Assembly (NCBI GenBank): GCA_022841825.1
Contig: JALHQT010000001.1
Span: forward strand, 496,001-560,000
Length of the DNA: 64,000 nucleotides
Source: Anaerolineae bacterium
GTDB taxonomy: Bacteria; Chloroflexota; Anaerolineae; Aggregatilineales; Phototrophicaceae
Direction: 5' to 3'
Shown here: one piece after another, positions 1 to 64,000 of the stretch
Layout of the letters: every line of letters starts with the position of its first letter
Numbering within the stretch: position 1 is the stretch's first letter
The notes under the pieces: model-generated
Databases searched by the model: none
Seen by the model: the letters and a program-made list of their open reading frames with translations, nothing else
Told to the model about the DNA's origin: nothing
Translations under genes and position numbers: made by a program

Positions 1-269
1 TTTCCGCGGGCGGCGCGCAGACCGATGTTGTTGCCGCGCGTGAAGCCGACATTCTCGGTTTGTGCATGAAGGTGAATCTGGGGAAAGCGGGTGGTCAGCA
101 ATTCGACAGTCGTATCCTGGCTTGCGGAATCAACTACGATGATCTCGATACCCCGACGGATGCCACCTGCTTCATTGAGCGCGAGGTCAGCGGCAAGGAT
201 GCTTTCCAGACACAACGACAGATAGTCTGCGACATTCCAACTGACAATGATGATCGAGAGATCCAGCAT
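1..269 (-). CDS. Glycosyltransferase family 2, N-terminal part (runs off the window)
   Basis: The minus strand is open from an ATG at 267-269 to the window edge (89 codons). The translation begins MLDLSIIIVSWN, the usual first beta strand of GT-A family 2 transferases, continues with the acidic EIIVVDSASQD strand that binds nucleotide sugar, and reaches NVGFTRGNNIGLR, a motif typical of rhamnosyltransferase-like GT2 enzymes. It probably transfers a sugar onto a cell-surface glycan at the cytoplasmic face of the membrane. The GDP-rhamnose genes just downstream fit such a role, but the acceptor and donor cannot be read from this fragment. The catalytic C-terminal half lies outside the window. 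Confidence 0.85.
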   Translation of the reverse strand, partial: MLDLSIIIVSWNVADYLSLCLESILAADLALNEAGGIRRGIEIIVVDSASQDTTVELLTTRFPQIHLHAQTENVGFTRGNNIGLRAARG

Positions 270-401
270 AAAGCGCAAAGCCTGCCGTGAGTTTGCAACG
301 ATTTTACCAAAAGTTTGCACATCGTTGAATATCACACATTCCCGGATAACACCTATGTGCAATCATGACTTTAACGATGCAGAACATACAGGAGATATCA
401 G
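270..401. other. Divergent intergenic region
   Basis: This 132-base spacer separates the leftward glycosyltransferase from the rightward secreted protein and should hold both promoters. I could not pick out a convincing -35/-10 pair. A good Shine-Dalgarno (AGGAGA, 389-394) precedes the ATG at 402. Confidence 0.4.
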
Positions 402-1091
402 ATGAAGCGGATCATTGTAGTCGCTCTGGCGCTTACTGCGCTCTTGGTTGCTGTAACGAGCGCCGCGGCGCAGGATGCCCCAGAACGTGGTCGTGACGGC
501 GCAATTCAGCAACTGATCGAAATCGCCAGCGAACAGACGGGGCTTTCTCCTCGTGAGATCGCGCAAGGCGTGGCGGAAGGACTCACGATCGCGGACATGG
601 CGACGCAGAACGGCGGCGATCCACAGGCGATTATTGACGCTGCCTATGCAGCCACACTCAGACAGATCGAACGCGCGGAGTCAAACGGACGCCTCACGGC
701 TGAACGTGCACAGGAGATGCGTGAGAACGCTCTGGCTCGTATCACGCAGGCGGTCAATGGAGATCTGCGCGCGATGGCGGTTGAGGCGCGTGCTCGCCTC
801 GGTGCTGCGCGCCTTGTTATGGAGCTTGCAATTGAGCAAAGCGGGCTTAATCCGCACGAGCTGCGGTTATCGCTGCGGGAGGGCGCGACTCTGGGGGATC
901 TCCTGACGCAAAATGGCGTATCACTCGATGCGTTTGTCGCAGTGGCGACGGAACGTGCCCAGGCACGGCTCAATGTATTCGTCGTCGATGGGCGGCTGAC
1001 GCAAGAGCGGGCTGCCGAGCTTCTGAGCGAGTTCTCGGCAGCGCTGACGGAGCGCCTGAACAGTCCTGGAGGGCAGGCGGCAGGCGTCTAA
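402..1091 (+). CDS. Small secreted helical protein with an internal duplication, function unknown
   Basis: 229 residues with a clear Sec signal peptide (MKRIIVVALALTALLVAVTSAAAQ, cleavage predicted after AAA, about residue 23). The mature part is two copies of a helical unit of about 90 residues. The first contains IEIASEQTGLSPREIAQG and the second MELAIEQSGLNPHELRLS; each is followed by a GxTxxDLxTQNG turn and then a helix with GRLTxERAxE. This indicates an ancestral tandem duplication. No catalytic motif is visible, so I do not assign a function; an exported helical protein acting at the cell surface is the safest description. The start is supported by AGGAGA eight bases upstream. A strong hairpin just after the stop ends the transcript. 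Confidence 0.8.
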   Translation: MKRIIVVALALTALLVAVTSAAAQDAPERGRDGAIQQLIEIASEQTGLSPREIAQGVAEGLTIADMATQNGGDPQAIIDAAYAATLRQIERAESNGRLTAERAQEMRENALARITQAVNGDLRAMAVEARARLGAARLVMELAIEQSGLNPHELRLSLREGATLGDLLTQNGVSLDAFVAVATERAQARLNVFVVDGRLTQERAAELLSEFSAALTERLNSPGGQAAGV

Positions 1092-1116
1092 CGTTAATGG
1101 GACACCCGTGAACGGA

Positions 1117-1935
1117 TCAGGAGGATGTTAGGGAGACATCCTCCTGTTTCGTTTGTGGCAGCCCGAACAGCCTTTCGGCATTTTGCGTTGTTGCGACTGT
1201 GATTGCTTCAAGGCTGGACTGCCTGATCGCCGCGAGGCGTTCAACGATCAGTGGGATGTACTGCGGCTCGTTGCGTTTGCCACGATGCGGCACGGGCGTC
1301 AGATAGGGCGCATCCGTTTCGACCAGCAGGCGATCCAATGGCGCTGCTGCGGCGATGCTTCTCGTCATCTCAGCTTTTTTATAGGTCAAAGGTCCGGTGA
1401 AACCCAGGTAGAACCCTGCTGCAAGCGCGCGCTCGGCGATGGCGGAGGAGCCTGAGAATGAATGCATGACACCGGGACGCAGTCGCATTTCCGAATCTAG
1501 CCCGGCTGCCCAGTCTTCCAGAATGCGCATCACATCTTCGTCGGCTTCGCGGTTGTGAATAATGACGGGCAATCTGAGCGCTGCTGCCAGCGCAAGCTGC
1601 TCCTCAAATGCGCGAATTTGGGTCGAGCGCGGACTGTATTCCCAGTGATAATCCAGCCCAATCTCGCCGATGGCAATGACTTTGTGACCTTGACTGTAAT
1701 CTCTGACGGCTCCCAGGTGTTCCGGAGACCACGACGCTGTGCTGTTGGGGTGTACGCCGACAGCGGCGTAAACCTCAGTGAATTCATGCGCCAGGTCGAT
1801 ACTTGCCACACACGTTGCGAGATCCACCGCCGGGTTGATGATGCGATCAACGCCGGCAGCCGCAGCACGCGCGACAACTTCGCGCCTATCGGCACTGAAG
1901 TCGTCGAAATTGAGGTGGCAGTGTGTATCGATCAA
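1117..1935 (-). CDS. tatD: TatD family metal-dependent deoxyribonuclease
   Basis: 272 residues matching the usual 255-270 for TatD/YcfH hydrolases, which fold as a TIM barrel and cleave DNA with two metal ions. The ligands are all visible in order: HCH near the N terminus (MIDTHCHLNFDD), GEIGLDYH, PVIIHNREA, GVMHSFSG and the final LVETDAPYLTP. The start is a TTG five bases after the gmd stop, so it is probably translationally coupled to gmd. Nothing links it biochemically to sugar metabolism; it is likely a passenger in the operon. Its last residues are encoded within a hairpin that serves as terminator for the opposite strand. Confidence 0.92.
   Translation of the reverse strand: MIDTHCHLNFDDFSADRREVVARAAAAGVDRIINPAVDLATCVASIDLAHEFTEVYAAVGVHPNSTASWSPEHLGAVRDYSQGHKVIAIGEIGLDYHWEYSPRSTQIRAFEEQLALAAALRLPVIIHNREADEDVMRILEDWAAGLDSEMRLRPGVMHSFSGSSAIAERALAAGFYLGFTGPLTYKKAEMTRSIAAAAPLDRLLVETDAPYLTPVPHRGKRNEPQYIPLIVERLAAIRQSSLEAITVATTQNAERLFGLPQTKQEDVSLTSS
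1118..1154 (+). terminator. Intrinsic terminator embedded in the 3' end of tatD
   Basis: An 11-bp perfect stem (CAGGAGGATGT at 1118-1128 with ACATCCTCCTG at 1136-1146, 7-base loop) is followed by GTTTCGTTT on the plus strand. It lies 26 bases after the stop of the 402-1091 gene. The same bases encode the last codons of the convergent tatD gene. Confidence 0.75.
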
Positions 1936-1940
1936 GCTGC

Positions 1941-2951
1941 TCAGGCTTTCAACAGCTTGAGATCGGCATCCACCATCATGGCGATCAGATCCTGGAAACT
2001 TGTGCGAGGCTCCCAGCCAAGTTCGCGCTTCGCCTTGCCATAATCGCCACGCGCGGCGTTGATTTCAGTCGGGCGCATGAAGCGGTCGTCAGAAACGACA
2101 TGGTCTTCCCAATTGAGACCGACGCAGCCAAAGGCGATCTTGCACAGGTCGCGCACCGTGTAGTCCGTGTTGGTGCCTATCACGTAATCGGACGGTGTAT
2201 CGCTTTGAAGCATCAGATACATGGCTTCGACATATTCTTTTGCGTAGCCCCAATCGCGCACGGCGTCGAGATTGCCGATCCGCAGTTTGCCATCCCTGAC
2301 GAGCGGCTCGCCGACTTCATTCAGCGGCGGGTTCTTCACGCCGAGGGCGATACATGCCGCTGCCATCGTAACTTTGCGGGTGACGAAGTGAAGGGAACGG
2401 CGCGGCGATTCGTGGTTGAAGAGGATGCCACCACAGGCGAACATGCCATAGGATTCGCGGTAATTGACCATCATCATGTGCGCGTAAAGTTTGGCGATGC
2501 CATAAGGATTGTTGCCATTAAACGGGGTGGATTCGTCGCAGGTGTACTGGGGCACACCGCCATAGATTTCGCGGCTGGTCGCCTGGTAGAAACGCGCGTC
2601 GGGCTTATGGCGGTAGACTGCCTCCAACATGCGAATGACGCCGACACCTGTGATCTCCGCCGTGACGATCGGCTGGCTCCAGCTATCGGCAGGGACGGAC
2701 TGGGCAGCAATATTGTAGACCTCATCGGGCTGGTATTGCCTGACGAGTCCTGCCAGGCGGTCGCCATCCATCAGATCGCCATACTCAAGTGTGACCTTAC
2801 CGATGAGGTGCTCAATGTTTGGATAGCGATAGTTGGTCGAACGGCGAACCATTCCGATGACCTCGTACCCTTTTTCGAGCAACAGGTCTGCCAGGTAGGA
2901 ACCGTCCTGACCCGTAATTCCCGTGATGAGGGCGCGCTTCTTGGTGCTCAT
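1941..2951 (-). CDS. gmd: GDP-mannose 4,6-dehydratase
   Basis: 336 residues, the family's usual size. It converts GDP-D-mannose to GDP-4-keto-6-deoxy-D-mannose in the cytoplasm, using tightly bound NADP. The N-terminal Rossmann signature GITGQDGSYL is diagnostic of GMD, followed by the MVRRSTNYRYPNIEH region; the short-chain dehydrogenase catalytic residues appear as TSREIYG and YGIAK. The ATG at 2949-2951 lies one base past the TGA of the upstream rmd gene, and its Shine-Dalgarno (AAGGAG) is inside rmd, so the two genes are coupled. Gmd supplies the substrate for the Rmd-like reductase next door, pointing to GDP-D-rhamnose. Confidence 0.95.
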   Translation of the reverse strand: MSTKKRALITGITGQDGSYLADLLLEKGYEVIGMVRRSTNYRYPNIEHLIGKVTLEYGDLMDGDRLAGLVRQYQPDEVYNIAAQSVPADSWSQPIVTAEITGVGVIRMLEAVYRHKPDARFYQATSREIYGGVPQYTCDESTPFNGNNPYGIAKLYAHMMMVNYRESYGMFACGGILFNHESPRRSLHFVTRKVTMAAACIALGVKNPPLNEVGEPLVRDGKLRIGNLDAVRDWGYAKEYVEAMYLMLQSDTPSDYVIGTNTDYTVRDLCKIAFGCVGLNWEDHVVSDDRFMRPTEINAARGDYGKAKRELGWEPRTSFQDLIAMMVDADLKLLKA

Positions 2952-2952
2952 G

Positions 2953-3918
2953 TCATAACTCCTTCATGATGGATTTTACACGTCCCCGACAATCCTCCAG
3001 TACATCAAGGAGCGACTGTTGGAAAGCAATCTCTGGTCGCCACCCGGTCGCCTGGGCGAGTTTGCTGTAATCGCCCCACAACAGCGGGACGTTTGCTGGG
3101 CGCATCCGCGCCTCGTCCTGAGTGATGTGAATAGGGATGCGACTCTGCTGGCTGAGGAATTCAAGAACTTCCCGGATTCGGTGGGTTTGCCCCGATGCGA
3201 TATTGTAGATCTGCCCTGATTCGCCGTGCATCATCGCCATTGCCTTTGCCCGCGCGACATCTCGAACATCCGTGAAGTCGCGCTGCGCATCGAGATTGCC
3301 GACCTTGATTTCTGGTGGTTGCAGCCCAGCTTCAATGCGGGCGACTTGCATCGCAAAATCCGGGGCGACGAAGCCTTCCCGCTGACCGGGACCCAACTGG
3401 TTGAAGGGGCGAACGATGATGACTGGAAAATTTCGGCTGATATGGTACTGAATACCAAGAAGTTCTTGTGATAGTTTGCTTACACTGTAAGGACTGGTCG
3501 GCTGTGGCGGAGTGGTTTCGTCGGCGGGGCAATCCGCCTTCGTGGCATTGGCGTAGAGTTCGCCCGTGCTGACGATCAGGGTGCGAGGTCTTCGATCCAG
3601 CCTGAGACACGCCTCAAAAATGTTCAACTCAGATCGGATATTGGTTTCGAGCGTTTCCCAGGGTTCATCAAAAGAACGCTTGACCGACGCCTGCGCCGCG
3701 AGGTGAAAGATCTGATCGGGCTTGACCGCCTCAATAAGCGCGTACACCGCATTCGGATCGCGTAAATCCACTGTGTGGAGTATGGCACCTGGGTCAAACG
3801 TGCTTTCGCCTGATGTTAACCGTGTGCCATGAAGCTGCGCGCCAGCGGAAATGCTGCGAAGATGGGCGACCAGATGCTTTCCCGCAAAGCCGGTCGCCCC
3901 AGTGATAAGGATGCGCAA
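2953..3918 (-). CDS. rmd: GDP-6-deoxy-D-mannose (GDP-4-keto-6-deoxymannose) reductase, extended SDR
   Basis: 321 residues from a TTG at 3916-3918, chosen because GGAGA lies about 10 bases upstream and because the Rossmann fold starts immediately after it (LRILITGATGFAGKHL). The longer frame, beginning at 4044, would overlap the preceding gene and add 42 unlikely residues. Catalytic residues are seen as VSTGELYA and YSVSK. Adjacency to gmd and the general sequence suggest reduction of the 4-keto intermediate to GDP-D-rhamnose. A GDP-fucose synthase (epimerase/reductase) or another NDP-sugar epimerase is the main alternative, and homology alone would not fully separate them. Confidence 0.85.
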   Translation of the reverse strand: MRILITGATGFAGKHLVAHLRSISAGAQLHGTRLTSGESTFDPGAILHTVDLRDPNAVYALIEAVKPDQIFHLAAQASVKRSFDEPWETLETNIRSELNIFEACLRLDRRPRTLIVSTGELYANATKADCPADETTPPQPTSPYSVSKLSQELLGIQYHISRNFPVIIVRPFNQLGPGQREGFVAPDFAMQVARIEAGLQPPEIKVGNLDAQRDFTDVRDVARAKAMAMMHGESGQIYNIASGQTHRIREVLEFLSQQSRIPIHITQDEARMRPANVPLLWGDYSKLAQATGWRPEIAFQQSLLDVLEDCRGRVKSIMKEL

Positions 3919-3976
3919 GCGTGTTTGCTCTCCGTATGATCGATGGATTTGCCCGTCGATTATAGGGGATGTTGCC

Positions 3977-6001
3977 TCAGGAGCTAGGTTGAACCTCAAC
4001 GGCAAGGACTGATACTTCGGCACTAAAGAGCGATTGTACGGCAATGATCTCGTAGAGCGTATTACCTTCCAATGGGGCTGCTCGGATAGTGAGGACCACT
4101 CTGCCCAGAAGGTCGTCGATCAGATACAGATCGTAGTTCCCTGCCAGAAGCTGCCCTGCCAGCGAAGTTTGTCCTGCCGCCGTGCGTCGTACCAGCGTTT
4201 GCGCGCCAAACGGCAAGTCTGTCGGTCCGCCTTCTGAAGCTTCGGCTTCAAATGCGCTGTTCATCGCATCCGATGACGAAGGGGAGAAGGCAAGTGTTAA
4301 GCTGCGTTCCGTGGAGAGGGGGGCAATGTAGGTAAGGCGCAGTCTCGCCATATCTTCGTTCAGTGTTGGCGACGTTTCATCCTCGACGAGGAGAAGGTAT
4401 GGATCTTCAACCGTGCCAAAGGAGTAGATGCTTACGCGGTCAAAACCGGCAAACTCTGCGACTGTCGCCTGGCTTCTGCTTGCTCCAGATGCGACGCTCA
4501 GAAGGTAGCTTCCGGACGGCACCGCTGAGATTTGCTGCTGCCCGTATGCAAGATTTTCGACCTGAGCAGCGTCACCGAGTGTAAAGGTCACGGCTGCGCC
4601 GGGGATCGTATTGATCCATCGTACCGTCGCTGTTTCGAGAATAGTCGCCGGGGTGGTGTCTTCCAGCGGCACTGCACGCTCAAATACCAATACCGGAGCC
4701 TCTTCGCGCCCGGTCAGCACATAGAGGTAGCTTGTCCCCCCTGCAAAGTCGCGTGGGTCGAAGAATTCCGTTGTTGATCCCACAGGCTCGGGGCTTTCGC
4801 GCCAGTAAAATTGCTCATTGCCTGCCAGGGTATCAATCGTCACTGGTATGCCATAAGGTAATTCGATTCGCTGGTCAATGATCCCCTCACCGCTGTTGCG
4901 CATTTGGTCGGCATTGGGATATGCATTCAGAAACGTGATGGTACTCTGGTCAGCGGCAGCCGCTTGGCGAGCGTTCACTGCCGAGACCACACTCGCTGAC
5001 GCGGCATCCCCGACGACGACAAAGGCGGCAAAGTCATTGCTATTGACGGCGATTGAGGACTCGACGAGCGCCCTCGCTTCTGGGGGTGATCCGGCTGGGA
5101 CGACACGAAGTGTGGAAGTTTCTGCGGCAATGATTGCCTGGTCACTGGCAGCGCCAAACACGAGAGCGGACCCGACCTGATTGTCATCCAGATAGATGTC
5201 CACCGCGCCAAGACTGGGGTCCAAAGCATTCACGAAGTAGGCAAACGCTTGACCGGGGACACGATCCTCAAATTCGACCCACTGCGCCTGATCGCCCTGA
5301 AGGATCAGGGTATACGCGAAGCCATCCCGCATGTTCACCGTTGTCTCGATAGAAGGGGCGGCTTCCGGTCGTGCCTGGAGGGTTACTCTCCCTGTAGGCA
5401 GCGTTATGGAGGGCGATGACTCGGAAAAGGGCAAATCCGTGATGAGTGCGACTTCGCCTCTCAAACCAACGTCAACTGTGCCGAGCGTTGGGGCGGCATG
5501 GATGACGAGAAGGCGACTCTGCCCGGAGGGAAGCAGTGTGTCATCATCCGGTATGGCTGCGAGGCGTACCCTGTCATCCACATTTGTGAGAAGCATCGTG
5601 TAGCGGTTTCCCCCCTCCAGGGTAAGCGCTGCGCGAAGCAGCGGCTCACCATCCGTCGCGCTGCCACCGGGAAAAACGGACAGCACGTAGTCTCCGCCGA
5701 CGATCTGTGCTCCAGCGCTGGAGGTGCCAAAGCGGAGACGGGACGCTAACGTCAGTTGTTCCGCATAGATGTCCAGCGTATCCAAGCCTGCCGCGGCATT
5801 AATGAAGCGCAGCGAGACCTGTTCCCGCGTGTCTACTGAGATGCTGGGCGGTACAAAAGCGCGAGTTGGGGTAGGTGCGGGGGTTGCTGTCGCAGTGGGA
5901 GCCATCACAGTGTCTGGTGTGGGCTGCGGTTGGGGGCTACAGCCGATGAGGAATGCCACCAGCCATAAGAGGATTGCGATTGTCTGCCGCTTTGGAAGCA
6001 T
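3977..6001 (-). CDS. Lipoprotein built of repeated DUF4397 modules
   Basis: 674 residues from the ATG at 5999-6001. That start gives a proper lipoprotein signal (MLPKRQ, hydrophobic core, lipobox LIGC) and has AGGG eight bases upstream; an in-frame ATG at 6022 is possible. After a Pro/Thr-rich linker come about six beta-sandwich modules of the DUF4397 type. They begin near VSLRFINAAAG, RLLVIHAAPTLG, FAYFVNALDPS, TITFLNAYPNA, TVRWINTIPG and RLRLTYIAPL, several with the VDIYxxD/N strand. The protein should sit anchored on the outer face of the membrane. DUF4397 has no established biochemical role; surface adhesion or wall binding is only a guess. Two further DUF4397 proteins lie in this window. 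Confidence 0.85.
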   Translation of the reverse strand: MLPKRQTIAILLWLVAFLIGCSPQPQPTPDTVMAPTATATPAPTPTRAFVPPSISVDTREQVSLRFINAAAGLDTLDIYAEQLTLASRLRFGTSSAGAQIVGGDYVLSVFPGGSATDGEPLLRAALTLEGGNRYTMLLTNVDDRVRLAAIPDDDTLLPSGQSRLLVIHAAPTLGTVDVGLRGEVALITDLPFSESSPSITLPTGRVTLQARPEAAPSIETTVNMRDGFAYTLILQGDQAQWVEFEDRVPGQAFAYFVNALDPSLGAVDIYLDDNQVGSALVFGAASDQAIIAAETSTLRVVPAGSPPEARALVESSIAVNSNDFAAFVVVGDAASASVVSAVNARQAAAADQSTITFLNAYPNADQMRNSGEGIIDQRIELPYGIPVTIDTLAGNEQFYWRESPEPVGSTTEFFDPRDFAGGTSYLYVLTGREEAPVLVFERAVPLEDTTPATILETATVRWINTIPGAAVTFTLGDAAQVENLAYGQQQISAVPSGSYLLSVASGASRSQATVAEFAGFDRVSIYSFGTVEDPYLLLVEDETSPTLNEDMARLRLTYIAPLSTERSLTLAFSPSSSDAMNSAFEAEASEGGPTDLPFGAQTLVRRTAAGQTSLAGQLLAGNYDLYLIDDLLGRVVLTIRAAPLEGNTLYEIIAVQSLFSAEVSVLAVEVQPSS

Positions 6002-6082
6002 GGCGTAAACCCTATCGTACATTCTTATTGCAACTTCCAGAATAGCATCATATCGCCTCCAATTGGCACAGAAAGTGGCGGG

Positions 6083-6116
6083 AGAAAATAGTACGGGGGC
6101 GTTGTGCCCCCGTACT
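6083..6116 (-). terminator. Intrinsic terminator after the DUF4397/SH3b gene
   Basis: An 11-bp perfect stem (AGTACGGGGGC, 6090-6100, with its complement at 6106-6116 and a 5-base loop) is followed on the minus strand by ATTTTC. It lies 28 bases past the stop of the 6144-8654 gene. Confidence 0.85.
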
Positions 6117-6143
6117 TCTGTGCTGTGCCTGGTCGTTCTCGTC

Positions 6144-8654
6144 TTAACCAGGGGTTGCAGTGGGTGTTGCCAACCCTGTAAAGACCGTTACGGGAACTTC
6201 ATTCAGTTCAAACGAAGCGCCGTTGAACGTCAGTACAGCATATTGGCTGGAGATCCACCCAGGCTGACCTTCAAACTCCACCTGCACCCAGTCTCCGATG
6301 TCCGTACGTCCCTGCACGAGAAGTTGTGTGCCAGATGGAATGAGCGCTAGCGACTCTGAATTCGGGTTGGGATTGCGACGCAGATGCAGGTTTGCCCCCG
6401 GATCAAGTGCAACCTCCGCGACAACGACGTCACGTAGCGGGTCGCGGGTCGGCGCAACTGGACCAGTCGTGCCCGCACCGACGTTACCTCGACGATCATC
6501 CGGGATGATTTCGGTGCGTTCGCGCTCCAGCAGCTCGTCGAGGGTTTGGGACTCGTTGCGGAAGCTGTACTGCAAGAAAATCGTGCTCGACCAACCCGTC
6601 ACTTCACCACCTTCTGGCGGCGCGTAGCGTACGAATGCCCAATCGCGCGTTTCGTTTATGCCGATAAGCTCCAGGGTGCTTCCGTTGGAGACCAACGCCA
6701 ATGACTCGCCTGCGGTGTTGGGTGTGCGGCGGATCTGGAGGTTCGCTGCCTGGTCAAGATTGAAGACCGTCGCAGTGACGAATTCACGCGCGATAGGGGG
6801 TGGGGTAACGGCGGTATCGCGTGCCACGCCGGGTTGGTTTTCCGGCACGGTTGGAAGATCTGCCAGGCGTTGGCGGTTGCCGCGCGTATCCCGGACATCC
6901 AGGAAGCCAGCATTCACCCATGCTTCGATCTGTCCGCCATCCGGCGTGATGTAGATGACATTGAGCCAGGTGTCTGCCGGAACGAGATCCTGGTCTTCAG
7001 CAAGGAGTGACGCCGGATCTGGCAGCGGCGTGACGAGTGGATCTGGGGTGGGCGATGGTACACCGGGAATGTTGAACTCAGCCTCACCCCGGCGTCCGTT
7101 GACCAGTAGAACTGATCCCGAAGGCGCTAAACCGAGCGAGAAGGCGTCGCGGTTGGGGTACTGGCGAAGCTGAAGATTTGCACCTGGGTCAAGGATGACT
7201 CGCGCGGTAGGTCCAGCGGGAAGGGGAGTCGCCTGAACAACCTGAGGGGCGGCGGTGACAACAACGACGTTGGGGTCTGCCGTTGGCGCGGCGACGACCT
7301 GGGCGGCTGCGGTCGGTTCAATCATTGGGATCACGGTTGCAGTCGGTGCTGCCGCAACAGCGGCAGTAAGCGGGCTGCCCGGCGCGCTGCCAACGCCCTG
7401 ATTGACGCTTATAGAGGGGAGGGCGAGCGCCTCGATGGCATCATCGCTGAGATAGGCGAGCGCGCTGTAATACGTACCCCCGTAAGAAACAGGCTGGGCG
7501 ATAGTGACTGAAAGGTCGGTGCTGCCAGCGGCGACGAGACCCGCAGCGTTTGGCTGGAATACGCCGACAGCAACATCGCCGTCTTCTGCGACCAGTGGCG
7601 CGCCAGCAGACTCTCCATCAAGGGTGGTGACCTCAAAAGACGCTTCGCTACCGGTGAAACCGTTGTAGAGTGCGACCGCGCTGGCAGCAGCATCCGCCAG
7701 CATTGGCTGATCGGCAAACGTATTGATGGCGATTTCGTCGCCTTCGGTCAGGGCGGCGGCAGTCAGATAGTCACCTGCGGCAATGTTCAGGCTTGCACTG
7801 GTAATGTCGTCCGACGACCCAGCAGCGCGGATGGTGGCAGTGTAGCTGCCGGCTGGAACCGCGATGAATTCGCTGGCGCTGCCGAAGGCGAGCGCGGGGA
7901 CGGCGAGGGTTTCGTTGATGTAGATGTCCACCTCAGGGGCAGACGGCACGCCATGCACAGCTCGGACAAAGCCACCTGCGGCTTCCGGCTGTGTTGGCGC
8001 TCGCAGGACGAGTGCCTGCGGATTCGCTGGGGTGCCGTAAGCGATGATGACGTACGCTGTGCCTGTGTCGAGAGCGAAGGGCGTGACCGGGAGAATGGCA
8101 TCCGCGATGGTGCCGCCCGTGGGTACTACGGCGAGCGGATAGACCAGTGCTGGAACATCGAGCGTTCCATACGGGGTGTTGTAATTCAATCCGGCGACGA
8201 CCGCACGTCCGTCTTCCAGGACAACATCGACTGTGGGAGCGCCTGCGATGGCGTGGATGGCAGTGATGCGTGCGCGTCCGAGCGGGAGTGGACTGAGGTC
8301 ATCGGCAAAGGGCACAAACTGAAGCGGATCAGCGGAAGAGACCACCATGGTGACAGCACTTCCAACCGTCGGGTTGTAATTCTGCTGCCATACAGCAGTG
8401 GTGGCTCCTGCCTGCGTTACGACCACAGCATTGTCGGCGGCGGGGAAACTGATGTAACCCGTCGCTTGCCCAAAGTCTAACCCGCGTGCAGTAGGAAGCC
8501 CGTTGACGTAGATGTCAACCGCGCCGGCACCGGGAAGCGCATGGACAAAACGGACCAAGCCCGTGCCCGATTGCGCGAACGTAAGCCCCGTGAGGGCAGT
8601 GACCAACAGCAACGCGAAAAATACGGTGAGGGTGGCTTTCGTGTTCAATCGCAT
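6144..8654 (-). CDS. Secreted protein with three DUF4397 modules and three SH3b modules
   Basis: 836 residues. A Sec signal peptide (about residues 1-27, ending FAQSG) is followed by DUF4397 modules starting near VRFVHALPGAG, ITAIHAIAGAP and VRAVHGVPSAP. After a Thr/Pro-rich linker come three bacterial SH3 modules (near ARVILDPGANLQLRQ, TATVFNLDQAANLQIRR and AEVALDPGANLHLRR), each with the ANLxxRxxPN pattern. Bacterial SH3b domains often bind cell-wall or surface polymers, so an exported wall-associated protein is likely; this is inference. The start has AAGGAG seven bases upstream and a terminator follows. It is a neighbour and distant paralogue of the lipoprotein at 3977-6001, but a terminator separates their transcripts. 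Confidence 0.88.
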   Translation of the reverse strand: MRLNTKATLTVFFALLLVTALTGLTFAQSGTGLVRFVHALPGAGAVDIYVNGLPTARGLDFGQATGYISFPAADNAVVVTQAGATTAVWQQNYNPTVGSAVTMVVSSADPLQFVPFADDLSPLPLGRARITAIHAIAGAPTVDVVLEDGRAVVAGLNYNTPYGTLDVPALVYPLAVVPTGGTIADAILPVTPFALDTGTAYVIIAYGTPANPQALVLRAPTQPEAAGGFVRAVHGVPSAPEVDIYINETLAVPALAFGSASEFIAVPAGSYTATIRAAGSSDDITSASLNIAAGDYLTAAALTEGDEIAINTFADQPMLADAAASAVALYNGFTGSEASFEVTTLDGESAGAPLVAEDGDVAVGVFQPNAAGLVAAGSTDLSVTIAQPVSYGGTYYSALAYLSDDAIEALALPSISVNQGVGSAPGSPLTAAVAAAPTATVIPMIEPTAAAQVVAAPTADPNVVVVTAAPQVVQATPLPAGPTARVILDPGANLQLRQYPNRDAFSLGLAPSGSVLLVNGRRGEAEFNIPGVPSPTPDPLVTPLPDPASLLAEDQDLVPADTWLNVIYITPDGGQIEAWVNAGFLDVRDTRGNRQRLADLPTVPENQPGVARDTAVTPPPIAREFVTATVFNLDQAANLQIRRTPNTAGESLALVSNGSTLELIGINETRDWAFVRYAPPEGGEVTGWSSTIFLQYSFRNESQTLDELLERERTEIIPDDRRGNVGAGTTGPVAPTRDPLRDVVVAEVALDPGANLHLRRNPNPNSESLALIPSGTQLLVQGRTDIGDWVQVEFEGQPGWISSQYAVLTFNGASFELNEVPVTVFTGLATPTATPG

Positions 8655-8690
8655 GTCAATTCTCCTTCAAGAGGCAGATATGGGGCTGCC

Positions 8691-8721
8691 ATAAAAACGC
8701 CGGCGAGAGAGCGCCGGCGTT
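8691..8721 (-). terminator. Intrinsic terminator of ahcY
   Basis: A 10-bp stem AACGCCGGCG / CGCCGGCGTT (8696-8705 and 8712-8721) with a 6-base loop, followed by TTTTTAT on the minus strand, 24 bases beyond the ahcY stop. Confidence 0.9.
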
Positions 8722-8745
8722 GCACATACCGTGCAGGGAGCGGGA

Positions 8746-10017
<1,272 letters not shown>

Positions 10018-10110
10018 TCATTCATGCTTTCGTGTAGTGAATGCGTATGATTTACTCTAACACAGCACGCCCAAAATAGCGCTTGCGCGCACCGGGGTTC
10101 TGCTGGTTGA

Positions 10111-11097
10111 CTAGGGCAGCGTGCCCAGATAGGGCTTCTGGAGCAGGCGATCCAGCACTCCGTTATCGTCGAAGTGCAGGCGGTAACGGGAGATGAATTC
10201 CTCGATCGTGAATTTGTGGCTCTGCGTCCCGACGTTTTCGAGAACGTATGTAGCGGAGAGAGATCCCATCATCCCGGCGACATCGAGCGGTATGCCGTGC
10301 GCCAGACCGCACAGAAAACCTGCTCGATAAGCATCCCCGCCGCCCGTCGGGTCCTTTATCATGCGCGCCGGGAACGCAGGGATTTCGATGACGTCTCCGT
10401 TGGTGTAGATGTGCGAGCCTTGCTTGCCGCGCGTAATGATAAGAATCTCAATTTCCTTTCGGAGGTCAGCAAGGGTCAATCCTGTCTTCTCAAAGATGAC
10501 CTCGGATTCGTACCCATTGACGACCATCGCGTAAGAGCCTTCAATCCCGCGTCGCAGGTCGGCACCGTCGAGTCGTGGAACCTGCTGACTGGGGTCGTAA
10601 ATGAAGCGAATGCCCCGTGAACGGCATTCCTCCGCAAGATTGACCATTGCAAGCGGGTCGTTTGGCGAGATGACGACCAGATCGGGGGTGCCATCGAATA
10701 CATGCTCGAGGCGGAAGTTGCGAGCGTAATTCATCGCGCCGCCGTAAAAAGAGGCGATCTGATTGTTGTCGAGATCGGTGTTGACGAAAAAGGATGCTGT
10801 AAAAACATCGGTCAGTTCACTCACGGTACTACAATCGACGCCGACGCCCTCCAGCCAGAGCCGATAATCGCCAAAATCGCGCCCGACAGTGCCCATGAGT
10901 TTGGGTTTCATGCCCAGCAGCGCCATCGTAAATGCGATGTTGGCGGCGACACCCCCCCAATGCTTAGTCATTTCGTCAACCAGGAAGCTCAGGCTGACCT
11001 GGTGTAGCTGGTCGGGAATCAGGTATTCTGTGAAGCGACCAGGAAAGCGCATTAAGTAGTCGTAAGCGATTGACCCCGAAATAACGATTTCGCGCAT
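10111..11097 (-). CDS. PfkB-family carbohydrate kinase, probable adenosine kinase
   Basis: 328 residues of the ribokinase/PfkB fold. The N-terminal IVISGSIAYDYLMRFPG strand, the di-Gly substrate motif KHWGGVAANIAFTMALLG and the C-terminal DPTGGGDAYRAGF signature (anion hole plus catalytic Asp) are all visible. Adenosine kinase is favoured because ahcY, which makes adenosine, lies 102 bases downstream on the same strand, and because the overall sequence resembles bacterial adenosine kinases of Chloroflexota; another nucleoside or sugar substrate cannot be ruled out. The start is supported by an AGGG about eight bases upstream. Together the pair would feed adenosine into AMP. Confidence 0.85.
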   Translation of the reverse strand: MREIVISGSIAYDYLMRFPGRFTEYLIPDQLHQVSLSFLVDEMTKHWGGVAANIAFTMALLGMKPKLMGTVGRDFGDYRLWLEGVGVDCSTVSELTDVFTASFFVNTDLDNNQIASFYGGAMNYARNFRLEHVFDGTPDLVVISPNDPLAMVNLAEECRSRGIRFIYDPSQQVPRLDGADLRRGIEGSYAMVVNGYESEVIFEKTGLTLADLRKEIEILIITRGKQGSHIYTNGDVIEIPAFPARMIKDPTGGGDAYRAGFLCGLAHGIPLDVAGMMGSLSATYVLENVGTQSHKFTIEEFISRYRLHFDDNGVLDRLLQKPYLGTLP

Positions 11098-11215
11098 GGA
11101 TAAGCCCTAAGAGCATACACTAACAGAACTGAAGAATACGGGGGGTGAGTATATCATAGGGATGTACTCTCATTGAAGGCACGAACGTTTCGCAAATGAT
11201 CCTGCATGGCACCGC

Positions 11216-11221
11216 TATAAT
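11216..11221 (+). promoter_or_regulatory. Candidate -10 element for the CpaF-like gene
   Basis: A perfect TATAAT, 30 bases before the ATG at 11251, continues as TATAATGAGGCA. No good -35 is present at 16-18 bases. A nearly identical TATAATGAGGGCA occurs at 29605 ahead of another gene. Confidence 0.45.
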
Positions 11222-11250
11222 GAGGCATCACGAGCAGAGGTTAATTCCAC

Positions 11251-12555
11251 ATGACTATGCCTGACGACGTACAGCAAGAGATCCCAGAGCATCCGTTTCG
11301 CCGCAACGCCGATGCCGAGCGTGAACCCATCCTGGTAGCCGGACGTGCTGGCACACGAATGTACTCGCTTGCGGCTTTGGAAGAGCGCTGCGAGAGTGAA
11401 TTTCTGGAGGAATATGGCGAGTCATCGCCGCCATTGCACGAGGCGGTGACGCCTGCGCAGCGGATAAAGCTGATTCTGGAAGTCGTCAACTATGTGTTGT
11501 CGATTGAGTCGGTGGTGGTGGAGCCGGAGATAAAGGCGGGCATGATCGAGCGGCTGCATGCCAATCTGTTTGGCTATGGTCCATTGGATTCGCTCCTGCT
11601 GAATCCTGCCGTGACGACGATTGACATTCACGGTGCTCGCCATATTTCCGCGCGCTATGGTCACGGAGAACTGACCGCGACCGGCGTGACGTTTGACGAT
11701 GAAGAGCATTTGCGCCGTATTGTTCGACGGCTGTTAGCCGATGCTGACGCGGTGTTGCCGGAGGATGAACCCATCCTTGAGACCGGCTTGGTGGTCACTG
11801 GGAGATCAGTGTCCATCAGTGTTGTTACCCCACCGGTAACGCCGTACATTCATGCGGATATCCGCCTCCACCCAGTTGATTTGCCCTCGCTTGAGACGTT
11901 AGCGGAACAAGGCATGATGACGGAAGAAGTCATGCGAACCATTCAGAGGATTGCCCGGTCCAGATTCGGGTTTGCCATCGTGGGCGAAACGGAGAGTGGT
12001 AAGACCATTTTGTTGAACGCTGTCGTCCAGTTGCTTCGGGGCGAGGGCATGCAGTCGGTAGAGCGTGCAGGTGAACTGCGATTGCCGCCTGGCGCGGTGC
12101 GCAGGATGCCCCGGTGGGCAGCAAGCGAAGCGGAGTGTGTCTCGTTTGGACAGCAGATCGAGGCCGCTTTGGTTGAGTCGCCGGATGTGTTGGTCCTGGA
12201 TGAGTTGCGTATTGACGAGCCGCTCATGGTGTATCCGCTGCTGACCAAGCCTGATTCGCCTCGCCAGATCTGGTCAGTGCGGGGTGTCTCGGATGCCAAG
12301 AAGCTGCAAAGCGGCATGGGAATGCTGGCGCGGCGTGCGGACATGGCACACAGTGAAGTGATGGTGTCGGCGTTGTATGACCGACTGCCCTTTGTGATTA
12401 CGGTGCGCAACATCAAGAATCGTCTGCAAGTCTTCAGCGTGGCTGAGTGGCAGTCGCGCCCGGACAGCGACTATCCTGACTACGTCATGCTCATGCAGTA
12501 TCAGGACGGCGCGGCGCGCTCAACTGGCGCGCAGTTCGCGCGTTGGCTGGACTGA
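11251..12555 (+). CDS. CpaF-like secretion ATPase (T2SSE/GspE superfamily), stand-alone
   Basis: 434 residues. The N-terminal half (IKAGMIERLHANLFGYGPLD, then a beta-rich linker) and C-terminal RecA-like half match CpaF/TadA ATPases that power Tad pili and type II/IV secretion. Walker A reads VGETESGKT and Walker B VLVLDEL. In canonical CpaF the P-loop is usually GGTGSGKT, so the second and fourth positions differ. No other Tad, pilin or secretion genes lie nearby; the gene sits alone between a kinase and mtnA. It may serve an apparatus encoded elsewhere or have acquired a separate role. The start is set by AGAGG ten bases upstream of the first of two close ATGs. Confidence 0.8.
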   Translation: MTMPDDVQQEIPEHPFRRNADAEREPILVAGRAGTRMYSLAALEERCESEFLEEYGESSPPLHEAVTPAQRIKLILEVVNYVLSIESVVVEPEIKAGMIERLHANLFGYGPLDSLLLNPAVTTIDIHGARHISARYGHGELTATGVTFDDEEHLRRIVRRLLADADAVLPEDEPILETGLVVTGRSVSISVVTPPVTPYIHADIRLHPVDLPSLETLAEQGMMTEEVMRTIQRIARSRFGFAIVGETESGKTILLNAVVQLLRGEGMQSVERAGELRLPPGAVRRMPRWAASEAECVSFGQQIEAALVESPDVLVLDELRIDEPLMVYPLLTKPDSPRQIWSVRGVSDAKKLQSGMGMLARRADMAHSEVMVSALYDRLPFVITVRNIKNRLQVFSVAEWQSRPDSDYPDYVMLMQYQDGAARSTGAQFARWLD

Positions 12556-12583
12556 CCTGCGCAAAATGGCGACGCGCAGGTCA
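12553..12583. terminator. Hairpin between convergent genes
   Basis: A 10-bp perfect inverted repeat (TGACCTGCGC at 12553-12562, GCGCAGGTCA at 12574-12583, 11-base loop) starts on the stop codon of the CpaF-like gene and lies in the 39-base gap before the mtnA stop. There is no T-tract on either side, so it may be a bidirectional 3'-end stabiliser rather than a true terminator. Confidence 0.5.
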
Positions 12584-12594
12584 GCGAGTCAGGA

Positions 12595-13635
12595 TTATCG
12601 ACGCTCGCCCACAGCGGCTTTCAGGTTCTCCACAAACGGCGTGCGAATGATGCCGCATTCGGTGACGATGCCGCTCAAGTAGCGATTGGGCGTCACATCG
12701 AAGGCAGGATTACGCGCGTGGAAATGTGGCGGTACGAGCGCGTGACCATAGGGCGCAAGGACTTCTGCTTTGTCGCGTTCCTCGATGGGGATGTCCGCCC
12801 CGCTGTGCAGGTCTAGATCAACCGTTGAAGTTGGCGCGACGGTGTAGAACGGAATGCCGTGCTCCTTCGCCATGATCGCGACCTGATAAGTGCCGATTTT
12901 GTTGGCGAAATCGCCGTTGGAGCAAACGCGATCTGCCCCAACAAGGCAGAGCTTTATCTCACCCTTTTGCATGTAATACCCCGCCGCAGTATCGGGAAGG
13001 ATGTCGTAGGGGATGCCGAGCTGCTCCATCTCCCAGGCACTCAGTCGTGCGCCCTGGAGTCGGGGGCGAGTCTCGTCGAGCAGGACATGGAACTTCTTGC
13101 CCTGTTCGAAGGCGGCACGAATGACGCCGAGTGCCGTGCCATAATCGACGGTTGCGAGCGCGCCCGTGTTGCAGTGGTGGAGGACGGTATCGCCATCGCT
13201 GATGAGTTCGGCACCGTAGGCACCCATACGTTTGTTAATGGCGACATCATCATCAGCGATGCGTTGGGCTTCTGCCAGGAGGAGGGCACGTATGTCATCC
13301 GCACTACTGGCTTGTTCGTTCTGCGCAATCGCCATCATGCGATCAACCGCCCACATCAAATTGACGGCAGTAGGGCGGGCGGCTCGGATGTAGGCGGCGG
13401 CGGGGCGGAGATTCTCGATTAACTCGGAAGCCGTCGTGCCTGGCGTTTGTTGTGCGGCGAGGGCAATGCCAAACGCTGCCGCTGCGCCGATGGCAGGTGC
13501 ACCGCGCACGGTCATATCGGTGATGGCGTTTGCGACCGCTTGATAGCTGTCGAACTCGACCTGTTCGAGCGACCAGGGGATGAGCTTCTGGTCGATCATG
13601 CGGACTTTGCCGTTGTACCAATCCACAGTTCTCAT
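12595..13635 (-). CDS. mtnA: S-methyl-5-thioribose-1-phosphate isomerase
   Basis: 346 residues, typical for MtnA of the eIF2B-like fold. It isomerises methylthioribose-1-phosphate to methylthioribulose-1-phosphate in methionine salvage. Recognisable stretches are DMTVRGAPAIGAAAAFG near the N terminus, VLHHCNTGALATVDYGTALGV with the conserved Cys, DETRPRLQGARL and the catalytic-Asp region VGADRVCSNGDFANKIGTY. GAGG lies seven bases before the ATG. It follows an NrtR-like regulator by 14 bases, so the two are probably cotranscribed. No other mtn genes are present here; the pathway must be completed elsewhere or end in a different way. Confidence 0.96.
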   Translation of the reverse strand: MRTVDWYNGKVRMIDQKLIPWSLEQVEFDSYQAVANAITDMTVRGAPAIGAAAAFGIALAAQQTPGTTASELIENLRPAAAYIRAARPTAVNLMWAVDRMMAIAQNEQASSADDIRALLLAEAQRIADDDVAINKRMGAYGAELISDGDTVLHHCNTGALATVDYGTALGVIRAAFEQGKKFHVLLDETRPRLQGARLSAWEMEQLGIPYDILPDTAAGYYMQKGEIKLCLVGADRVCSNGDFANKIGTYQVAIMAKEHGIPFYTVAPTSTVDLDLHSGADIPIEERDKAEVLAPYGHALVPPHFHARNPAFDVTPNRYLSGIVTECGIIRTPFVENLKAAVGERR

Positions 13636-13649
13636 GGTTTCACCTCATC

Positions 13650-14321
13650 TTATGGAAAGAATCGTTTTGTTTTGATTTCCAGTTGCGCATCCTTACGGAA
13701 GCGATAGAGCATTGCGGGGCGTCCACCTGTTTCTTTGTAACGTGGAACTGCCTCAAGGATATCCGCATCGCGCAGTTTCTTGCGAAAGTTCGCTTTGTCT
13801 AGCCGCTGATCGTTGAGAATTATCTCGTAGGCATGATGAAGCTCGCGCAAGGTGAATTCATCTGGCAATAGCGCAAAGGCAACCGCCGAGTATTCGATTT
13901 TGTAGCGTAACCGCGTAAGCGCATACTCGATGATTTCAGCATGATCAAGTGTCAGCGGGGGGAGTTGGTAGACACTGTGCCAGGAAATCGCGTAATTGCT
14001 GTTCGTGGCATAGCCGTGCGGGAGTATCTCCGCGCAAATGAGGGCGAAGTAGACGACGCTGATGGTTCGGAGCGTTGGGTCGCGCTGGGGATTCCCAAAC
14101 GTGTAAAGCTGTTGAAGGAAGACGGCGCTGACGCCGGTGTTTTCTTCCAAGAGCCGGGTCGCGGCGTCTTCCAGGCTTTCGTCAATGCCGATGCTTCCCC
14201 CTGGCAAGCGCCAGCGATCATTATCGAGATTGATGAGACAGACCTTCAGTGCCTGGTCGCAGAGGGTGAAGACCACAATATCGACTGCAACATGTGGCAG
14301 TTGCATAGGGGTCTCCATCAC
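13650..14321 (-). CDS. NrtR-like Nudix-domain transcriptional regulator with degenerate Nudix box
   Basis: 223 residues: a Nudix-like domain (residues ~8-140) followed by a winged-helix segment (EFTLRELHHAYEIIL through a basic FRKKLRDADIL helix and GGRPAMLYRF wing). This is the NrtR architecture, whose members bind DNA and sense ADP-ribose or related nucleotides. The Nudix box reads GSIGIDESLEDAATRLLEENTG: the Arg is followed by Leu instead of the catalytic Glu, and the second metal-ligand Glu is Asn, so hydrolysis is unlikely and a sensor role is likely. It sits between a DsbA-like gene and mtnA on one strand. An NAD-related target is usual for the family but not visible here. Confidence 0.82.
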   Translation of the reverse strand: MMETPMQLPHVAVDIVVFTLCDQALKVCLINLDNDRWRLPGGSIGIDESLEDAATRLLEENTGVSAVFLQQLYTFGNPQRDPTLRTISVVYFALICAEILPHGYATNSNYAISWHSVYQLPPLTLDHAEIIEYALTRLRYKIEYSAVAFALLPDEFTLRELHHAYEIILNDQRLDKANFRKKLRDADILEAVPRYKETGGRPAMLYRFRKDAQLEIKTKRFFP

Positions 14322-14338
14322 TCTGCTCGCAGTCTTGT

Positions 14339-15058
14339 CTACGATGCGGGTTGTGCCGCATCCACAACCATGCGCAAAATCTCAAGTGGTACGGCACCGC
14401 GATCATACGTTTGACCTGCCCAGGTGATCAGCGTAGGCGCATTGTCCCCGTAGCGAATGCGAACGGCTGGGGTGCCGCTAATGCGAAGCTGCTCGCCCAA
14501 TGCCACGCTCTCTTCGATGTAGGACGAGCTGCTTTGGCATTCCAGCAGGTTGGCGTAGTTCAAGCCAAGCTCTTGCGCGACAGTGCGCGGCGCATCGGCG
14601 TAGCGCCCCTGTTGCGCAAGGGTGTTGTAGCTGCTCAGTGCTGCCCAGAAGTGAGCCGGGTTTTCATTGCCCATGCAGGCAGCGATTTCTCCGGCGGCAA
14701 CCGTCATCGCTCCACCCGCTGTCGGGAACATACGATACTCGAAAGCCGCTTTTCCTGTTCCGACGTATTCGCTGATGAACTGTGTGATGTTTGGGTAATA
14801 CTGCTGGCACGCGGGGCAGGCAGGATCAGCGAATTCGATGATGGTCACCGGGGCGTTTGGATTGCCAAGCATGAATCCGCCATCGCTGGATTGGCTTGCG
14901 GTAAAGGCGGAGTAATCAAACGTTGCCCCGCTCTGCCCGGATACGGCGATCAGGACAATGAGGGCGAGCGCGGCAACGCCGACAACAGCGCCAATAATCA
15001 ACGGGGTTTGGTTATTAGGCTTTGCGACGGACTTGGGCTTGGCAGTAGCGACACTCAC
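14339..15058 (-). CDS. Membrane-anchored DsbA-family thioredoxin-fold protein
   Basis: 239 residues. A short cytoplasmic, basic N terminus is followed by one transmembrane segment (about residues 20-41, LIIGAVVGVAALALIVLIAV). The exported domain then carries a DsbA-like thioredoxin fold (GNPNAPVTIIEFADPACPACQQYYP) with a CPAC active site and the cis-Pro loop SGTPAVRI. It is therefore likely to be a disulfide oxidoreductase or isomerase outside the membrane. The GTG start has AAGGA eight bases upstream. A good promoter (TTGAGA-N17-TACAAT) precedes it and probably drives this gene, the NrtR-like regulator and mtnA together. Confidence 0.88.
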   Translation of the reverse strand: MSVATAKPKSVAKPNNQTPLIIGAVVGVAALALIVLIAVSGQSGATFDYSAFTASQSSDGGFMLGNPNAPVTIIEFADPACPACQQYYPNITQFISEYVGTGKAAFEYRMFPTAGGAMTVAAGEIAACMGNENPAHFWAALSSYNTLAQQGRYADAPRTVAQELGLNYANLLECQSSSSYIEESVALGEQLRISGTPAVRIRYGDNAPTLITWAGQTYDRGAVPLEILRMVVDAAQPAS

Positions 15059-15096
15059 GTTGTTTTTCCTTTGGTCACTGTGTTAAGCATCGTGTG

Positions 15097-15125
15097 ATTG
15101 TACTTTAGGGAGATTGCGCTCTCAA
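15097..15125 (-). promoter_or_regulatory. Sigma-70-like promoter for the dsbA-like/nrtR/mtnA operon
   Basis: On the minus strand, TTGAGA (15125-15120) is separated by 17 bases from TACAAT (15102-15097), 38 bases before the GTG start at 15058. Confidence 0.65.
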
Positions 15126-15236
15126 CTTCGATTGCGGTTTGTGGTCATGGATTACAGAGATTTTACATTTCCTGTTCGATGAATGGCAGTGCTGCATGGA
15201 ATGCAGGGCAGATTCGTGTGATTTGACCCGATGGGG

Positions 15237-16001
15237 TTAAGGAACCACAAGTTCTCCATTCACGATCCTATAGAGTCTTTCCGGCGGATTGACCCAGGAG
15301 TGGGCGAGAAATCGGACACGCCCGTTGATGCCCGTGTAATCGATGCTGCTAATGTCGGAGGCGATTTCTGCGCGCGTCGTCTTTCCCTGAGCTGCCTGAA
15401 GCAGAATTCGCATTGCATCGTATGTGAGCGTTGCGAGCGGGGTCGGTTGGGGCGCAAATTGATCGCTCTCACGAATGCGACGCACAAGATCCGGATCGGG
15501 CGGTGCGGCAGTGGATCGGAATTCTGAGTTCTGGTAGTTGGGGAAGAGCACGCGGATGGCGGCGTACATGAAGGCGTCATCGGGAAGCCCCAACGTGCCC
15601 AGCGACATGAGAAATACCTGGTCTCCGACAGGTGCTGCTCCCCAGTCCCCGACCACAATCGTGGGGATGTCGCCAAGGGCGGCTTGCGCATCGCCGTCGA
15701 CGGCGGCATATCCGACTGCGAGCGCTGCGAAGATCTGCGGGTCACCCACGAGTGCGGCGGCACGATCTGCGGCGGTCGCCGGACTGTCGCCATCTTCGAC
15801 GGCGAGCAGCTCGATATTGGTCATGCCGCTTTCGCGAAGTGCGAGGCGTGCAGCATAGAGCGTGTCATAGCCCACATCGCGGTAGCGTCCCTCGAATGGG
15901 GCGATGAGGGCGATTTTCATCGGAACCATGTTGGTCTGTGGCGCACATCCGCCGATGGCTAGCACAAGGGCGAGCAGGACAAGCCAGGACTTAACAGGCA
16001 T
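15237..16001 (-). CDS. Periplasmic-binding-fold lipoprotein (branched-chain amino acid receptor-like)
   Basis: 254 residues from the ATG at 15999-16001, which overlaps the end of mltG by 11 bases and has GAGGAG ten bases upstream. The longer frame starting at 16268 would run 89 codons into mltG and is rejected. A lipobox (AIGGC) follows the hydrophobic signal; then IALIAPFEGRYRDVGYDTLYAARLALRESG marks the type I periplasmic-binding fold. At about 230 mature residues it is shorter than the roughly 350-380 of LivJ/LivK proteins. The C-terminal half still carries LATLTYDAMRILLQA, so the missing part is probably internal. No permease or ATPase genes are adjacent; a sensory or wall-related role is possible. 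Confidence 0.75.
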   Translation of the reverse strand: MPVKSWLVLLALVLAIGGCAPQTNMVPMKIALIAPFEGRYRDVGYDTLYAARLALRESGMTNIELLAVEDGDSPATAADRAAALVGDPQIFAALAVGYAAVDGDAQAALGDIPTIVVGDWGAAPVGDQVFLMSLGTLGLPDDAFMYAAIRVLFPNYQNSEFRSTAAPPDPDLVRRIRESDQFAPQPTPLATLTYDAMRILLQAAQGKTTRAEIASDISSIDYTGINGRVRFLAHSWVNPPERLYRIVNGELVVP

Positions 16002-17103
16002 TGGCAAGGTGCTCCTCGAATGTTCGCGCGAAGTTGTGATAGCCGCTTCCATCGCAGCGCGCCCTGAAGTAGTAGTACTCGCTTTGATCGGGAAACACGG
16101 CGGCGCGGATTGCAGACAGTCCCGGACTGGCGATGGGTCCAGGTGGAAGCCCATTGTTTCGATAGGTGTTGTAAGGTGAAAGAACCGCCTGGTAATCGGC
16201 GACTGTAAGCTGGGGCCACCACATTCCGTTTCGGAGACCCATGCCATATTGAACTGTGGGATCTGCATCGAGTTTCATGCCTATGGCAAGCCGATTACGA
16301 TAGACGCTGGAGATGGCGGGCATTTCGTCCACACGCACCGCCTCGCGCTGGATGATCGATGCCAGAGTCACGACCTGGTAGAGCGACAATCCCTGCTGCT
16401 GTGCTGCCTGTGGAATCTCTGTTCCGATGCGTGTGGTGAACTGCTCCGTCAGTATATCGCGCAGCATCACCGGGGTGACGGCAGCGGGAAGTTGATAGGT
16501 GTCCGGGAAGAGAAAACCTTCGAGTGACGCGCCAGAGGGAAGCCCGACAGTCTGTGCAAAGCCTGGATCGAGTGGTGCGCCCGGACCCACTGCTGCGTAG
16601 AATTCCGCGCCAGAGAACCCGAAAAAGCGGTTGGCGTCAATGCGGTTGAAGGCGATTTCCTCCAGACGCTCGCCTTCAATGATGCTGAATGTAAACTGGC
16701 TGCTTGCGGAGTCCGTCAACGCCTGCGCGATTTGGCGGGTGGATTCGGTCTTGTAGAGGAAGAATGTCCCAGCTTCCAACTGCACGTCCAGATCTTCGGC
16801 TCGCACGTAGTCTATGAAGAGGGCTTCGTCCACGATCAGCCCAAGCGTGACAAGGTTCTGTGCAATTGTGCGGGGGGAATCGCCGGATGCGACGACAAAG
16901 CGCACAGGCGTAGTATCTGTCCCAATGGGGCGGTCGAGCGCGTCCTGCTGTGTTGTCAGCCGCAACCGGGCAAGCTGCGTCAGAACGAAGTCGGTTGGGT
17001 TCCCATTAGAGGCAATCAAGACAACCGCAGCGCAAATCACTGCGGCAAGGAGGAGCATGGCGATGACTGCGGCGATCGCTTTGCCGAGGGTTCGTGCCGA
17101 CAT
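15991..17103 (-). CDS. mltG: Endolytic murein transglycosylase MltG (YceG)
   Basis: 370 residues from the ATG at 17101-17103; the longer frame would overlap ruvX out of frame. It cuts nascent peptidoglycan glycan strands at the outer face of the membrane, releasing them from the lipid carrier. A cytoplasmic stub is followed by one transmembrane helix (about residues 8-32), a LysM-like subdomain, then the YceG core: GFLFPDTYQLP, LASIIQREAVRVDE with the conserved acidic residue, VYRNRLAIGMKLDADPTVQYG and NTYRNNGLPPGPIASPG. It begins seven bases after the ruvX stop in a tightly packed operon. Confidence 0.93.
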   Translation of the reverse strand: MSARTLGKAIAAVIAMLLLAAVICAAVVLIASNGNPTDFVLTQLARLRLTTQQDALDRPIGTDTTPVRFVVASGDSPRTIAQNLVTLGLIVDEALFIDYVRAEDLDVQLEAGTFFLYKTESTRQIAQALTDSASSQFTFSIIEGERLEEIAFNRIDANRFFGFSGAEFYAAVGPGAPLDPGFAQTVGLPSGASLEGFLFPDTYQLPAAVTPVMLRDILTEQFTTRIGTEIPQAAQQQGLSLYQVVTLASIIQREAVRVDEMPAISSVYRNRLAIGMKLDADPTVQYGMGLRNGMWWPQLTVADYQAVLSPYNTYRNNGLPPGPIASPGLSAIRAAVFPDQSEYYYFRARCDGSGYHNFARTFEEHLANAC

Positions 17104-17110
17104 TGTGCCG

Positions 17111-17569
17111 TTATCCTGGAAATTCTGCCAGACCGTCACGCACCGCGTCCAGGTAGCTCTGGAGCATGAGGCGTGCGGCGAGGTCATCGATAGGTGCGGT
17201 TGACTTGCGCTTGAGCTGGCGCGCGAGCTGCGCCGCTTCGACGGTCGTGAGGGTTTCGTCCCACAGGACCATGGGCAGTGGAATCGCGGCGCGGAGATTT
17301 TCGACCCAGTTGCGCACTTTGTCCGCCTGGGAAAACAAGCCCTGCTCGGCGCGATCGACATCTATTGGGCAACCGATGATCAGCGCGATGACGCCCTGGC
17401 GCTGGATATGCGCCTGGATCGCGGCGAAGTCCTGTGCCTTTGAAGTTCGCTCGACGATGGCAAGTTCACGCGCAAGCGACCCGGTCGAGTCGCTTACCGC
17501 AAGCCCAATGCGCTTCAAGCCGTGGTCAATGCCCAGTAAACGCCCATGAATTCGCGCTGCCTCATTCAT
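17111..17569 (-). CDS. ruvX: Putative pre-16S rRNA nuclease / Holliday junction resolvase YqgF
   Basis: 152 residues of the RNase H-like YqgF family. The acidic active-site strand GIDHGLKRIGLAVSD, the middle IIGCPI strand and the C-terminal TLTTVEAAQLARQLKRKSTAPIDDLAARLMLQSYLD segment are all seen. The family matures 16S rRNA ends in E. coli, and a recombination role has also been suggested. Its ATG overlaps the stop of the upstream baseplate-J-like gene (ATGA), indicating translational coupling, and mltG follows seven bases later. Confidence 0.94.
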   Translation of the reverse strand: MNEAARIHGRLLGIDHGLKRIGLAVSDSTGSLARELAIVERTSKAQDFAAIQAHIQRQGVIALIIGCPIDVDRAEQGLFSQADKVRNWVENLRAAIPLPMVLWDETLTTVEAAQLARQLKRKSTAPIDDLAARLMLQSYLDAVRDGLAEFPG

Positions 17570-19122
17570 GGAAGCTGCTCCAATTGCACCGTGATGCGAA
17601 ATGGCAAGAGGGGAAGATGCGGCATCCAGTCTGGCGAGCGCGCAATCTGGGGCACAATGCCGGGTTGGAGGTCGAAGTCGGTTTGGAGGTAAGTGAGCGC
17701 TTCTTCCGGAGCGCGGGCAATCAGTCGCTCACTGATGACCTGTGGGTCGATTTGTGCCGCGACAACACCGCTCGCCGCAATGAAGAATCCCACGCGCCCT
17801 TGAGCGTCGATGCTGTGGACAATGCCGGGTTGGTAAGCAAGGGTCTCTGGGAGGATGACCCGTCCGCGCGGGATCTGTGCGGCGAGGCGCGCGAAGGCGA
17901 CCTGCTGACCGGCGATTTGATCTATGGCGGTCGCTTCGACCACAATTCGGATTTGCAGGGTGAGTTCATCGGCAATCTCGCCCACTTCCGCACTGAACCG
18001 GGTCAGGTCTGCTCTTTCCTCGATGATTCGCACTGTATCGCAGAGGACAATCTGCGACGAAGTAATGCGCGCCAGCATCTCGTCACATGCCTGCGCCTGC
18101 ATTTGCTGCCGCAATGTGAAGAGCAGTCGCTCCTGGTCGTCGGCGGTAACGCTGCGCAAGGAGCGTGTTTCGCCACCCGCCGTTGGGGAAAGGTTCCTCA
18201 CGGTGACTGAAGTGGCAAGGTCACCGTTGAGGATATTGATAAGCCCTGGTGCGACGTTGCCAATTTCGCCCGCATATTCGGGGAGCGCCTCAATGGGTGC
18301 TTCGACCTGCATTCCCGCCCCGGCGGGCAGCAGTGCGCCTTCTGTCGTCTGGAAGAGGATCGGCGTGCCCGCGCTTGTGCTGACGATGGTTGCGGGTGGG
18401 ATATCAAGCGCCTGATCCGTCTGGTTTACGAAGACAATTGAGCCAACGGCGCGGAGGACTTGCGCGTCTTGCTGACCGGTGGTTTGGGTAGTGCCAGACT
18501 CTTCGATTGGAATCTGGACAAGTGTCGCTGGAATGGTGCCGTTGTCTACATCGACACGCTGAACAGCGGGGTCAGGATCTGCTGTGATTGCTGCGTCAAT
18601 CGTAATGCGTTCCTGCGCGGGTGTGATGATGATGACCGCGCTGGGCAGGATGATGTAGGCGGCGGCGGCGATGGCGCCGATGATCATCAGCAACCCGCCG
18701 ATCTGTACCGCAGGATTTACACGTTTCGTGGTGAATGCATCGCTGCGCACACGGCTTGCAACCGGCATGAGGTCGGTTGCATCTGGCTCCTCATCCGGCT
18801 TGAAAGCGCGTGATGCGAAGAGCTTCGCGCGTCCACGTTTCCAACGTTTTCGTTCGCTTTCGCCGACCGTCTCAAAGACGCTGATTCCCAGGTCTCGGGC
18901 GTTTTGTGTAACGAGCGGATCATGCGTCACAAATGCGACGCGAATGGCAAGGCGCGCTGCCTCGCGTTGGACCAATACGAGGTCGAGTTTGCGGTTGAGT
19001 GCCGTGCCTGTTTCGGGCCAGACAATCAGTACTCGCCTACCGCGCAGGAAAGTCAGACGATCACGCACGGCTGCTGCGTCATCGTCCGACTCAAGTTGTA
19101 GATAGTCAGGCTTGCTGGGCAT
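17566..19122 (-). CDS. Single-pass membrane protein with baseplate J/gp47-like domain
   Basis: 518 residues. The first ~110 form a soluble alpha/beta domain (RRVLIVWPETGTALNRKLDLVLVQREAARL) resembling a small nucleotide-fold module. A single transmembrane helix (residues ~137-160, GGLLMIIGAIAAAAYIILPSAVIII) follows, then a large exported beta-rich part with the GSIVFVNQTDQALDIPPATIVST and PEYAGEIGNVAPGLIN segments that cause such proteins to be annotated as baseplate J/gp47. No phage genes are present, so the name reflects a shared fold only. It recurs next to ruvX in Chloroflexota (recalled, not verified here). Function unknown; an envelope role alongside mltG is plausible. Confidence 0.7.
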   Translation of the reverse strand: MPSKPDYLQLESDDDAAAVRDRLTFLRGRRVLIVWPETGTALNRKLDLVLVQREAARLAIRVAFVTHDPLVTQNARDLGISVFETVGESERKRWKRGRAKLFASRAFKPDEEPDATDLMPVASRVRSDAFTTKRVNPAVQIGGLLMIIGAIAAAAYIILPSAVIIITPAQERITIDAAITADPDPAVQRVDVDNGTIPATLVQIPIEESGTTQTTGQQDAQVLRAVGSIVFVNQTDQALDIPPATIVSTSAGTPILFQTTEGALLPAGAGMQVEAPIEALPEYAGEIGNVAPGLINILNGDLATSVTVRNLSPTAGGETRSLRSVTADDQERLLFTLRQQMQAQACDEMLARITSSQIVLCDTVRIIEERADLTRFSAEVGEIADELTLQIRIVVEATAIDQIAGQQVAFARLAAQIPRGRVILPETLAYQPGIVHSIDAQGRVGFFIAASGVVAAQIDPQVISERLIARAPEEALTYLQTDFDLQPGIVPQIARSPDWMPHLPLLPFRITVQLEQLP

Positions 19123-19183
19123 GGGTTTCGTCTGCTATCTGGCTGTAATTGGGCATTATGGCTGCGCTCGTAGTCTGTCCATC

Positions 19184-21889
19184 CTACTGATGATTCCCAA
19201 TCAGCGTTGCGGCGTGGGCAAGTGTGTCTCCCAGTTTGCTGGCGTCTTTCCCACCCGCGAGGGCAAGGTTCGGTCGTCCACCGCCGCCGCCGCCAACGAT
19301 GGGCGCGAGCTGCTTGATGAGATTTCCGGCATGGAACTGTTTTGTCAGGTCATCTGTGACGGCTACGCAGAGCTGCGGCTTATCGTCAACGATGCTGCCA
19401 AGAACCAGGATGCCACTCGTAACGGCGTTACGAAACCAATCTGCCATCTCGCGAAGGGTGTCTGGAGAGGCGTCGCCGACATCACCAATCAGCGTCTTGA
19501 CGCCGTTGACCTGTGTCACGCTGGCAAGCAGGCTTTCGAACTTTTGACGAGCGAGCTGACGCTGAAGTCTTTCGACGTTCTTACGTGCGGCGGCGAATTC
19601 AGCCTGGAGGACTTCGATGCGCTGCGTCAGCATTTCGGGGGTTGTACCGAATTGTGCTGCGATAGTGCTCAACATTGCGGCGTTGTGCTGCGCCTGCGCC
19701 GCCGCACCCGCGCCTGTCAATGCTTCGACGCGCCGCACCCCGGCGCTGACACTGCTTTCGGACACGATCTGAAACGAGCCAATGCGTCCGGTTTCCGGTA
19801 CATGGACACCGCCGCATAATTCATAGCTGTAACGGCGTGCCCCATTGTGCCCAACGATGCTGATGGTGCGCACGCGGTCACCGTATTTCTCTCCAAAGAG
19901 CGCCATCGCGCCCTCGTCGCGCGCTTGCTGCTGCGTTTTTTCCTGAGCAACGACCTGATAGTTCGCCATGATGATGCCATTGATCTCGGTTTCAATGGCG
20001 CGCAGCGCGTTGTCATCGATCTTGCTGTCATGTGCAAAATCGAAACGCAGGCGATCGGGCGCGACCAAGGACCCGCGTTGTTGGACATGGTTCCCCAGGC
20101 GATTGCGCAGCGCTGCGTGCAGTAGGTGGGTTGCGGTGTGATTGCGTGTGATGTTCGCTCGCCGTTCGTCATCGACTTCCGCCGTTGCCGCCGCGTTGAG
20201 CTGTGGTGTGCCTTCGACGACTTCACCGACGTGGATGATCAAGCCGCTGACCGGCTTTTTCATATCTTCGACTTCGATAGCCCAACCATCGCCACGCAGT
20301 ACACCCATGTCGCTGATTTGTCCGCCGGATTCTACGTAGAAACACGTCGAGCCAAGCACTACCTCTACTCTGTCACCAGCGATGGCGCTTTCTACACGTT
20401 GCCCATCTACCAGCAGCGCAAGGATACGGTCATCAACGACAGTGGTGCTGTACGGGTCATAGTAGACCCCTTCGCCACCAAGCTTGCCTTCTCGCTTCAG
20501 TTCATCCAGGATGGTGGCGTAGTGTTCAGCCGTTTCCATGACGCCCATGGGTTTGCTGCCACCGCTTGCGAGTGCGTGTTCGTTTTCCGCCGTCTGGAAA
20601 GCTGCCATATCGACATGGAAACCGCGTTCCTCTGCAATGTCCTTGGTGACCTGAATAGGCAGCCCCAGGGTTGCTTTGAGGTAGAAAGCATTTTCGCCGC
20701 CAAGCGTGTCCTTACCATGTGCAGCGAGTTGATCAAGCATGGCGTTGAGTTCAGTTACGCCGCGCTCCATCGTGCGGCGGAAGCGCTCTTCTTCGAGCGT
20801 GATGACTTGTTTGATGCGGTCGGCACGATCCAGAAGGTCGGCGTAATGACTGCCCATTGACTCGATAACGCTCGCCGCGACATCTGCAAGGAATGGCTTC
20901 TGAAAGCCCAGCTTTGAGCCGAAACGCGCCGCGCGCCGGATGACGAGACGGCAAACCGAATCGCGTCCTTTCGCGCCTGGCAGCACGCCATCAGCAATCA
21001 GAAATACGGCAGCTCGCATGTGGTCGGCTATCACCCGATAGGGCACGATGTTGGCGTCACGTTCTTCGTCCGAGTGACCGGTCAGTGCCTGAGTCGCGCG
21101 GATGATCGGCATAAAGAGGTCGGTTTCATAGTTGGCGGTCACGCCGTTGACGACACTGAGAATGCGCTCCAAGCCCATGCCCGTATCGACGCCTGGGGCG
21201 GGTAGGGGGACATCGAACTGACCGGTATGCGCCTCGTCGGGCTGCGTGCGGTTGTACTGCATGAAGACGAGGTTCCAGAGTTCGAGGAAGCGATCATCGT
21301 CCTCTTCAAGCGACTGAAGGATGCCATCCACGCCGCGTTCAGGATACTTATCCCAGTGAAGCTCGCTGGTGGGTCCACAGGGTCCGGTTTCTGCCATCTG
21401 CCAGAAGTTGGTCTTTTCCCCCAATCGAGCGACACGCCGAGGATCGACCCCCATGTCTTTGACCCATAGGTCATACGCTTCGTCGTCCTTGAAGTAGACG
21501 GTGAAGGCGAGTCGTTCGGGCGGTAGCCCATAGACTTCCGTGAGCAGGGTGTAGGCGAATTTTATGGCGTCGCGTTTGAAGTAGTCGCCAAAGCTGAAAT
21601 TCCCCAACATTTCGAAGAATGTGTGATGGCGGGGCGAGGGACCGACATTTTCCAGGTCATTGTGTTTGCCGGACACACGCATACATTTCTGAGAAGTTGT
21701 CGCGCGCCGGTAGTCACGTTTGTCTAAGCCCAGGAAGACATCTTTGAACTGAACCATTCCCGCGTTGGTGAAAAGAAGTGTTGGGTCATTGGCGGGCACA
21801 AGCGAAGATGAGGCGACTTTCTTGTGTCCCATTTCCTCGAAGAAATCTAAAAATGCCTGCCTCGCCTGCGCACTGGTCATCGGGTTCAT
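19184..21889 (-). CDS. alaS: Alanyl-tRNA synthetase
   Basis: 901 residues, the usual bacterial length. It charges tRNA-Ala and edits mis-charged Ser/Gly. Class II motif 1-3 regions are seen in TNAGMVQFKDVFLG, RVSGKHNDLENVG and GMGLERI; the editing domain carries the HTATHLLHAALR zinc motif and the C-terminal CGGVHVPETG; the tail ends with the DHHA1 Gly-rich segment GGGGGGRPNLALAGG. AAGGA precedes the start, though ATG at 21880 (MTSAQARQ) is an equally good match to other AlaS proteins. It is the first gene of a minus-strand operon running to 15237 and diverges from tyrS. Confidence 0.98.
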   Translation of the reverse strand: MNPMTSAQARQAFLDFFEEMGHKKVASSSLVPANDPTLLFTNAGMVQFKDVFLGLDKRDYRRATTSQKCMRVSGKHNDLENVGPSPRHHTFFEMLGNFSFGDYFKRDAIKFAYTLLTEVYGLPPERLAFTVYFKDDEAYDLWVKDMGVDPRRVARLGEKTNFWQMAETGPCGPTSELHWDKYPERGVDGILQSLEEDDDRFLELWNLVFMQYNRTQPDEAHTGQFDVPLPAPGVDTGMGLERILSVVNGVTANYETDLFMPIIRATQALTGHSDEERDANIVPYRVIADHMRAAVFLIADGVLPGAKGRDSVCRLVIRRAARFGSKLGFQKPFLADVAASVIESMGSHYADLLDRADRIKQVITLEEERFRRTMERGVTELNAMLDQLAAHGKDTLGGENAFYLKATLGLPIQVTKDIAEERGFHVDMAAFQTAENEHALASGGSKPMGVMETAEHYATILDELKREGKLGGEGVYYDPYSTTVVDDRILALLVDGQRVESAIAGDRVEVVLGSTCFYVESGGQISDMGVLRGDGWAIEVEDMKKPVSGLIIHVGEVVEGTPQLNAAATAEVDDERRANITRNHTATHLLHAALRNRLGNHVQQRGSLVAPDRLRFDFAHDSKIDDNALRAIETEINGIIMANYQVVAQEKTQQQARDEGAMALFGEKYGDRVRTISIVGHNGARRYSYELCGGVHVPETGRIGSFQIVSESSVSAGVRRVEALTGAGAAAQAQHNAAMLSTIAAQFGTTPEMLTQRIEVLQAEFAAARKNVERLQRQLARQKFESLLASVTQVNGVKTLIGDVGDASPDTLREMADWFRNAVTSGILVLGSIVDDKPQLCVAVTDDLTKQFHAGNLIKQLAPIVGGGGGGRPNLALAGGKDASKLGDTLAHAATLIGNHQ

Positions 21890-21935
21890 CGAGACGGTCT
21901 TTCCTTAGGTTGCGGCAATCGAACGAACATGGGTG

Positions 21936-21941
21936 ATTATA
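21936..21941 (-). promoter_or_regulatory. Candidate -10 element of alaS
   Basis: A perfect TATAAT on the minus strand, 46 bases before the alaS start, in the 149-base alaS-tyrS spacer. No convincing -35 was found, and no T-box consensus appears in the spacer. A TATACT at 21991-21996 on the plus strand may serve tyrS, also with a poor -35. Confidence 0.4.
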
Positions 21942-22038
21942 GTCGTGTGAACCTGGAAATTGTAGAGGGGGCGGTCACGATAACGTCTGCTATACTTGCT
22001 CTCTGGTTTCGCTCATCCAAATTTCGGGATTAGCTTTC

Positions 22039-23268
22039 ATGTCGACGATAGATGAACAAGTCGAGATCTTGATGTCCGGTGCTGAGTACGGCGATCCTCA
22101 AACCAAAGAGAATATGCGTAATGAACTGCGCGAACGCCTGATTGAGTGTGAGCGTTCTGGACGCCCTCTGCGCGTGTACTGTGGATACGATCCGCGCACA
22201 TCAGACTTGCATCTGGGGCATACGATCACCATGCGTAAGCTGCGGCAGTTCCAGGAACTTGGGCATGATGTCACGTTTCTGGTTGGCACGTTCACGAGCC
22301 TGATCGGCGACCCCTCTGACAAGGACAAGGAACGCGAACAGCTCACTCGTGAACAGGTGGAAGAGAACGCACGCACGTATGCGCAGCAGGCGTTCAAGAT
22401 CCTTGATGAAAAGCTGACGCGCGTTCGCCAAAACGACGAATGGCTCTCCACATTGGATTTTGCCGATATTATCCGATTGGCGAGCAACTTTACGGTCCAG
22501 CAGTTCCTGGTACGAGAGAATTTCGCGAAGCGGATTGATGCTGGCGTGCCGATCTTTTTGCATGAGTTCTTCTATGCGCTGATGCAGGCGTATGATGCTG
22601 TTGCTCAGGAAGCGGATGTGCAGGTTGGCGGGCAGGATCAGTTATTCAACATTGTGGTTGCGGGGCGTAAGCTCCAGCAGGCACTGGGGCAGCGCCCGCA
22701 GATCGCGGTGATCATGGGCGAGCTGCTCCCTGGGACGGATGGCGAGATCAAGATGAGCAAGAGCCTGGGCAATCACATCCCAATTCTTGCAACGCCGGAC
22801 GATATGTTCGGAAAGGTCATGAGTATCCCTGATAAGGCGATGCGCATTTACCATAAGCTCATTCTGGGTTGGTCGCCCAGCCAGCTTGCTGAGTTTGACG
22901 CAGGGCTTGGCGATGGTTCGCTGCACCCCAATGATGTCAAGATGGGACTTGCAAGGGAAATCGTCGCTATCTTCCACGGTCGCGAGAGCGCCGATGCGGC
23001 ACAGAGAACGTGGGATACAGTACATCGCAGCGGTGGACTGCCGACGGAGATGCCGGAAGAAAAGATGGTCGAGGCGGAAAAAGTTGCTGATGTGCTTCGT
23101 CGATTAGGAATGGTCTCCAGCGGCGCTGAGGCGAAGCGTCTGATGCAGCAAAACGGCGTGCGCTTGAACGATGTGGCGATCACTGATCCATTCGCAGTCG
23201 TCACGCCCGCGCAGCTTCCGGCTGTGCTTCAGGTAGGGAAACGTAAGTTCGTGCGCTTAGTGCCGTAG
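22039..23268 (+). CDS. tyrS: Tyrosyl-tRNA synthetase
   Basis: 409 residues. A class I synthetase charging tRNA-Tyr. The HIGH-type motif is HLGH within YDPRTSDLHLGHTITMRKL, the tyrosine-binding VGGQDQLFNI segment follows, and KMSKS is intact (EIKMSKSLGN). The C-terminal 60 residues form an S4 RNA-binding domain (DVLRRLGMVSSGAEAKRLMQQNGVRLND). The sequence resembles the TyrZ-like subgroup rather than E. coli TyrS. It is divergently transcribed from alaS, so two tRNA-charging genes share one regulatory spacer. Confidence 0.97.
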   Translation: MSTIDEQVEILMSGAEYGDPQTKENMRNELRERLIECERSGRPLRVYCGYDPRTSDLHLGHTITMRKLRQFQELGHDVTFLVGTFTSLIGDPSDKDKEREQLTREQVEENARTYAQQAFKILDEKLTRVRQNDEWLSTLDFADIIRLASNFTVQQFLVRENFAKRIDAGVPIFLHEFFYALMQAYDAVAQEADVQVGGQDQLFNIVVAGRKLQQALGQRPQIAVIMGELLPGTDGEIKMSKSLGNHIPILATPDDMFGKVMSIPDKAMRIYHKLILGWSPSQLAEFDAGLGDGSLHPNDVKMGLAREIVAIFHGRESADAAQRTWDTVHRSGGLPTEMPEEKMVEAEKVADVLRRLGMVSSGAEAKRLMQQNGVRLNDVAITDPFAVVTPAQLPAVLQVGKRKFVRLVP

Positions 23269-23305
23269 GCGCGAAACAAGCAAGGTACGCAAGAGGTCGG
23301 ACTCC

Positions 23306-23812
23306 TTGAATCTGATGAATAGCAAGACGCTGATCATCGTGGGCTTTGTGGTGATCGCTGCTGTGACGATTTCTTCCGTTGGGTTGGCGGGGCTGCTGTT
23401 TACACCGACCAGTTACGGACAGAATTTTCTGCTGCAATTGATGGAACGGAATGAAGACGCGGCCTTGGAGTACCTGACTCCAGCGTTCAGAGATGTCGTT
23501 CGCAGTTCCTGCCCAAACGCGGCGGTAACGGATTGTTTCTGGGTGCCGATTGATGCGGCATGGGGCGATTTAGAGGGAATACAGTTCGTTCGGAGCGATG
23601 CAAGCGGCGTGCGTGAGCTGTTTCACTTGAAGTGGTCTGGGCTGCCCTCTCCTGTGTCTGTCGTGCTGTACACGCGCCAAATTGAAGGCAGCTATCTGGT
23701 TGACGGTTGGCGGGGCTTCATCATCCGGGCGGGCGCGGCAGTGGATGATGCGCTCTTGCTGGGGGAAAGCGACGATGGGGTGGTCCTTGTCCCTGGTGAT
23801 GGGGACGAATAG
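23306..23812 (+). CDS. Small membrane-anchored or exported protein of unknown function
   Basis: 168 residues beginning at TTG 23306, which has AGAGGT at good spacing; an ATG three codons later (23315) is the alternative. The first ~30 residues form a signal anchor (TLIIVGFVVIAAVTISSVGLAGLLF). The exported part includes FLLQLMERNEDAALEYLTPAFRDVV, resembling the helix of NTF2-like/DUF4878 folds that accumulate small ligands, followed by beta strands and an acidic tail. Two Cys residues (SSCPNAAVTDCFW) could pair. It starts 37 bases after tyrS on the same strand and is probably cotranscribed. I do not recognise a family with confidence. Confidence 0.65.
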   Translation: MNLMNSKTLIIVGFVVIAAVTISSVGLAGLLFTPTSYGQNFLLQLMERNEDAALEYLTPAFRDVVRSSCPNAAVTDCFWVPIDAAWGDLEGIQFVRSDASGVRELFHLKWSGLPSPVSVVLYTRQIEGSYLVDGWRGFIIRAGAAVDDALLLGESDDGVVLVPGDGDE

Positions 23813-23838
23813 GGGTTGTGTCAGGTCGACTCAACCCC
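23812..23838. terminator. Hairpin between convergent genes
   Basis: GGGGTTGTGT (23812-23821) pairs with ACTCAACCCC (23829-23838) with one mismatch and a 7-base loop, in the 46-base gap between the 23306 gene and the DUF4397 gene. It lacks a clear T-tract. Confidence 0.45.
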
Positions 23839-23858
23839 CGGTTATTGTTCTTAATCCG

Positions 23859-24830
23859 CTAGCCGCCGCGTACTGCTGCGACGTCGCTGCTTGTGACGAG
23901 CAACTGGGTGTTGCCTGGCAAACCATATGCGGCAATGAAGTAAGCACGCCCACCGAAGAGTACAGTCCCCGGTGCATCGAACAGCACAGTGGACGGATCT
24001 ACGGTCGAGGTCACTTGCAGGTCGATTGTTCCAGCAGCAGTCCCAAAAGAATCTAATCCGTCATTGTTCCCCTGGGTGCCTGGGAAAGCGAGATTCTGAA
24101 TAAACGTGGCTCCGTTGACGACCGCGTTTACCGCTCCCAGGTTGGGGACAGCGTGAAAGACCGTGACACGCACGAGATTGGGGTCGGTGACGCCATAGTC
24201 CTCATTGAGAACACGGAGTTGAGCGCGTGAACCATCGGCGGTGCCGACGGCTGCAATGGTCGTCCAGGCGTCGCCGCGCAGATTGGTTGAAACGGTGTAG
24301 CTTTCGGCTCCGCCCGCAGGACCTACGCCGAAGCGTGTGACCCCCAACGGCAGGGCAACCCAGCCACTGATGTTCCCAACCGTGACGTTGGTGATTTCAG
24401 TGCGTTCACCGTTTACGAAAACATCGACTGCACCAACGCCTTGCGCGAGGTGTGCAACTCGGACGCGGGGGACGGCATCGACCGCGCGGAGGGTGGGACG
24501 TCCCGTGGAGCCTGCTTCCAGCGTGAGTGTGGTGTAGCTATTGGGCTGAAGGCGCTTTGTCACGCTGATGTCTGCGGATTCGCCAACTTCGCCGATTGAA
24601 AAGCGAAAGGCGGTATCGGCGCGCAGGGAATACCATTCACTGACGCTGCGGTAACCTGCGTTCTGGATCTCGGTACGATTGCCGTTGATCAGGAGGTAGA
24701 CCTCGGACAGGTCTGGTGCGCTATGGGCGAACCGGAAGTAGGCAACAGGGGCGGACTCTTGTGCGAGCGCGGTGTACGACATCGCAATCGCTGCCAGAAG
24801 CACAAGCAGAAGGGGCAGTAAGCGGCGCAT
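23859..24830 (-). CDS. Secreted DUF4397 protein with three modules
   Basis: 323 residues. The Sec signal peptide (MRRLLPLLLVLLAAIAMSYTALAQE, cleaved after about residue 23) is followed by three DUF4397 units beginning near AYFRFAHSAPDLSEVYLLING, VRVAHLAQGVGAVDVFVNG and VTVFHAVPNLGAVNAVVNG. Only the secreted beta modules are present, with no SH3b or lipobox. It is the third DUF4397 protein in the window, a smaller relative of the two at 4-8.7 kb. The Shine-Dalgarno GAGGA lies within a possible hairpin (see 24835-24878), so translation may be regulated. Function unknown. Confidence 0.86.
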   Translation of the reverse strand: MRRLLPLLLVLLAAIAMSYTALAQESAPVAYFRFAHSAPDLSEVYLLINGNRTEIQNAGYRSVSEWYSLRADTAFRFSIGEVGESADISVTKRLQPNSYTTLTLEAGSTGRPTLRAVDAVPRVRVAHLAQGVGAVDVFVNGERTEITNVTVGNISGWVALPLGVTRFGVGPAGGAESYTVSTNLRGDAWTTIAAVGTADGSRAQLRVLNEDYGVTDPNLVRVTVFHAVPNLGAVNAVVNGATFIQNLAFPGTQGNNDGLDSFGTAAGTIDLQVTSTVDPSTVLFDAPGTVLFGGRAYFIAAYGLPGNTQLLVTSSDVAAVRGG

Positions 24831-24834
24831 AGGG

Positions 24835-24878
24835 CTTATCCTCGGTTGAACTGAATCGAAGGGTCAGAGGAGGATAAG
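24835..24878 (-). promoter_or_regulatory. Possible ribosome-site-sequestering hairpin in the DUF4397 leader
   Basis: In the minus-strand leader, CTTATCCTC (24878-24870) is a perfect 9-base complement of GAGGATAAG (24843-24835). The latter is the Shine-Dalgarno of the 23859-24830 gene, four bases before its ATG. The 26-base loop makes this less stable than a tight hairpin. Confidence 0.4.
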
Positions 24879-24948
24879 ATTAAGCCGCGCGTTCAAAATT
24901 ACGCTTAAGGATAATCGTGATATGTTTAAGTCAATGTAGGGTATTGCC

Positions 24949-25701
24949 TTAACTTAGCGGCGGAACGAAGATCAGCACGACCGCGCTAATGAACAACGCG
25001 GTGAGCATGATGATGTCGAATGTTCGGCGGTTGATGCGCTTGACAAGGTAGTGACCCACGATGACGCCCAACGGAATAAAGGGGACTGCCCACAAATTGC
25101 GCAGAAGATCGTTGGGGTCGAAGATGTTCGCCACGCCCAGGAACGGCAGCTTCAGCGCGTTGACGATGGCGAAGAACAATGTTGCAGTGCCATTGAACGC
25201 GAGCGGGGAGATCTCCGGCTGTAAGAGCATGTAAACGGTGTAGGGTGGTCCGCCGACATTTGCAATCATCGAACCTGCGCCTGAGATGCCGCCCGCGAGC
25301 CATGCGTGCCAATCGCGCGTTTGATAGTGGAGATGCTTGAGACGTGGCTCCAACAGCTTATATCCGATGAAGATGATGACGAATGCACCCATAAGCTGTC
25401 TGACTGCGGAATCGGGCAGGCTCGCCAGGACGTACGCGCCGAGCAGGATGCCGACGACTGCTGCGGGCAGCAGCAGCCAGATGTAGCGCATTTGCCACTT
25501 GTTCCAATATGAATAGAGGGCGAAGAGATCGCCAATCATCAGGAGCGGCAGGGTAAGACTGAGCGCCTGCCGCACTGGCATGACGCTTGCCAGGAGCGGT
25601 GCGCTCACGACCGCCAGTGCCGGGCTTAAACCGCCTTTTGATAATCCAATGATGATGCAAACCAACACGATGATGATGGGCGTGGAAGTCTCGACAGGCA
25701 T
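24949..25701 (-). CDS. TauE/SafE family sulfite/sulfonate exporter-like permease
   Basis: 250 residues from the ATG at 25699-25701; a GTG 27 codons upstream is possible but has no Shine-Dalgarno. About seven to eight transmembrane helices are visible. The N-terminal repeat carries GLSKGGLSPALAVVSAPLLA and the second repeat AGGISGAGSMIANVGGPPYTVYML, the paired Gly-rich motifs of TauE/SafE (DUF81) proteins. These move sulfur-containing or other organic anions across the membrane. No sulfur-metabolism genes are close by, so the substrate is unknown. It diverges from rtcB. Confidence 0.85.
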   Translation of the reverse strand: MPVETSTPIIIVLVCIIIGLSKGGLSPALAVVSAPLLASVMPVRQALSLTLPLLMIGDLFALYSYWNKWQMRYIWLLLPAAVVGILLGAYVLASLPDSAVRQLMGAFVIIFIGYKLLEPRLKHLHYQTRDWHAWLAGGISGAGSMIANVGGPPYTVYMLLQPEISPLAFNGTATLFFAIVNALKLPFLGVANIFDPNDLLRNLWAVPFIPLGVIVGHYLVKRINRRTFDIIMLTALFISAVVLIFVPPLS

Positions 25702-25798
25702 CTTACGTTTACTCTCGCGGATACTGCGAATGCTCACCATTTGAAAACGAATTCTACTGATATACAAGTTGAAATCAGGCACGAACCGTAATGAGCCG

Positions 25799-25827
25799 TT
25801 GTGAACTTATCTTGTTCGTGCTAGTAT
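25799..25827 (+). promoter_or_regulatory. Promoter of rtcB
   Basis: TTGTGA (25799-25804), 17-base spacer, TAGTAT (25822-25827). It overlaps the ATG at 25826, which argues that translation starts instead at the GTG at 25856, preceded by GAGG. Confidence 0.55.
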
Positions 25828-25855
25828 GGTTGTGAATGAGCAAGTGAGGTGTGCA

Positions 25856-27109
25856 GTGAACAAGAAGAAGTATATGGGGCAGCCGCTATCTAGCGAACTT
25901 CGCGCGCAGCCTGTTCGCTACAGCGTGTGGGGGGAGCAGTTTATTGATGGCGAGGCGCGCGCACAGATGGAACGCGCGATGCGCCTGCCTGTGAGCGTGA
26001 GCGGCGCGCTGATGGCGGATGCCCACGTTGGCTATGGACTGCCTATTGGTGGCGTGCTGGCGACGGAAAACGCGATCATTCCGTTTGCAGTTGGCGTCGA
26101 CATTGCGTGCCGAATGCGCATGACTGTATACCCGGTCTCGCCCATTTTATTGGCTCAGAAGTCTGGTCAATTTAAGGGGGCGCTGCTGGAACAAACGCGC
26201 TTTGGCGCTGGAGCCAAGTACCGCTCTCACGAGCAGATTGACCACCCAGTTCTTGATGACTCCGACTGGAACGCGACGGCGCTGCTACGCTCTTTGAAGA
26301 CGACTGCTTACGGACAGTTGGGCACGAGCGGAACGGGCAATCACTTTGTGGAATGGGGGTCGCTAAAGCTGGATCAGGCAGACGCCGATCTCGGTCTGGA
26401 AAAGGGAAGCTATCTGGCGCTTCTATCTCACAGCGGTTCACGGGGGGTAGGCTTCAAGGTCGCAAATTTCTATTCCAAACTGGCACAGGAGATGCGCCCT
26501 GACCTCGACCCAAGCGTCAGGCAGCTTGCATGGTTTGACCTGGAAAGCCATTATGGGCAGGAATACTGGCTGTCGATGGAATTGGCAGGGCGGTTCGCAA
26601 GTGCCAACCACGAGGTCATTCATAATCGAATGAGCGCTGCGGTCGGACTCAAACCGGAGGCAGTTGTGGAGAATCACCACAATTTCGCCTGGAAAGAAAC
26701 GATCCCCGCGCCCGCAGGATATGAGTCCGCTACACGAACGGTCATTGTTCACCGCAAAGGCGCGACGCCCGCCGGTCCTGGCGTCTATGGGGTGATTCCC
26801 GGTTCGATGGGGGATGCGGGCTATGTCGTTGCTGGGCGTGGCAATGTGGAGTCATTGAACTCGGCGTCGCATGGGGCGGGGCGCGCGATGAGCAGGAAGC
26901 AGGCAAAGGAGACGATCACGAAGACCGAGCGCGACAAGTACCTGCGTGCCAGAAATATTACACTGCTCGGCGGTGGCATCGATGAGTCGCCGCAAGCCTA
27001 CAAGCAGATTGACGATGTGATGGGCGCGCAAGAAGACCTTGTGAAGGTCATCGGGAGATTTATGCCTCTTATGGTGCGTATGGCGGATGATGGTAAGGAT
27101 GAGGGATGA
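25856..27109 (+). CDS. rtcB: RtcB-family RNA ligase
   Basis: 417 residues from GTG 25856, six bases after GAGG; the longer frame from 25826 would start inside the promoter. RtcB joins RNA ends with 2',3'-cyclic phosphate or 3'-phosphate to 5'-OH, using GTP and Mn. All ligands are visible in order: VGVDIACRM (Cys), GTGNHFVEW (His), LSHSGSRGVG (His), ENHHNFAW (His). SHGAGRAMSR holds the His that becomes guanylylated, and GIDESPQAYK is the C-terminal motif. It ends in an ATGA overlap with a CoA-transferase subunit, an unusual partner. No archease gene is adjacent. Confidence 0.93.
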   Translation: MNKKKYMGQPLSSELRAQPVRYSVWGEQFIDGEARAQMERAMRLPVSVSGALMADAHVGYGLPIGGVLATENAIIPFAVGVDIACRMRMTVYPVSPILLAQKSGQFKGALLEQTRFGAGAKYRSHEQIDHPVLDDSDWNATALLRSLKTTAYGQLGTSGTGNHFVEWGSLKLDQADADLGLEKGSYLALLSHSGSRGVGFKVANFYSKLAQEMRPDLDPSVRQLAWFDLESHYGQEYWLSMELAGRFASANHEVIHNRMSAAVGLKPEAVVENHHNFAWKETIPAPAGYESATRTVIVHRKGATPAGPGVYGVIPGSMGDAGYVVAGRGNVESLNSASHGAGRAMSRKQAKETITKTERDKYLRARNITLLGGGIDESPQAYKQIDDVMGAQEDLVKVIGRFMPLMVRMADDGKDEG

Positions 27110-27924
27110 ACGACGACTACAGTGTCGATGAGCTTATGTGCGTATGCATTTCGCGCCAGGTCGTGAACGGGGAAGTGCTGGCACAAGGCATCAACACGCC
27201 TATGGTCATGGCGGGATTTATCCTGGCACAGATGACACATGCGCCAGAGGTGATGTTTGCGTCGGCGATTGGGCAGAGCCTGTGCCGTGAATGGGGTCAG
27301 CTCGGCGTCGCGCGAATCGAAGACTTCTGGTTAGGGCGCGGTCTCATGCATGTTGGCTTTGTGACTGCCGCGGCTGATTTGCTTCCGAAATATCACCTGA
27401 AGGAGTTCTTTCGCCCGGCGCAGATCGATTCGAATGGCAACTTCAACAACATCGCCATCGGGGATTATGCGCATCCTCGGATGCGCTTGCCAGGCAGCGG
27501 GGGGATACCGGATGTCACAGTCGTCTCAGACAACGTTCACCTGTATGTGCCTCGGCATTCCCCCGCGATCTTTGTTGACAAGATCGATTATGTGAGCGGT
27601 TTGGGCTACAGCCCGGCACGAACGCACGGCTCCGGACCCAAGTATCTCATCAGTGATCTTGGGGAGTTCGATTGGCAGGATGGACAGATGCGTCTCTTGC
27701 GGCGATTTCCAGGTGTCGAAGTGGCGCAAATTCAAAAGAAGACGGGATTTCCCCTGAAAGTCGCGGAACCATTGGAGATGACGCCAGCCCCTTCCCAGGA
27801 AGAATTGTCTTTGCTGCGGGAAGTGATCGATCCGCTGGGGGTTCGCAGGCTGGAGGTCTTGGGCGGTAGGGCAAGAAAGGATCTTCTGCGACGTATTCTC
27901 GCGGCAGAAGAAACTCTGCGCTGA
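27106..27924 (+). CDS. CoA-transferase beta subunit (GctB/IpdB-like)
   Basis: 272 residues resembling the beta chain of class I CoA-transferases and the steroid-ring hydrolase IpdB. The hallmarks are FWLGRGLMHVGFVTAAADLL, the LPGSGGIPDV motif and VDYVSGLGYSPARTHGSGPKYLISDLG. I do not see the SENG-type catalytic Glu of transferases, so an IpdAB-like acyl-CoA hydrolase is possible. An alpha-subunit gene usually sits directly upstream; here the upstream gene is rtcB (4-base overlap), and the only alpha-like gene in the window is at 47580-48419 on the other strand. It ends base-to-base against the convergent O-antigen ligase gene. Confidence 0.82.
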   Translation: MNDDYSVDELMCVCISRQVVNGEVLAQGINTPMVMAGFILAQMTHAPEVMFASAIGQSLCREWGQLGVARIEDFWLGRGLMHVGFVTAAADLLPKYHLKEFFRPAQIDSNGNFNNIAIGDYAHPRMRLPGSGGIPDVTVVSDNVHLYVPRHSPAIFVDKIDYVSGLGYSPARTHGSGPKYLISDLGEFDWQDGQMRLLRRFPGVEVAQIQKKTGFPLKVAEPLEMTPAPSQEELSLLREVIDPLGVRRLEVLGGRARKDLLRRILAAEETLR

Positions 27925-29520
27925 TCATCGCCGCCGCCAAAACGGTCGCCACGTTCGTTCCTGTAGGTAGGGTGGCAGATCAGGTTGCGTCCTCTGTTCT
28001 TCCTCCAGAATTCTGACCATTGCATAGAGCATGGCGGAATAGCACCAGAGGAACTGTACCGGGGTGCGCATGTTGAAGACTTCGTTGAGCATATGCGAAG
28101 AATGCCCCAGCAACGTCGTAAGTATCCCTAGACCGATCATCGAAAGCAATGGGTCGCGAAGTCGCCAAAGTCTGATCCCGCGCCAGAGGGTCAGGAGAAG
28201 GAATCCGAACCAGCCCACAAAGCCGATAATGCCAGTCTCTGAGAGCACCAAGAGATATTTATTGTGGACTGTGTAATGCCATTCACTTCCAAAGCGCGGT
28301 GGAATGTAGTTTGGTAGTTCGAGTGCGAAATTGTTCGCGCCGATGCCAGTGAGCGGCTGATCCTGGAATATTGCGACTGCAATTTCGTTGAGGGGTCCAC
28401 GAGAGGCGGCTGCGCCCTGGTCGTCGGTTGTCAACCGCGCCACGATGACTGGTGAAGCAATTGCGAGTATGACGGCGGCAATCGTGATGACGCTGAAGAA
28501 CACCGGTGAGCGAATCCAACGTCGCCACCAGCCAACGACGAGGAATAAGCTGAAGCCGATGGCAAAACCAACCCAGGCTCCACGCGATTGTGTCCAGACG
28601 AGGCAGATGAGTGCCCAGGCGAAAAGTGGCACCAGTGCAAACTTCACGAAACGTGGGGACGGTTTCACGAAAAACAGGCTCATGAGTGGGAGGAGCGCGA
28701 TGCCAAGGAAACTGCCTGCGACGTTGGAGCTGCCAAATACGCCGCCCGGACGGAATGCGGTGTTACTTGCGAAATGGACAATCGCGGGATTGACATAGCC
28801 GATGCGCTGGAGCGTCATCACCAGACATTGGATGACGAGGGAAAGCGCGATGAAGGGCATGATGAAGAGCACATCTTCTCGTGTACGCAGACTTCCCGCC
28901 ATGTAGATCATGAGTAGAAGACACTGAGTGAGCATAAATGCTTCGAAGTAGAGCATTTCGTGGCTCATTGCGTTGATGTTGGAAAGGGCAATGCCGACGA
29001 AGTAGATTGCGAGCGGACCCATTGCGCGAAGGAGTGGACGGCGGTAGGGTTTTTGTTTGGTTACGAGAAGTTCAACAGCCCACATTCCGTAGAGGACAGG
29101 GAGAATGAGGCTCGTGATCGAGATTACATAACCACTGATTGACCCCAGCCGCGCGGCCTCAGGGATAAAGCCCGGATAAGCATCGAGCATAATGGATGCG
29201 TCCAGGAATGTGAAGCCAATCAACCAGCGGCGGATATCGCCGATGACCAACCCGATTAACCCGCCGAGTATGACGCCAAAGTACCCAAGCACCAGGACGT
29301 ATGGCAGCCTCCCCGACAGGAAGACTCCAACCGCCATTAGAAGCCCGATCAAGCCTGCAACTGCTAGTTGCAGCCCGACGCGAGAGCCGAGGTTCAGTTC
29401 GATCTGTGACTTTCGTCTCAGTGGTGCGGCATTCATGGGCGCAGCCAAGTCAAACTCCAGGTTCGGTTGGGGTGCGGAGTGATAGGTTGAATATAGTTTG
29501 AATTCCTTACGCGAACACAA
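27925..29520 (-). CDS. O-antigen ligase / polymerase family membrane protein
   Basis: 531 residues with about twelve transmembrane helices. The Wzy/WaaL-like signature is clear: a long periplasmic loop between late helices with AASRGPLNEIAVAIFQDQPLTGIGANNF and the HNKYLLVLSETGIIGFVGW motif, plus WTQSRGAWVGFAIG earlier. Such proteins join or polymerise undecaprenyl-linked glycans on the outer face of the membrane. This fits with the nearby Wzz/BY-kinase and the rhamnose genes. The start is uncertain: TTG 29520 has no Shine-Dalgarno, and ATG 29436 (28 codons in) is an alternative. Confidence 0.85.
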   Translation of the reverse strand: MCSRKEFKLYSTYHSAPQPNLEFDLAAPMNAAPLRRKSQIELNLGSRVGLQLAVAGLIGLLMAVGVFLSGRLPYVLVLGYFGVILGGLIGLVIGDIRRWLIGFTFLDASIMLDAYPGFIPEAARLGSISGYVISITSLILPVLYGMWAVELLVTKQKPYRRPLLRAMGPLAIYFVGIALSNINAMSHEMLYFEAFMLTQCLLLMIYMAGSLRTREDVLFIMPFIALSLVIQCLVMTLQRIGYVNPAIVHFASNTAFRPGGVFGSSNVAGSFLGIALLPLMSLFFVKPSPRFVKFALVPLFAWALICLVWTQSRGAWVGFAIGFSLFLVVGWWRRWIRSPVFFSVITIAAVILAIASPVIVARLTTDDQGAAASRGPLNEIAVAIFQDQPLTGIGANNFALELPNYIPPRFGSEWHYTVHNKYLLVLSETGIIGFVGWFGFLLLTLWRGIRLWRLRDPLLSMIGLGILTTLLGHSSHMLNEVFNMRTPVQFLWCYSAMLYAMVRILEEEQRTQPDLPPYLQERTWRPFWRRR

Positions 29521-29604
29521 CGGACTATGTCCATGTTACGGATGTTGCCGCTGAAAAACAATGACTGTTGTCCAGCTCATCAATCTGTAACGCAGGGCGC
29601 AAAG

Positions 29605-29610
29605 TATAAT
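29605..29610 (+). promoter_or_regulatory. Candidate -10 element before the secreted FnIII/SH3b protein
   Basis: A perfect TATAAT, 60 bases before the ATG at 29670, in the divergent spacer after the O-antigen ligase. It continues GAGGGCAT, matching the TATAATGAGGCA at 11216. No strong -35 is visible. Confidence 0.45.
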
Positions 29611-29669
29611 GAGGGCATTATGCTGCGACTCTGGACCTTTTGGCACTGAAGCATTTAGCGAGGGACCTT

Positions 29670-31967
29670 ATGCTATCCAAACCCCCTTGGGCTTTTCTCA
29701 TTTTAGTGCTCATGACTGTGTTCGCGTTTGGCGCGGTGTTTGCGCAGGGAACAGGGCTGGTATCCGATGACTTCAACCGCTTTCGTTTCGGTGATGATCG
29801 GTGGACGATTGTCAACCCGTTGGAGACCGCTGCCGTCCGGTTGGTGGGTACCAATACGCCAGATGCATGGCTGGAAATCGATGTGCCGGGCGGTCCCAGT
29901 CAGGATGCCTGGTTCACCGGGCTGAACGCACCGCGCATCATGCAGGTCGCGCGGAACACAGACTTCGAGGTGGAGGTGCGCTTCGAGAGTAGTGTCACGC
30001 TGGAAGGGCAGTCACAAGGGATTCTGGTGGAACAGGATGAAGGGACCTATCTGAAGGTCTATTTTTCCGAGGCGGACGGGCAAACGGCTTTGCTTGCGGT
30101 GGGAGCGGCGAACTACCAGATCAATCAGGATGATCCTTTTGTTTCGGTTTCTGTCGCCCCGCTTGGCGCTGGACCGCTCTGGCTTCGTTTGATGCGTACC
30201 GAAAACGAATGGCGTGCCAGCTATTCGCTTGATGGCACGGTCTTTGTTGATACTGAGCCGTTTTCTCAACGAATTGCTGTCGCACGGGTCGGCTTGTATG
30301 CTGGTGTGTTCAGCTTTCTATCGGATGCCCCTCCATTCAGGCTGCTCGCCGACTACTTCATGAACACAGCGTCACCACTGTCCGATGAAGACGCAGCGCT
30401 TGTTGAAGATTTTTTCGCCCCGGTCATTCTTGAGCAGGACTGGCTGCCTTACGACAATCGTATCGTTTTGAACTGGCGCACCGACGAGCCGTCGTCGGCG
30501 GTCGTGGAATATGGTGCGACTCGCGAACTAGAGTCGAATTCTTTGACGACGAGTCGTATGACTTCAGCCCATCAGGTAGAACTCTCAAATCTCTCGCCTG
30601 ATACCGAATACTATGTTCGCCTTCTGCTCGCCGACTCAAGCGGGAATGAGGTCTCTACAGACGTCATGTCGATCTCCACACTCGATGCCCCGCCGACCAG
30701 TCCGGTGATTGGATTGTGGTATGGTGATCTTCAGCAGTTTGGGAATCTGGGGCTTCCGCAGCGCTGGGTGAATGTGCTGGGCACGGTCGAAGACACTGAC
30801 CCTGACGATATTGTTACCATGACCTACACGCTCAACGATGGTGAAAACGTGCCACTCAAGGTGGGCGCAGACCGACGCCGCCTCGCAGGTTCAGGAGATT
30901 TCAATATCGAGATTCCCATCGAGGCATTGGTGGATGGGGAGAATCTTCTCATTATTCAGGCAGTTGATCGCTACGGAAATCGCACCGGTGCGAGCGCAAC
31001 CCTCTTCTACAGCGACTTCAACATCTGGTCACAGCCGTATGCAGTCGATTGGTCTCAGATTGAGAATGTTCAGGCAGCAGTGCAGGTGGTTGACGGCAAG
31101 TGGATGCTTACCCCCACGGGATTGCGTACTGCAGAACCCGGTTATCGGAGGATGATTACGCTCGGTGATATTTCGTGGACGGATTATGAACTCGTCACCG
31201 AGTTCACGGTCAATGCTTTGATGCCGCCGCCCAGCGAGGCAAGCGAAGTGCCGGACCCTGAGCCATTTATCGGGGCGATCATGCGCTGGACAGGTTATCA
31301 TGTTTGGGATAGCTCGCAGCCGGCGCTAGGTCCGTTTCCCGTCGGGGCATTTGGGCGCTTCATCTGGCGAAGCGCCGCTCAATCTCCTGGTGGCGGTGTT
31401 GAGCTGTTCGATAGTTTTCTCAACCTCGCCGCGACTGACAGCTCGGCGTTTCAGGTCGCCGTTGGGCAATCTTACCGAATGCGAATGCGGAGTGTGACCA
31501 CCATTGACGGCTCATCGGTTTACGCAATGCGAATCTGGCGAGCGGACGGCGAAGAGCCGTCATGGTGGAATGTTGCGACGGCTATCCCCGCAGGCGGCAA
31601 CAGTGCCGGTTCGATTGCGCTCGTGGTCAATCGGGCAGATGTGACCTTTGGTGATATTGAGGTTAACTCACTGACACCCGAAGCGTATATTGTGCAAACT
31701 TATGACAATACGCCACCGGAGTGCCTGGTTACCGTCGCCGTAGCCGCCGGGGCGAACCTGCGTGCGAGTCCTGGTCCTGACTTTGGGCTGGTGCGTACGG
31801 TCTCCGGCGGCGACTCGCTGGTGGTAAATGCGCAAGCATCGGGTGCCGATGGAGAGGTTTGGTATCGGGTGGTTAATGATGGTGCCTGGCTGCGTGCAGA
31901 CCTCGTGGCGGTGAACGAGGACTGCGATGCTTCCGAGCTGTTTTCGGTGGAGGCAATAGCCCCCTGA
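29670..31967 (+). CDS. Large secreted protein: lectin-like, FnIII and SH3b modules
   Basis: 765 residues from the ATG at 29670 (GAGGG five bases upstream; the TTG at 29640 is rejected). The signal peptide (PPWAFLILVLMTVFAFGAVFAQG) is followed by a concanavalin-like domain (DDFNRFRFGDDRW, then FEVEVRFESSVTLEGQSQGI). Next is a fibronectin type III repeat (residues ~290-350, IVLNWRTDEPSSAVVEYG to LSPDTEYYVRLLLADSSG), then an Ig-like/FnIII segment, a second lectin-like region (DYELVTEFTVNALMPPP), and a C-terminal SH3b module (TVAVAAGANLRASPGPDFG). An exported carbohydrate- or wall-binding role is likely; no catalytic site is seen. Confidence 0.83.
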   Translation: MLSKPPWAFLILVLMTVFAFGAVFAQGTGLVSDDFNRFRFGDDRWTIVNPLETAAVRLVGTNTPDAWLEIDVPGGPSQDAWFTGLNAPRIMQVARNTDFEVEVRFESSVTLEGQSQGILVEQDEGTYLKVYFSEADGQTALLAVGAANYQINQDDPFVSVSVAPLGAGPLWLRLMRTENEWRASYSLDGTVFVDTEPFSQRIAVARVGLYAGVFSFLSDAPPFRLLADYFMNTASPLSDEDAALVEDFFAPVILEQDWLPYDNRIVLNWRTDEPSSAVVEYGATRELESNSLTTSRMTSAHQVELSNLSPDTEYYVRLLLADSSGNEVSTDVMSISTLDAPPTSPVIGLWYGDLQQFGNLGLPQRWVNVLGTVEDTDPDDIVTMTYTLNDGENVPLKVGADRRRLAGSGDFNIEIPIEALVDGENLLIIQAVDRYGNRTGASATLFYSDFNIWSQPYAVDWSQIENVQAAVQVVDGKWMLTPTGLRTAEPGYRRMITLGDISWTDYELVTEFTVNALMPPPSEASEVPDPEPFIGAIMRWTGYHVWDSSQPALGPFPVGAFGRFIWRSAAQSPGGGVELFDSFLNLAATDSSAFQVAVGQSYRMRMRSVTTIDGSSVYAMRIWRADGEEPSWWNVATAIPAGGNSAGSIALVVNRADVTFGDIEVNSLTPEAYIVQTYDNTPPECLVTVAVAAGANLRASPGPDFGLVRTVSGGDSLVVNAQASGADGEVWYRVVNDGAWLRADLVAVNEDCDASELFSVEAIAP

Positions 31968-32113
31968 ACGCCGTTTCAGTGCCCGATGCCGTTTGTGGGG
32001 CGTTATTCCTGTGTTAGGATGAGACTGTAATCTCGCTAGAAGCGTAACAACGCATCGTTGTCCGCGTTTTGTGATGGTGACGCGCGAGGCGGCACGCAAG
32101 GAGACGATCTGGA

Positions 32114-33676
32114 ATGCAACTTGGTGAATTGCTAAACGTCTTGTGGCGACGCCGTTGGGTCATCCTGATGGTGCTGCTGACCTGCGTAGGCGTGGCGCTG
32201 GCGTTGACTATCCTCACACCAAAAGTCTATCTCACAGTTGCCACGATGCGCGTCCTCACGCCGGGCACCGGGCTGGCAGACAGTGGTACCTGGATCAACA
32301 CTCAGTACTCTGATCGAATCAACGCGACGTATCTGGAGGTACTGACCAGTGCGCCCGTTCAAGAGGCATTGGCGGAACGAGTGGGCTTGACCCCGGAGAC
32401 GCTCCCGGATCTCGAAGTCGAAGCATTATCGGGTACGGAACTGGTGTCAATAAAGGTCTATGATGATGACCCTGCGATTGCAAACACCTTCGCTCAAATG
32501 CTTCAGGAGAATCCATACTGGCTATTCGGCGATCGGCGCAGTGCAATCGAGGCGCTGCGTCAGAAGTTGCAGGTCAGCGATGCGACGCTTGCCGATCTCC
32601 GGCAGCAATACGAGGATGTTTTCGAGGACAGCAACCCAAATCGCAATACGATTGATGCGCTCCGTTCACAAATTGGGTTGGAAGAGCAGAACTATCGTGA
32701 CCTGACTGGGCAGTATCAGGCGGCGAGCCTGCTGCAGGAGGTCCAGAATTCGTCCGTTTCATTGGTCTCTCCAGCGACGCCGCCGGACCAACCCTATCGC
32801 CCGTCGTATTTGCTCAACCTGCTTCTGGGCACTACTGCCGGGCTTTTGGGTGGTTTCGTCCTTGCCCTGGTATACGAAAACATTGACAACGCGCTCTATA
32901 CGGTCAAGCAGATCGAGCGGGTCGCAGGCAATGTGATCATTGGGGTGATCCCGCGCGACAAACGCCAAAAAGGGGCGGTGATGCGTAGCCAGGATGCTTC
33001 CGTGGTTGAGGGGTATCGGTGGTTGCGCACAAACGTGCTTGCGGCGGGCAGCGATGTGCGATCCGCATTGATTACAAGCGCGGCGCAAGGCGAAGGCAAG
33101 ACGTCTGTCGCGGGTCATCTGGCAGTTGCGATTGCTCAGACGAAGCGGAGAGTGCTCCTGATTGATGCTGACCTCCGTCACCCTTCAATTCACACGATGT
33201 TCGGTATTCCGAATGGGGTGGGGTTCAGCGATGTGCTGATGGGGTCAAAGTCGCTTGCTGATGCACTGCGACGTCATGGCGAAATCGACTTGTACATCCT
33301 CACTGCTGGCTCATCTGTCGAAGGGGCGACCGATCTGCTCGGTTCCGAGAAGCTGCGCGGACTGCTGCGCGCGGCTACCGAGAAGTTTGAGATTGTTCTC
33401 GTCGATAGTCCATCGGCTGGTGTATACGCCGACGCGATTTCGATGACTCCTATGGTTGATGGCGTGATTGTCGTTACGCAGCAGGCGCGCTCGACTGATG
33501 TTGAACTGCGCAACCTGCTGGAGGCGATTTCTTATGTGAATGGCACGCTCGCAGGCATTGTTGTGAACCAGGCTGCTCCGCAAATGCGTGCGTCGCTTTC
33601 GCCAGTGAGAAGTCGCTCTGGGGGGTTACAAGCAGCGGGTGCACGGAGCGTTGTCGCCGTCAGCGAATCGCCATAG
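32114..33676 (+). CDS. Wzz/BY-kinase: polysaccharide chain-length and export tyrosine kinase, no Tyr tail
   Basis: 520 residues. The N-terminal Wzz domain (LLNVLWRRRWVILMVLLTCVGV, then an exported coiled-coil segment and second membrane helix near LLLGTTAGLLGGFVLALVYENID) is fused to a cytoplasmic BY-kinase domain. Walker A is SAAQGEGKTSV, Walker A' is LLIDADLRHPS, Walker B is IVLVDSP. This is the Wzc/CapAB architecture controlling surface polysaccharide assembly. Odd: the C-terminal tail after the kinase contains no tyrosine cluster (it is Ser/Arg/Gly/Ala-rich), whereas canonical BY-kinases autophosphorylate on several C-terminal Tyr. It ends 12 bases before a convergent gene. Confidence 0.88.
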   Translation: MQLGELLNVLWRRRWVILMVLLTCVGVALALTILTPKVYLTVATMRVLTPGTGLADSGTWINTQYSDRINATYLEVLTSAPVQEALAERVGLTPETLPDLEVEALSGTELVSIKVYDDDPAIANTFAQMLQENPYWLFGDRRSAIEALRQKLQVSDATLADLRQQYEDVFEDSNPNRNTIDALRSQIGLEEQNYRDLTGQYQAASLLQEVQNSSVSLVSPATPPDQPYRPSYLLNLLLGTTAGLLGGFVLALVYENIDNALYTVKQIERVAGNVIIGVIPRDKRQKGAVMRSQDASVVEGYRWLRTNVLAAGSDVRSALITSAAQGEGKTSVAGHLAVAIAQTKRRVLLIDADLRHPSIHTMFGIPNGVGFSDVLMGSKSLADALRRHGEIDLYILTAGSSVEGATDLLGSEKLRGLLRAATEKFEIVLVDSPSAGVYADAISMTPMVDGVIVVTQQARSTDVELRNLLEAISYVNGTLAGIVVNQAAPQMRASLSPVRSRSGGLQAAGARSVVAVSESP

Positions 33677-33688
33677 TGGTGTGGCGGT

Positions 33689-35473
33689 TCAATTTGACGG
33701 AACAGGCAGCTCCGTGATGATAGTTCGAAAACGATCCGCTGGGTTACCCATGAAGCCTAGCTGGATGTCTGTGTAGCGCGTAGAGACGGCGTAGGTGAAG
33801 AGAGGATAATAGAGCGGTATTGCGATAGAGCGACTCGCAAACTCTTGTTGAAACTCGCGATAAAGCGTAATTCGGTTGATGCCACTTGGTTCACGTCGAG
33901 CGCGTTCGAGCAGCTCGCTGATTCGCCCATCATCTGCCGCCCCATAGTTAGATCCTTCTGGCGGTGTTTGCCCTTGATTCCAGAACGTATAGACATCGGG
34001 ATCTGCACTACTACCGAGCGCGTATTCAACGAGCGCGACCACGAAGTCACCGGAGTTGAGGCGCTGTCTGTAAGCTTCCATATCGACGACATCTATCGTG
34101 ACGGAGAGATTGAGCTGCGACCACTGTGTTGCGATCTCTGTGGCAAGGCTGATCAGGGATGGGGTGTCTGGCGTGAGGATCGACAGTCCGAAGAGTGTTT
34201 GCGCCTGGTCGGCGGGTGTTTCCTCAGGAGTAGGTGTCTGGTTCAACTGCAACCGCTCGCTTGCGATATTCAGTTGGGCAAGCGCCTGCGCCGGGTCAAA
34301 TGGCTGCCATGGTAATTCCGCCAGATATGCGTAGGAGCCGGGGAAGAGCGGACTATTTGCGATCACCGCTACGTCGCTCAGATTTCGGTCAACGATAGCG
34401 CGACGATCCAGCCCCGCCTGCAATGCTACGCGAACGCGCTGTTCTCGCAGGAATGGCGCGTCTTCACGCGCCCAATTAAAGACGAGTACACCCAGGGTGG
34501 TCTGCGTTTGAGTATAGATCTGGTAGTTCTGGTCGGCTGATGCCGCCTGTAGTAGTTTGAGGCGCTGCTCAGAATTGCTGGTTGCCAGCGCGTCGATCCG
34601 ACTCGCGCTAAGGGACGCCAATGCCTCGTCGAATGAGGAGTAAATGGAGAGTTCAATGCGCTCCGGAGCCGATCCCCGCTGGTCGCGGTATAACGGCGCT
34701 GCTCGTAGGGTCAGCAGTCGTATTGGCGTATCGGGCGCGCCGACGATGCTTTCAAGCTGATAAGCACCCGTGCCAATTGGGGCAAGGTTGATGGGATGAG
34801 CGGCAATCTGCCCCGCAGTTGTGCCCCTCAAGGCATGTTCAGGGACGATGCCAATCTGTACCTTATCGAGAAACGTGCCGAGTGGCTGAGTCAGGCGAAA
34901 ACGGACGATATGGTCGCCAAGAACTTCTGTTTCGACTGTTCGCCAGAATCTGCCGATTTCGGGGTCACCGGGAAAAGCCGGGTCGCGGAGCAGGCTCATG
35001 GTGTATGCAACATCGGATGCCGTAAAAGGCATGCCGTCCTGCCAGAGGACATCGTCGCGCAGCGTAAACACGTACTCCAGCCCGTCGGACGACACGACCC
35101 AGCGTGACGCGAGCAGCGGCTGTGGTTCGCCGTACTGATTCGTGCGGGTCAAGCCCTCAAATATCAATGCCGCAATATCTCGATCCACACTGTTCATGGA
35201 TACGAAAAGGGGATTGATGCGACCGAGATTGCCGACAAGTCCTTCGCGAAATGTGTCTGCGGAACCCTGGACGTCGGGTGGCGCGGTGGGTGATACCGCG
35301 ACCTGAACATCGATTTGCGGCGCAGGAGTCAGCGTCGGCACCGAGTCGGTCGCGATAGGGGCGGGAGAGCTGATCGGGTTAGGTTGTGGCTGATTGCGAA
35401 CAACAAGGCTGGCAATGAACAGAGCCACTGCCAGAGTCAGCGCAAGGAATTGCCAGCGAAATCCACGTAACAT
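33689..35473 (-). CDS. Family 5 solute-binding protein (peptide/nickel type), membrane anchored
   Basis: 594 residues from the ATG at 35471-35473, which overlaps the secG stop by one base. The N terminus is a single hydrophobic segment with no lipobox Cys, so the protein is membrane-anchored by a helix rather than a lipid. The SBP_bac_5 core is recognised by REGLVGNLGRINPLFVSMNSVDRDIAALIFEGL, GMPFTASDVAYTMSLLRDP and the QFASR-IAIPLYYPLFTYAVST C-terminal region. Such proteins deliver peptides or other solutes to an ABC permease, but none is encoded nearby, so it may act as an independent receptor. Confidence 0.85.
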   Translation of the reverse strand: MLRGFRWQFLALTLAVALFIASLVVRNQPQPNPISSPAPIATDSVPTLTPAPQIDVQVAVSPTAPPDVQGSADTFREGLVGNLGRINPLFVSMNSVDRDIAALIFEGLTRTNQYGEPQPLLASRWVVSSDGLEYVFTLRDDVLWQDGMPFTASDVAYTMSLLRDPAFPGDPEIGRFWRTVETEVLGDHIVRFRLTQPLGTFLDKVQIGIVPEHALRGTTAGQIAAHPINLAPIGTGAYQLESIVGAPDTPIRLLTLRAAPLYRDQRGSAPERIELSIYSSFDEALASLSASRIDALATSNSEQRLKLLQAASADQNYQIYTQTQTTLGVLVFNWAREDAPFLREQRVRVALQAGLDRRAIVDRNLSDVAVIANSPLFPGSYAYLAELPWQPFDPAQALAQLNIASERLQLNQTPTPEETPADQAQTLFGLSILTPDTPSLISLATEIATQWSQLNLSVTIDVVDMEAYRQRLNSGDFVVALVEYALGSSADPDVYTFWNQGQTPPEGSNYGAADDGRISELLERARREPSGINRITLYREFQQEFASRSIAIPLYYPLFTYAVSTRYTDIQLGFMGNPADRFRTIITELPVPSN

Positions 35474-35700
35474 CAACGGCTGTAGGCAACCGCCAGGATG
35501 GACACCGCGACGAAGATGAACGCCAGGATAATGGTTGCCTGGAACAGTGTCTTCTCCAGACCACGGCGCGTACGGGCAATGCTGCTCATGCCTTCACCGC
35601 CGAGCAAACTCCCCAAACCGCTGCCCTTGACCTGAAGGAGAATGATAGCAATGAGGGCAATCGAAAGGATGATCGACGTAATCTGCAGAAGGACTTCCAT
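35473..35700 (-). CDS. secG: Protein translocase subunit SecG
   Basis: 75 residues from ATG 35700 (a GTG three codons upstream is possible). Two transmembrane helices flank the conserved LLQVKGSGLGSLLGG loop, and the second helix follows FQATIILAFIFVAVSILAV. SecG is the small subunit of the SecYEG channel that eases protein export through the cytoplasmic membrane. It lies in one strand-run with ctp upstream and a solute-binding protein overlapping its stop, all envelope-related. Confidence 0.93.
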   Translation of the reverse strand: MEVLLQITSIILSIALIAIILLQVKGSGLGSLLGGEGMSSIARTRRGLEKTLFQATIILAFIFVAVSILAVAYSR

Positions 35701-35791
35701 GTCGTCCACTTTTCCGTTTCATACTGTTCAACAGGGCGTGGATTGTAGCACGCCCTTTTCGGATTGGCTATTGTGGTTGCGATGAGATGCG

Positions 35792-37012
35792 TTACGAGTT
35801 TGGAGAGGACTCTGCTGTGGTCGAGAGTTCACCCTGTAGGAATCGGATGGCTGCATCGAGCTGGATGTCGTTTTCGAACTCTTCAGCCGTGAGGGGGTTC
35901 CACTCGACGATGAGTTGTGGTGTGACACCGATGTCGTGAATCCAGTTGCCTTCCGGCGTCAGCCAGCGCGCAACGGTGAGCCGTATGCCGCCGCCATTGA
36001 TGAGCGTGTGCCAGGTTTGAACCGTTCCTTTGCCAAAGGTCGTTTCGCCCATCACCGTGACGAGGTCGTAGTCCTGCCAGGCACCAGCAACCAGTTCGGA
36101 GGCGCTTGCGCTGGTCTCATCGACAAGCAGGACAATGGGTATGCCATAGTTGGCGGCGTTTCCGCGCGCTTCAAGCGTGATTTCGCGTGTGCCGAAGTCT
36201 TCGATGAGGACAGTGCCTTCAGGAATGAGCAGGCTTGCAACATCGATGGCGCTGTCGAGCAGCCCGCCTCCGTTACCGCGCAAATCAATGATCAACCCTT
36301 CAAGCTCTGAAGGATTGAGCTGCTCAATTGCCTGTTCCAGTTCCTGACGGGCGTTTGGCGTGAAGCTGTTCAAGCGAACATGCCCGATGTCTTCGGCGAC
36401 GACTTCGGCTTCGATGTTTGGAACTTCAATCCGCGCTCGCTCAATGGTGTAGGAGACACGCTCGCCGCCGCGTTTGAAGACAATCTCAACGGTTGTGCCG
36501 ACGGGACCGCGAACGAGCGTTGCAAGCTCGGTTTGATTGACGCCTGTCATGGTCTGTCCATTGACCTCAGCGAAGATGTCGCCGGGCTGCACACCTGCGC
36601 GCTGTGCGGGTGTGTTTTCGAGTATGCCCACAACCTCAATCTCATCGTCTTCGTTGGTGCGGATGACGACGCCTATGCCGCTGATTTCGCCCTCCAGATC
36701 CTGATTCAGCAGGGGGAAGACTTCGGGGTCCATGTAGCCGCTGAACTGGTCATCAAGCGCGTTCAAGAGACCGTCGATCGCGCCATCTACCAGTGTCTCA
36801 GTCGATACCTTGTCCAGGTAATCGGACTGGATGAGGTTGTATGCCTGCCAGAAAGCGCTAAAGAACTCCTCTGCCTCTGGTGGCGGCTGCGTATTGTCCT
36901 GCGCAAGGCTGAAGGTTGTCTGGTTTCCGGCGAGAAATCCAAAGACAAATGCCAGAACGACGATAGCTGATGTCGGAAGGTAACGCGCCAGAAGGCTGCG
37001 AGATGTGTTCAT
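35792..37012 (-). CDS. ctp: C-terminal processing peptidase (S41 family)
   Basis: 406 residues. A signal anchor (SAIVVLAFVFGFLAGN) leads into an exported helical cap, a PDZ domain (EISGIGVVIRTNEDDEI to AGVQPGDIFAEVNGQ) and the S41 catalytic domain. LIIDLRGNGGGLLDSAIDVASLL precedes the Ser motif VDETSASASELVAGAW, and the general-base Lys is in TTFGKGTVQ. It should cleave C termini of misfolded or regulatory proteins outside the membrane. GGAG precedes the ATG. It is likely first in an operon with secG and the solute-binding protein. Confidence 0.94.
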   Translation of the reverse strand: MNTSRSLLARYLPTSAIVVLAFVFGFLAGNQTTFSLAQDNTQPPPEAEEFFSAFWQAYNLIQSDYLDKVSTETLVDGAIDGLLNALDDQFSGYMDPEVFPLLNQDLEGEISGIGVVIRTNEDDEIEVVGILENTPAQRAGVQPGDIFAEVNGQTMTGVNQTELATLVRGPVGTTVEIVFKRGGERVSYTIERARIEVPNIEAEVVAEDIGHVRLNSFTPNARQELEQAIEQLNPSELEGLIIDLRGNGGGLLDSAIDVASLLIPEGTVLIEDFGTREITLEARGNAANYGIPIVLLVDETSASASELVAGAWQDYDLVTVMGETTFGKGTVQTWHTLINGGGIRLTVARWLTPEGNWIHDIGVTPQLIVEWNPLTAEEFENDIQLDAAIRFLQGELSTTAESSPNS

Positions 37013-37090
37013 CCAGGAGACTCCGTGAATTCTCGTATTTGTGGTTATTATAGCGGTGAATAGGCAGTCGCAGATGAATAGGGTGTAGGT

Positions 37091-37810
37091 ATGTCGCTAG
37101 AAAGTGCGCGCGCATTAGCCTACGGCATGGTGATAGGCGGATCTCTGGGTGCTTGGGTTGCGCGCCGAACCGAGCTTCAGGGGGTAGCGTCGCGCGCTCA
37201 AGGCGTCGTACCCACGTTTGAGGAGTTTGATATTCTGCTGCCTACTGAACCGCAACGCGCTTCTTGGAACAACAATTCGCTTGTGACTGGCTGGTTGTTT
37301 CACGGTGATCTGCCCAAGCTGCATAAAGCAGCAGCGAGCGCTCAGTTGTTTGTCGATGGCACTTCACGCGATATAGCCGCCAGTATCGCAGCGGCATATC
37401 TTGTTGCGCTGGCACTCAATGGCGTGCGCGATCATGAATATGCGCGGCACGTGGTGGAGTACACAGATGGTCTAAGTGCGAGTTTGGATGCAGCGTTCTA
37501 TCGCCTGGGACATTCACTCGCATGGAGTGACGAAGCTGGCGCGATGGCGCATGTCTGGCGTGACGGCGGCGACGAGTGCCTGGTCGTCTTGGCGTGTTAC
37601 TGTTTGATGCGATTTCCGACCGACTTCGTAGCTGCGGTGCACAGGGCAGTGAGTTTCGGTGGGCAGGGCGCCCGCCTGGGGTATCTTGTTGGCGGGATGA
37701 TGGGAGCTAAACTTGGCTTGGCTGGACTCCCAAAGGCCTGGCGTGAACGATGTGACAACAGCGCCCATTTTGACGCGATAGTCCGGTCGATGGCTGGTAT
37801 GAAAGGCTGA
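37091..37810 (+). CDS. ADP-ribosylglycohydrolase-like pseudoenzyme
   Basis: 239 residues whose layout follows ADP-ribosylglycohydrolases (ARH/DraG), which remove ADP-ribose from proteins using two Mg ions. The helix pattern ACYCLMRFPTDFVAAVHRAV then GYLVGGMMGAKLGLAGLPKAWRER matches the family C terminus closely. Each metal-binding Asp motif is replaced: GDALG is GGSLG, the TDDT motif reads NNNS (within ASWNNNSLV), and GGDSD reads GGQGA. Catalysis is therefore unlikely; an ADP-ribose reader or scaffold is a possibility. It is followed after five bases by the yjbR-like gene. Homology is from pattern recognition and should be checked by profile search. Confidence 0.62.
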   Translation: MSLESARALAYGMVIGGSLGAWVARRTELQGVASRAQGVVPTFEEFDILLPTEPQRASWNNNSLVTGWLFHGDLPKLHKAAASAQLFVDGTSRDIAASIAAAYLVALALNGVRDHEYARHVVEYTDGLSASLDAAFYRLGHSLAWSDEAGAMAHVWRDGGDECLVVLACYCLMRFPTDFVAAVHRAVSFGGQGARLGYLVGGMMGAKLGLAGLPKAWRERCDNSAHFDAIVRSMAGMKG

Positions 37811-37815
37811 CGGTT

Positions 37816-38175
37816 ATGAGTCTTACATTGGATGCGTTGAAGGCACATTGCCTGAGCAAACAAGGGGCATTTGAAGACTTTCCGTTTGGGGAGGACCCCG
37901 TCTACAAGGTAGAAGGCAAGATGTTTGCTTTACTCGTAGAGGCGACACCAGCACGCATTGTGTTGAAGTGTGACCCGCGACTGGTGCCGGTACTGCGCGA
38001 GACATATCCCGCAGTAACCGCACCCGCATACTTTGACAAGAATCATTGGAATCAAGTCGTGGTCGATGGGAGCATTTCAGACCCCGAGGTGCTGGAAATG
38101 ATTGACCAGTCCTATGCGTTGGTCGTGAAGGGTCTAACGAAAGCGGCCCGCGCACGTTTGACAGCCGCCGGGTAG
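37816..38175 (+). CDS. MmcQ/YjbR family protein
   Basis: 119 residues, the family's usual length. Signatures include KQGAFEDFPFGEDPVYKVEGKMFALL, VLKCDPRLVPVLRETYPAVTAPAYFDKNHWNQV and the final YALVVKGLTKAARARL helix. YjbR proteins adopt a CyaY-like fold and are suspected of DNA binding; no biochemical activity is established. It is coupled to the ARH-like gene by a five-base gap. The -35 hexamer of the downstream his operon promoter lies inside its last codons. Confidence 0.88.
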   Translation: MSLTLDALKAHCLSKQGAFEDFPFGEDPVYKVEGKMFALLVEATPARIVLKCDPRLVPVLRETYPAVTAPAYFDKNHWNQVVVDGSISDPEVLEMIDQSYALVVKGLTKAARARLTAAG

Positions 38176-38186
38176 CTGTCTATACT
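38158..38186 (+). promoter_or_regulatory. Consensus promoter of the his operon
   Basis: TTGACA (38158-38163), a 17-base spacer, TATACT (38181-38186). The -35 lies within the last codons of the yjbR-like gene. Transcription would start near 38193, only about seven bases before the leader-peptide Shine-Dalgarno. Confidence 0.85.
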
Positions 38187-38211
38187 CTACGCATTCTGCG
38201 GAGGTATCCTG

Positions 38212-38259
38212 GTGTTTCATCAGTCACATCATCACGGTTGTTTTCCCAATCAGGTGTAG
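38212..38259 (+). CDS. hisL: Histidine-operon leader peptide (15 residues)
   Basis: GTG start at 38212, seven bases after a GGAGG Shine-Dalgarno (38200-38204), stop TAG at 38257-38259. The translation is MFHQSHHHGCFPNQV: four His in positions 3, 6, 7 and 8, encoded by CAT CAT CAT CAC. A ribosome short of charged tRNA-His would stall at 38218-38235. The stop codon lies within the strand that can form the antiterminator. This is the arrangement of classic his attenuators; the role is inferred from structure, and the peptide has no homologue I can cite. Confidence 0.8.
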   Translation: MFHQSHHHGCFPNQV

Positions 38260-38320
38260 GTAACTGACTGAACACATGCCTCTTGTTGTCTTAAGTCCCC
38301 CCACCTGGCGGGGATTTTTT
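38251..38320 (+). promoter_or_regulatory. His operon attenuator: antiterminator / terminator switch
   Basis: Terminator: TCCCC (38296-38300) pairs with GGGGA (38310-38314), extended by flanking AAG/TTT pairs, followed by six T (38315-38320). Antiterminator: CAGGTG (38251-38256) pairs perfectly with CACCTG (38302-38307), and GG 38259-38260 with CC 38298-38299, occupying the terminator's 5' arm. A ribosome finishing the leader peptide (stop 38257-38259) would mask the antiterminator strand and allow termination; stalling at the His codons would leave it free. hisH begins 16 bases after the T-run. Confidence 0.75.
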
Positions 38321-38335
38321 GTTTATGGAGCAGCC

Positions 38336-38950
38336 ATGTTAGCAGTGATCGATTACGGCGCGGGGAACCTGAGAAGTGTCATGCATGCGCTCAATCATCT
38401 GGGCGTAGAAAGCATTCGTGTTGTTCGGACACCGCGCGATCTGGCAGGAGCGACAAAGATCATCCTTCCGGGGGTTGGGGCATTTGGCGCGGGGATGCAG
38501 AGGCTGCATGAGCAGAATCTTGTGCAGCCGATTCGGGATGCGGTGTTCGCCGGGGTACCCTATCTGGGGATCTGCCTTGGGATGCAGTTCCTGTTTGAGG
38601 TCAGCGACGAGATGGGGGAGCACCGCGGGTTAGGGCTGCTGCCCGGTCGTGTCACACGGTTTCCGGAATTGCCAGGCTATAAGGTGCCTCACATGGGCTG
38701 GAACCGGATTCGCCCGTCCCGCGAGTCGCCGCTGCTAAGGGGTATCCCGCACGAAGGATATGCCTATTTTGTCCATAGTTACTACTGTGTCCCGTTGCAC
38801 GAAGCAGATGTGCTCGCCGTCGTGGACTATGGTGTGCGTTTCACCGCGGCTGTTGAGCATGAACGAATCTGGGGTGTGCAGTTTCATCCGGAAAAGAGTC
38901 AGGAAACTGGATTGCGATTGCTCGCCAACTTCCTGGAGATGGAATCATGA
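38336..38950 (+). CDS. hisH: Imidazole glycerol phosphate synthase, glutaminase subunit HisH
   Basis: 204 residues from the ATG at 38336, preceded by GGAG five bases upstream; the in-frame ATG at 38276 lies within the attenuator and is rejected. Starts with LAVIDYGAGNLRSVMHAL and has the class I amidotransferase nucleophile in PYLGICLGMQFLF (Cys) and the partner His-Glu in VQFHPEKSQ. It releases ammonia from glutamine for HisF, in the fifth step of histidine synthesis. First gene of the operon hisH-A-F-I-E, controlled by the upstream leader attenuator. It overlaps hisA by ATGA. Confidence 0.97.
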   Translation: MLAVIDYGAGNLRSVMHALNHLGVESIRVVRTPRDLAGATKIILPGVGAFGAGMQRLHEQNLVQPIRDAVFAGVPYLGICLGMQFLFEVSDEMGEHRGLGLLPGRVTRFPELPGYKVPHMGWNRIRPSRESPLLRGIPHEGYAYFVHSYYCVPLHEADVLAVVDYGVRFTAAVEHERIWGVQFHPEKSQETGLRLLANFLEMES

Positions 38951-39675
38951 TTGTTTATCCAGCGATTGACATGCGAAACGGTCAGGTTGTGCGATTGCGT
39001 GAAGGTGACCCGAACCGCCAGACTGTATTTGGGGATGATCCTGTGGCGGTCGCCGAGCGCTGGCTGAAGGCGGGCGCACAGTGGGTTCACATGGTCAATC
39101 TCGATGGGGCTTTTGCAGGCGCGCATGATAACGGGACGATACTGCCGCGTGTGGCTGCGGCAGGACTGAAGATCCAGTTTGGTGGTGGGCTGCGGTCGGA
39201 AGCTGATATCGCGCTTGCTTTCTCTCGTGGGGTGACGCGCGTTGTGATCGGTACTGCTGCGGTGACCAATCCAGAGCTTGTTCGTTGGGCGATTGCTCAA
39301 TATGGTGTGGACGCAGTTTGTACTGCCCTGGATGCCCGTGACGGATACGTGACGACGCATGGGTGGCAGGAAAAGACCACGATCCATGTGCACGATCTGG
39401 GCATCCAGGTGGCGGATATGGGCGTTCGGCACTGCCTGTTTACCGATGTGGGGCTGGATGGCAGTCTGACGGGCGTCAACTTCGCAGGAACAGTCGCGTT
39501 GGCGCGGGCTAGCGGGCTGGCGGTGATTGCCTCCGGCGGCGTCCAATCCCTGGATGACATCAGTGCGCTTAAGGACAGCGGGGTGGTTGCGGGGGCTGTG
39601 ATCGGCATGGCACTTTATGAAGAACGCATCGATCTTGCGGCGGCACTGGGTGTAGCAGGAGGCGCAGCATGTTAG
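38947..39675 (+). CDS. hisA: Phosphoribosylformimino-5-aminoimidazole carboxamide ribotide isomerase
   Basis: 242 residues, TIM barrel. It isomerises ProFAR to PRFAR (fourth step of histidine synthesis). The catalytic Asp lies in [14 protein letters not shown]; the second acidic residue in [11 protein letters not shown]; the half-barrel phosphate-binding [10 protein letters not shown] and [10 protein letters not shown] motifs are present. Overlaps hisH by four bases (ATGA) and hisF by seven, so the whole run is translationally coupled. Standard length and composition; nothing unusual in the protein itself. Confidence 0.97.
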
Positions 39676-40442
39676 CGAAACGAATCATCCCGTGCCTGGA
39701 TGTGATGGACGGACGTGTTGTCAAAGGGGTCAACTTTGTCGACTTACGCGACGCGGGAGATCCGGTAGAGCAGGCGATTGTCTATGACCGCGAGGGCGCG
39801 GACGAGCTGGTATTCCTCGACATCACTGCTTCTCACGAGGCACGAAACACAACCCTGGATATGGTGCGGCGTGTGGCGGATTCGGTGTTTCTGCCATTTT
39901 GTGTCGGCGGTGGCATCCGCACAATTGACGATATTCGCGCGACGCTGCTGGCGGGCGCGGACAAGGTTTCGATCAACAGCTCGGCTGTCAAGACGCCTGA
40001 ACTGATTAACCAGGGGGCATGGGCATTCGGCAGCCAGTGCATTGTGGTGGCGATTGACCCTAAATGGACAGGCAATCGTTGGGAGGTCTACATCAACGGC
40101 GGACGTGCCCCCACCGGGCTGGATGCCATTGAGTGGGCGCGCGAGGTCGAGCGCCGAGGTGCAGGTGAGATTCTGCTGACGAGCATGGATCGCGATGGGA
40201 CAAGAGTGGGGTATAACATCGAATTGACTCGCGCGGTCAGCGAGAGTGTTTCGATTCCTGTCATCGCAAGTGGCGGGGCGGGGGCGCAGGAGCACTTTTT
40301 TGAGGCGCTCGCGGCAGGGAAGGCGGATGCGGCGCTGGCTGCATCGCTCTTTCACTACAATGAACTGCGGATTGGTGATCTGAAGCGATACCTGGATGGG
40401 CGCGGTCTTCCGATACGAATGAGCGGTTGGGAGCATCCATGA
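39669..40442 (+). CDS. hisF: Imidazole glycerol phosphate synthase, cyclase subunit HisF
   Basis: 257 residues. Partner of HisH, converting PRFAR and ammonia to imidazole glycerol phosphate and AICAR. Starts [23 protein letters not shown] with the first catalytic Asp, has [22 protein letters not shown], the second catalytic Asp in VVAIDPKW and the phosphate-binding [11 protein letters not shown]. Overlaps hisA by seven bases and hisI by four (ATGA at 40439-40442). Confidence 0.98.
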
Positions 40443-40768
40443 ACTGGGATCTCATTCGGTGGGATCGCGATGGTCTGGTCGCGACTGTGGTACAGGATAG
40501 TCAGACGCTTCAAGTATTGACGGTTGCGTACATGACCCGAACGTCACTGGAGCGATCGCTGGAAATCGGCGAAACGGTGTTCTGGAGTCGGAGTCGCCAG
40601 GAATTGTGGCATAAAGGCGAGACCAGCGGGAATACGCAGCGCATTCGCGAGATTCGCGTCGATTGCGACGGCGATGCACTTCTCATTCTGGTGGAACCGC
40701 GCGGACCCGCGTGCCATACCGGTGCTGTCACCTGCTTTTATCGTACGCTGGAGGAAACTCATGAGTGA
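40439..40768 (+). CDS. hisI: Phosphoribosyl-AMP cyclohydrolase
   Basis: 109 residues from the ATG overlapping the hisF stop. It opens the purine ring of phosphoribosyl-AMP (third step). Metal and substrate motifs are intact: [40 protein letters not shown], then [13 protein letters not shown] and [13 protein letters not shown] with the zinc Cys residues. It is a stand-alone HisI, not fused to HisE as in enterobacteria; hisE follows with an 8-base overlap. Confidence 0.97.
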
Positions 40769-41057
40769 TATGCTGCATTTCCTGGAGAACCTGATACGAG
40801 ATCGCCAAGCCAGCCCGCAACCGGGCAGCTATACGAACCGCCTGTTTGACGCAGGGACGAACAAGATTGCCCAGAAGGTCGGCGAAGAAGCAGTAGAGGT
40901 TGTCGTGGCGGCATTAGGGCAAGGGCGTGAAGCGCAGATTGGCGAATTGTCTGACCTGTTCTACCACACCCTGGTGTTGATGGCGCAGCTTGGGCTGCGA
41001 TTGGAAGATGTTTACGCGGAACTTGAGCGTCGCCACGCGCTGCGGACCGAGAATTGA
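40761..41057 (+). CDS. hisE: Phosphoribosyl-ATP pyrophosphatase
   Basis: 98 residues from ATG 40761, inside the last codons of hisI (8-base overlap). It removes pyrophosphate from phosphoribosyl-ATP (second step). The MazG-like all-helical signature is [31 protein letters not shown] and [16 protein letters not shown]. The first-step gene hisG and the later hisB, hisC and hisD are not in this window and must lie elsewhere. Confidence 0.97.
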
Positions 41058-41058
41058 C

Positions 41059-41472
41059 ATGAGTGCCGACAATCGTTTTGTCGCCGAGACGACGTTTCAT
41101 GTTCGGTATGCCGAGACCGACGCGATGGGTATCGTCCATCATGCAAGCTATATCGTCTGGTTTGAGGAAGGACGCAGCGCGTACGCGCGGATGCGCGGGA
41201 GCGACTATGCGTCGTTTGAGCGCAACGGTTACTATCTGACAGTCGCGGAGGTGCATGCGCGCTACCTACACCCGATGCGCTATGGTGTTCAGGTGGTGGT
41301 GCGCTGCTGGGTTTCAGTCATGCAGTCGCGCGCTTTGACATTTGCCTATGAGGTTGTCAATGCGGACGCTGGTATTGTCTGTGTGACGGGGGAGTCGCGT
41401 CACATCTGCACCACTCATGATGGTCGCGTGTCACTCATTCCCGAACCGTGGAGGTCGTGGGGACGAGATTAG
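41059..41472 (+). CDS. YbgC/FadM-like acyl-CoA thioesterase (hotdog fold)
   Basis: 137 residues from ATG 41059, one base after the hisE stop. The hotdog signature RYAETDAMGIVHHASYIVWFEEGRSAYAR includes the catalytic Asp, as in 4-hydroxybenzoyl-CoA thioesterase and YbgC. It cleaves acyl-CoA thioesters; the chain specificity is not readable. Its spacing makes it the last gene of the his operon, although its function suits the downstream acyl-CoA synthetase better; that gene has its own promoter just after this stop. Confidence 0.9.
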   Translation: MSADNRFVAETTFHVRYAETDAMGIVHHASYIVWFEEGRSAYARMRGSDYASFERNGYYLTVAEVHARYLHPMRYGVQVVVRCWVSVMQSRALTFAYEVVNADAGIVCVTGESRHICTTHDGRVSLIPEPWRSWGRD

Positions 41473-41479
41473 CCAGCTT

Positions 41480-41508
41480 TTGCGACCCATTGGGCAACCG
41501 ACTATACT
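41480..41508 (+). promoter_or_regulatory. Promoter of the acyl-CoA synthetase gene
   Basis: TTGCGA (41480-41485), 17-base spacer, TATACT (41503-41508), 50 bases before the ATG at 41559. GGAG precedes that start by about ten bases. Confidence 0.6.
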
Positions 41509-41558
41509 CTTGCCTGCAACATGGAATAGATGGCTGTTATTGTTGGAGTGTCACAACT

Positions 41559-43331
41559 ATGGCTACATATGCTGAACGTCCGTGGACAGCGCGCTACGAC
41601 GCCCATGTCCCAAAGACACTGGCTCCTTACCCCGATTACCCTTTGCACGAGACGCTGCGTCAGTCAGCGCGCGAAGTTCCCGATAGCCCGGCGTTGGTGA
41701 CCAGTGCCCATCTTCCGGTACTGGGGCGTATCGGCAGCGCATTGACTTATGGTGAACTAGACGCAGCCTCAGATGCATTTGCAGCGGGGTTGGTGGAGAT
41801 AGGACTGAAGAAGGGTGACCGGGTGGTCATCGTGATGCCGAACTGCACTCAGTTTGTCATCGCGTTTTATGGCATTCTGAAGGCGGGGGGCGTGGTTGCC
41901 GCAACGAACCCGACATATCCGGCTGAGAAGATGCAGTTTCAACTTAATGATTGCGCTGCTGAGTTCGTCGTGTGCATTACGATGTTCTACAAGTTGCTGA
42001 AAGAGATCCAGCCACGAACCAGCGTAAAGAAGATCGTCGTTGCTAACATTAAGGAATACCTTCCCGCTCCAGCAAAGATCCTCTTCACCCTTGCCCGCGA
42101 GAAAAAAGGCGGGCATTACCTGGAGTCACTTGCCTCCGGCGATCTGTGGTTCCAGGATATTCTGACGAAACATGCAGGCAGAAAGCCCAGCGTGACGGTT
42201 GCGCCCTCGGATCTGGCGATTTTTCAGTACACCGGTGGGACGACGGGGGTGTCGAAAGCTGCGATGGCGACTCATGCAGCGCTTGTCGCCAACACGCTGC
42301 AATGCAGCGCCTACTTCATGGGCACAGCCAAGAAACGCGCCCCTGAGGAGATATTCCTCGGCGCGATACCGCTGTTTCATGTTTTTGGCATGGTTGCCGT
42401 GTTGAGCTTTGCTGTTGGTATGGGGTCTCGCATCATACTCGTGCCAAACGCGCGTGAAATCCCGGATGTGCTGGGCGCAATTGCAACTTATAAACCGACC
42501 TTGTTTATGGGTGTGCCAGCGCTTTACAACGCGATCAACAACCATCCGGATGTTCAATCTGGCAAGGTGAGCCTTCGATCGATCAAATTCTGCCTGAGCG
42601 GATCTGCGCCGCTGCCGCCACCCACCAAGCGTGAGTTCGAGCGCTTGAGCGGCGGGAAGCTGATGGAAGGTTTCGGCATGAGCGAGTGTCCGACTGCTTC
42701 TCATTGCAACCCTGTGTATGGGGAAAACCGTACGGGCGCAATCGGGCTGCCGCTGCCGGATATGGACATGCGCATTGTCAGCCTGGACGACGGCGAGACG
42801 GATGTCCCGGTGGGCGAAGTTGGCGAACTGATCATGAGTGGACCACAGGTCATGAGTGGCTACCACAATATGCCTACCGAAACGCAGAACGTGTTGCGCC
42901 AGAAAGATGGCAAGACCTGGCTGTATACGGGTGACATCGCACGCATGGATGAAGATGGTTACTTCTACATCGTGGATCGCAAGAAGGACATGGCGCTCAT
43001 CGGCGGCTTTAACGTGTATCCGAACAACGTCGAAAAGATCATTTCCGAACATCCAGCGGTGTTAGAAGTTGGTGTTGCAGCCGTCCCGCATCCGGAAAAA
43101 GAGGGGCAGGAGTCGCTCAAAGCGTGGGTGGTGGTGCGTCCTGGCATGAGCGTGACCGCCGATGACCTGGTGAAGCACGCCGAGAAGCACCTTGCTCGCT
43201 ATGAGATTCCTACGCGCTTCACGTTTGTGGATGCGCTGCCGAAGACGGTAGTCGGTAAGACACTCCGTCGTGAGCTGGTGCAGATGGAAATGGCTGAACG
43301 CGAGAAAGCGCTCAATAACAAGGGGCGCTAA
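41559..43331 (+). CDS. Long-chain fatty-acid-CoA ligase (AMP-forming)
   Basis: 590 residues from ATG 41559; the frame's 37 upstream codons overlap the thioesterase end and promoter. Activates fatty acids to acyl-CoA through an acyl-AMP intermediate. The adenylation motifs YTGGTTGVSKAAMATHAAL, GSAPLPPPTKREFERL, MEGFGMSECPT and TGDIARMDEDGYFYIVDRKKDM are present, and the C-terminal Lys motif is LPKTVVGKTLRREL. It is FadD-like in layout. It ends overlapping the stop of a convergent membrane protein by four bases. Might work with the upstream thioesterase. Confidence 0.92.
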   Translation: MATYAERPWTARYDAHVPKTLAPYPDYPLHETLRQSAREVPDSPALVTSAHLPVLGRIGSALTYGELDAASDAFAAGLVEIGLKKGDRVVIVMPNCTQFVIAFYGILKAGGVVAATNPTYPAEKMQFQLNDCAAEFVVCITMFYKLLKEIQPRTSVKKIVVANIKEYLPAPAKILFTLAREKKGGHYLESLASGDLWFQDILTKHAGRKPSVTVAPSDLAIFQYTGGTTGVSKAAMATHAALVANTLQCSAYFMGTAKKRAPEEIFLGAIPLFHVFGMVAVLSFAVGMGSRIILVPNAREIPDVLGAIATYKPTLFMGVPALYNAINNHPDVQSGKVSLRSIKFCLSGSAPLPPPTKREFERLSGGKLMEGFGMSECPTASHCNPVYGENRTGAIGLPLPDMDMRIVSLDDGETDVPVGEVGELIMSGPQVMSGYHNMPTETQNVLRQKDGKTWLYTGDIARMDEDGYFYIVDRKKDMALIGGFNVYPNNVEKIISEHPAVLEVGVAAVPHPEKEGQESLKAWVVVRPGMSVTADDLVKHAEKHLARYEIPTRFTFVDALPKTVVGKTLRRELVQMEMAEREKALNNKGR

Positions 43332-43876
43332 CCCTTTGAACCGGGGTCGGCGGACGGGGTATCCAAGTAACGACCTCTGAAGAATGCCCGTGCGGGACCT
43401 CGGTTCAAGTACCAGACGATGTAGGCAGGAATGAGTAGTGTCATGCATAACTGCGCTAACCGGAGGGCGCGGGACACATCACTTGCCGAGTCGATGCCCG
43501 ACAGCGGCGTCGGCGACGGAGCAGATAGCAGTGCCAGTACTTGCAGAAGATTCCCTGCCGTTAGCAACAAGACGATGCCGACAAAGACGAATCGGATGAA
43601 CGGTGGTTTGCCACGCCATGCCAGCGCAGCGATCGTGAGAAATGCGGTCGCCACTATCGCCTGAATGATGAGCGGAGTTTGATTGATGTCGAGGATTTCG
43701 CTGCCGACAATCGTGGTGTCCCCTTGCCCACCGCTCTCAACTTCCATGAAATCCATGCCCGGTCTTGCGCTGAGTGAAAGAAGGATAATGGACTGCGTCA
43801 GAGGAAGGCAGGAGAATAGAAATACGCCAGCAATGATTGCCAGGGATATGCCGATTGTTCTTGGTGGCTTGGTCAC
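43328..43876 (-). CDS. Four-helix membrane protein, function unknown
   Basis: 182 residues from the GTG at 43874-43876 (GGGAG six bases upstream; the TTG at 43900 is less well supported). Four transmembrane helices are visible (IGISLAIIAGVFLFSCLPL, LIIQAIVATAFLTIAALAW, FVFVGIVLLLTAGNLLQVLAL, AQLCMTLLIPAYIVWYL). An acidic exported loop (MEVESGGQGDTTIVGSEILDI) separates the first two helices. I recognise no family. It diverges from the BTAD regulator, with which it may share control, and its stop overlaps that of the acyl-CoA synthetase gene. Confidence 0.65.
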   Translation of the reverse strand: MTKPPRTIGISLAIIAGVFLFSCLPLTQSIILLSLSARPGMDFMEVESGGQGDTTIVGSEILDINQTPLIIQAIVATAFLTIAALAWRGKPPFIRFVFVGIVLLLTAGNLLQVLALLSAPSPTPLSGIDSASDVSRALRLAQLCMTLLIPAYIVWYLNRGPARAFFRGRYLDTPSADPGSKG

Positions 43877-43920
43877 AAGTGTCTCCCGTGTAATGGTCAA
43901 GTGCCTTTGGAAAATAGTTA

Positions 43921-43963
43921 TTGACCTACAGAGTAGGAAATTGTAGTATTACAAAACTATACT
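43921..43963 (+). promoter_or_regulatory. Promoter of the BTAD regulator with overlapping inverted repeat
   Basis: TTGACC (43921-43926), 17-base spacer, TAGTAT (43944-43949). AGTAT (43945-43949) and ATACT (43959-43963) form a 5-bp inverted repeat, 9 bases apart, overlapping the -10; it could be an operator. The regulator's ATG lies at 43987. Confidence 0.55.
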
Positions 43964-43986
43964 CTAGCTCTTGCGGCAGGTTTGCA

Positions 43987-45264
43987 ATGAACAATAGCGC
44001 CCTTCAAAGATGTTATGCAAGTTTCGTCGCCGCGCTCTCTCAGGCGAGTCTGATAGTTCTTCATCCTGAGAGCCAGTTACGGACCCCACTCATCGCAAGC
44101 CTGCTCGAGAGTTCCGAGTATCGTATTCTCTATTATGCATTGGGACATGATGACGTAAGTGTTGAGTCTCTGATCATGGGTCTGACGCACGAAATCTCAT
44201 ACCAGTACCCCCTGTTTGGTCGGCATCTGAATATGGTTGGAGTGGGGGCTGCGCACGATCAGTCAGCGCTGATTGATGCGGTGTATCAAGAAATGACCGC
44301 GATGGCGGATAAACCCGTGATTTTAATTCTCGACGAATATGATCGCTCCGACACGGCGGATGATGTGCAAGTCTTTGTCGAGAAGTTATCTGAGCGCCTA
44401 CCCGACAACTGCCACATTGTCATCAACGGGCGTACCCTTCCGCGATTGCCGCTGGTATCGATGATGGCACATCGCCGCGCGCTGATCCTGCTGGACGAAC
44501 AGATCGTCGAACGCGAATTCTATGGCAGCAGCGTCAGTGATGGGGCGGAGATTGAAGTGTATGCGTTGGGTCCAGGATTTGTCATTGTGAATGGAACGAT
44601 GATCGAAGACTGGGAAGGGCATTTACCTCGGTTATTGTTCTTTTTTGCGCTTGATAAGCCAATCATCACTCGTTCGGAGATTTGCAGCTCGTTTTGGCCC
44701 GATCTTGACATCGAACAAGCGGTCAATGTCTTTCACGTCACCAAGCGCCGCCTTCACAAAGCGCTGGGAGTCGATTTTGATGTTCTCCTCCATGACGAGG
44801 GCTACTATCGACTGAATCCTGCCTTCAATATTGATTATGATGTCGTATCTTTCACGACCGCGCTGCTGGAGGCGCGTGCAGACACGTCTTCAACAGTCCA
44901 TGAGAAGTGGCAGCGTGTAATCGATTTGTATCGCGGTCCCTATTTGCAGGGACACCATGAAGCGTGGATTGATGACCGCCGCCGGGACTTCCGTGCGGGT
45001 TATGTCGAAGCATTGAGCAGTCTGGCGAATATTCGCATTGCGGCGGATCGCCTTGATCACGGACTTGCGCTTCTGCTGCGAGCCGTTGGGGCAGATAACA
45101 ATCGGGAAGATATCCATCGACAGGTCATCGAGATGTACCAGCGGCTGGAGCGCCGTAACGAGGGCATTGCGCATTACAAGCGACTGCTGGACGCTTACCG
45201 CAAAGAGGGGCGAAAGCCGTCTGAGGAGACGGAAGCGCTCTATAAACAACTGGCAAGTGGATGA
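43987..45264 (+). CDS. BTAD transcriptional regulator with P-loop-less N-terminal domain
   Basis: 425 residues from ATG 43987. Residues ~1-190 look like the ATPase domain of MalT/LuxR-type regulators, but where the P-loop should be the sequence is IVLHPESQLRTPL, with no GKT. The Walker B-like ILILDEYDRSD is retained. Residues ~235-300 form a winged-helix DNA-binding domain (LPRLLFFFALDKPIITRSEICSSFWPD, VNVFHVTKRRLHKALG). A BTAD tetratricopeptide-like domain follows (WQRVIDLYRGPYLQGHHEAWIDDRRRDF and ALLLRAVGADNNREDIHRQVIEMY). It is probably a ligand-responsive regulator that cannot hydrolyse ATP. It diverges from a membrane protein gene and ends in a strong terminator. Confidence 0.83.
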   Translation: MNNSALQRCYASFVAALSQASLIVLHPESQLRTPLIASLLESSEYRILYYALGHDDVSVESLIMGLTHEISYQYPLFGRHLNMVGVGAAHDQSALIDAVYQEMTAMADKPVILILDEYDRSDTADDVQVFVEKLSERLPDNCHIVINGRTLPRLPLVSMMAHRRALILLDEQIVEREFYGSSVSDGAEIEVYALGPGFVIVNGTMIEDWEGHLPRLLFFFALDKPIITRSEICSSFWPDLDIEQAVNVFHVTKRRLHKALGVDFDVLLHDEGYYRLNPAFNIDYDVVSFTTALLEARADTSSTVHEKWQRVIDLYRGPYLQGHHEAWIDDRRRDFRAGYVEALSSLANIRIAADRLDHGLALLLRAVGADNNREDIHRQVIEMYQRLERRNEGIAHYKRLLDAYRKEGRKPSEETEALYKQLASG

Positions 45265-45270
45265 AGCGAG

Positions 45271-45297
45271 CGGCGCTGGTTTCAGCGCCGTTTTTGT
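45271..45297 (+). terminator. Intrinsic terminator of the BTAD regulator gene
   Basis: CGGCGCTG (45271-45278), GTTT loop, CAGCGCCG (45283-45290), then TTTTTGT. It lies six bases past the stop codon and directly abuts the 3' end of the convergent tRNA gene. Confidence 0.93.
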
Positions 45298-45299
45298 TG

Positions 45300-45373
45300 T
45301 GCCCCCGGAGAGACTCGAACTCCCGACATCAGGTTTAGAAGACCTGCGTTCTGTCCTGCTGAACTACGGGGGC
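45300..45373 (-). tRNA. tRNA-Arg (anticodon UCU)
   Basis: 74-nucleotide cloverleaf on the minus strand. The acceptor stem is GCCCCCG with CGGGGGC and discriminator A; CCA is not encoded. The anticodon stem is CAGGT/ACCTG with loop CTTCTAA giving anticodon TCT, which reads AGA/AGG arginine codons. The T-arm is GGGAG-TTCGAGT-CTCTC and the D-arm GTTC/GAAC. A near-consensus promoter precedes it. Confidence 0.95.
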
Positions 45374-45382
45374 ATATGTTTG

Positions 45383-45411
45383 ATTCTAGGGGGGCGGACG
45401 CTGTGTGTCAA
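45383..45411 (-). promoter_or_regulatory. Promoter of tRNA-Arg(UCU)
   Basis: On the minus strand, TTGACA (45411-45406), 17-base spacer, TAGAAT (45388-45383), ten bases before the mature tRNA 5' end, so the 5' leader would be only a few bases. Confidence 0.85.
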
Positions 45412-45450
45412 GCGAGAGTGGGATACAGCACATAAGTTCTCGATTCCTCG

Positions 45451-45479
45451 TTGTATCGCCCGCAGAGATATGCTATACT
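45451..45479 (+). promoter_or_regulatory. Candidate gyrB promoter
   Basis: TTGTAT (45451-45456), 17-base spacer, TATACT (45474-45479), about 120 bases before the gyrB ATG. The -10 is good and the -35 moderate. The remaining leader (45480-45600) shows no obvious structure. Confidence 0.5.
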
Positions 45480-45600
45480 AATGAAGCGTGCTAATCCCGT
45501 TTCAGCATGATTATTGGGTCTCTGAATCGGCGCAAGACGATGTTGGTTTTGTGCATTGGCGCGCGCTTTTGTTGCCTGCGTAATCGTATGAGGTGAATCG

Positions 45601-47574
45601 ATGGCGAAAGATGTGACGGCACCAGCCTACGACGAGAGTAGTATTCAGCGCCTCAACCCACGAGAGCACATTCGATTGCGCCCTGGGATGTACGTGGGCG
45701 GCACAGATATTCGTGCGATGCATCATCTTGTGTACGAAATCGTTGACAATGCCGTCGATGAAGCATTGGCTGGGCGGTGTGATCAAATCCTTGTCACCTT
45801 ACATGACGATCAACGTGTCTCGGTGTCTGATAACGGCGTCGGCATTCCAGTTGGAGTTCATCGTGAAACGGGCAAATCAGCACTTGAGATGGTGCTTACA
45901 GAAGTTGGTACTGGCGCGAAGTTCAGTAATTCCGCCTACAAGGTTAGCGGCGGCTTGCATGGTGTTGGCGCTGCCGCAGTGAACGCCCTGTCTGAGGAAA
46001 TGGTCGCAACGGTTTATCGTGATGGCTACATCTGGCAGCAAACTTATAAGGCGGGGGAGCCGATTACGAAAGTCGAGAAGCTGCGCCCGTTAGCGGATGG
46101 CGAAGGAACAGGAACCGTCATCTCGTTCAAGCCTGACTTCACAGTCCTTGAACGAAATGACTTCAGCTATTCGACATTGGTTCAGCGCTTCCGGGAAATG
46201 TCGTTTGTCACGCGGCGAGTGACCATTACCGTGCGTGATGAACGAGAAAAACCGCTGCCTCGCGAATCAACTTTTTACTTTGAGGGCGGTCTGCGAGCAT
46301 TTGTCCGCTTCCTCAACCGCAGTCGGACGACGCTGCACCCCGTGATACACGTTGAGCGAGACGTGCAGATGACGCCGGAGGGGAAGGCACCGTATTCCGT
46401 TGGTATCGAGGTGGCGTTTCAGTACAACGACTCGTCCAACGTCACGGAATTGGCATTCGCAAACACGATCAATACGCCAGATGGTGGTACACATCTCACC
46501 GGGCTTCGTTCGGCAGTCACGGGTGTCATCAATCGCTTTGCGCGCAAGGCGGGGTATCTTAAGGAAAAGGACAGCAACTTCTCTGGTACCGATACGATGG
46601 AGGGTCTGACGACGATTGTCAGCGTCAAGCACCCGCAGCCTGCTTTCGAGAGCCAGACCAAGGTGAAGCTAATCAACCCCGAAGTCCAGGGGGCGGTGTC
46701 TCAGGTGGTGACCGAGGCATTCAACGAATTCCTTGAGCTGAATCCTCGTGAAGCGCGCAAGATCATCGAGAAGTGCTCGATCAGTATGCGCGCGCGCGAG
46801 GCAGCGCGAAAGGCGCGTGACCTCGTGCGCAGCGGACCCAGCCTGCTGGAGAGCAGCACGCTGCCCGGCAAGCTGGCGGATTGCAGTTCGCACGGGGAGA
46901 ACGCCGAAATTTACATCGTAGAAGGCGACAGCGCAGGTGGGTCTGCGAAGCAGGGGCGTGACCGCCATTTCCAGGCGATTCTGCCGCTGCGTGGCAAGAT
47001 CCTCAACACGGAGCGCGCGCGCCTTGACAAGATGCTGGACAACAACGAGATCAAGTCGCTCATCAGCGCGTTGGGGACGGGCGTGAGTGAGGAGTTTGAC
47101 GTCACGAATATCCGTTACGGGCGGGTGATCATCATGACAGACGCCGACGTGGACGGATCGCACATCCGTACGCTGCTCCTGACGTTTTTCTTCCGGCATA
47201 TGCAACCGCTCATCACGAATGGGCATCTGTATATCGCGCAACCGCCCATCTTCCGCCTTCAGCATGGAAAAGATGTTCGGTACATTTATCCTCAGGCAGG
47301 CATGGGCGAGCGCGAGCTGCTTGCGCAGTCACTCAAACCATTTGCCGATCCTGAGAAGGTGAAGGTCAGCCGATACAAGGGTCTTGGCGAGATGAACCCT
47401 GATCAGCTTTGGGAGACGACGATGGACCCCGCTACGCGCACACTTCTCCAGGTGACGGTTGAAAATGCGGTTGAGGCGGATGAAGTCTTCAATACCTTGA
47501 TGGGGGCTGAGGTGCCGCCGCGCCGAAAGTTCATCGTGACTCATGCGCGCAATGTGCGCAATCTCGACGTGTAG
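45601..47574 (+). CDS. gyrB: DNA gyrase subunit B
   Basis: 657 residues. Type II topoisomerase ATPase subunit. GHKL ATPase motifs are EIVDNAVDEA, DNGVGIPV and SGGLHGVGAAAVNAL; the TOPRIM metal site reads YIVEGDSAGGSAKQGRDRHFQAILPLRGKILN and MTDADVDGSHIRTLLLTFF. Length and the lack of the large E. coli-type insertion match most bacterial GyrB. ParE cannot be excluded on sequence alone, but the overall similarity favours GyrB. gyrA is not adjacent. It ends five bases before a convergent CoA-transferase gene. Confidence 0.93.
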   Translation: MAKDVTAPAYDESSIQRLNPREHIRLRPGMYVGGTDIRAMHHLVYEIVDNAVDEALAGRCDQILVTLHDDQRVSVSDNGVGIPVGVHRETGKSALEMVLTEVGTGAKFSNSAYKVSGGLHGVGAAAVNALSEEMVATVYRDGYIWQQTYKAGEPITKVEKLRPLADGEGTGTVISFKPDFTVLERNDFSYSTLVQRFREMSFVTRRVTITVRDEREKPLPRESTFYFEGGLRAFVRFLNRSRTTLHPVIHVERDVQMTPEGKAPYSVGIEVAFQYNDSSNVTELAFANTINTPDGGTHLTGLRSAVTGVINRFARKAGYLKEKDSNFSGTDTMEGLTTIVSVKHPQPAFESQTKVKLINPEVQGAVSQVVTEAFNEFLELNPREARKIIEKCSISMRAREAARKARDLVRSGPSLLESSTLPGKLADCSSHGENAEIYIVEGDSAGGSAKQGRDRHFQAILPLRGKILNTERARLDKMLDNNEIKSLISALGTGVSEEFDVTNIRYGRVIIMTDADVDGSHIRTLLLTFFFRHMQPLITNGHLYIAQPPIFRLQHGKDVRYIYPQAGMGERELLAQSLKPFADPEKVKVSRYKGLGEMNPDQLWETTMDPATRTLLQVTVENAVEADEVFNTLMGAEVPPRRKFIVTHARNVRNLDV

Positions 47575-47579
47575 TACAT

Positions 47580-48419
47580 TCACAAGGGGCTGAGGTCTGT
47601 GTCGGTGTTGGCAGACCTCACTCTCTTCTGCAAGTCCTCTGCAATAAACTCCTCAAATACTCCTGCGTTGCATGCATCTATGTAGTCCAGGAACGCTTCC
47701 CCAGCGATGGGGTAGTGGGGGTAGCAGCTTGTCGGATACGCGCCATTCGGTGCGAGAACGATACTGTGTATGCCTGGCGATGGAATCAGGACCCCCTCTG
47801 TCGTGCGTTCCAGCCTATCCACAATCGTCTCTACGGTCGCAATGACACGCTCGCTGATATAGATTAATTCCACGTCCACACCGAGGTTATTGTTGAGCAG
47901 GATGTTTCCCCAGCGATCAGCAGCCAGGGCATGGATGATGGCGGTATCGCAGGCAACGGCGGGGAATGCCGTCAATGTTTCACCTGTATAGGGATCCACG
48001 ATGCTTTTCACGTCGGGGCGCAGGGTGAGCAGATCGGTACCCTGCCAGCCGTGCGAAGGCATAAAGCCGACGCCGCTCATACGCGCACGTATGCCCATCG
48101 CCAGGCTTTGCTCCGTCTCATCAATGACTTTGATGGTGCCGCGATTTGCGGCAGCAGTGAACATCGGTGCGAAACCGAACGCTTCCAGCCCAAAATAGAC
48201 TGTTCTCACGGTGCTGACGCAGCCTCCCCCGATCAGAATGTCCCCTTCTATGCCGCCCGTAAATGCAAGCAGCGTTAGATCTTTGGGGCGGGGCGCTCTT
48301 TGGAGCAGCGCTCTGGCAAATGCGACGGGGCGACGGTAACTGGTCATGCCACCCAGCGCGATGGTCGAGCTGTCCTTGATGAGGTCAGCGGCGGCTGGAA
48401 GGGAGATGAAGTCGGGCAT
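47580..48419 (-). CDS. CoA-transferase alpha subunit (GctA/IpdA-like)
   Basis: 279 residues from the ATG at 48417-48419 (AAGGA with close spacing upstream; the 26-codon extension is rejected). The alpha-chain signature is SSTIALGGMTSYRRPVAFARALLQ, GGCVSTVRTVYFGLEAFGF and PAVACDTAIIHALAADRWGNILLN. Class I CoA-transferases and IpdAB hydrolases need alpha and beta chains, normally encoded side by side; here the next genes are gyrB and a divergent SAM hydrolase, and the only beta-like gene in the window is at 27106-27924. The substrate is unknown. Confidence 0.82.
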   Translation of the reverse strand: MPDFISLPAAADLIKDSSTIALGGMTSYRRPVAFARALLQRAPRPKDLTLLAFTGGIEGDILIGGGCVSTVRTVYFGLEAFGFAPMFTAAANRGTIKVIDETEQSLAMGIRARMSGVGFMPSHGWQGTDLLTLRPDVKSIVDPYTGETLTAFPAVACDTAIIHALAADRWGNILLNNNLGVDVELIYISERVIATVETIVDRLERTTEGVLIPSPGIHSIVLAPNGAYPTSCYPHYPIAGEAFLDYIDACNAGVFEEFIAEDLQKRVRSANTDTDLSPL

Positions 48420-48486
48420 TGCGTCCTTTCGCCCCGTAGGTGAGAATGAAGTCCAGGGTCTCTCTGCTGATACGGCAAGGTGCGAG

Positions 48487-49323
48487 ATGAATGACATTGT
48501 ACTACTGACCGATTTCGGAATAGATGATCCCTATGTCGGCATCATGAAGGGTGTCATCAGCACGATTGCGCCAACCGCGAAAGTCATCGACTTGACGCAC
48601 GCGATCTCTCCACAGCGCATCCGTTCAGGCGCATTCGCGCTCTTGAACAGCTATACCTACTTTCCAGCCGGAACAATCTTTGTCGTTGTCATCGATCCCG
48701 GAGTCGGCAGTACGCGGCGCCCAATCGTCGCAACTGCAGGAGAGTATACCTTTATCGCGCCCGATAATGGCGTTCTGAGCTACGTCTTACAGCGCGATCC
48801 GCAGGCGCGCGCGTACGAACTAATCAGCCATCAGCATCGCCTGAGCCGGGTCAGCAACACATTTCACGGTCGTGATGTATTCGCCCCTGCGGCTGCGTAC
48901 CTGTCTGCTGGAACGCCGATTGATGTCCTGGGGCAGGTGCTCGCCGACTACGTAAAGCTGCCAATGCCACGGATGGAAATAACACCTGGGCGGGTGCGTG
49001 GGGAAGTTCTGAGTATTGACCACTTCGGCAATGTGATCACCAGCATTGGCAGGCTTGCCTGGAACCATGAAGATGAGTTGACATTGACCCATGCATTCGA
49101 TCCGGAACAGGCTCCTGTGCGCCTAAGCGCGAGCGCGTGTGCAGCCGTCTATGAGGACAGGCGTATCGACCGTATTTCGGTGACTTATGCGGATGTTCCG
49201 CGTGGCTCGCTGCTCGCGCTTGTTGGGAGCAGTGGGTTTCTGGAAATCGCGATCAATCAGGGGAATGCCTGTGCGCAGCTCGGTGTTGATGTTGGATTCG
49301 AACTCGATCTGCTGATGGGATGA
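48487..49323 (+). CDS. SAM hydroxide adenosyltransferase (DUF62 family)
   Basis: 278 residues from ATG 48487, preceded by AAGG. The family (related to fluorinase) hydrolyses S-adenosylmethionine to adenosine and methionine. The signature LLTDFGIDDPYVGIMKGVI, VIDPGVGSTRRPI, FIAPDNGVLSYVL and HGRDVFAPAAAYLSAG are all seen; the C-terminal DHFGNVITSI motif matches too. It produces adenosine, the substrate of the kinase at 10111. murA follows four bases later, indicating cotranscription. Confidence 0.92.
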   Translation: MNDIVLLTDFGIDDPYVGIMKGVISTIAPTAKVIDLTHAISPQRIRSGAFALLNSYTYFPAGTIFVVVIDPGVGSTRRPIVATAGEYTFIAPDNGVLSYVLQRDPQARAYELISHQHRLSRVSNTFHGRDVFAPAAAYLSAGTPIDVLGQVLADYVKLPMPRMEITPGRVRGEVLSIDHFGNVITSIGRLAWNHEDELTLTHAFDPEQAPVRLSASACAAVYEDRRIDRISVTYADVPRGSLLALVGSSGFLEIAINQGNACAQLGVDVGFELDLLMG

Positions 49324-49327
49324 CGCG

Positions 49328-50653
49328 ATGCAACAATTCGTGATACAGGGCGGCAAGCCGCTTAATGGGACGATCACAGCCAGCGGGAACAAGAATGCGG
49401 CGCTCAAGATGCTCGCAGCCTGCCTGCTGACTGAAGAACCTGTCACGCTGCACAACGCCCCGAATATTGGCGATATGCGAATTGCCATTGAATTGATGCA
49501 GCGACTCGGCGTCGATGTTCGATGGGGCAATGATGGCGCACTTCACGTTCACGCGGCGGATCTCCGTACCGCCACGCTTGATCGCGAACGCGCGATGCGA
49601 ATTCGCGCGAGCATCGTATTTGCAGGACCCATGCTTGCCCGACATGGAGAAATCCGGCTGCCAGTACCCGGCGGAGACTCTATTGGTGAGAGGCGTCTCG
49701 ACAGCCATGTCTTTGCGCTGCGCAAGCTTGGTGCGGAAGTGCATTATGAGCGTGGTGTATTCATCATGACCGCGCCGAAGGGGCTGCATGGCGCTGAAAT
49801 ACTGCTGCCCGAGGCGAGTGTGACGGCAACCGAAAACGCACTGATGGCAGCAGTCATGGCGCGTGGACACACGACCATTCGTAATGCGGCGAGTGAACCT
49901 CATGTCCAGGATCTCTGTAAAATGTTGAATGCGATGGGTGCCCAGATCGAGGGAGTCGGGTCGAATCAACTGCTGGTGGAGGGCAGAGAGCGACTGCATG
50001 GGGCTGAGGCGCGGATCGGGGCTGACTTCATGGAAGTCGGGAGCTACATCGGGGCAGTTGTGATGACCGGCGGCACGGCGACCATTCAGGATGCTGACCC
50101 TCAGTATCTGGACATGATCGCCCTGGTGTTTGAACGCCTCGGCGTTCATTGGGACGTCAGCGGGAATGACATTGTGATCACGGCAAGGCAGCCGATGGCA
50201 GTGATCCCAGATTTGGGCGGACGTATCCCAATCATTAAGGCGCAACCATGGCCAGCGTTTCCACCTGACCTGATGAGTATAGCGCTCGTCGTGGCGACCC
50301 AGTGTATCGGTTCAGTTCTCTTCCATGACTGGATGTACGAGAGCCGGTTCTTTTTCACAGATCGCCTCGTCCAAATGGGCGCACGGATCACGCTTTGCGA
50401 TCCGCACCGTGTCTTGGTGCAGGGACCATCGGCGCTTCACGGTGTCTCGAACATCAGCAGCCCTGATATTCGAGCAGGGATGGCGCTCGTGCTGGCAGCG
50501 CTGGCGGCAAAGGGTGAGACACGCATCTCAAATATTCAGCAGCTTGATCGTGGCTATGAGGACATCGAGCTTAAACTGCGCAGCCTGGGCGCGCAGATCG
50601 AACGAGTCGATGTGCAGGACAAACCGCCTGAAAACGAGCAAGTGTCACTTTAA
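49328..50653 (+). CDS. murA: UDP-N-acetylglucosamine 1-carboxyvinyltransferase, Cys-to-Asp variant
   Basis: 441 residues. Transfers enolpyruvate from PEP to UDP-GlcNAc, the first committed step of peptidoglycan synthesis. The SGNKNAALKMLAA region holds the conserved Lys/Asn; the PPDLMS Asp and RAGMALVLAALA Arg are present. In place of the usual PGGCxIGxRP loop it reads PGGDSIGERRLDSH: the Cys that fosfomycin alkylates (E. coli Cys115) is Asp, as in mycobacteria, so intrinsic fosfomycin resistance is predicted. A divergent MurA paralogue is possible, but the core is complete. It shares a TTAA stop with selB. Confidence 0.93.
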   Translation: MQQFVIQGGKPLNGTITASGNKNAALKMLAACLLTEEPVTLHNAPNIGDMRIAIELMQRLGVDVRWGNDGALHVHAADLRTATLDRERAMRIRASIVFAGPMLARHGEIRLPVPGGDSIGERRLDSHVFALRKLGAEVHYERGVFIMTAPKGLHGAEILLPEASVTATENALMAAVMARGHTTIRNAASEPHVQDLCKMLNAMGAQIEGVGSNQLLVEGRERLHGAEARIGADFMEVGSYIGAVVMTGGTATIQDADPQYLDMIALVFERLGVHWDVSGNDIVITARQPMAVIPDLGGRIPIIKAQPWPAFPPDLMSIALVVATQCIGSVLFHDWMYESRFFFTDRLVQMGARITLCDPHRVLVQGPSALHGVSNISSPDIRAGMALVLAALAAKGETRISNIQQLDRGYEDIELKLRSLGAQIERVDVQDKPPENEQVSL

Positions 50654-52518
50654 GCCTTAGGACCCCGAACTCGCAGGTCGTTGATTCGTTTGGTGATACC
50701 CTGCGCATCGAGAGACTCAAGTATTGCCAGTGAGTATTTTCGTGATGTTGCAAATCGATCTCGGATTGTGGCGACGGTAATGCTTCCGTCTGCATCGATT
50801 ATGCTGAGTGTCTCGCGGACAATGTGCTCAAACGTTACGGAATCAAAGATGACATCGCGCGAGACGCGAACGACTTCACCCAGCGTTATCAGCGCATCCA
50901 GAATATCCTGCCCGACAAGGGACACCGCATCCGTGTAGGAAGGCGGGGTAAATGGGCTGGCGGCGAACATTGCGTTGAGCGTTTGTACACGCCGCTGCTG
51001 CTCGTCATTGAACACGATCCTGTGAGTTTTTAGCGCCGCATAGCCTGAGTCAAGTACGATGTCGGATGTGTTCTGGACGAGCGCTTGCAGCGTTCCTGCT
51101 TTGACCCCAAGCCTTGCGCGCAGCATCTCCTGCGGAGCACCACGTTGCAGCGGAAACGCCTTGTGATAGGCGGTTAGTTCGGCAATGATTTGGGCGATGA
51201 ATGCACTTGCCCGCTGCAAACTGACGAAGAGGTCGTCGCCCAGTTCGATAATGAGCTGTTCGTCCAGCGCCGCCTTGAGTGTAATCTCAAATTTGTTGGC
51301 ATCGAACCCGGACGCAAGTCGAAGCGCTTCTCGCTTCATCGGGTTGACAGCACCGGCTAATTGGGCGAGCTGAGTTTGCGGACTGCCGCGACGACGGGTT
51401 TCGAGATCCTCAACGATTTCAGGCTTAAAGCGTCTATGTCGCCCGGATGGACTGGGGTTGACAACCTCACCCCCACCCATGGTGGAAGACGGCGAGGGCT
51501 GCCGGAGGACGAAGCGGTCGCCTTTGTTGGCAACTATCGGTTCATGGGTCTCCAACTGGAGCCAGCCTTCGGTTCCGGGCGGGATCTCTTCTGCGCCAAG
51601 CACACGTACCCGTGCCGCAACCTGCATCGTGCCAACGAACAGTTTGACTTCCGAGCTGTGTTTCAGCGGCATTGGGAAGTCGTCGAGCAAACTGACGAAA
51701 ACATCCAACCGACTGGTGGGCGTGATTTGACCTGGTCGGGTGATGACCTGACCACGGTGCAGTGCGTCGCGGTGGATGCTGGGGATGTTGACTGCCGTGC
51801 GGTTTCCCGGTAACGCCGTTGACACACCCGCGTTGTGGGTTTGCAAAGTCCGGATGCGTGAGCGCAGCCCGCCGGGGTTGATTTCGATTTCGTCGCCAAG
51901 GTTGAGCGAACCATTTTTCAGCGTCCCAGTGACCACTGTGCCGAAACCGTGCATGGAGAATACGCGATCAATGGCGAGCTGGGGCAGTCCCACATCTGTC
52001 TGTGGTGGCATCTGCGTGACGCAATGTTCTATGGCGGCGATCAACTGCGATAGGTTCGTTCCTTCTCGCGCCGACACTCGGACAATCGGGCTGTTTGCCA
52101 AGGGGGTGTGTGCCAGCTCGGTGCGAATGTCACCCTCAATGAGATCGAACCAATCAGCATCCTCAATCATGTCGGTCTTTGTTAGAACGACGACCCCATA
52201 TTGAATGTTGAGGAGATTGAGAATGGCGATATGCTCGCGCGTTTGTGGCATGATGCCTTCGTCTGCTGCGATGATGAGCAGCGCGGCATCAATGCTCGTT
52301 ACGCCTGAAAGCATGTTTTCTATGAAGTCGCGGTGACCAGGAACGTCAACAATGCCGATGACCTGACCGTTTGAAAGCGGCAGCCAGGCAAAACCGAGGT
52401 CGATGGTCATCTGGCGCGTTTTCTCTTCGGCAAGGCGGTCAGGGTCAATCCCAGTGAGTGCGCGCACCAGCGTCGATTTGCCGTGATCGACGTGTCCGAG
52501 TGTCCCAAATGTGTACAT
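50650..52518 (-). CDS. selB: Selenocysteine-specific elongation factor SelB
   Basis: 622 residues. An EF-Tu-like GTPase that brings Sec-tRNA to UGA codons with a SECIS element. GTP motifs are GHVDHGKSTLVRAL, DVPGHRDFIENML and LTKTDM; the domain II-III barrel follows (FGTVVTGTLKNGSLNLGDE). The C-terminal ~250 residues carry winged-helix repeats that bind the SECIS RNA. No selA, selD, selC or recognisable selenoprotein lies nearby. The stop overlaps the convergent murA stop by four bases. Confidence 0.94.
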   Translation of the reverse strand: MYTFGTLGHVDHGKSTLVRALTGIDPDRLAEEKTRQMTIDLGFAWLPLSNGQVIGIVDVPGHRDFIENMLSGVTSIDAALLIIAADEGIMPQTREHIAILNLLNIQYGVVVLTKTDMIEDADWFDLIEGDIRTELAHTPLANSPIVRVSAREGTNLSQLIAAIEHCVTQMPPQTDVGLPQLAIDRVFSMHGFGTVVTGTLKNGSLNLGDEIEINPGGLRSRIRTLQTHNAGVSTALPGNRTAVNIPSIHRDALHRGQVITRPGQITPTSRLDVFVSLLDDFPMPLKHSSEVKLFVGTMQVAARVRVLGAEEIPPGTEGWLQLETHEPIVANKGDRFVLRQPSPSSTMGGGEVVNPSPSGRHRRFKPEIVEDLETRRRGSPQTQLAQLAGAVNPMKREALRLASGFDANKFEITLKAALDEQLIIELGDDLFVSLQRASAFIAQIIAELTAYHKAFPLQRGAPQEMLRARLGVKAGTLQALVQNTSDIVLDSGYAALKTHRIVFNDEQQRRVQTLNAMFAASPFTPPSYTDAVSLVGQDILDALITLGEVVRVSRDVIFDSVTFEHIVRETLSIIDADGSITVATIRDRFATSRKYSLAILESLDAQGITKRINDLRVRGPKA

Positions 52519-52570
52519 GGGTCCGCTGTCGTCTGCTCAGGTGAGTCGTTGGCAACCTGCGATTGTGAGG

Positions 52571-53779
52571 TTATGCGCCATTGCCGTTTGCCGGATTGGA
52601 AGAAACGGGTCGGGCTGACGGAGCGTTGTCATATTCCAGCAAGAGCGCCTGGTAGCGTTCGCGGTAGAGCTGCGCTCGGTCGCGTTCGAGTGACCAGAGG
52701 CGGTTCAGGCTGTCTGCGAGCGGGGATATGCCTTCTTCGATTTCAGCGACGCGCTGTACGAAACGATCGAAGTCTTTGTCGTGCAGGCGCCAGACCTCGT
52801 CATTGGAAAGGGTAAACTGCTTCCAGCGTTTCTGATCGTTTTCTTCCCACTCTCCCCATTCATCGCGGAAGCGGTTTTCGCTGAGGCGCTGCATTTCGGC
52901 GACTTCATTGATGCGGCGCTCCAAACGGTCACCGATACGCTCGAAGTCGTCCACGATGCGCTTCATCTCACGATATGCCTCAGCCCAGGTCTCGAAGCGC
53001 TCGATATTCTTCTGCATGACGTTGTCCTGCTCGCCAAATCGCTTGACGAGATCAGAAATCTGCGTGTCGCGCTGTTGTAGCAGAAGGGTTTGCTGATCGA
53101 TAAACTGCTGAATCTGTTCGCGCCGTTCGCGATCGCCGTTGACGACATCCTGCACTTTTCGCTCATTGCGAAGTGCCAGGTCTTCCAGCAAAGTGAGCTT
53201 TGGACGCATCTGGTCGATGCTTTTGCGAAGCTCAGGGTTTTCTGTCTCCAATTCCGAGATACGGCGATTGTCCTGGCGGCGCTGTTCTTCCAGGAATGCC
53301 AACCGACGTTCAGGCTCTTCCAGCCGCTTGGTCAGGTCTTCCGTACGTTGTTGTAAGCCGACCATGGCACCCTGGACGCGGTCACGCTCTGTCGCCATCG
53401 CGGGGAGTTCGGTGGCGGTACGTTCAAAGCGGGAGAGTTTGTCACCCAGTTCTCGGATCTGGCGAGCGAGTGGCTCACGCGCGATCTCGACGCGGCGCTC
53501 GATTTCGCGCTCGGCGGCGATTCGTTTTGACTCAATTGTTTCGATTGCCTGCTGAAGCTCGCGCCGGTAAAGCTCAAGCGTGTCGGATTCGCGCGGGCTT
53601 GCGGTTTGGGCGCGCGTGACCGTCTGGTCGCTTTCTACGCTGCCCAGCCGTCTAGTCAGGGTTTCGATTGTCTGCTGCTGCTGTTGAAGTCGCTCCTGAA
53701 GCGTCGCAATGGTTGTTTTGTCCCTGCGGCGCTCCTCGTCCAGCCACTCAATCATCTTGCTAATCTGGTTAATATCCAT
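52571..53779 (-). CDS. Cytoplasmic coiled-coil protein, function unknown
   Basis: 402 residues from ATG 53779 (GGGA six bases upstream; earlier starts lie in the dgt promoter region). Apart from a short N-terminal MDINQISKMIEWLDEERRRD and a disordered tail (SSNPANGNGA), nearly the whole chain is heptad-patterned coiled coil rich in Glu, Arg and Gln, with no transmembrane segment. The region between residues ~260 and 350 (FEEW-like, EAYREMKRIVDDFERIG, RDEWGEWEENDQKRWKQ) is Trp-rich and may form a distinct head. It lies 52 bases upstream of selB on the same strand. A structural or chromosome-associated role is possible but not shown. Confidence 0.7.
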   Translation of the reverse strand: MDINQISKMIEWLDEERRRDKTTIATLQERLQQQQQTIETLTRRLGSVESDQTVTRAQTASPRESDTLELYRRELQQAIETIESKRIAAEREIERRVEIAREPLARQIRELGDKLSRFERTATELPAMATERDRVQGAMVGLQQRTEDLTKRLEEPERRLAFLEEQRRQDNRRISELETENPELRKSIDQMRPKLTLLEDLALRNERKVQDVVNGDRERREQIQQFIDQQTLLLQQRDTQISDLVKRFGEQDNVMQKNIERFETWAEAYREMKRIVDDFERIGDRLERRINEVAEMQRLSENRFRDEWGEWEENDQKRWKQFTLSNDEVWRLHDKDFDRFVQRVAEIEEGISPLADSLNRLWSLERDRAQLYRERYQALLLEYDNAPSARPVSSNPANGNGA

Positions 53780-53894
53780 AGACAATCCCATCGTCCCAAT
53801 ATGGCTGATTATAGCACGTATGAGATGTAGATTGGGTTTTGCGCAAGCAGCAAGATTGCGCTTCAATTCTATGAGAGAGCGAAGGCGGTGAGCT

Positions 53895-55046
53895 ATGTTG
53901 TTTGATCGAGCGCGGCTGGAGCATCTGGAGGAGCAATCTCTCGCACCCTACGCGATTGCGAGTGCTCACAGCCTGGGGCGAGAACATCGTGAGCAGGAAT
54001 CTGCGAATCGAACGGCTTTTCAGCGCGATCGCGACCGCATCATTCACTCGGCTGCGTTTCGACGCCTGGAGTACAAGACCCAGGTCTTTGTCTTTGATGA
54101 GGGGGATTACTATCGCACGCGCCTCACGCACACGCTTGAGGTTGCCCAAATCGGGCGTACCATTGCGCGTGCCTTGCGGATCAATGAGGATCTGGTGGAG
54201 GCGATTTGCCTGGCGCATGATCTCGGTCATCCGCCGTTTGGTCATGCAGGCGAAGACACGCTGCATGACCTGATGCAGGACGATGGCGGATTTAATCACA
54301 ATCAGCAGAGTTATCGCGTTGTAACCCTTCTGGAAGAGCGTTATGCGAATTGGGCGGGACTCAATCTGACACGAGAAACCCTGATGGGACTGGCGAAGCA
54401 CGAGACCAGCATTAACCTCAGCGAAGCGCTGGGCGTTGACCCGCATATACGCGGCAGCCTGGAAGCGCAGGTCGCCGATTTGACCGATGAGCTTGCTTAC
54501 ACCGCGCATGATCTCGATGACGGACTCCTGGCAGGATTGATCCAACCGGAGGATTTGGACAACGTCGAAATCTGGCGACTGGTATGCAGCAATGTGCATT
54601 GGCAGGGTGGTCGGATGCAGGAGGTGCAGCGCCATGCGCTGATCAGAGAACTGGTTGGTGTACTGGTCAATGATGTCTTGGCGACGACCGAAGCCAACTT
54701 GTCTCGTGTGCAGCCAGCCAGCACGGCCGAGGTTCAGAAGCAGGGCAGCAATCTGGTGGCGTATAGTGTTACAATGAACGGAATGCGCCTGGCTCTGCGT
54801 CATTTTCTCTACGAGCGAATGTACAATCATTATCGGGTTGTGCGGATGCAGCAGCGCGCTCGGCGTTTCGTCAGCGAGATGTTTGCGACGTTGAAGCGAA
54901 CCCCTGCACAGCTTCCCCCGGAATGGCAAGGGCGGATTGAGAGCAGGGGATTGGCACGAACTATTGCCGATTACATTGCCTGTATGACGGACCGAAGCGC
55001 ACTCCTTGAGTACAGGCGGTTCTTTGATCCGTCTATGCGCCCCTAA
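53895..55046 (+). CDS. dgt: Deoxyguanosinetriphosphate triphosphohydrolase-like protein
   Basis: 383 residues of the HD-domain dNTPase family, which releases triphosphate from dNTPs and lowers nucleotide pools. The motif NRTAFQRDRDRIIHSAAFRRLEYKTQVF is typical, the HD site is CLAHDLGHPPFGHAGE with upstream TRLTHTLEVAQIGR, and the KHETS and LADLTDELAYTAHDLDDGL-type regions follow. The ATG has GGTGAG six bases upstream. It diverges from the coiled-coil gene and precedes a Ser/Thr kinase by 34 bases on the same strand. Confidence 0.93.
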   Translation: MLFDRARLEHLEEQSLAPYAIASAHSLGREHREQESANRTAFQRDRDRIIHSAAFRRLEYKTQVFVFDEGDYYRTRLTHTLEVAQIGRTIARALRINEDLVEAICLAHDLGHPPFGHAGEDTLHDLMQDDGGFNHNQQSYRVVTLLEERYANWAGLNLTRETLMGLAKHETSINLSEALGVDPHIRGSLEAQVADLTDELAYTAHDLDDGLLAGLIQPEDLDNVEIWRLVCSNVHWQGGRMQEVQRHALIRELVGVLVNDVLATTEANLSRVQPASTAEVQKQGSNLVAYSVTMNGMRLALRHFLYERMYNHYRVVRMQQRARRFVSEMFATLKRTPAQLPPEWQGRIESRGLARTIADYIACMTDRSALLEYRRFFDPSMRP

Positions 55047-55080
55047 GGGCTTGTCGGTATTTCGACAAAGTGAGAAGTTC

Positions 55081-56442
55081 ATGTCGTCTGAAACCATTCT
55101 GAACAATCGATACCGCCTGGTTGCCCAACAGGGCTCTGGCGGCATGGCGGTCATTTACAAGGCAATCGATCAAGCACTCGGGCGGACGGTTGCGGTGAAG
55201 ATCCTGCGACCCAGCCTGACGAGCGACAATACTTTTCTGGCACGCTTCCGCGCTGAGGCGCGCAATGTGGCGAATTTGCAGCACCCCAACATTGTCACCG
55301 TCCATGACGTTGGCAATGACGGCGCAACGCACTACATTGTGATGGAGTTTATTGAGGGACAGGATCTCAAAAAGATCATTAAGGCGATGGGTGCATTGCC
55401 CGTCGATCGAGCGCTGAATCTTGCGATCCAAATCTGTAATGGCATCGGTTTCGCACATCGCGCGGGGCTGGTTCATGCCGATGTGAAACCGCAGAACATC
55501 TTGGTGACACGCGATGACATGGTGAAGGTGACTGACTTTGGCATCGCGCAGGCATTAAGCGATTCGCAGCCCGGCGAGCGGCAGACGGTCGTTTGGGGCA
55601 GTCCGCATTACTTCGCACCGGAGCAGGCACGGGGGGAGAAACCAACCCCGGCTGCGGATGTCTACTCTATCGGCATTGTGATGTTCGAGATGCTGACCGG
55701 ACGCCTGCCGTACCTGGGTGCAAATCAACAGGAACTTGCGCTGTCTCACATCCGCGACCGAATTCCGATGGTCTCTGAGACAAACCCGCAAGTGCCCGAT
55801 AACATGGTGCAAATCGTCTATAAGGTGATGAGCAAGGAACCTGCCGCTCGATACCGTATGGCGGATCAGTTGGGTCGAATTCTGGAGACCTATCGGGATC
55901 GAGGTCGGCAGTATACAGTGCCAAATCAGGCGGCGGTCAGCGCCCCAATTCTGCCGCCTCCACCTTCGGCACCGACCGTCCAGAACTTACCGCCTGTGAT
56001 ACAGCCGCCGGTACCCCACAACCCAGGCTCCCACCCAAGCCAGCCATACGCACCGTCTGCGCCACTTCCCACACCTCTGCCTTATGGCGTCGAGCCGATG
56101 CCAACGCAGCGTGTAGATCTTGCACCGAATGCGCCACGCCCACCCGTCTACGAGCGTCAGCCAACGCCGCTGCCACCCCAATCAGCACCAACGCAGCAGG
56201 CGGGAGTGCCTGTAGGGCAGGGCGGATATGTTCCGGGCGCAGCGCTGCCACCATACGAACCACAGCTTCAATCCGATCGTGTGCGAGGGGGTCAGAGTGG
56301 TCCCTATTATCCGCCGTATGAGCAAGGCGGGACACTGCCGCCTACGCTCGATCTTGTGACGATTGCGCTTGCGCTTCTGGCATTCTTCGCGGTTGCCTGC
56401 CTGCTGCCACTGTACATCGCCGTGTACCAGGCGTATTTCTAG
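55081..56442 (+). CDS. Membrane Ser/Thr protein kinase, non-RD, proline-rich C-terminal half
   Basis: 453 residues from ATG 55081. The kinase domain (residues ~9-270) has GSGGMAVIYKA, VAVKIL, the catalytic loop HADVKPQN (Arg of HRD replaced by Ala, i.e. non-RD), DFGIA and SPHYFAPEQ. A ~140-residue Pro/Gln-rich linker (several PPP, YERQPTPLPPQ) leads to a single C-terminal transmembrane helix (LDLVTIALALLAFFAVACLLPLYIAV). With no extracellular sensor domain, the stimulus is unclear. It converges with a second kinase gene, their stops sharing CTAG. Confidence 0.9.
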   Translation: MSSETILNNRYRLVAQQGSGGMAVIYKAIDQALGRTVAVKILRPSLTSDNTFLARFRAEARNVANLQHPNIVTVHDVGNDGATHYIVMEFIEGQDLKKIIKAMGALPVDRALNLAIQICNGIGFAHRAGLVHADVKPQNILVTRDDMVKVTDFGIAQALSDSQPGERQTVVWGSPHYFAPEQARGEKPTPAADVYSIGIVMFEMLTGRLPYLGANQQELALSHIRDRIPMVSETNPQVPDNMVQIVYKVMSKEPAARYRMADQLGRILETYRDRGRQYTVPNQAAVSAPILPPPPSAPTVQNLPPVIQPPVPHNPGSHPSQPYAPSAPLPTPLPYGVEPMPTQRVDLAPNAPRPPVYERQPTPLPPQSAPTQQAGVPVGQGGYVPGAALPPYEPQLQSDRVRGGQSGPYYPPYEQGGTLPPTLDLVTIALALLAFFAVACLLPLYIAVYQAYF

Positions 56443-58232
56443 CCCATTCGCCCTGGCTCTGTCATTGCGGGAATCAGGGGATAAACCTCAAACAGATCGA
56501 CCAGGACATCGGCGATCCCGCTGTCGGGGGCGGCGACGTAGATCCCAACGTCTCCCGCGCTGAATGTGGTCTCGGAAATGGGTTGGGTGATGGGTTGATT
56601 GTTGACGAACAACGTCAAGGCTTCGTCGGTGATGTTGATGCGCAGTCGGTTTTGTTCGCCTATCGGCATTACATGCTCGTTTTCCTCCCATCGTTCCGGG
56701 TTGTCATGCCGTTCAAGCTCTCGCCATTCGCCGTTCTGGCGAACCCAGATGCTGTAGCGCCCTAAGCCATCCACCGCAAAGACATTGTAGTTGTCTTCAT
56801 CCTGATAGCGGAAGATGATGCCATAACCGGAGTCTGGGGCGCTGTCCGGCTCCAATGTCGCGATCATTGTAATGGTAACATTGGCATATGGCTGATCAGA
56901 TCGCACAATTGATGTGACCGCACTAGGAAAGTTCGCATTCGTGATGCGGTACGCTTCGAGATCATCTACAAGGCGACGGGTGACGCCTCCCTGTTCATCA
57001 TTGGTCGGAAATCTGTCACGGTCGGCGTCGGTAATGCTGAAGTTTGCGGTGAAGCCGCTCTGAAGCGTGTTGTCGGCAGCCTCCGCTAACGGGGGTTCTG
57101 CTGGATCGGTCTGCACGGGTGACTGTTGCGGTGGTAGGCGCTGCAAAGCGGCTAATCCAACCAGGATCAGTACGAGCATGACGCCAATGACGGCGAAACC
57201 TGCGCTAAATCGGCGGCGCAGAAACTGAGTTGTATCATGCGGTTGGGCGGGGGATGGCGGCGCCGGTTGAGAATCGCCAATTGCGGTTTGTCGCATTCTG
57301 AGCAGCGCAATAGCATTCTGGTCTGCGCGAGCGAAAGCCGCCGGCGATGGCGGCGCAAGTAGCGCAGTTGGTGCGTCTGCCGTGCCCGCGAAGGCTTCAT
57401 CCAAGGCGCTGACAAACTCGGCGGCTGACTGGAAGCGGTCATTCGGGGCTTTTGCGAGGGCACGTTGCATAAAATTGTCCATCGCCGGTGCCGCCTCGCC
57501 GGTGATTTCCTGGAAGGTGGGGATTGGCGCATAGAGGTGTTTGACGATCAGGGCTGCGGGCGAGTCGTCTACAAAAGGCAACCTCCCCGCCCACATTTCA
57601 AAGAACATGACCGCAAGTGCGTAGAGGTCACTTCGTGCATCCCCTGGCTGACCATTGACTTGCTCTGGAGACATGTAGGCAGGAGTTCCAGTCGTGACGC
57701 TGTCTTGTGTGAGGCGCGTTGTTTCGGTCATACGGGCGATGCCGAAGTCCGTGAGAATGGGACGACCTGCGTCATCGACGATGATGTTGCCAGGCTTGAT
57801 GTCTCGATGCGCCATGCTGCGCTCATGGGCATAGCCTAGCGCAGCGGAGATGTCACGGATGATAGATACGGTTCGCTCATGTGGAAGGCGAATGTTTTGG
57901 CGGGTGGTGCGGTCAAGTATGGCTCGCAGGGTTTCGCCAGAGATGAGCGGCATGACCATATAGAAGATCGGAATGCCGTCGCGCTCAAATGAGCTGTAGT
58001 CATATACCTGGACGATGTTAGGATGATTGAGGCTTGCCACGAGTTTCGCTTCACGCGTGAAGCGCTCGCTGAAGCTTGGTTCTTCGCTGAGGTGTTCATG
58101 AAGAACTTTGATCGCAACCCAGCGATCAAGATTGATGTCGCGCGCTTTGAAAACCCGCGCCATTCCGCCTGCGCCAATGCGCTCCTGAATGATGTAGCGA
58201 TTGTTTAGCGTTGTATTGAGAAGGTCTGCCAT
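56439..58232 (-). CDS. Membrane Ser/Thr protein kinase with extracellular lectin-like domain
   Basis: 597 residues from ATG 58232 (ATG 58256 also possible). The kinase domain has GAGGMARVFKA, VAIKVL, HRDIKPGNI, DFGIARM and TPAYMSPEQ, all intact. A linker leads to one transmembrane helix (FAVIGVMLVLILVGLAAL, about residue 360), and the exported C-terminal ~230 residues form a beta sandwich (NITDEALTLFVNNQPITQPI, FSAGDVGIYVAAPDSGIADVLVDLFEVY) resembling LamG/DUF1080 domains that bind glycans. This is a PknB-like sensor kinase, probably reading a cell-surface or wall polysaccharide. It diverges from the DUF2207 module. Confidence 0.92.
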   Translation of the reverse strand: MADLLNTTLNNRYIIQERIGAGGMARVFKARDINLDRWVAIKVLHEHLSEEPSFSERFTREAKLVASLNHPNIVQVYDYSSFERDGIPIFYMVMPLISGETLRAILDRTTRQNIRLPHERTVSIIRDISAALGYAHERSMAHRDIKPGNIIVDDAGRPILTDFGIARMTETTRLTQDSVTTGTPAYMSPEQVNGQPGDARSDLYALAVMFFEMWAGRLPFVDDSPAALIVKHLYAPIPTFQEITGEAAPAMDNFMQRALAKAPNDRFQSAAEFVSALDEAFAGTADAPTALLAPPSPAAFARADQNAIALLRMRQTAIGDSQPAPPSPAQPHDTTQFLRRRFSAGFAVIGVMLVLILVGLAALQRLPPQQSPVQTDPAEPPLAEAADNTLQSGFTANFSITDADRDRFPTNDEQGGVTRRLVDDLEAYRITNANFPSAVTSIVRSDQPYANVTITMIATLEPDSAPDSGYGIIFRYQDEDNYNVFAVDGLGRYSIWVRQNGEWRELERHDNPERWEENEHVMPIGEQNRLRINITDEALTLFVNNQPITQPISETTFSAGDVGIYVAAPDSGIADVLVDLFEVYPLIPAMTEPGRMG

Positions 58233-58360
58233 TGGGCTACTCGTCGTCCGGGTCATCCATATTTGAATTTTAGATGCATTTGCTTACATAAGTCTATCAG
58301 TTGTCCTTAAATGAAGTTCGGAATATCATGACAACAGGCACACTACTGAGAAGGATTGAC

Positions 58361-60295
58361 ATGATTCGCCGCGTGTTGCGTCGCCTCGGAATACTCCTCG
58401 TGGTCTTAACTGTGACGTCGTTTGCTCGTGCGCAAGAGCGCAGTCTGGTGTGGGAGCGCTGGGATGTAAACATTACGGATGTTGATACGGCACAGAACCG
58501 TTTCACTGTTCGTGAACTTTATGATGTCCGCTTCATGGGCGCGTTCCGCTTTGGCAGCGCCGTTATTCCTGCCGAACGACTGGAAAGCATTACGAATCCT
58601 GTTGTTTCTGTGAACGGGCAGGGATTGAGTGGTTCTTGCTCTGAGCGTCCTGGAACTTTCTGCTTTGATCGTACGAATTCGGGCGAGTATTCAATCATCT
58701 ACTACTTCCCAGACGTGGTCGTCGATGAGCGCGTTCGGATAGAGATTTCGTACGCAGTTCATGGGGCCCTGCGCGTCTACGATGGGGGCGATCAATTGTG
58801 GTGGGATGCCATCCCTGAGGACCACTTCGGCTTTCCCATCTTACAAAGCAGTGTCATTGTTACGTTGCCAGCAGGATTTGCACCGCGCGAGGGTATTGAT
58901 CCGGTCGAGACCTACGGTGCTCGCGGAACAATCTCGGTAAACGGAAGCATGGTGACGGCGACAGCACCCGATGGGGTAGGGGGAGAGGAAGGTTTCAGCG
59001 TTCGCATCCAGTATCCGCATGACCCTCGTGCGACAGCGCCAGGATGGCAATCGGCATTTGATGAGCGGCGCGCCTTCGAGGAAAATGTGCAGCCGTTGTA
59101 TGACCTGGGTTTTCCACTGGTGGGGTTGATTATTGCCCTGGGTGGGTCGATTTGGGTGGCTGCTCGATTTTCGACACGCGGACGCGACCCCACGGTCGGG
59201 AGCGTCGTACCTGAGTATCTGTCAGATCCGCCGTCCGAGATGTCCCCCGGTCTTGTTGGGTCGCTTTTGGATGAGCGTGTCGATGTGCGAGACATCATCG
59301 CGGTGATCATGGATTTGGCACGGCGGGGCTACCTTGTCATAGAGGAAGTCCACGAAAGTGGCTTTCTGGGGATCGTCAACGCAAAGTTTGTGTTCAAGCG
59401 AACGGATAAGGCGCTGGATGGGCTGCTTGCGTTTGAGCAGCTTGTGCTGCAGCGCGTATTTGCTGGGAAAGACGAACGTTCGCTGGAGTCGCTGCGCAAC
59501 CGCTTTTACGTCAGCGTTCCGGAAATTCAGAAGGCGATGTATGCGGCTATCGTCGACGAAGGACTGTTTGAGCAATCGCCCGCGTCAGTACGAACGGGAT
59601 GGGCGGGCGCTGGGACGACACTGCTGGTGCTCGCGTTTGGCACATTCTTTGTGGGAACGGGGCTGATTGAGTCCACTTCTCCAGCAATTCTTTGTCTTCC
59701 AATCAGTCTGGGCATCTTCGGGCTCGTCATGCTTGCCTTTGGGTCACATATGCCTGCTAAAACTGCGAAGGGCGCACTTGAGGCTGCGAAGTGGCGCGCG
59801 TTCCGTACCTACATGGGTAACCTTGAAGACTACGCTTCAATGCAGGAAGCCGCAGATCGTCTGGCACTATTTGTCCCCTATGCCATCGCATTTGGGATGA
59901 ACCGTGAGTGGCTGGGTCGTTTTCGTGATACGCCTGTTGCGAGTATACCGCCATGGTATTTTCCGACGTATCTTGGGGGTCCGTACAGGCGTGGCTATGT
60001 GCCAGGATCCCCGTTGCAAACAGACACAAACATGGGGCGTGGACTACCGGGCGATTTGGCGCGGGCGGGGGATGGCGATTTGTCCATGGACAGTATGTCT
60101 CGCGGGCTTGCGGCGAGCATGAATTCAATGGCGTCCGGGCTGGAATCCATGATCAATTCGGCGGCACGGGTCATGACGAGCCAACCACAGGCTTCGAACA
60201 GCAGTGGTCGTTGGAGCAGCGGCGGCGGCAGTTTCAGCGGTGGAGGCTCACGCAGCGGCGGTGGGAGCGGTGGCGGCAGTCGCGGGTTTGGTTGA
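58361..60295 (+). CDS. DUF2207 membrane protein with Gly/Ser-rich tail
   Basis: 644 residues from ATG 58361 (AAGGA five bases upstream; TTG 58301 is rejected). Signal peptide (RRLGILLVVLTVTSFARAQ) precedes an exported beta-rich DUF2207 domain (RFTVRELYDVRF, DVVVDERVRIEISYAVHGAL). A transmembrane helix (~residue 255, PLVGLIIALGGSIWVAA) leads to a cytoplasmic part with a winged-helix-like segment (VRDIIAVIMDLARRGYLVIEE), then a pair of helices near residues ~430-480. The C-terminal tail is GGGSFSGGGSRSGGG-like. First gene of a four-gene module ending in an SPFH protein. Confidence 0.85.
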   Translation: MIRRVLRRLGILLVVLTVTSFARAQERSLVWERWDVNITDVDTAQNRFTVRELYDVRFMGAFRFGSAVIPAERLESITNPVVSVNGQGLSGSCSERPGTFCFDRTNSGEYSIIYYFPDVVVDERVRIEISYAVHGALRVYDGGDQLWWDAIPEDHFGFPILQSSVIVTLPAGFAPREGIDPVETYGARGTISVNGSMVTATAPDGVGGEEGFSVRIQYPHDPRATAPGWQSAFDERRAFEENVQPLYDLGFPLVGLIIALGGSIWVAARFSTRGRDPTVGSVVPEYLSDPPSEMSPGLVGSLLDERVDVRDIIAVIMDLARRGYLVIEEVHESGFLGIVNAKFVFKRTDKALDGLLAFEQLVLQRVFAGKDERSLESLRNRFYVSVPEIQKAMYAAIVDEGLFEQSPASVRTGWAGAGTTLLVLAFGTFFVGTGLIESTSPAILCLPISLGIFGLVMLAFGSHMPAKTAKGALEAAKWRAFRTYMGNLEDYASMQEAADRLALFVPYAIAFGMNREWLGRFRDTPVASIPPWYFPTYLGGPYRRGYVPGSPLQTDTNMGRGLPGDLARAGDGDLSMDSMSRGLAASMNSMASGLESMINSAARVMTSQPQASNSSGRWSSGGGSFSGGGSRSGGGSGGGSRGFG

Positions 60296-60323
60296 TCTTC
60301 GCGTAGTCATTTGGGAGAAAAGA

Positions 60324-60842
60324 ATGAGCGGCACACGGTTCTTGGGCATACTGCTCACGGTACTGGGCATCGGGATCGCCGCCATTGCGGGTTTATGGAT
60401 CGCTTCAAATCTATCTGAGGGTACGCTGGAGGCGGGTGGGGCGCTCCTGAGCGCGTTCCTTGTCTTTATCCTGGTCGCGGGGCTGCTGATCACGGGGATT
60501 TACTTCTTCCTGCGCAGCAGGAACGAGGCACAGGCACAGTCAGCGATGGAAACGCAGCGTAAGCTTATCGACATCGTGAAGAGCAGAGGGGAGGTCGATG
60601 TCCATCAACTGGCTATAGAACTCAGTACTCCTGTGGATCGTGTCAAGTCGCTAACGCATCAGCTTGTCGGATTAGGCGTATTCAGTGGATATGTCAATTG
60701 GGATAGTGGAACGCTGTATTCTGCGGATGCCAGGGCGCTGCGAGAGTTGGAGAAGTGCAAGAACTGCGGCGGGGCACTGAAGCTTGTTGGCAAAGGCGTT
60801 ATCACCTGTCCGTACTGCGGTACTGAGTATTTCTTGCCCTGA
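60324..60842 (+). CDS. Two-helix membrane protein with winged helix and zinc ribbon
   Basis: 172 residues from ATG 60324, preceded by GGAG. Two transmembrane helices (GILLTVLGIGIAAIAGLWIA and LLSAFLVFILVAGLLITGIYFFL) are followed by a cytoplasmic PCI-like winged helix (RKLIDIVKSRGEVDVHQLAIELSTPVDRVKSL) and a C-terminal zinc ribbon (CKNCGGALK, then CPYCGTEYFLP). The ribbon and helices recall B. subtilis YdjG-type membrane-stress proteins; that comparison is mine. It sits 28 bases after the DUF2207 gene. Confidence 0.75.
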   Translation: MSGTRFLGILLTVLGIGIAAIAGLWIASNLSEGTLEAGGALLSAFLVFILVAGLLITGIYFFLRSRNEAQAQSAMETQRKLIDIVKSRGEVDVHQLAIELSTPVDRVKSLTHQLVGLGVFSGYVNWDSGTLYSADARALRELEKCKNCGGALKLVGKGVITCPYCGTEYFLP

Positions 60843-60943
60843 TGCGCGCATGTTTGGGCGGTATTCACTCACAATTGGGGGAATCCCGCTTGGTGTTTCA
60901 TCATAAGATAGACACTGATGTCTGTGTGAAGGAGCAGTTGCTG

Positions 60944-61471
60944 ATGAGCGAACTTTTTGACCGTATCGTCGCAGAACGCGGTGGGCTTGAAAAGCTGCTG
61001 AGCCGTATTCCAGGATTCCCTGGCTACCTCGATCTTGCAGCGAGACGCGCCGCTGATCGCCAAATTCGAGATTATGTAGGCGGGATGATCGCAGATCGAT
61101 TGGCGCGATTGACTAGTTTGCAGAAGCGAACTCTGGAACAACCCGGCGGCTTAGCACTGATGAGCGATATGGAAAGCGCACGATCTCAATGGCAGATGCA
61201 TCATGATCGTGTGAAGACGGCTGCGCCAGGCTACTCTGGTTTCTTCGCACTGAACAAGGTTGATGCGGATGATCTGGAGAAGATCTACGCATTTGACGAG
61301 GCTCAGGGGCGTTATGCTGATCAGCTGTCCACTGCGCTGGATGCCTTGGAGCAGGCACTTGCCGAGGATGGCGATCTTGGCGCGGCGGTCTCGGCTCTCG
61401 ATGCACTCGGTCGTGAGGCGAATGCTGCCTTCCAACTGCGCGACGACGTGTTAACCGGACTTGGCAAATAA
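60944..61471 (+). CDS. Small helical protein of the SPFH module, function unknown
   Basis: 175 residues from ATG 60944, with AGGAG nine bases upstream; the 34-codon extension from 60842 lacks support. The sequence is nearly all helix (ERGGLEKLLSRIPGFPGYLDLAARRAADRQIRDYVGGM; ADQLSTALDALEQALAEDGDLGAAVSALDAL), soluble, with no signal peptide or catalytic motif. Its position between the zinc-ribbon membrane protein and the SPFH gene suggests it works with them, perhaps as a membrane-associated adaptor in the way PspA-like helical proteins do, but no PspA homology is evident. Confidence 0.65.
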   Translation: MSELFDRIVAERGGLEKLLSRIPGFPGYLDLAARRAADRQIRDYVGGMIADRLARLTSLQKRTLEQPGGLALMSDMESARSQWQMHHDRVKTAAPGYSGFFALNKVDADDLEKIYAFDEAQGRYADQLSTALDALEQALAEDGDLGAAVSALDALGREANAAFQLRDDVLTGLGK

Positions 61472-61523
61472 TTGCGTGTAGTCATGATCCACTGTTGTGC
61501 TGTACAACGAAAGGTTTCCAAAC

Positions 61524-62603
61524 ATGCCTCGGATAATTGATGTCATCGATCATGTGAATGTGATGGACGACGAGCTTGCTTATCGTGAGCCACAGGATGG
61601 CAGCGGTGACTGGCGGATGGGGTCTCAGGTGATTGTTGGCGAAAGCCAGGCTGCCGTGTTTGTGCGCGGCGGGGAAGCGTTGGATGTCTTGGGACCTGGT
61701 CGGCATACGCTCTCAACCATGAACCTGCCAATTCTCTCTGGGCTGATCGGTTTGGCGACGAGCGGGCGCACACCGTTCACGGCAGATCTCTATTTCATCA
61801 ACCTGAAGGATATGCCGCAGGTAGGGTGGGGGACTAATCCGCCAATTGTGTTGGAGACACCCGGACGCGGTATGGGGGTCGTGCTGCTGATCACGCATGG
61901 TGTGATCGATATTGGTATTGATGAGCCGATGCGCTTTGTCAAGCAGTACGCGGTTGGCAAACCTGTGACGCGGCTGAAGGACATCAAGGATCGTATTCAA
62001 GCAATGCTGCTAGGGGAGATCAGTGAGATTCTGCTGAATTCTGGTGCCCAGAGTGTGCCGGACGCGAACAAGCTGATTGGAGATCTCGAGGGCGCGACAC
62101 TGGCGAAGGTGAATGAGAAGTTCCAGGCGCTTGGGTTACGAATCAAAGCGTTTGAGGCGAATCCTTTCCAGGCGAAGCAGGACGTTTCGCTTGACGAACT
62201 GCGGAATTATGTCAGCCTGGATATCTGGGAGCGTGTCCAGCGCTTGAATATCGCTGAAAAGGCGGCAGAGAATCCTGGCGCGGGCGGCGCTTTGGTGGGT
62301 GCCGGCGTCGGATTGGGTGTTGGGCAACAACTTGGCGCTGCGCTCAACCCCGATCTGGCTGAAATGCAGCGGCAGTTGGCTCAACAGCAGATGATGATGC
62401 AGCAGATGATGATGAATAACATGCAGGCACAAACGCCAGCCCAGCCTGCAGCGACCGAGGCATCTGCGGCAGCACCCCAAACGCGCGGGGAAGTTCAGGC
62501 GCTGATCGATCAGTTGGATGCCAGATTTGCGCGTGGTGAGATCTCTGAGGCGGCATACAATCGACTTATCGAGAAGTGGCAGCAGCGGCTCGGAGAATTG
62601 TAG
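61524..62603 (+). CDS. SPFH-domain protein with SHOCT tail (YdjI-like)
   Basis: 359 residues from ATG 61524 (AAAGG nine bases upstream). The SPFH/band-7 domain (residues ~8-240) begins IDVIDHVNVMDDELAYREPQ and includes GSQVIVGESQAAVFVRGGEALDVLGPGRHTL, the virion-core-like subgroup that includes B. subtilis YdjI. A Gly/Ala-rich hydrophobic stretch (GAGGALVGAGVGLGVGQQLGAAL) and a Met/Gln-rich coil (QQMMMQQMMMNN) precede a C-terminal SHOCT helix (RGEVQALIDQLDARFARGEISEAAYNRLIEKWQ). Probably an oligomeric scaffold at the inner face of the membrane. Followed by a strong terminator. Confidence 0.88.
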   Translation: MPRIIDVIDHVNVMDDELAYREPQDGSGDWRMGSQVIVGESQAAVFVRGGEALDVLGPGRHTLSTMNLPILSGLIGLATSGRTPFTADLYFINLKDMPQVGWGTNPPIVLETPGRGMGVVLLITHGVIDIGIDEPMRFVKQYAVGKPVTRLKDIKDRIQAMLLGEISEILLNSGAQSVPDANKLIGDLEGATLAKVNEKFQALGLRIKAFEANPFQAKQDVSLDELRNYVSLDIWERVQRLNIAEKAAENPGAGGALVGAGVGLGVGQQLGAALNPDLAEMQRQLAQQQMMMQQMMMNNMQAQTPAQPAATEASAAAPQTRGEVQALIDQLDARFARGEISEAAYNRLIEKWQQRLGEL

Positions 62604-62630
62604 CCGGACGGCTTTGCAGATGTACGGAGA

Positions 62631-62660
62631 GAGGCGTGTCATTGCACACGCCTCTATTTT
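62631..62660 (+). terminator. Intrinsic terminator of the DUF2207-SPFH module
   Basis: A 9-bp perfect stem (GAGGCGTGT, 62631-62639, with ACACGCCTC, 62646-62654; loop CATTGC) followed by TATTTT, 28 bases after the SPFH stop. Confidence 0.88.
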
Positions 62661-62737
62661 GGATTATAGCTTCGCATAGTCATTAGCGCGCAACATGTTC
62701 TCTGACATACGAAACAACAACCCAGCAACGCATACGG

Positions 62738-63472
62738 CTAAGGAGTAGTAGTTTTCTCCACGAAACGATCAACCTGCTCCTGAGATAGAGGAAACTTCTT
62801 GTCTTTCCCACTCTCATAGAGAAAGTCCTTGAGACTGAGAGGGTGCTTAGCAGCTACATGACACACCGGAACAACAGGATCATCCACAGACAGTGAGACC
62901 CTTGGATCGACAAACAGCACCAAAGGCTTTACTTCAACATCAATCCCAGCCGATGTCATCTGACTCTTGACATGCTCCGCTGCACGTAAGGCATCCGCTG
63001 TCGGATTGCCAATGCCATCAAAACGAAATATGCTCGCCAGTCGTCCCAACAACGAGCGTGACGTTCGCCAAACATCCCCCTGGCATGACTGACTACCATC
63101 CTGAAAGCGCGTCACAATCGCATAAACGCCGGCTGGACAAATCAGCACATGACGCGCTGGAAAGTGATAGTAGTTGAAGAGCGTTGTCTTAGGCGGAATA
63201 CCTTTCAAGCTATCCTCAATTGCCTTCTCTGGGCGCGGCAATCGTGCCCAGAGGTTCGTCATGCGCACCGACACTATCGTCATGATGAAAGCAACAGGCA
63301 GAACAGCCGTAGGCAAGATTATGTCCAACAGAACATTCGCATCCTGACCTGGAGTCAATTGACGATTGGTCACGAAAAGACCCAAAATCAACAACCCAAA
63401 GCTGGCAAAAAAAAGATACTGTGCCCACTGCTTGTTCCGCTGTGCTAACTTGCTGTTCGTGATGATGCGCAT
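62738..63472 (-). CDS. Two-helix membrane protein, possibly NERD-like domain
   Basis: 244 residues. Two transmembrane helices (YLFFASFGLLILGLFV and LLDIILPTAVLPVAFIMTIV) are followed by a cytoplasmic domain. The stretch TLFNYYHFPARHVLICPAGVYAIVTRFQDG resembles the start of NERD-type nuclease-related domains (conserved PAG-hydrophobic strand), but the later catalytic residues are not evident, so the assignment is tentative. By eye this gene is poorer in GC than its neighbours, which could reflect acquisition or relaxed codon choice. It converges on the SPFH module, whose terminator lies between. Confidence 0.6.
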   Translation of the reverse strand: MRIITNSKLAQRNKQWAQYLFFASFGLLILGLFVTNRQLTPGQDANVLLDIILPTAVLPVAFIMTIVSVRMTNLWARLPRPEKAIEDSLKGIPPKTTLFNYYHFPARHVLICPAGVYAIVTRFQDGSQSCQGDVWRTSRSLLGRLASIFRFDGIGNPTADALRAAEHVKSQMTSAGIDVEVKPLVLFVDPRVSLSVDDPVVPVCHVAAKHPLSLKDFLYESGKDKKFPLSQEQVDRFVEKTTTP

Positions 63473-63498
63473 GACTGACTATCCCTAATATGAAAATG

Positions 63499-64000
63499 CT
63501 AGAATGATGGTGTAGCCGTCGCTTGCCCGTTGGGTACCAGGTATCCGACGGTTCCCGCCCTACGGAGATCCGCGCAGATCAAGTCGCCAAAGCGCTGTGT
63601 AGGCTGAACGCGCCAAGTGCGCGGCGCGCCCCAGGCGACCCCTATCACTGCGGTGTTCAGGTCGGCTGGGTCAGGGCGGAGGCAGTAGGTAATGGGGTAT
63701 TGGAGACGCCCAGCCAGAAGATTACTGGTATCGTCAAAGATAAAGACATCATAGGTCAATCCGCGGTTGTTGTAGCCCTGCGGCGCAGGCGGTACGTGAA
63801 TAGGATTGCCTGGATTGCAATGCAGATTGATGCGATCACGCCAGGTAATGCGCTCGTCCGCACTATCGTACAGAAGCGTCTGACAGGTTGGAAACGCAAC
63901 CATGACAGACAGGTCACCGCCGAACGGTCCGGCAGGTACGTTCGTCGGTACCACGACTGTGCCAGGAAGGGGAGTCAGAGCGGCACCTGCGGCTGAACTC
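63499..64000 (-). CDS. C-terminal part of an extracellular protein (5' end outside the window)
   Basis: The minus-strand frame is open through the window edge (in-frame residues S-S-A-A-G-A-A-L-T-P-L-P-G-T-V-V upstream of the first GTG), so only the last ~166 residues are visible. They are beta-rich with four Cys (TCQTLLYD, LHCNPGNP, ITYCLRPDP, LICADLRR) that could form disulfides, and end in a polar NGQATATPSF tail, a composition typical of exported proteins. No family is recognised. It ends 26 bases upstream of the preceding membrane protein gene. Confidence 0.6.
   Translation of the reverse strand, partial: SSAAGAALTPLPGTVVVPTNVPAGPFGGDLSVMVAFPTCQTLLYDSADERITWRDRINLHCNPGNPIHVPPAPQGYNNRGLTYDVFIFDDTSNLLAGRLQYPITYCLRPDPADLNTAVIGVAWGAPRTWRVQPTQRFGDLICADLRRAGTVGYLVPNGQATATPSF

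Follow-up and report, generated by a model that had tools for sequence, protein, structure and literature searches.

The window, that is, the whole 64,000-nucleotide stretch of contig JALHQT010000001.1 that we analyzed, contains a series of regulatory elements immediately upstream of a histidine biosynthesis operon, all on the plus strand. A sigma-70-type promoter, TTGACA-N17-TATACT, occupies positions 38158-38186 and agrees with the consensus at 11 of 12 bases; read base by base, it consists of TTGACA at 38158-38163, a 17-base spacer, and TATACT at 38181-38186. It is the sole promoter-like site listed in 37600-38800, where shuffled sequences yield 0.6 such sites on average, and its position would place the transcription start at approximately 38193. 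A Shine-Dalgarno sequence, GGAGGT (38200-38205), precedes a predicted leader peptide ORF, VFHQSHHHGCFPNQV (38212-38259), which opens with GTG at 38212-38214, comprises 15 codons, and ends with TAG at 38257-38259. Within it lie four candidate regulatory His codons (38218-38235), namely CAT at 38218, 38227, and 38230, and CAC at 38233. The final two sense codons of the leader, CAGGTG (38251-38256), are perfectly complementary to CACCTG (38302-38307), which forms the tip of a predicted intrinsic terminator hairpin. This terminator (38295-38320) is composed of a stem-loop at 38295-38315 (GTCCCCCCACCTGGCGGGGAT, -11.9 kcal/mol) and a run of six Ts at 38315-38320. A simple terminator scan of the window region found 0 terminators and left the 38295-38315 stem unlisted. 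The likely cause is a bulged base, and the stem is present in the folds.

The promoter, Shine-Dalgarno, GTG-started 15-codon leader with four His codons, and terminator with six Ts are thus all where a first-pass annotation of this DNA had placed them, and the perfect CAGGTG/CACCTG pairing that it described can be read directly from the sequence. Two of its statements need adjusting. The leader stop codon, which it put inside the antiterminator strand, adjoins that strand, TAG coming directly after CAGGTG. The pairing, which it proposed to sequester the 5' arm of the terminator, covers the loop and adjoining stem bases, but CACCTG does not span the whole 5' arm; a few extra antiterminator pairs extend into the C run in the nascent fold with a stalled ribosome.

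Upstream of the leader, a gene of the YjbR family (37816-38175; Pfam, 8.3e-25) ends within the promoter spacer. Downstream, hisH is the first structural gene (38336-38950; Pfam GATase, 5.1e-23), with an ATG start at 38336 behind an SD-like GGAG at 38327-38330, and the protein that it encodes shares 63-78% identity with seven hisH proteins from relatives. It is followed on the same strand by hisA (38947-39675; His_biosynth, 7e-68), hisF (39669-40442; His_biosynth, 5.4e-85), hisI (40427-40768; PRA-CH, 4.1e-34), and hisE (40761-41057; PRA-PH, 2.7e-23), and then by a thioesterase gene according to Pfam. Which of the two His_biosynth genes is hisA and which is hisF we presume from their order; otherwise, the hisH-A-F-I-E arrangement given by the first-pass annotation is matched by Pfam. 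The genes behind the leader make histidine, the very amino acid of the leader's codon run. In the same genome, hisG lies ~59 kb from hisH, behind hisZ. An ATG at 38276, upstream of the terminator, shares the reading frame of hisH (38276-38335), so automatic annotation may start hisH before the terminator and read through it. Elsewhere in the window, a tRNA-Arg (tct) on the minus strand (45299-45373) is the sole tRNA found.

To see how widely this arrangement is conserved, we sought hisH in the genome of the window and 60 relatives, with some match in 57 of the 61, and added the best 80 of 251 named loci from a species collection, whose titles are mostly Anaerolineae or Chloroflexi, and in some cases Aggregatilineales, Phototrophicales, or Anaerolineaceae. 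Three loci without a hisH motif (L032, L033, and L047) were left out, and removal of duplicates gave 98 distinct hisH upstream regions, 96 of them full-length. Our rule identifies a leader in 70 of the 98 regions, a terminator-like hairpin in 85, a generous count since the search accepts weak hairpins, and both in 69. The leader rules (number of His, Arg, or Cys per scanned segment, ORF length, distance) were fixed after the first examples, and the controls were run under identical rules. His-rich leaders occur in 70 of the 96 full-length regions, compared with 6.2 on average (maximum 9) when dinucleotides are shuffled and with 6 when the reverse strand is scanned; under a stricter rule of at least four His per 10 codons, the figures are 42 of 96, 0.3 (maximum 1), and 2, respectively. 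One added record, L068 (JAHHHY010000001.1), bears the title MAG: Pleurocapsa minor, which names a cyanobacterium, and carries an Anaerolineae-type hisH with a His leader; it is probably a mislabelled metagenome bin, its match agreeing with G012, which is of the same genus as the window.

Conservation of the His codons in relatives had been named earlier as one of the points on which the attenuator would stand or fall. In the family of the window, 33 genomes have a clear hisH, and the leader precedes it by rule in 28 of these, 27 of which also have a terminator. Among the remaining five, four show a two-His form by eye and one (G031) nothing clear. No leader was found in the 14 hisH regions examined from other families of the order, in several of which another open frame runs up to hisH, with a motif that we take to be that of hisB. 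For measurements we used 65 cases, i.e., the 69 regions with leader and terminator minus L027, L034, L108, and L131, in which the start, terminator, or leader was mis-called. The leaders have a median length of 20 codons, and the spacing is tight, with a median of 15 codons from the first His of the cluster to the stop (interquartile range, 13-15) and of 30 nt from the stop to the terminator (28-32). In 63 of the 65 cases the leader is preceded by a promoter-like site that matches at least 10 of 12 consensus bases, the mean best score being 10.9 versus 6.3 in shuffles. The leaders' His codons are CAT 193 times and CAC 68 times, and the peptides are hardly alignable beyond the His cluster.

The pairing between leader end and terminator takes two forms among the 65 cases. 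In a sub-type of 39, which includes the window, the leader typically ends with GGUG(U/C)UGG and the partner is GCACC, while in a sub-type of 26 the leader ends with GAGCG...GGC and the partner is GCC..CGCUC. Alignment A3 consists of 35 sequences, the window and 34 relatives (clade 1), without L072, L073, L081, L088, L119, and L131 and with L057 and L084 added. Antiterminator pairs are present in 87.0% of its cells versus 36-59% in slid controls, a somewhat favorable value because the six excluded clade-1 rows include some that pair poorly, and the terminator stem is paired in 94.8% of cells. Double-change cells number 12 in A3 versus 4.9 in shuffles, and one of 500 shuffles reaches 12. In alignment A2 (26 sequences of the other sub-type), antiterminator pairs occupy 82.9% of cells versus 36-52% when slid, a paired-cell count above all 500 shuffles; its covariation score is reached by 49 of the 500, its double-change cells by 32, and its number of pair types by 368. 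Parsimony on the hisH tree gives, for A3, three double changes and 22 single changes that keep the pairing along with 28 that break it, and, for A2, no double and four single changes that keep it along with eight that break it. Register shifts, which are visible by eye, fall outside these fixed-column counts.

Strands were also exchanged between cases, which needs no alignment. On average, the pairing of a leader strand with its own terminator is stronger than with the terminators of other genomes (65 cases; Wilcoxon p 7e-8, uncorrected for kinship). Within the sub-types, the own pair is better than the mean exchange in 31 of 39 cases (p 1.8e-4) and in 17 of 26 (p 0.01); against the mean of exchanges across sub-types, it is better in 30 of 39 and 24 of 26. 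With sub-type 1 terminators, strands from the other sub-type do just as well as exchanged strands from sub-type 1 itself (both with a mean of -10.4 kcal/mol), the own strand reaching -12.0. Tested singly against shuffles of the own leader end, the pairing is significant at 0.05 in 25 of 68 cases, all but one of the 69 regions that have both elements, and in 20 of the 65. Of the alternative pairings expected in relatives, the complementarity is thus well above slid controls but column covariation is modest; as far as these alignments indicate, the pairing strand tends to change together with its partner between sub-clades. On the conservation of His codons and pairings in relatives, the attenuator reading survived the check that had been set for it.

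A covariance model built from A3, for which the window and many relatives were training rows, matches the hisH leader of the window's genome once (E 2.7e-15) and gives 18 strong matches (E 1.4e-9 or better) in 37 genomes, all directly before hisH.

We then asked whether the RNA could switch between the two structures. On its own, the segment 38193-38335 folds with a z-score of -2.15, with 4 of 200 shuffles folding equally well or better. When the leader is not translated, a long hairpin is predicted in which GGAGGUAU (38200-38207) pairs with AUGCCUCU (38276-38283), hiding the leader Shine-Dalgarno, which lies in its 5' strand. Nascent transcripts were modeled by cutting the RNA before most of the 3' arm of the terminator and simulating the ribosome by a mask, as the first-pass annotation had suggested, and the expected switch is seen in the window. 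Its antiterminator probability is 0.00 when no ribosome is present, 0.99 when one is stalled at the His codons, and 0.00 when one sits at the stop. Over the 65 cases, the means are 0.40, 0.69, and 0.01, values of at least 0.5 are reached in 26, 47, and 0 cases, respectively, and the probability is higher at His than at the stop in 64. The result for a ribosome at the stop partly follows from the mask covering the strand, the position of the strand there being the real observation. The hairpin of the untranslated state is clear in the window but not general, as judged from the mean of 0.40 without a ribosome. In full-length stalled folds, the mean probability is 0.73 for the terminator versus 0.24 for the antiterminator, and 0.27 versus 0.72 in the window. 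Since the terminator dominates on average at full length even when the ribosome is stalled, the model works only if the choice is made while the RNA is still being transcribed. We also considered strand 1 paired with a post-stop strand as a general protector hairpin; this was weakly supported, reaching p<0.05 in 12 of 65 cases, and was dropped.

Judging from sequence and modeling, it is very likely that this region is a ribosome-mediated transcription attenuator coupling histidine supply to hisHAFIE. In the mechanism that we infer from the parts, their conservation, and their folding in silico, RNA polymerase would start near 38193 and a ribosome would begin the 15-codon leader. When His-tRNA is scarce, the ribosome would stall at CAT-CAT-CAC (38227-38235), leaving CAGGUG (38251-38256) uncovered and free to pair with CACCUG (38302-38307) before the 3' arm of the terminator is complete, and polymerase could continue into hisH. 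When His-tRNA is ample, the ribosome would reach the stop codon just past CAGGUG and cover that strand, so that the terminator would form and transcription end in the U run. If the leader is untranslated, the long hairpin over it would occupy CAGGUG and hide the Shine-Dalgarno, and the terminator would again form. The finding of the first-pass annotation was right in nearly every detail.

Other explanations of the same parts have to be weighed. The YjbR-family gene ends within the promoter spacer, at 38175, so that a terminator close by would not be surprising in itself; it might serve that gene, the His-rich ORF being a chance frame and hisH having another promoter. However, a strong promoter precedes the leader and the scan listed none between the terminator and hisH; leader, terminator, and spacing are conserved in relatives; and His leaders with terminators also precede hisG in other Anaerolineae, as described below. 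A chance ORF beside an ordinary terminator was rejected on the strength of this conservation, the spacing, and the controls, and we regard this explanation as highly improbable. That the ORF encodes a functional small protein, e.g., a metal-binding peptide separated from hisH by the terminator, would agree with a peptide that is conserved in kind, and His clusters can bind metals. Yet the peptides show little alignable sequence outside that cluster, the conserved 3' end is accounted for by its base pairing with the terminator, and every one of the 18 strong covariance-model matches lies directly before hisH, all of which leaves a small protein exceedingly improbable.

Alternatively, the terminator might also be used by some other regulator (T-box, riboswitch, or a protein like HisR), given that the his genes of other Gram-positives are under T-box and HisR control (PMC9413887). 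T-box or repressor control had been mentioned at the outset as what might be expected in this phylum. In our searches no T-box, Rfam riboswitch, or TrpR/HisR-family gene passed its cut-off. Rfam at gathering score returned nothing in the window except a tRNA, and nothing in 20 related loci, and with the threshold relaxed to E 10 on 37900-38500, neither T-box nor His_leader was among the weak matches, which include Phe_leader at 16.2 bits versus a cut-off of 55. We consequently rejected a T-box, an Rfam riboswitch, and the enteric His leader, none having a match over cut-off, as well as a TrpR/HisR repressor, the latter from a gene search that gave no match over cut-off in 21 genomes and one sub-threshold match of 21.8 bits in the window's own genome (G000). 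There is, then, very little chance that such a regulator acts here. Finally, the leader peptide might act on the translation of hisH and not on its transcription, as attenuators of this kind exist (PMC9413887). A strong stem followed by a U run before hisH, whose ribosome site lies outside the stem, speaks against this translational variant, which we consider quite improbable.

Transcription attenuation by a His leader may also be used at other his loci. A search for hisG was positive in 86 of 120 genomes from the class and in 93 of 121 from a phylum sample, and 139 hisG loci were scanned, revealing a His-rich leader with a terminator in 21 in sense orientation versus one in antisense. These amount to 20 of the 91 loci of the class and one of the 48 of other classes (L196, weak), the count being a lower bound because many loci hold only ~1.5 kb of upstream sequence. 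By position, the next gene is hisG in 13 loci (L213, L219, L220, L222, L223, L224, L232, L249, L272, L138, L141, L148, and L150), Pfam having been run on L272 alone. A longer gene comes first in seven. In six of these (L164, L256-L259, and L262) the best match of this gene is to the hisZ model TIGR00443, over cut-off in three, with 300-residue cuts compared in all six; in the seventh, L167, the frame tried matched nothing. The pairing of leader end with terminator is significant versus shuffles in 9 of 20 loci (L196 left out), that is, in 9 of the 13 with hisG first and in none of the other seven. The antiterminator helices before hisG include GAUCGAAGG:CCUUCGAUC (L222), GGUCGGG:CCCGACC (L272), and AUUGACC:GGUCAAU (L223). 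By these sequence comparisons, the hisG leaders behave like the hisH leader, with other sequences, while before hisZ only leader and terminator are seen. In the window's own genome, a candidate second His attenuator before hisZ-hisG is a weak frame (MRNVSAVTHSHLCYH...) that overlaps hisZ, and we treated it as chance. Nine other hisZ-hisG regions from the same genus, in most or some of which the start of hisZ was located, have a His-rich frame in one (L441), unlike MRNVSAVTHSHLCYH....

The A3 covariance model also led to leaders for other amino acids. Searched against the class, it gave some match in 9 of 120 genomes, and seven weak matches were inspected. L335 (G043) and L336 (G049) have MTTHYFTIHCCCTSHPRCWCSPRA or a near copy before an assimilatory sulfite reductase gene, named for L335 by NCBIfam (686.5 bits, cut-off 457), and L343 (G022) has MIAKWFTFTRRERRRRTCITDSVV before argG (622.6 bits, cut-off 334). 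L352 (G029:C251:12983-13111), at 28 bits, has the leader MTYRFIIITMTDTNRSL, which contains Ile codons, and a terminator ahead of a gene resembling an aminotransferase, for which none of the 25 families shown reaches its cut-off. L341 proved to be a leader of hisH, and L339 and L342 look like chance.

Surveys of the corresponding genes extended these matches. An Arg-rich leader with a terminator is present at 21 of 50 argG loci in sense versus 2 of 50 in antisense orientation, with examples at L370, L372, L378, L379, L416, L419, L426, L428, and L430. A few of the 21 look accidental (L362, L369, and L382), and many of the leaders have a common core like RRIRRRRT. Terminator pairing, tested in 15 chosen from the 21, is significant in 11, with helices that differ from one another, as in GUUCGGGG:CCCCGAAC, AGUCCGG:CCGGACU, and GAGGUUCG:CGAACCUC. 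Cys-rich leaders with terminators are found at 10 of 18 loci of the sulfite/nitrite reductase family (NIR_SIR) versus 0 of 18 in antisense, and the pairing is significant in 6 of the 13 tested among 15 Cys leaders. Five of these loci (L385, L390, L392, L393, and L398) have a single leader. The others (L389, L394, L396, L397, and L399, the last three from one genus) have tandem leaders, each with its own terminator. In the window's own genome, argG has no Arg leader and NIR_SIR has no match. Trp leaders before trpE were found at one of 18 loci in sense (L280, where the leader lies past the point at which the trpE match begins) and none in antisense, and Leu/Ile/Val leaders before leuA at none of 25 loci, each reaching only a few hundred bases upstream. 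Taken as a whole, the Anaerolineae probably possess a repertoire of attenuators that arose independently of the enteric and Firmicutes ones, with His leaders at the first his gene (hisH, hisG, and perhaps hisZ), Arg leaders before argG that would sense arginine via an intrinsic terminator, and leaders with Cys codons ahead of sulfite reductase. If so, two Cys attenuators in series would multiply the response.

A close counterpart in design is the enteric his operon leader hisL (Rfam RF00514, His_leader). Like hisL, the leader in the window is a short ORF with consecutive His codons, is predicted to choose between an antiterminator and a terminator, and would have transcription of a his operon as its output. 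Unlike hisL, it has no Rfam His_leader match in the window, stands before a hisH-first operon, contains four His codons, three of them consecutive, and is compact, the end of the leader ORF being itself the antiterminator strand. From sequence and modeling, the mechanism is most likely of the classical attenuator type, with no sequence match to the enteric one.

Similar systems are known from other phyla. His attenuators occur in three groups of Firmicutes, i.e., the B. cereus group, Peptostreptococcaceae and Lutispora, and Erysipelotrichales, as described in PMC9413887. They too have short leaders with three to five His codons and terminator/antiterminator structures before his operons, and were likewise recognized by comparative genomics, but they belong to another phylum, and the likeness noted here is one of design; in that paper, the word Chloroflexi occurs in the reference list alone. 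In bacilli, a His leader precedes hisS/hisZ paralogs (PMC2965389), again with a stretch of His codons in a short ORF and a premature terminator, and also before hisZ, as at some of the loci found here. The phylum is again a different one, and the main text of that paper has no word that starts with 'chloroflex'. The argG leaders may be compared with orf34 of Salmonella speF, an upstream ORF whose Arg codons sense arginine and which, according to PMC6386406, acts via Rho, mRNA decay, and translation, not via an intrinsic terminator. As for cysteine, uORFC-8-2 before cysS in Rhodobacterales is a cysteine attenuator (PMC8632094), and polycysteine leaders of mycobacteria appear as a title among the references of PMC13236596. 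These share with ours Cys codons before sulfur- or cysteine-related genes; unlike the known Cys attenuators, those found here precede sulfite/nitrite reductase-family genes, and five loci have two leaders in a row.

Our searches of open-licence papers found no described peptide-leader attenuator in Chloroflexota, and the first-pass annotation was aware of none for his. What appears new here is the phylum, and the wider His/Arg/Cys set is more interesting than the hisH leader alone. The leader gives Chloroflexota a clear, testable candidate for a histidine sensor, and its counterparts suggest one mechanism that was built again from unrelated sequences and stationed at the heads of different operons. 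Since the covariance model of the hisH leader led to Arg and Cys leaders, attenuation by amino acid supply may be common throughout this poorly cultured lineage. If it is, part of the nutritional regulation of uncultured bacteria would be readable from genomes alone, and one could ask how often attenuators arise from scratch.
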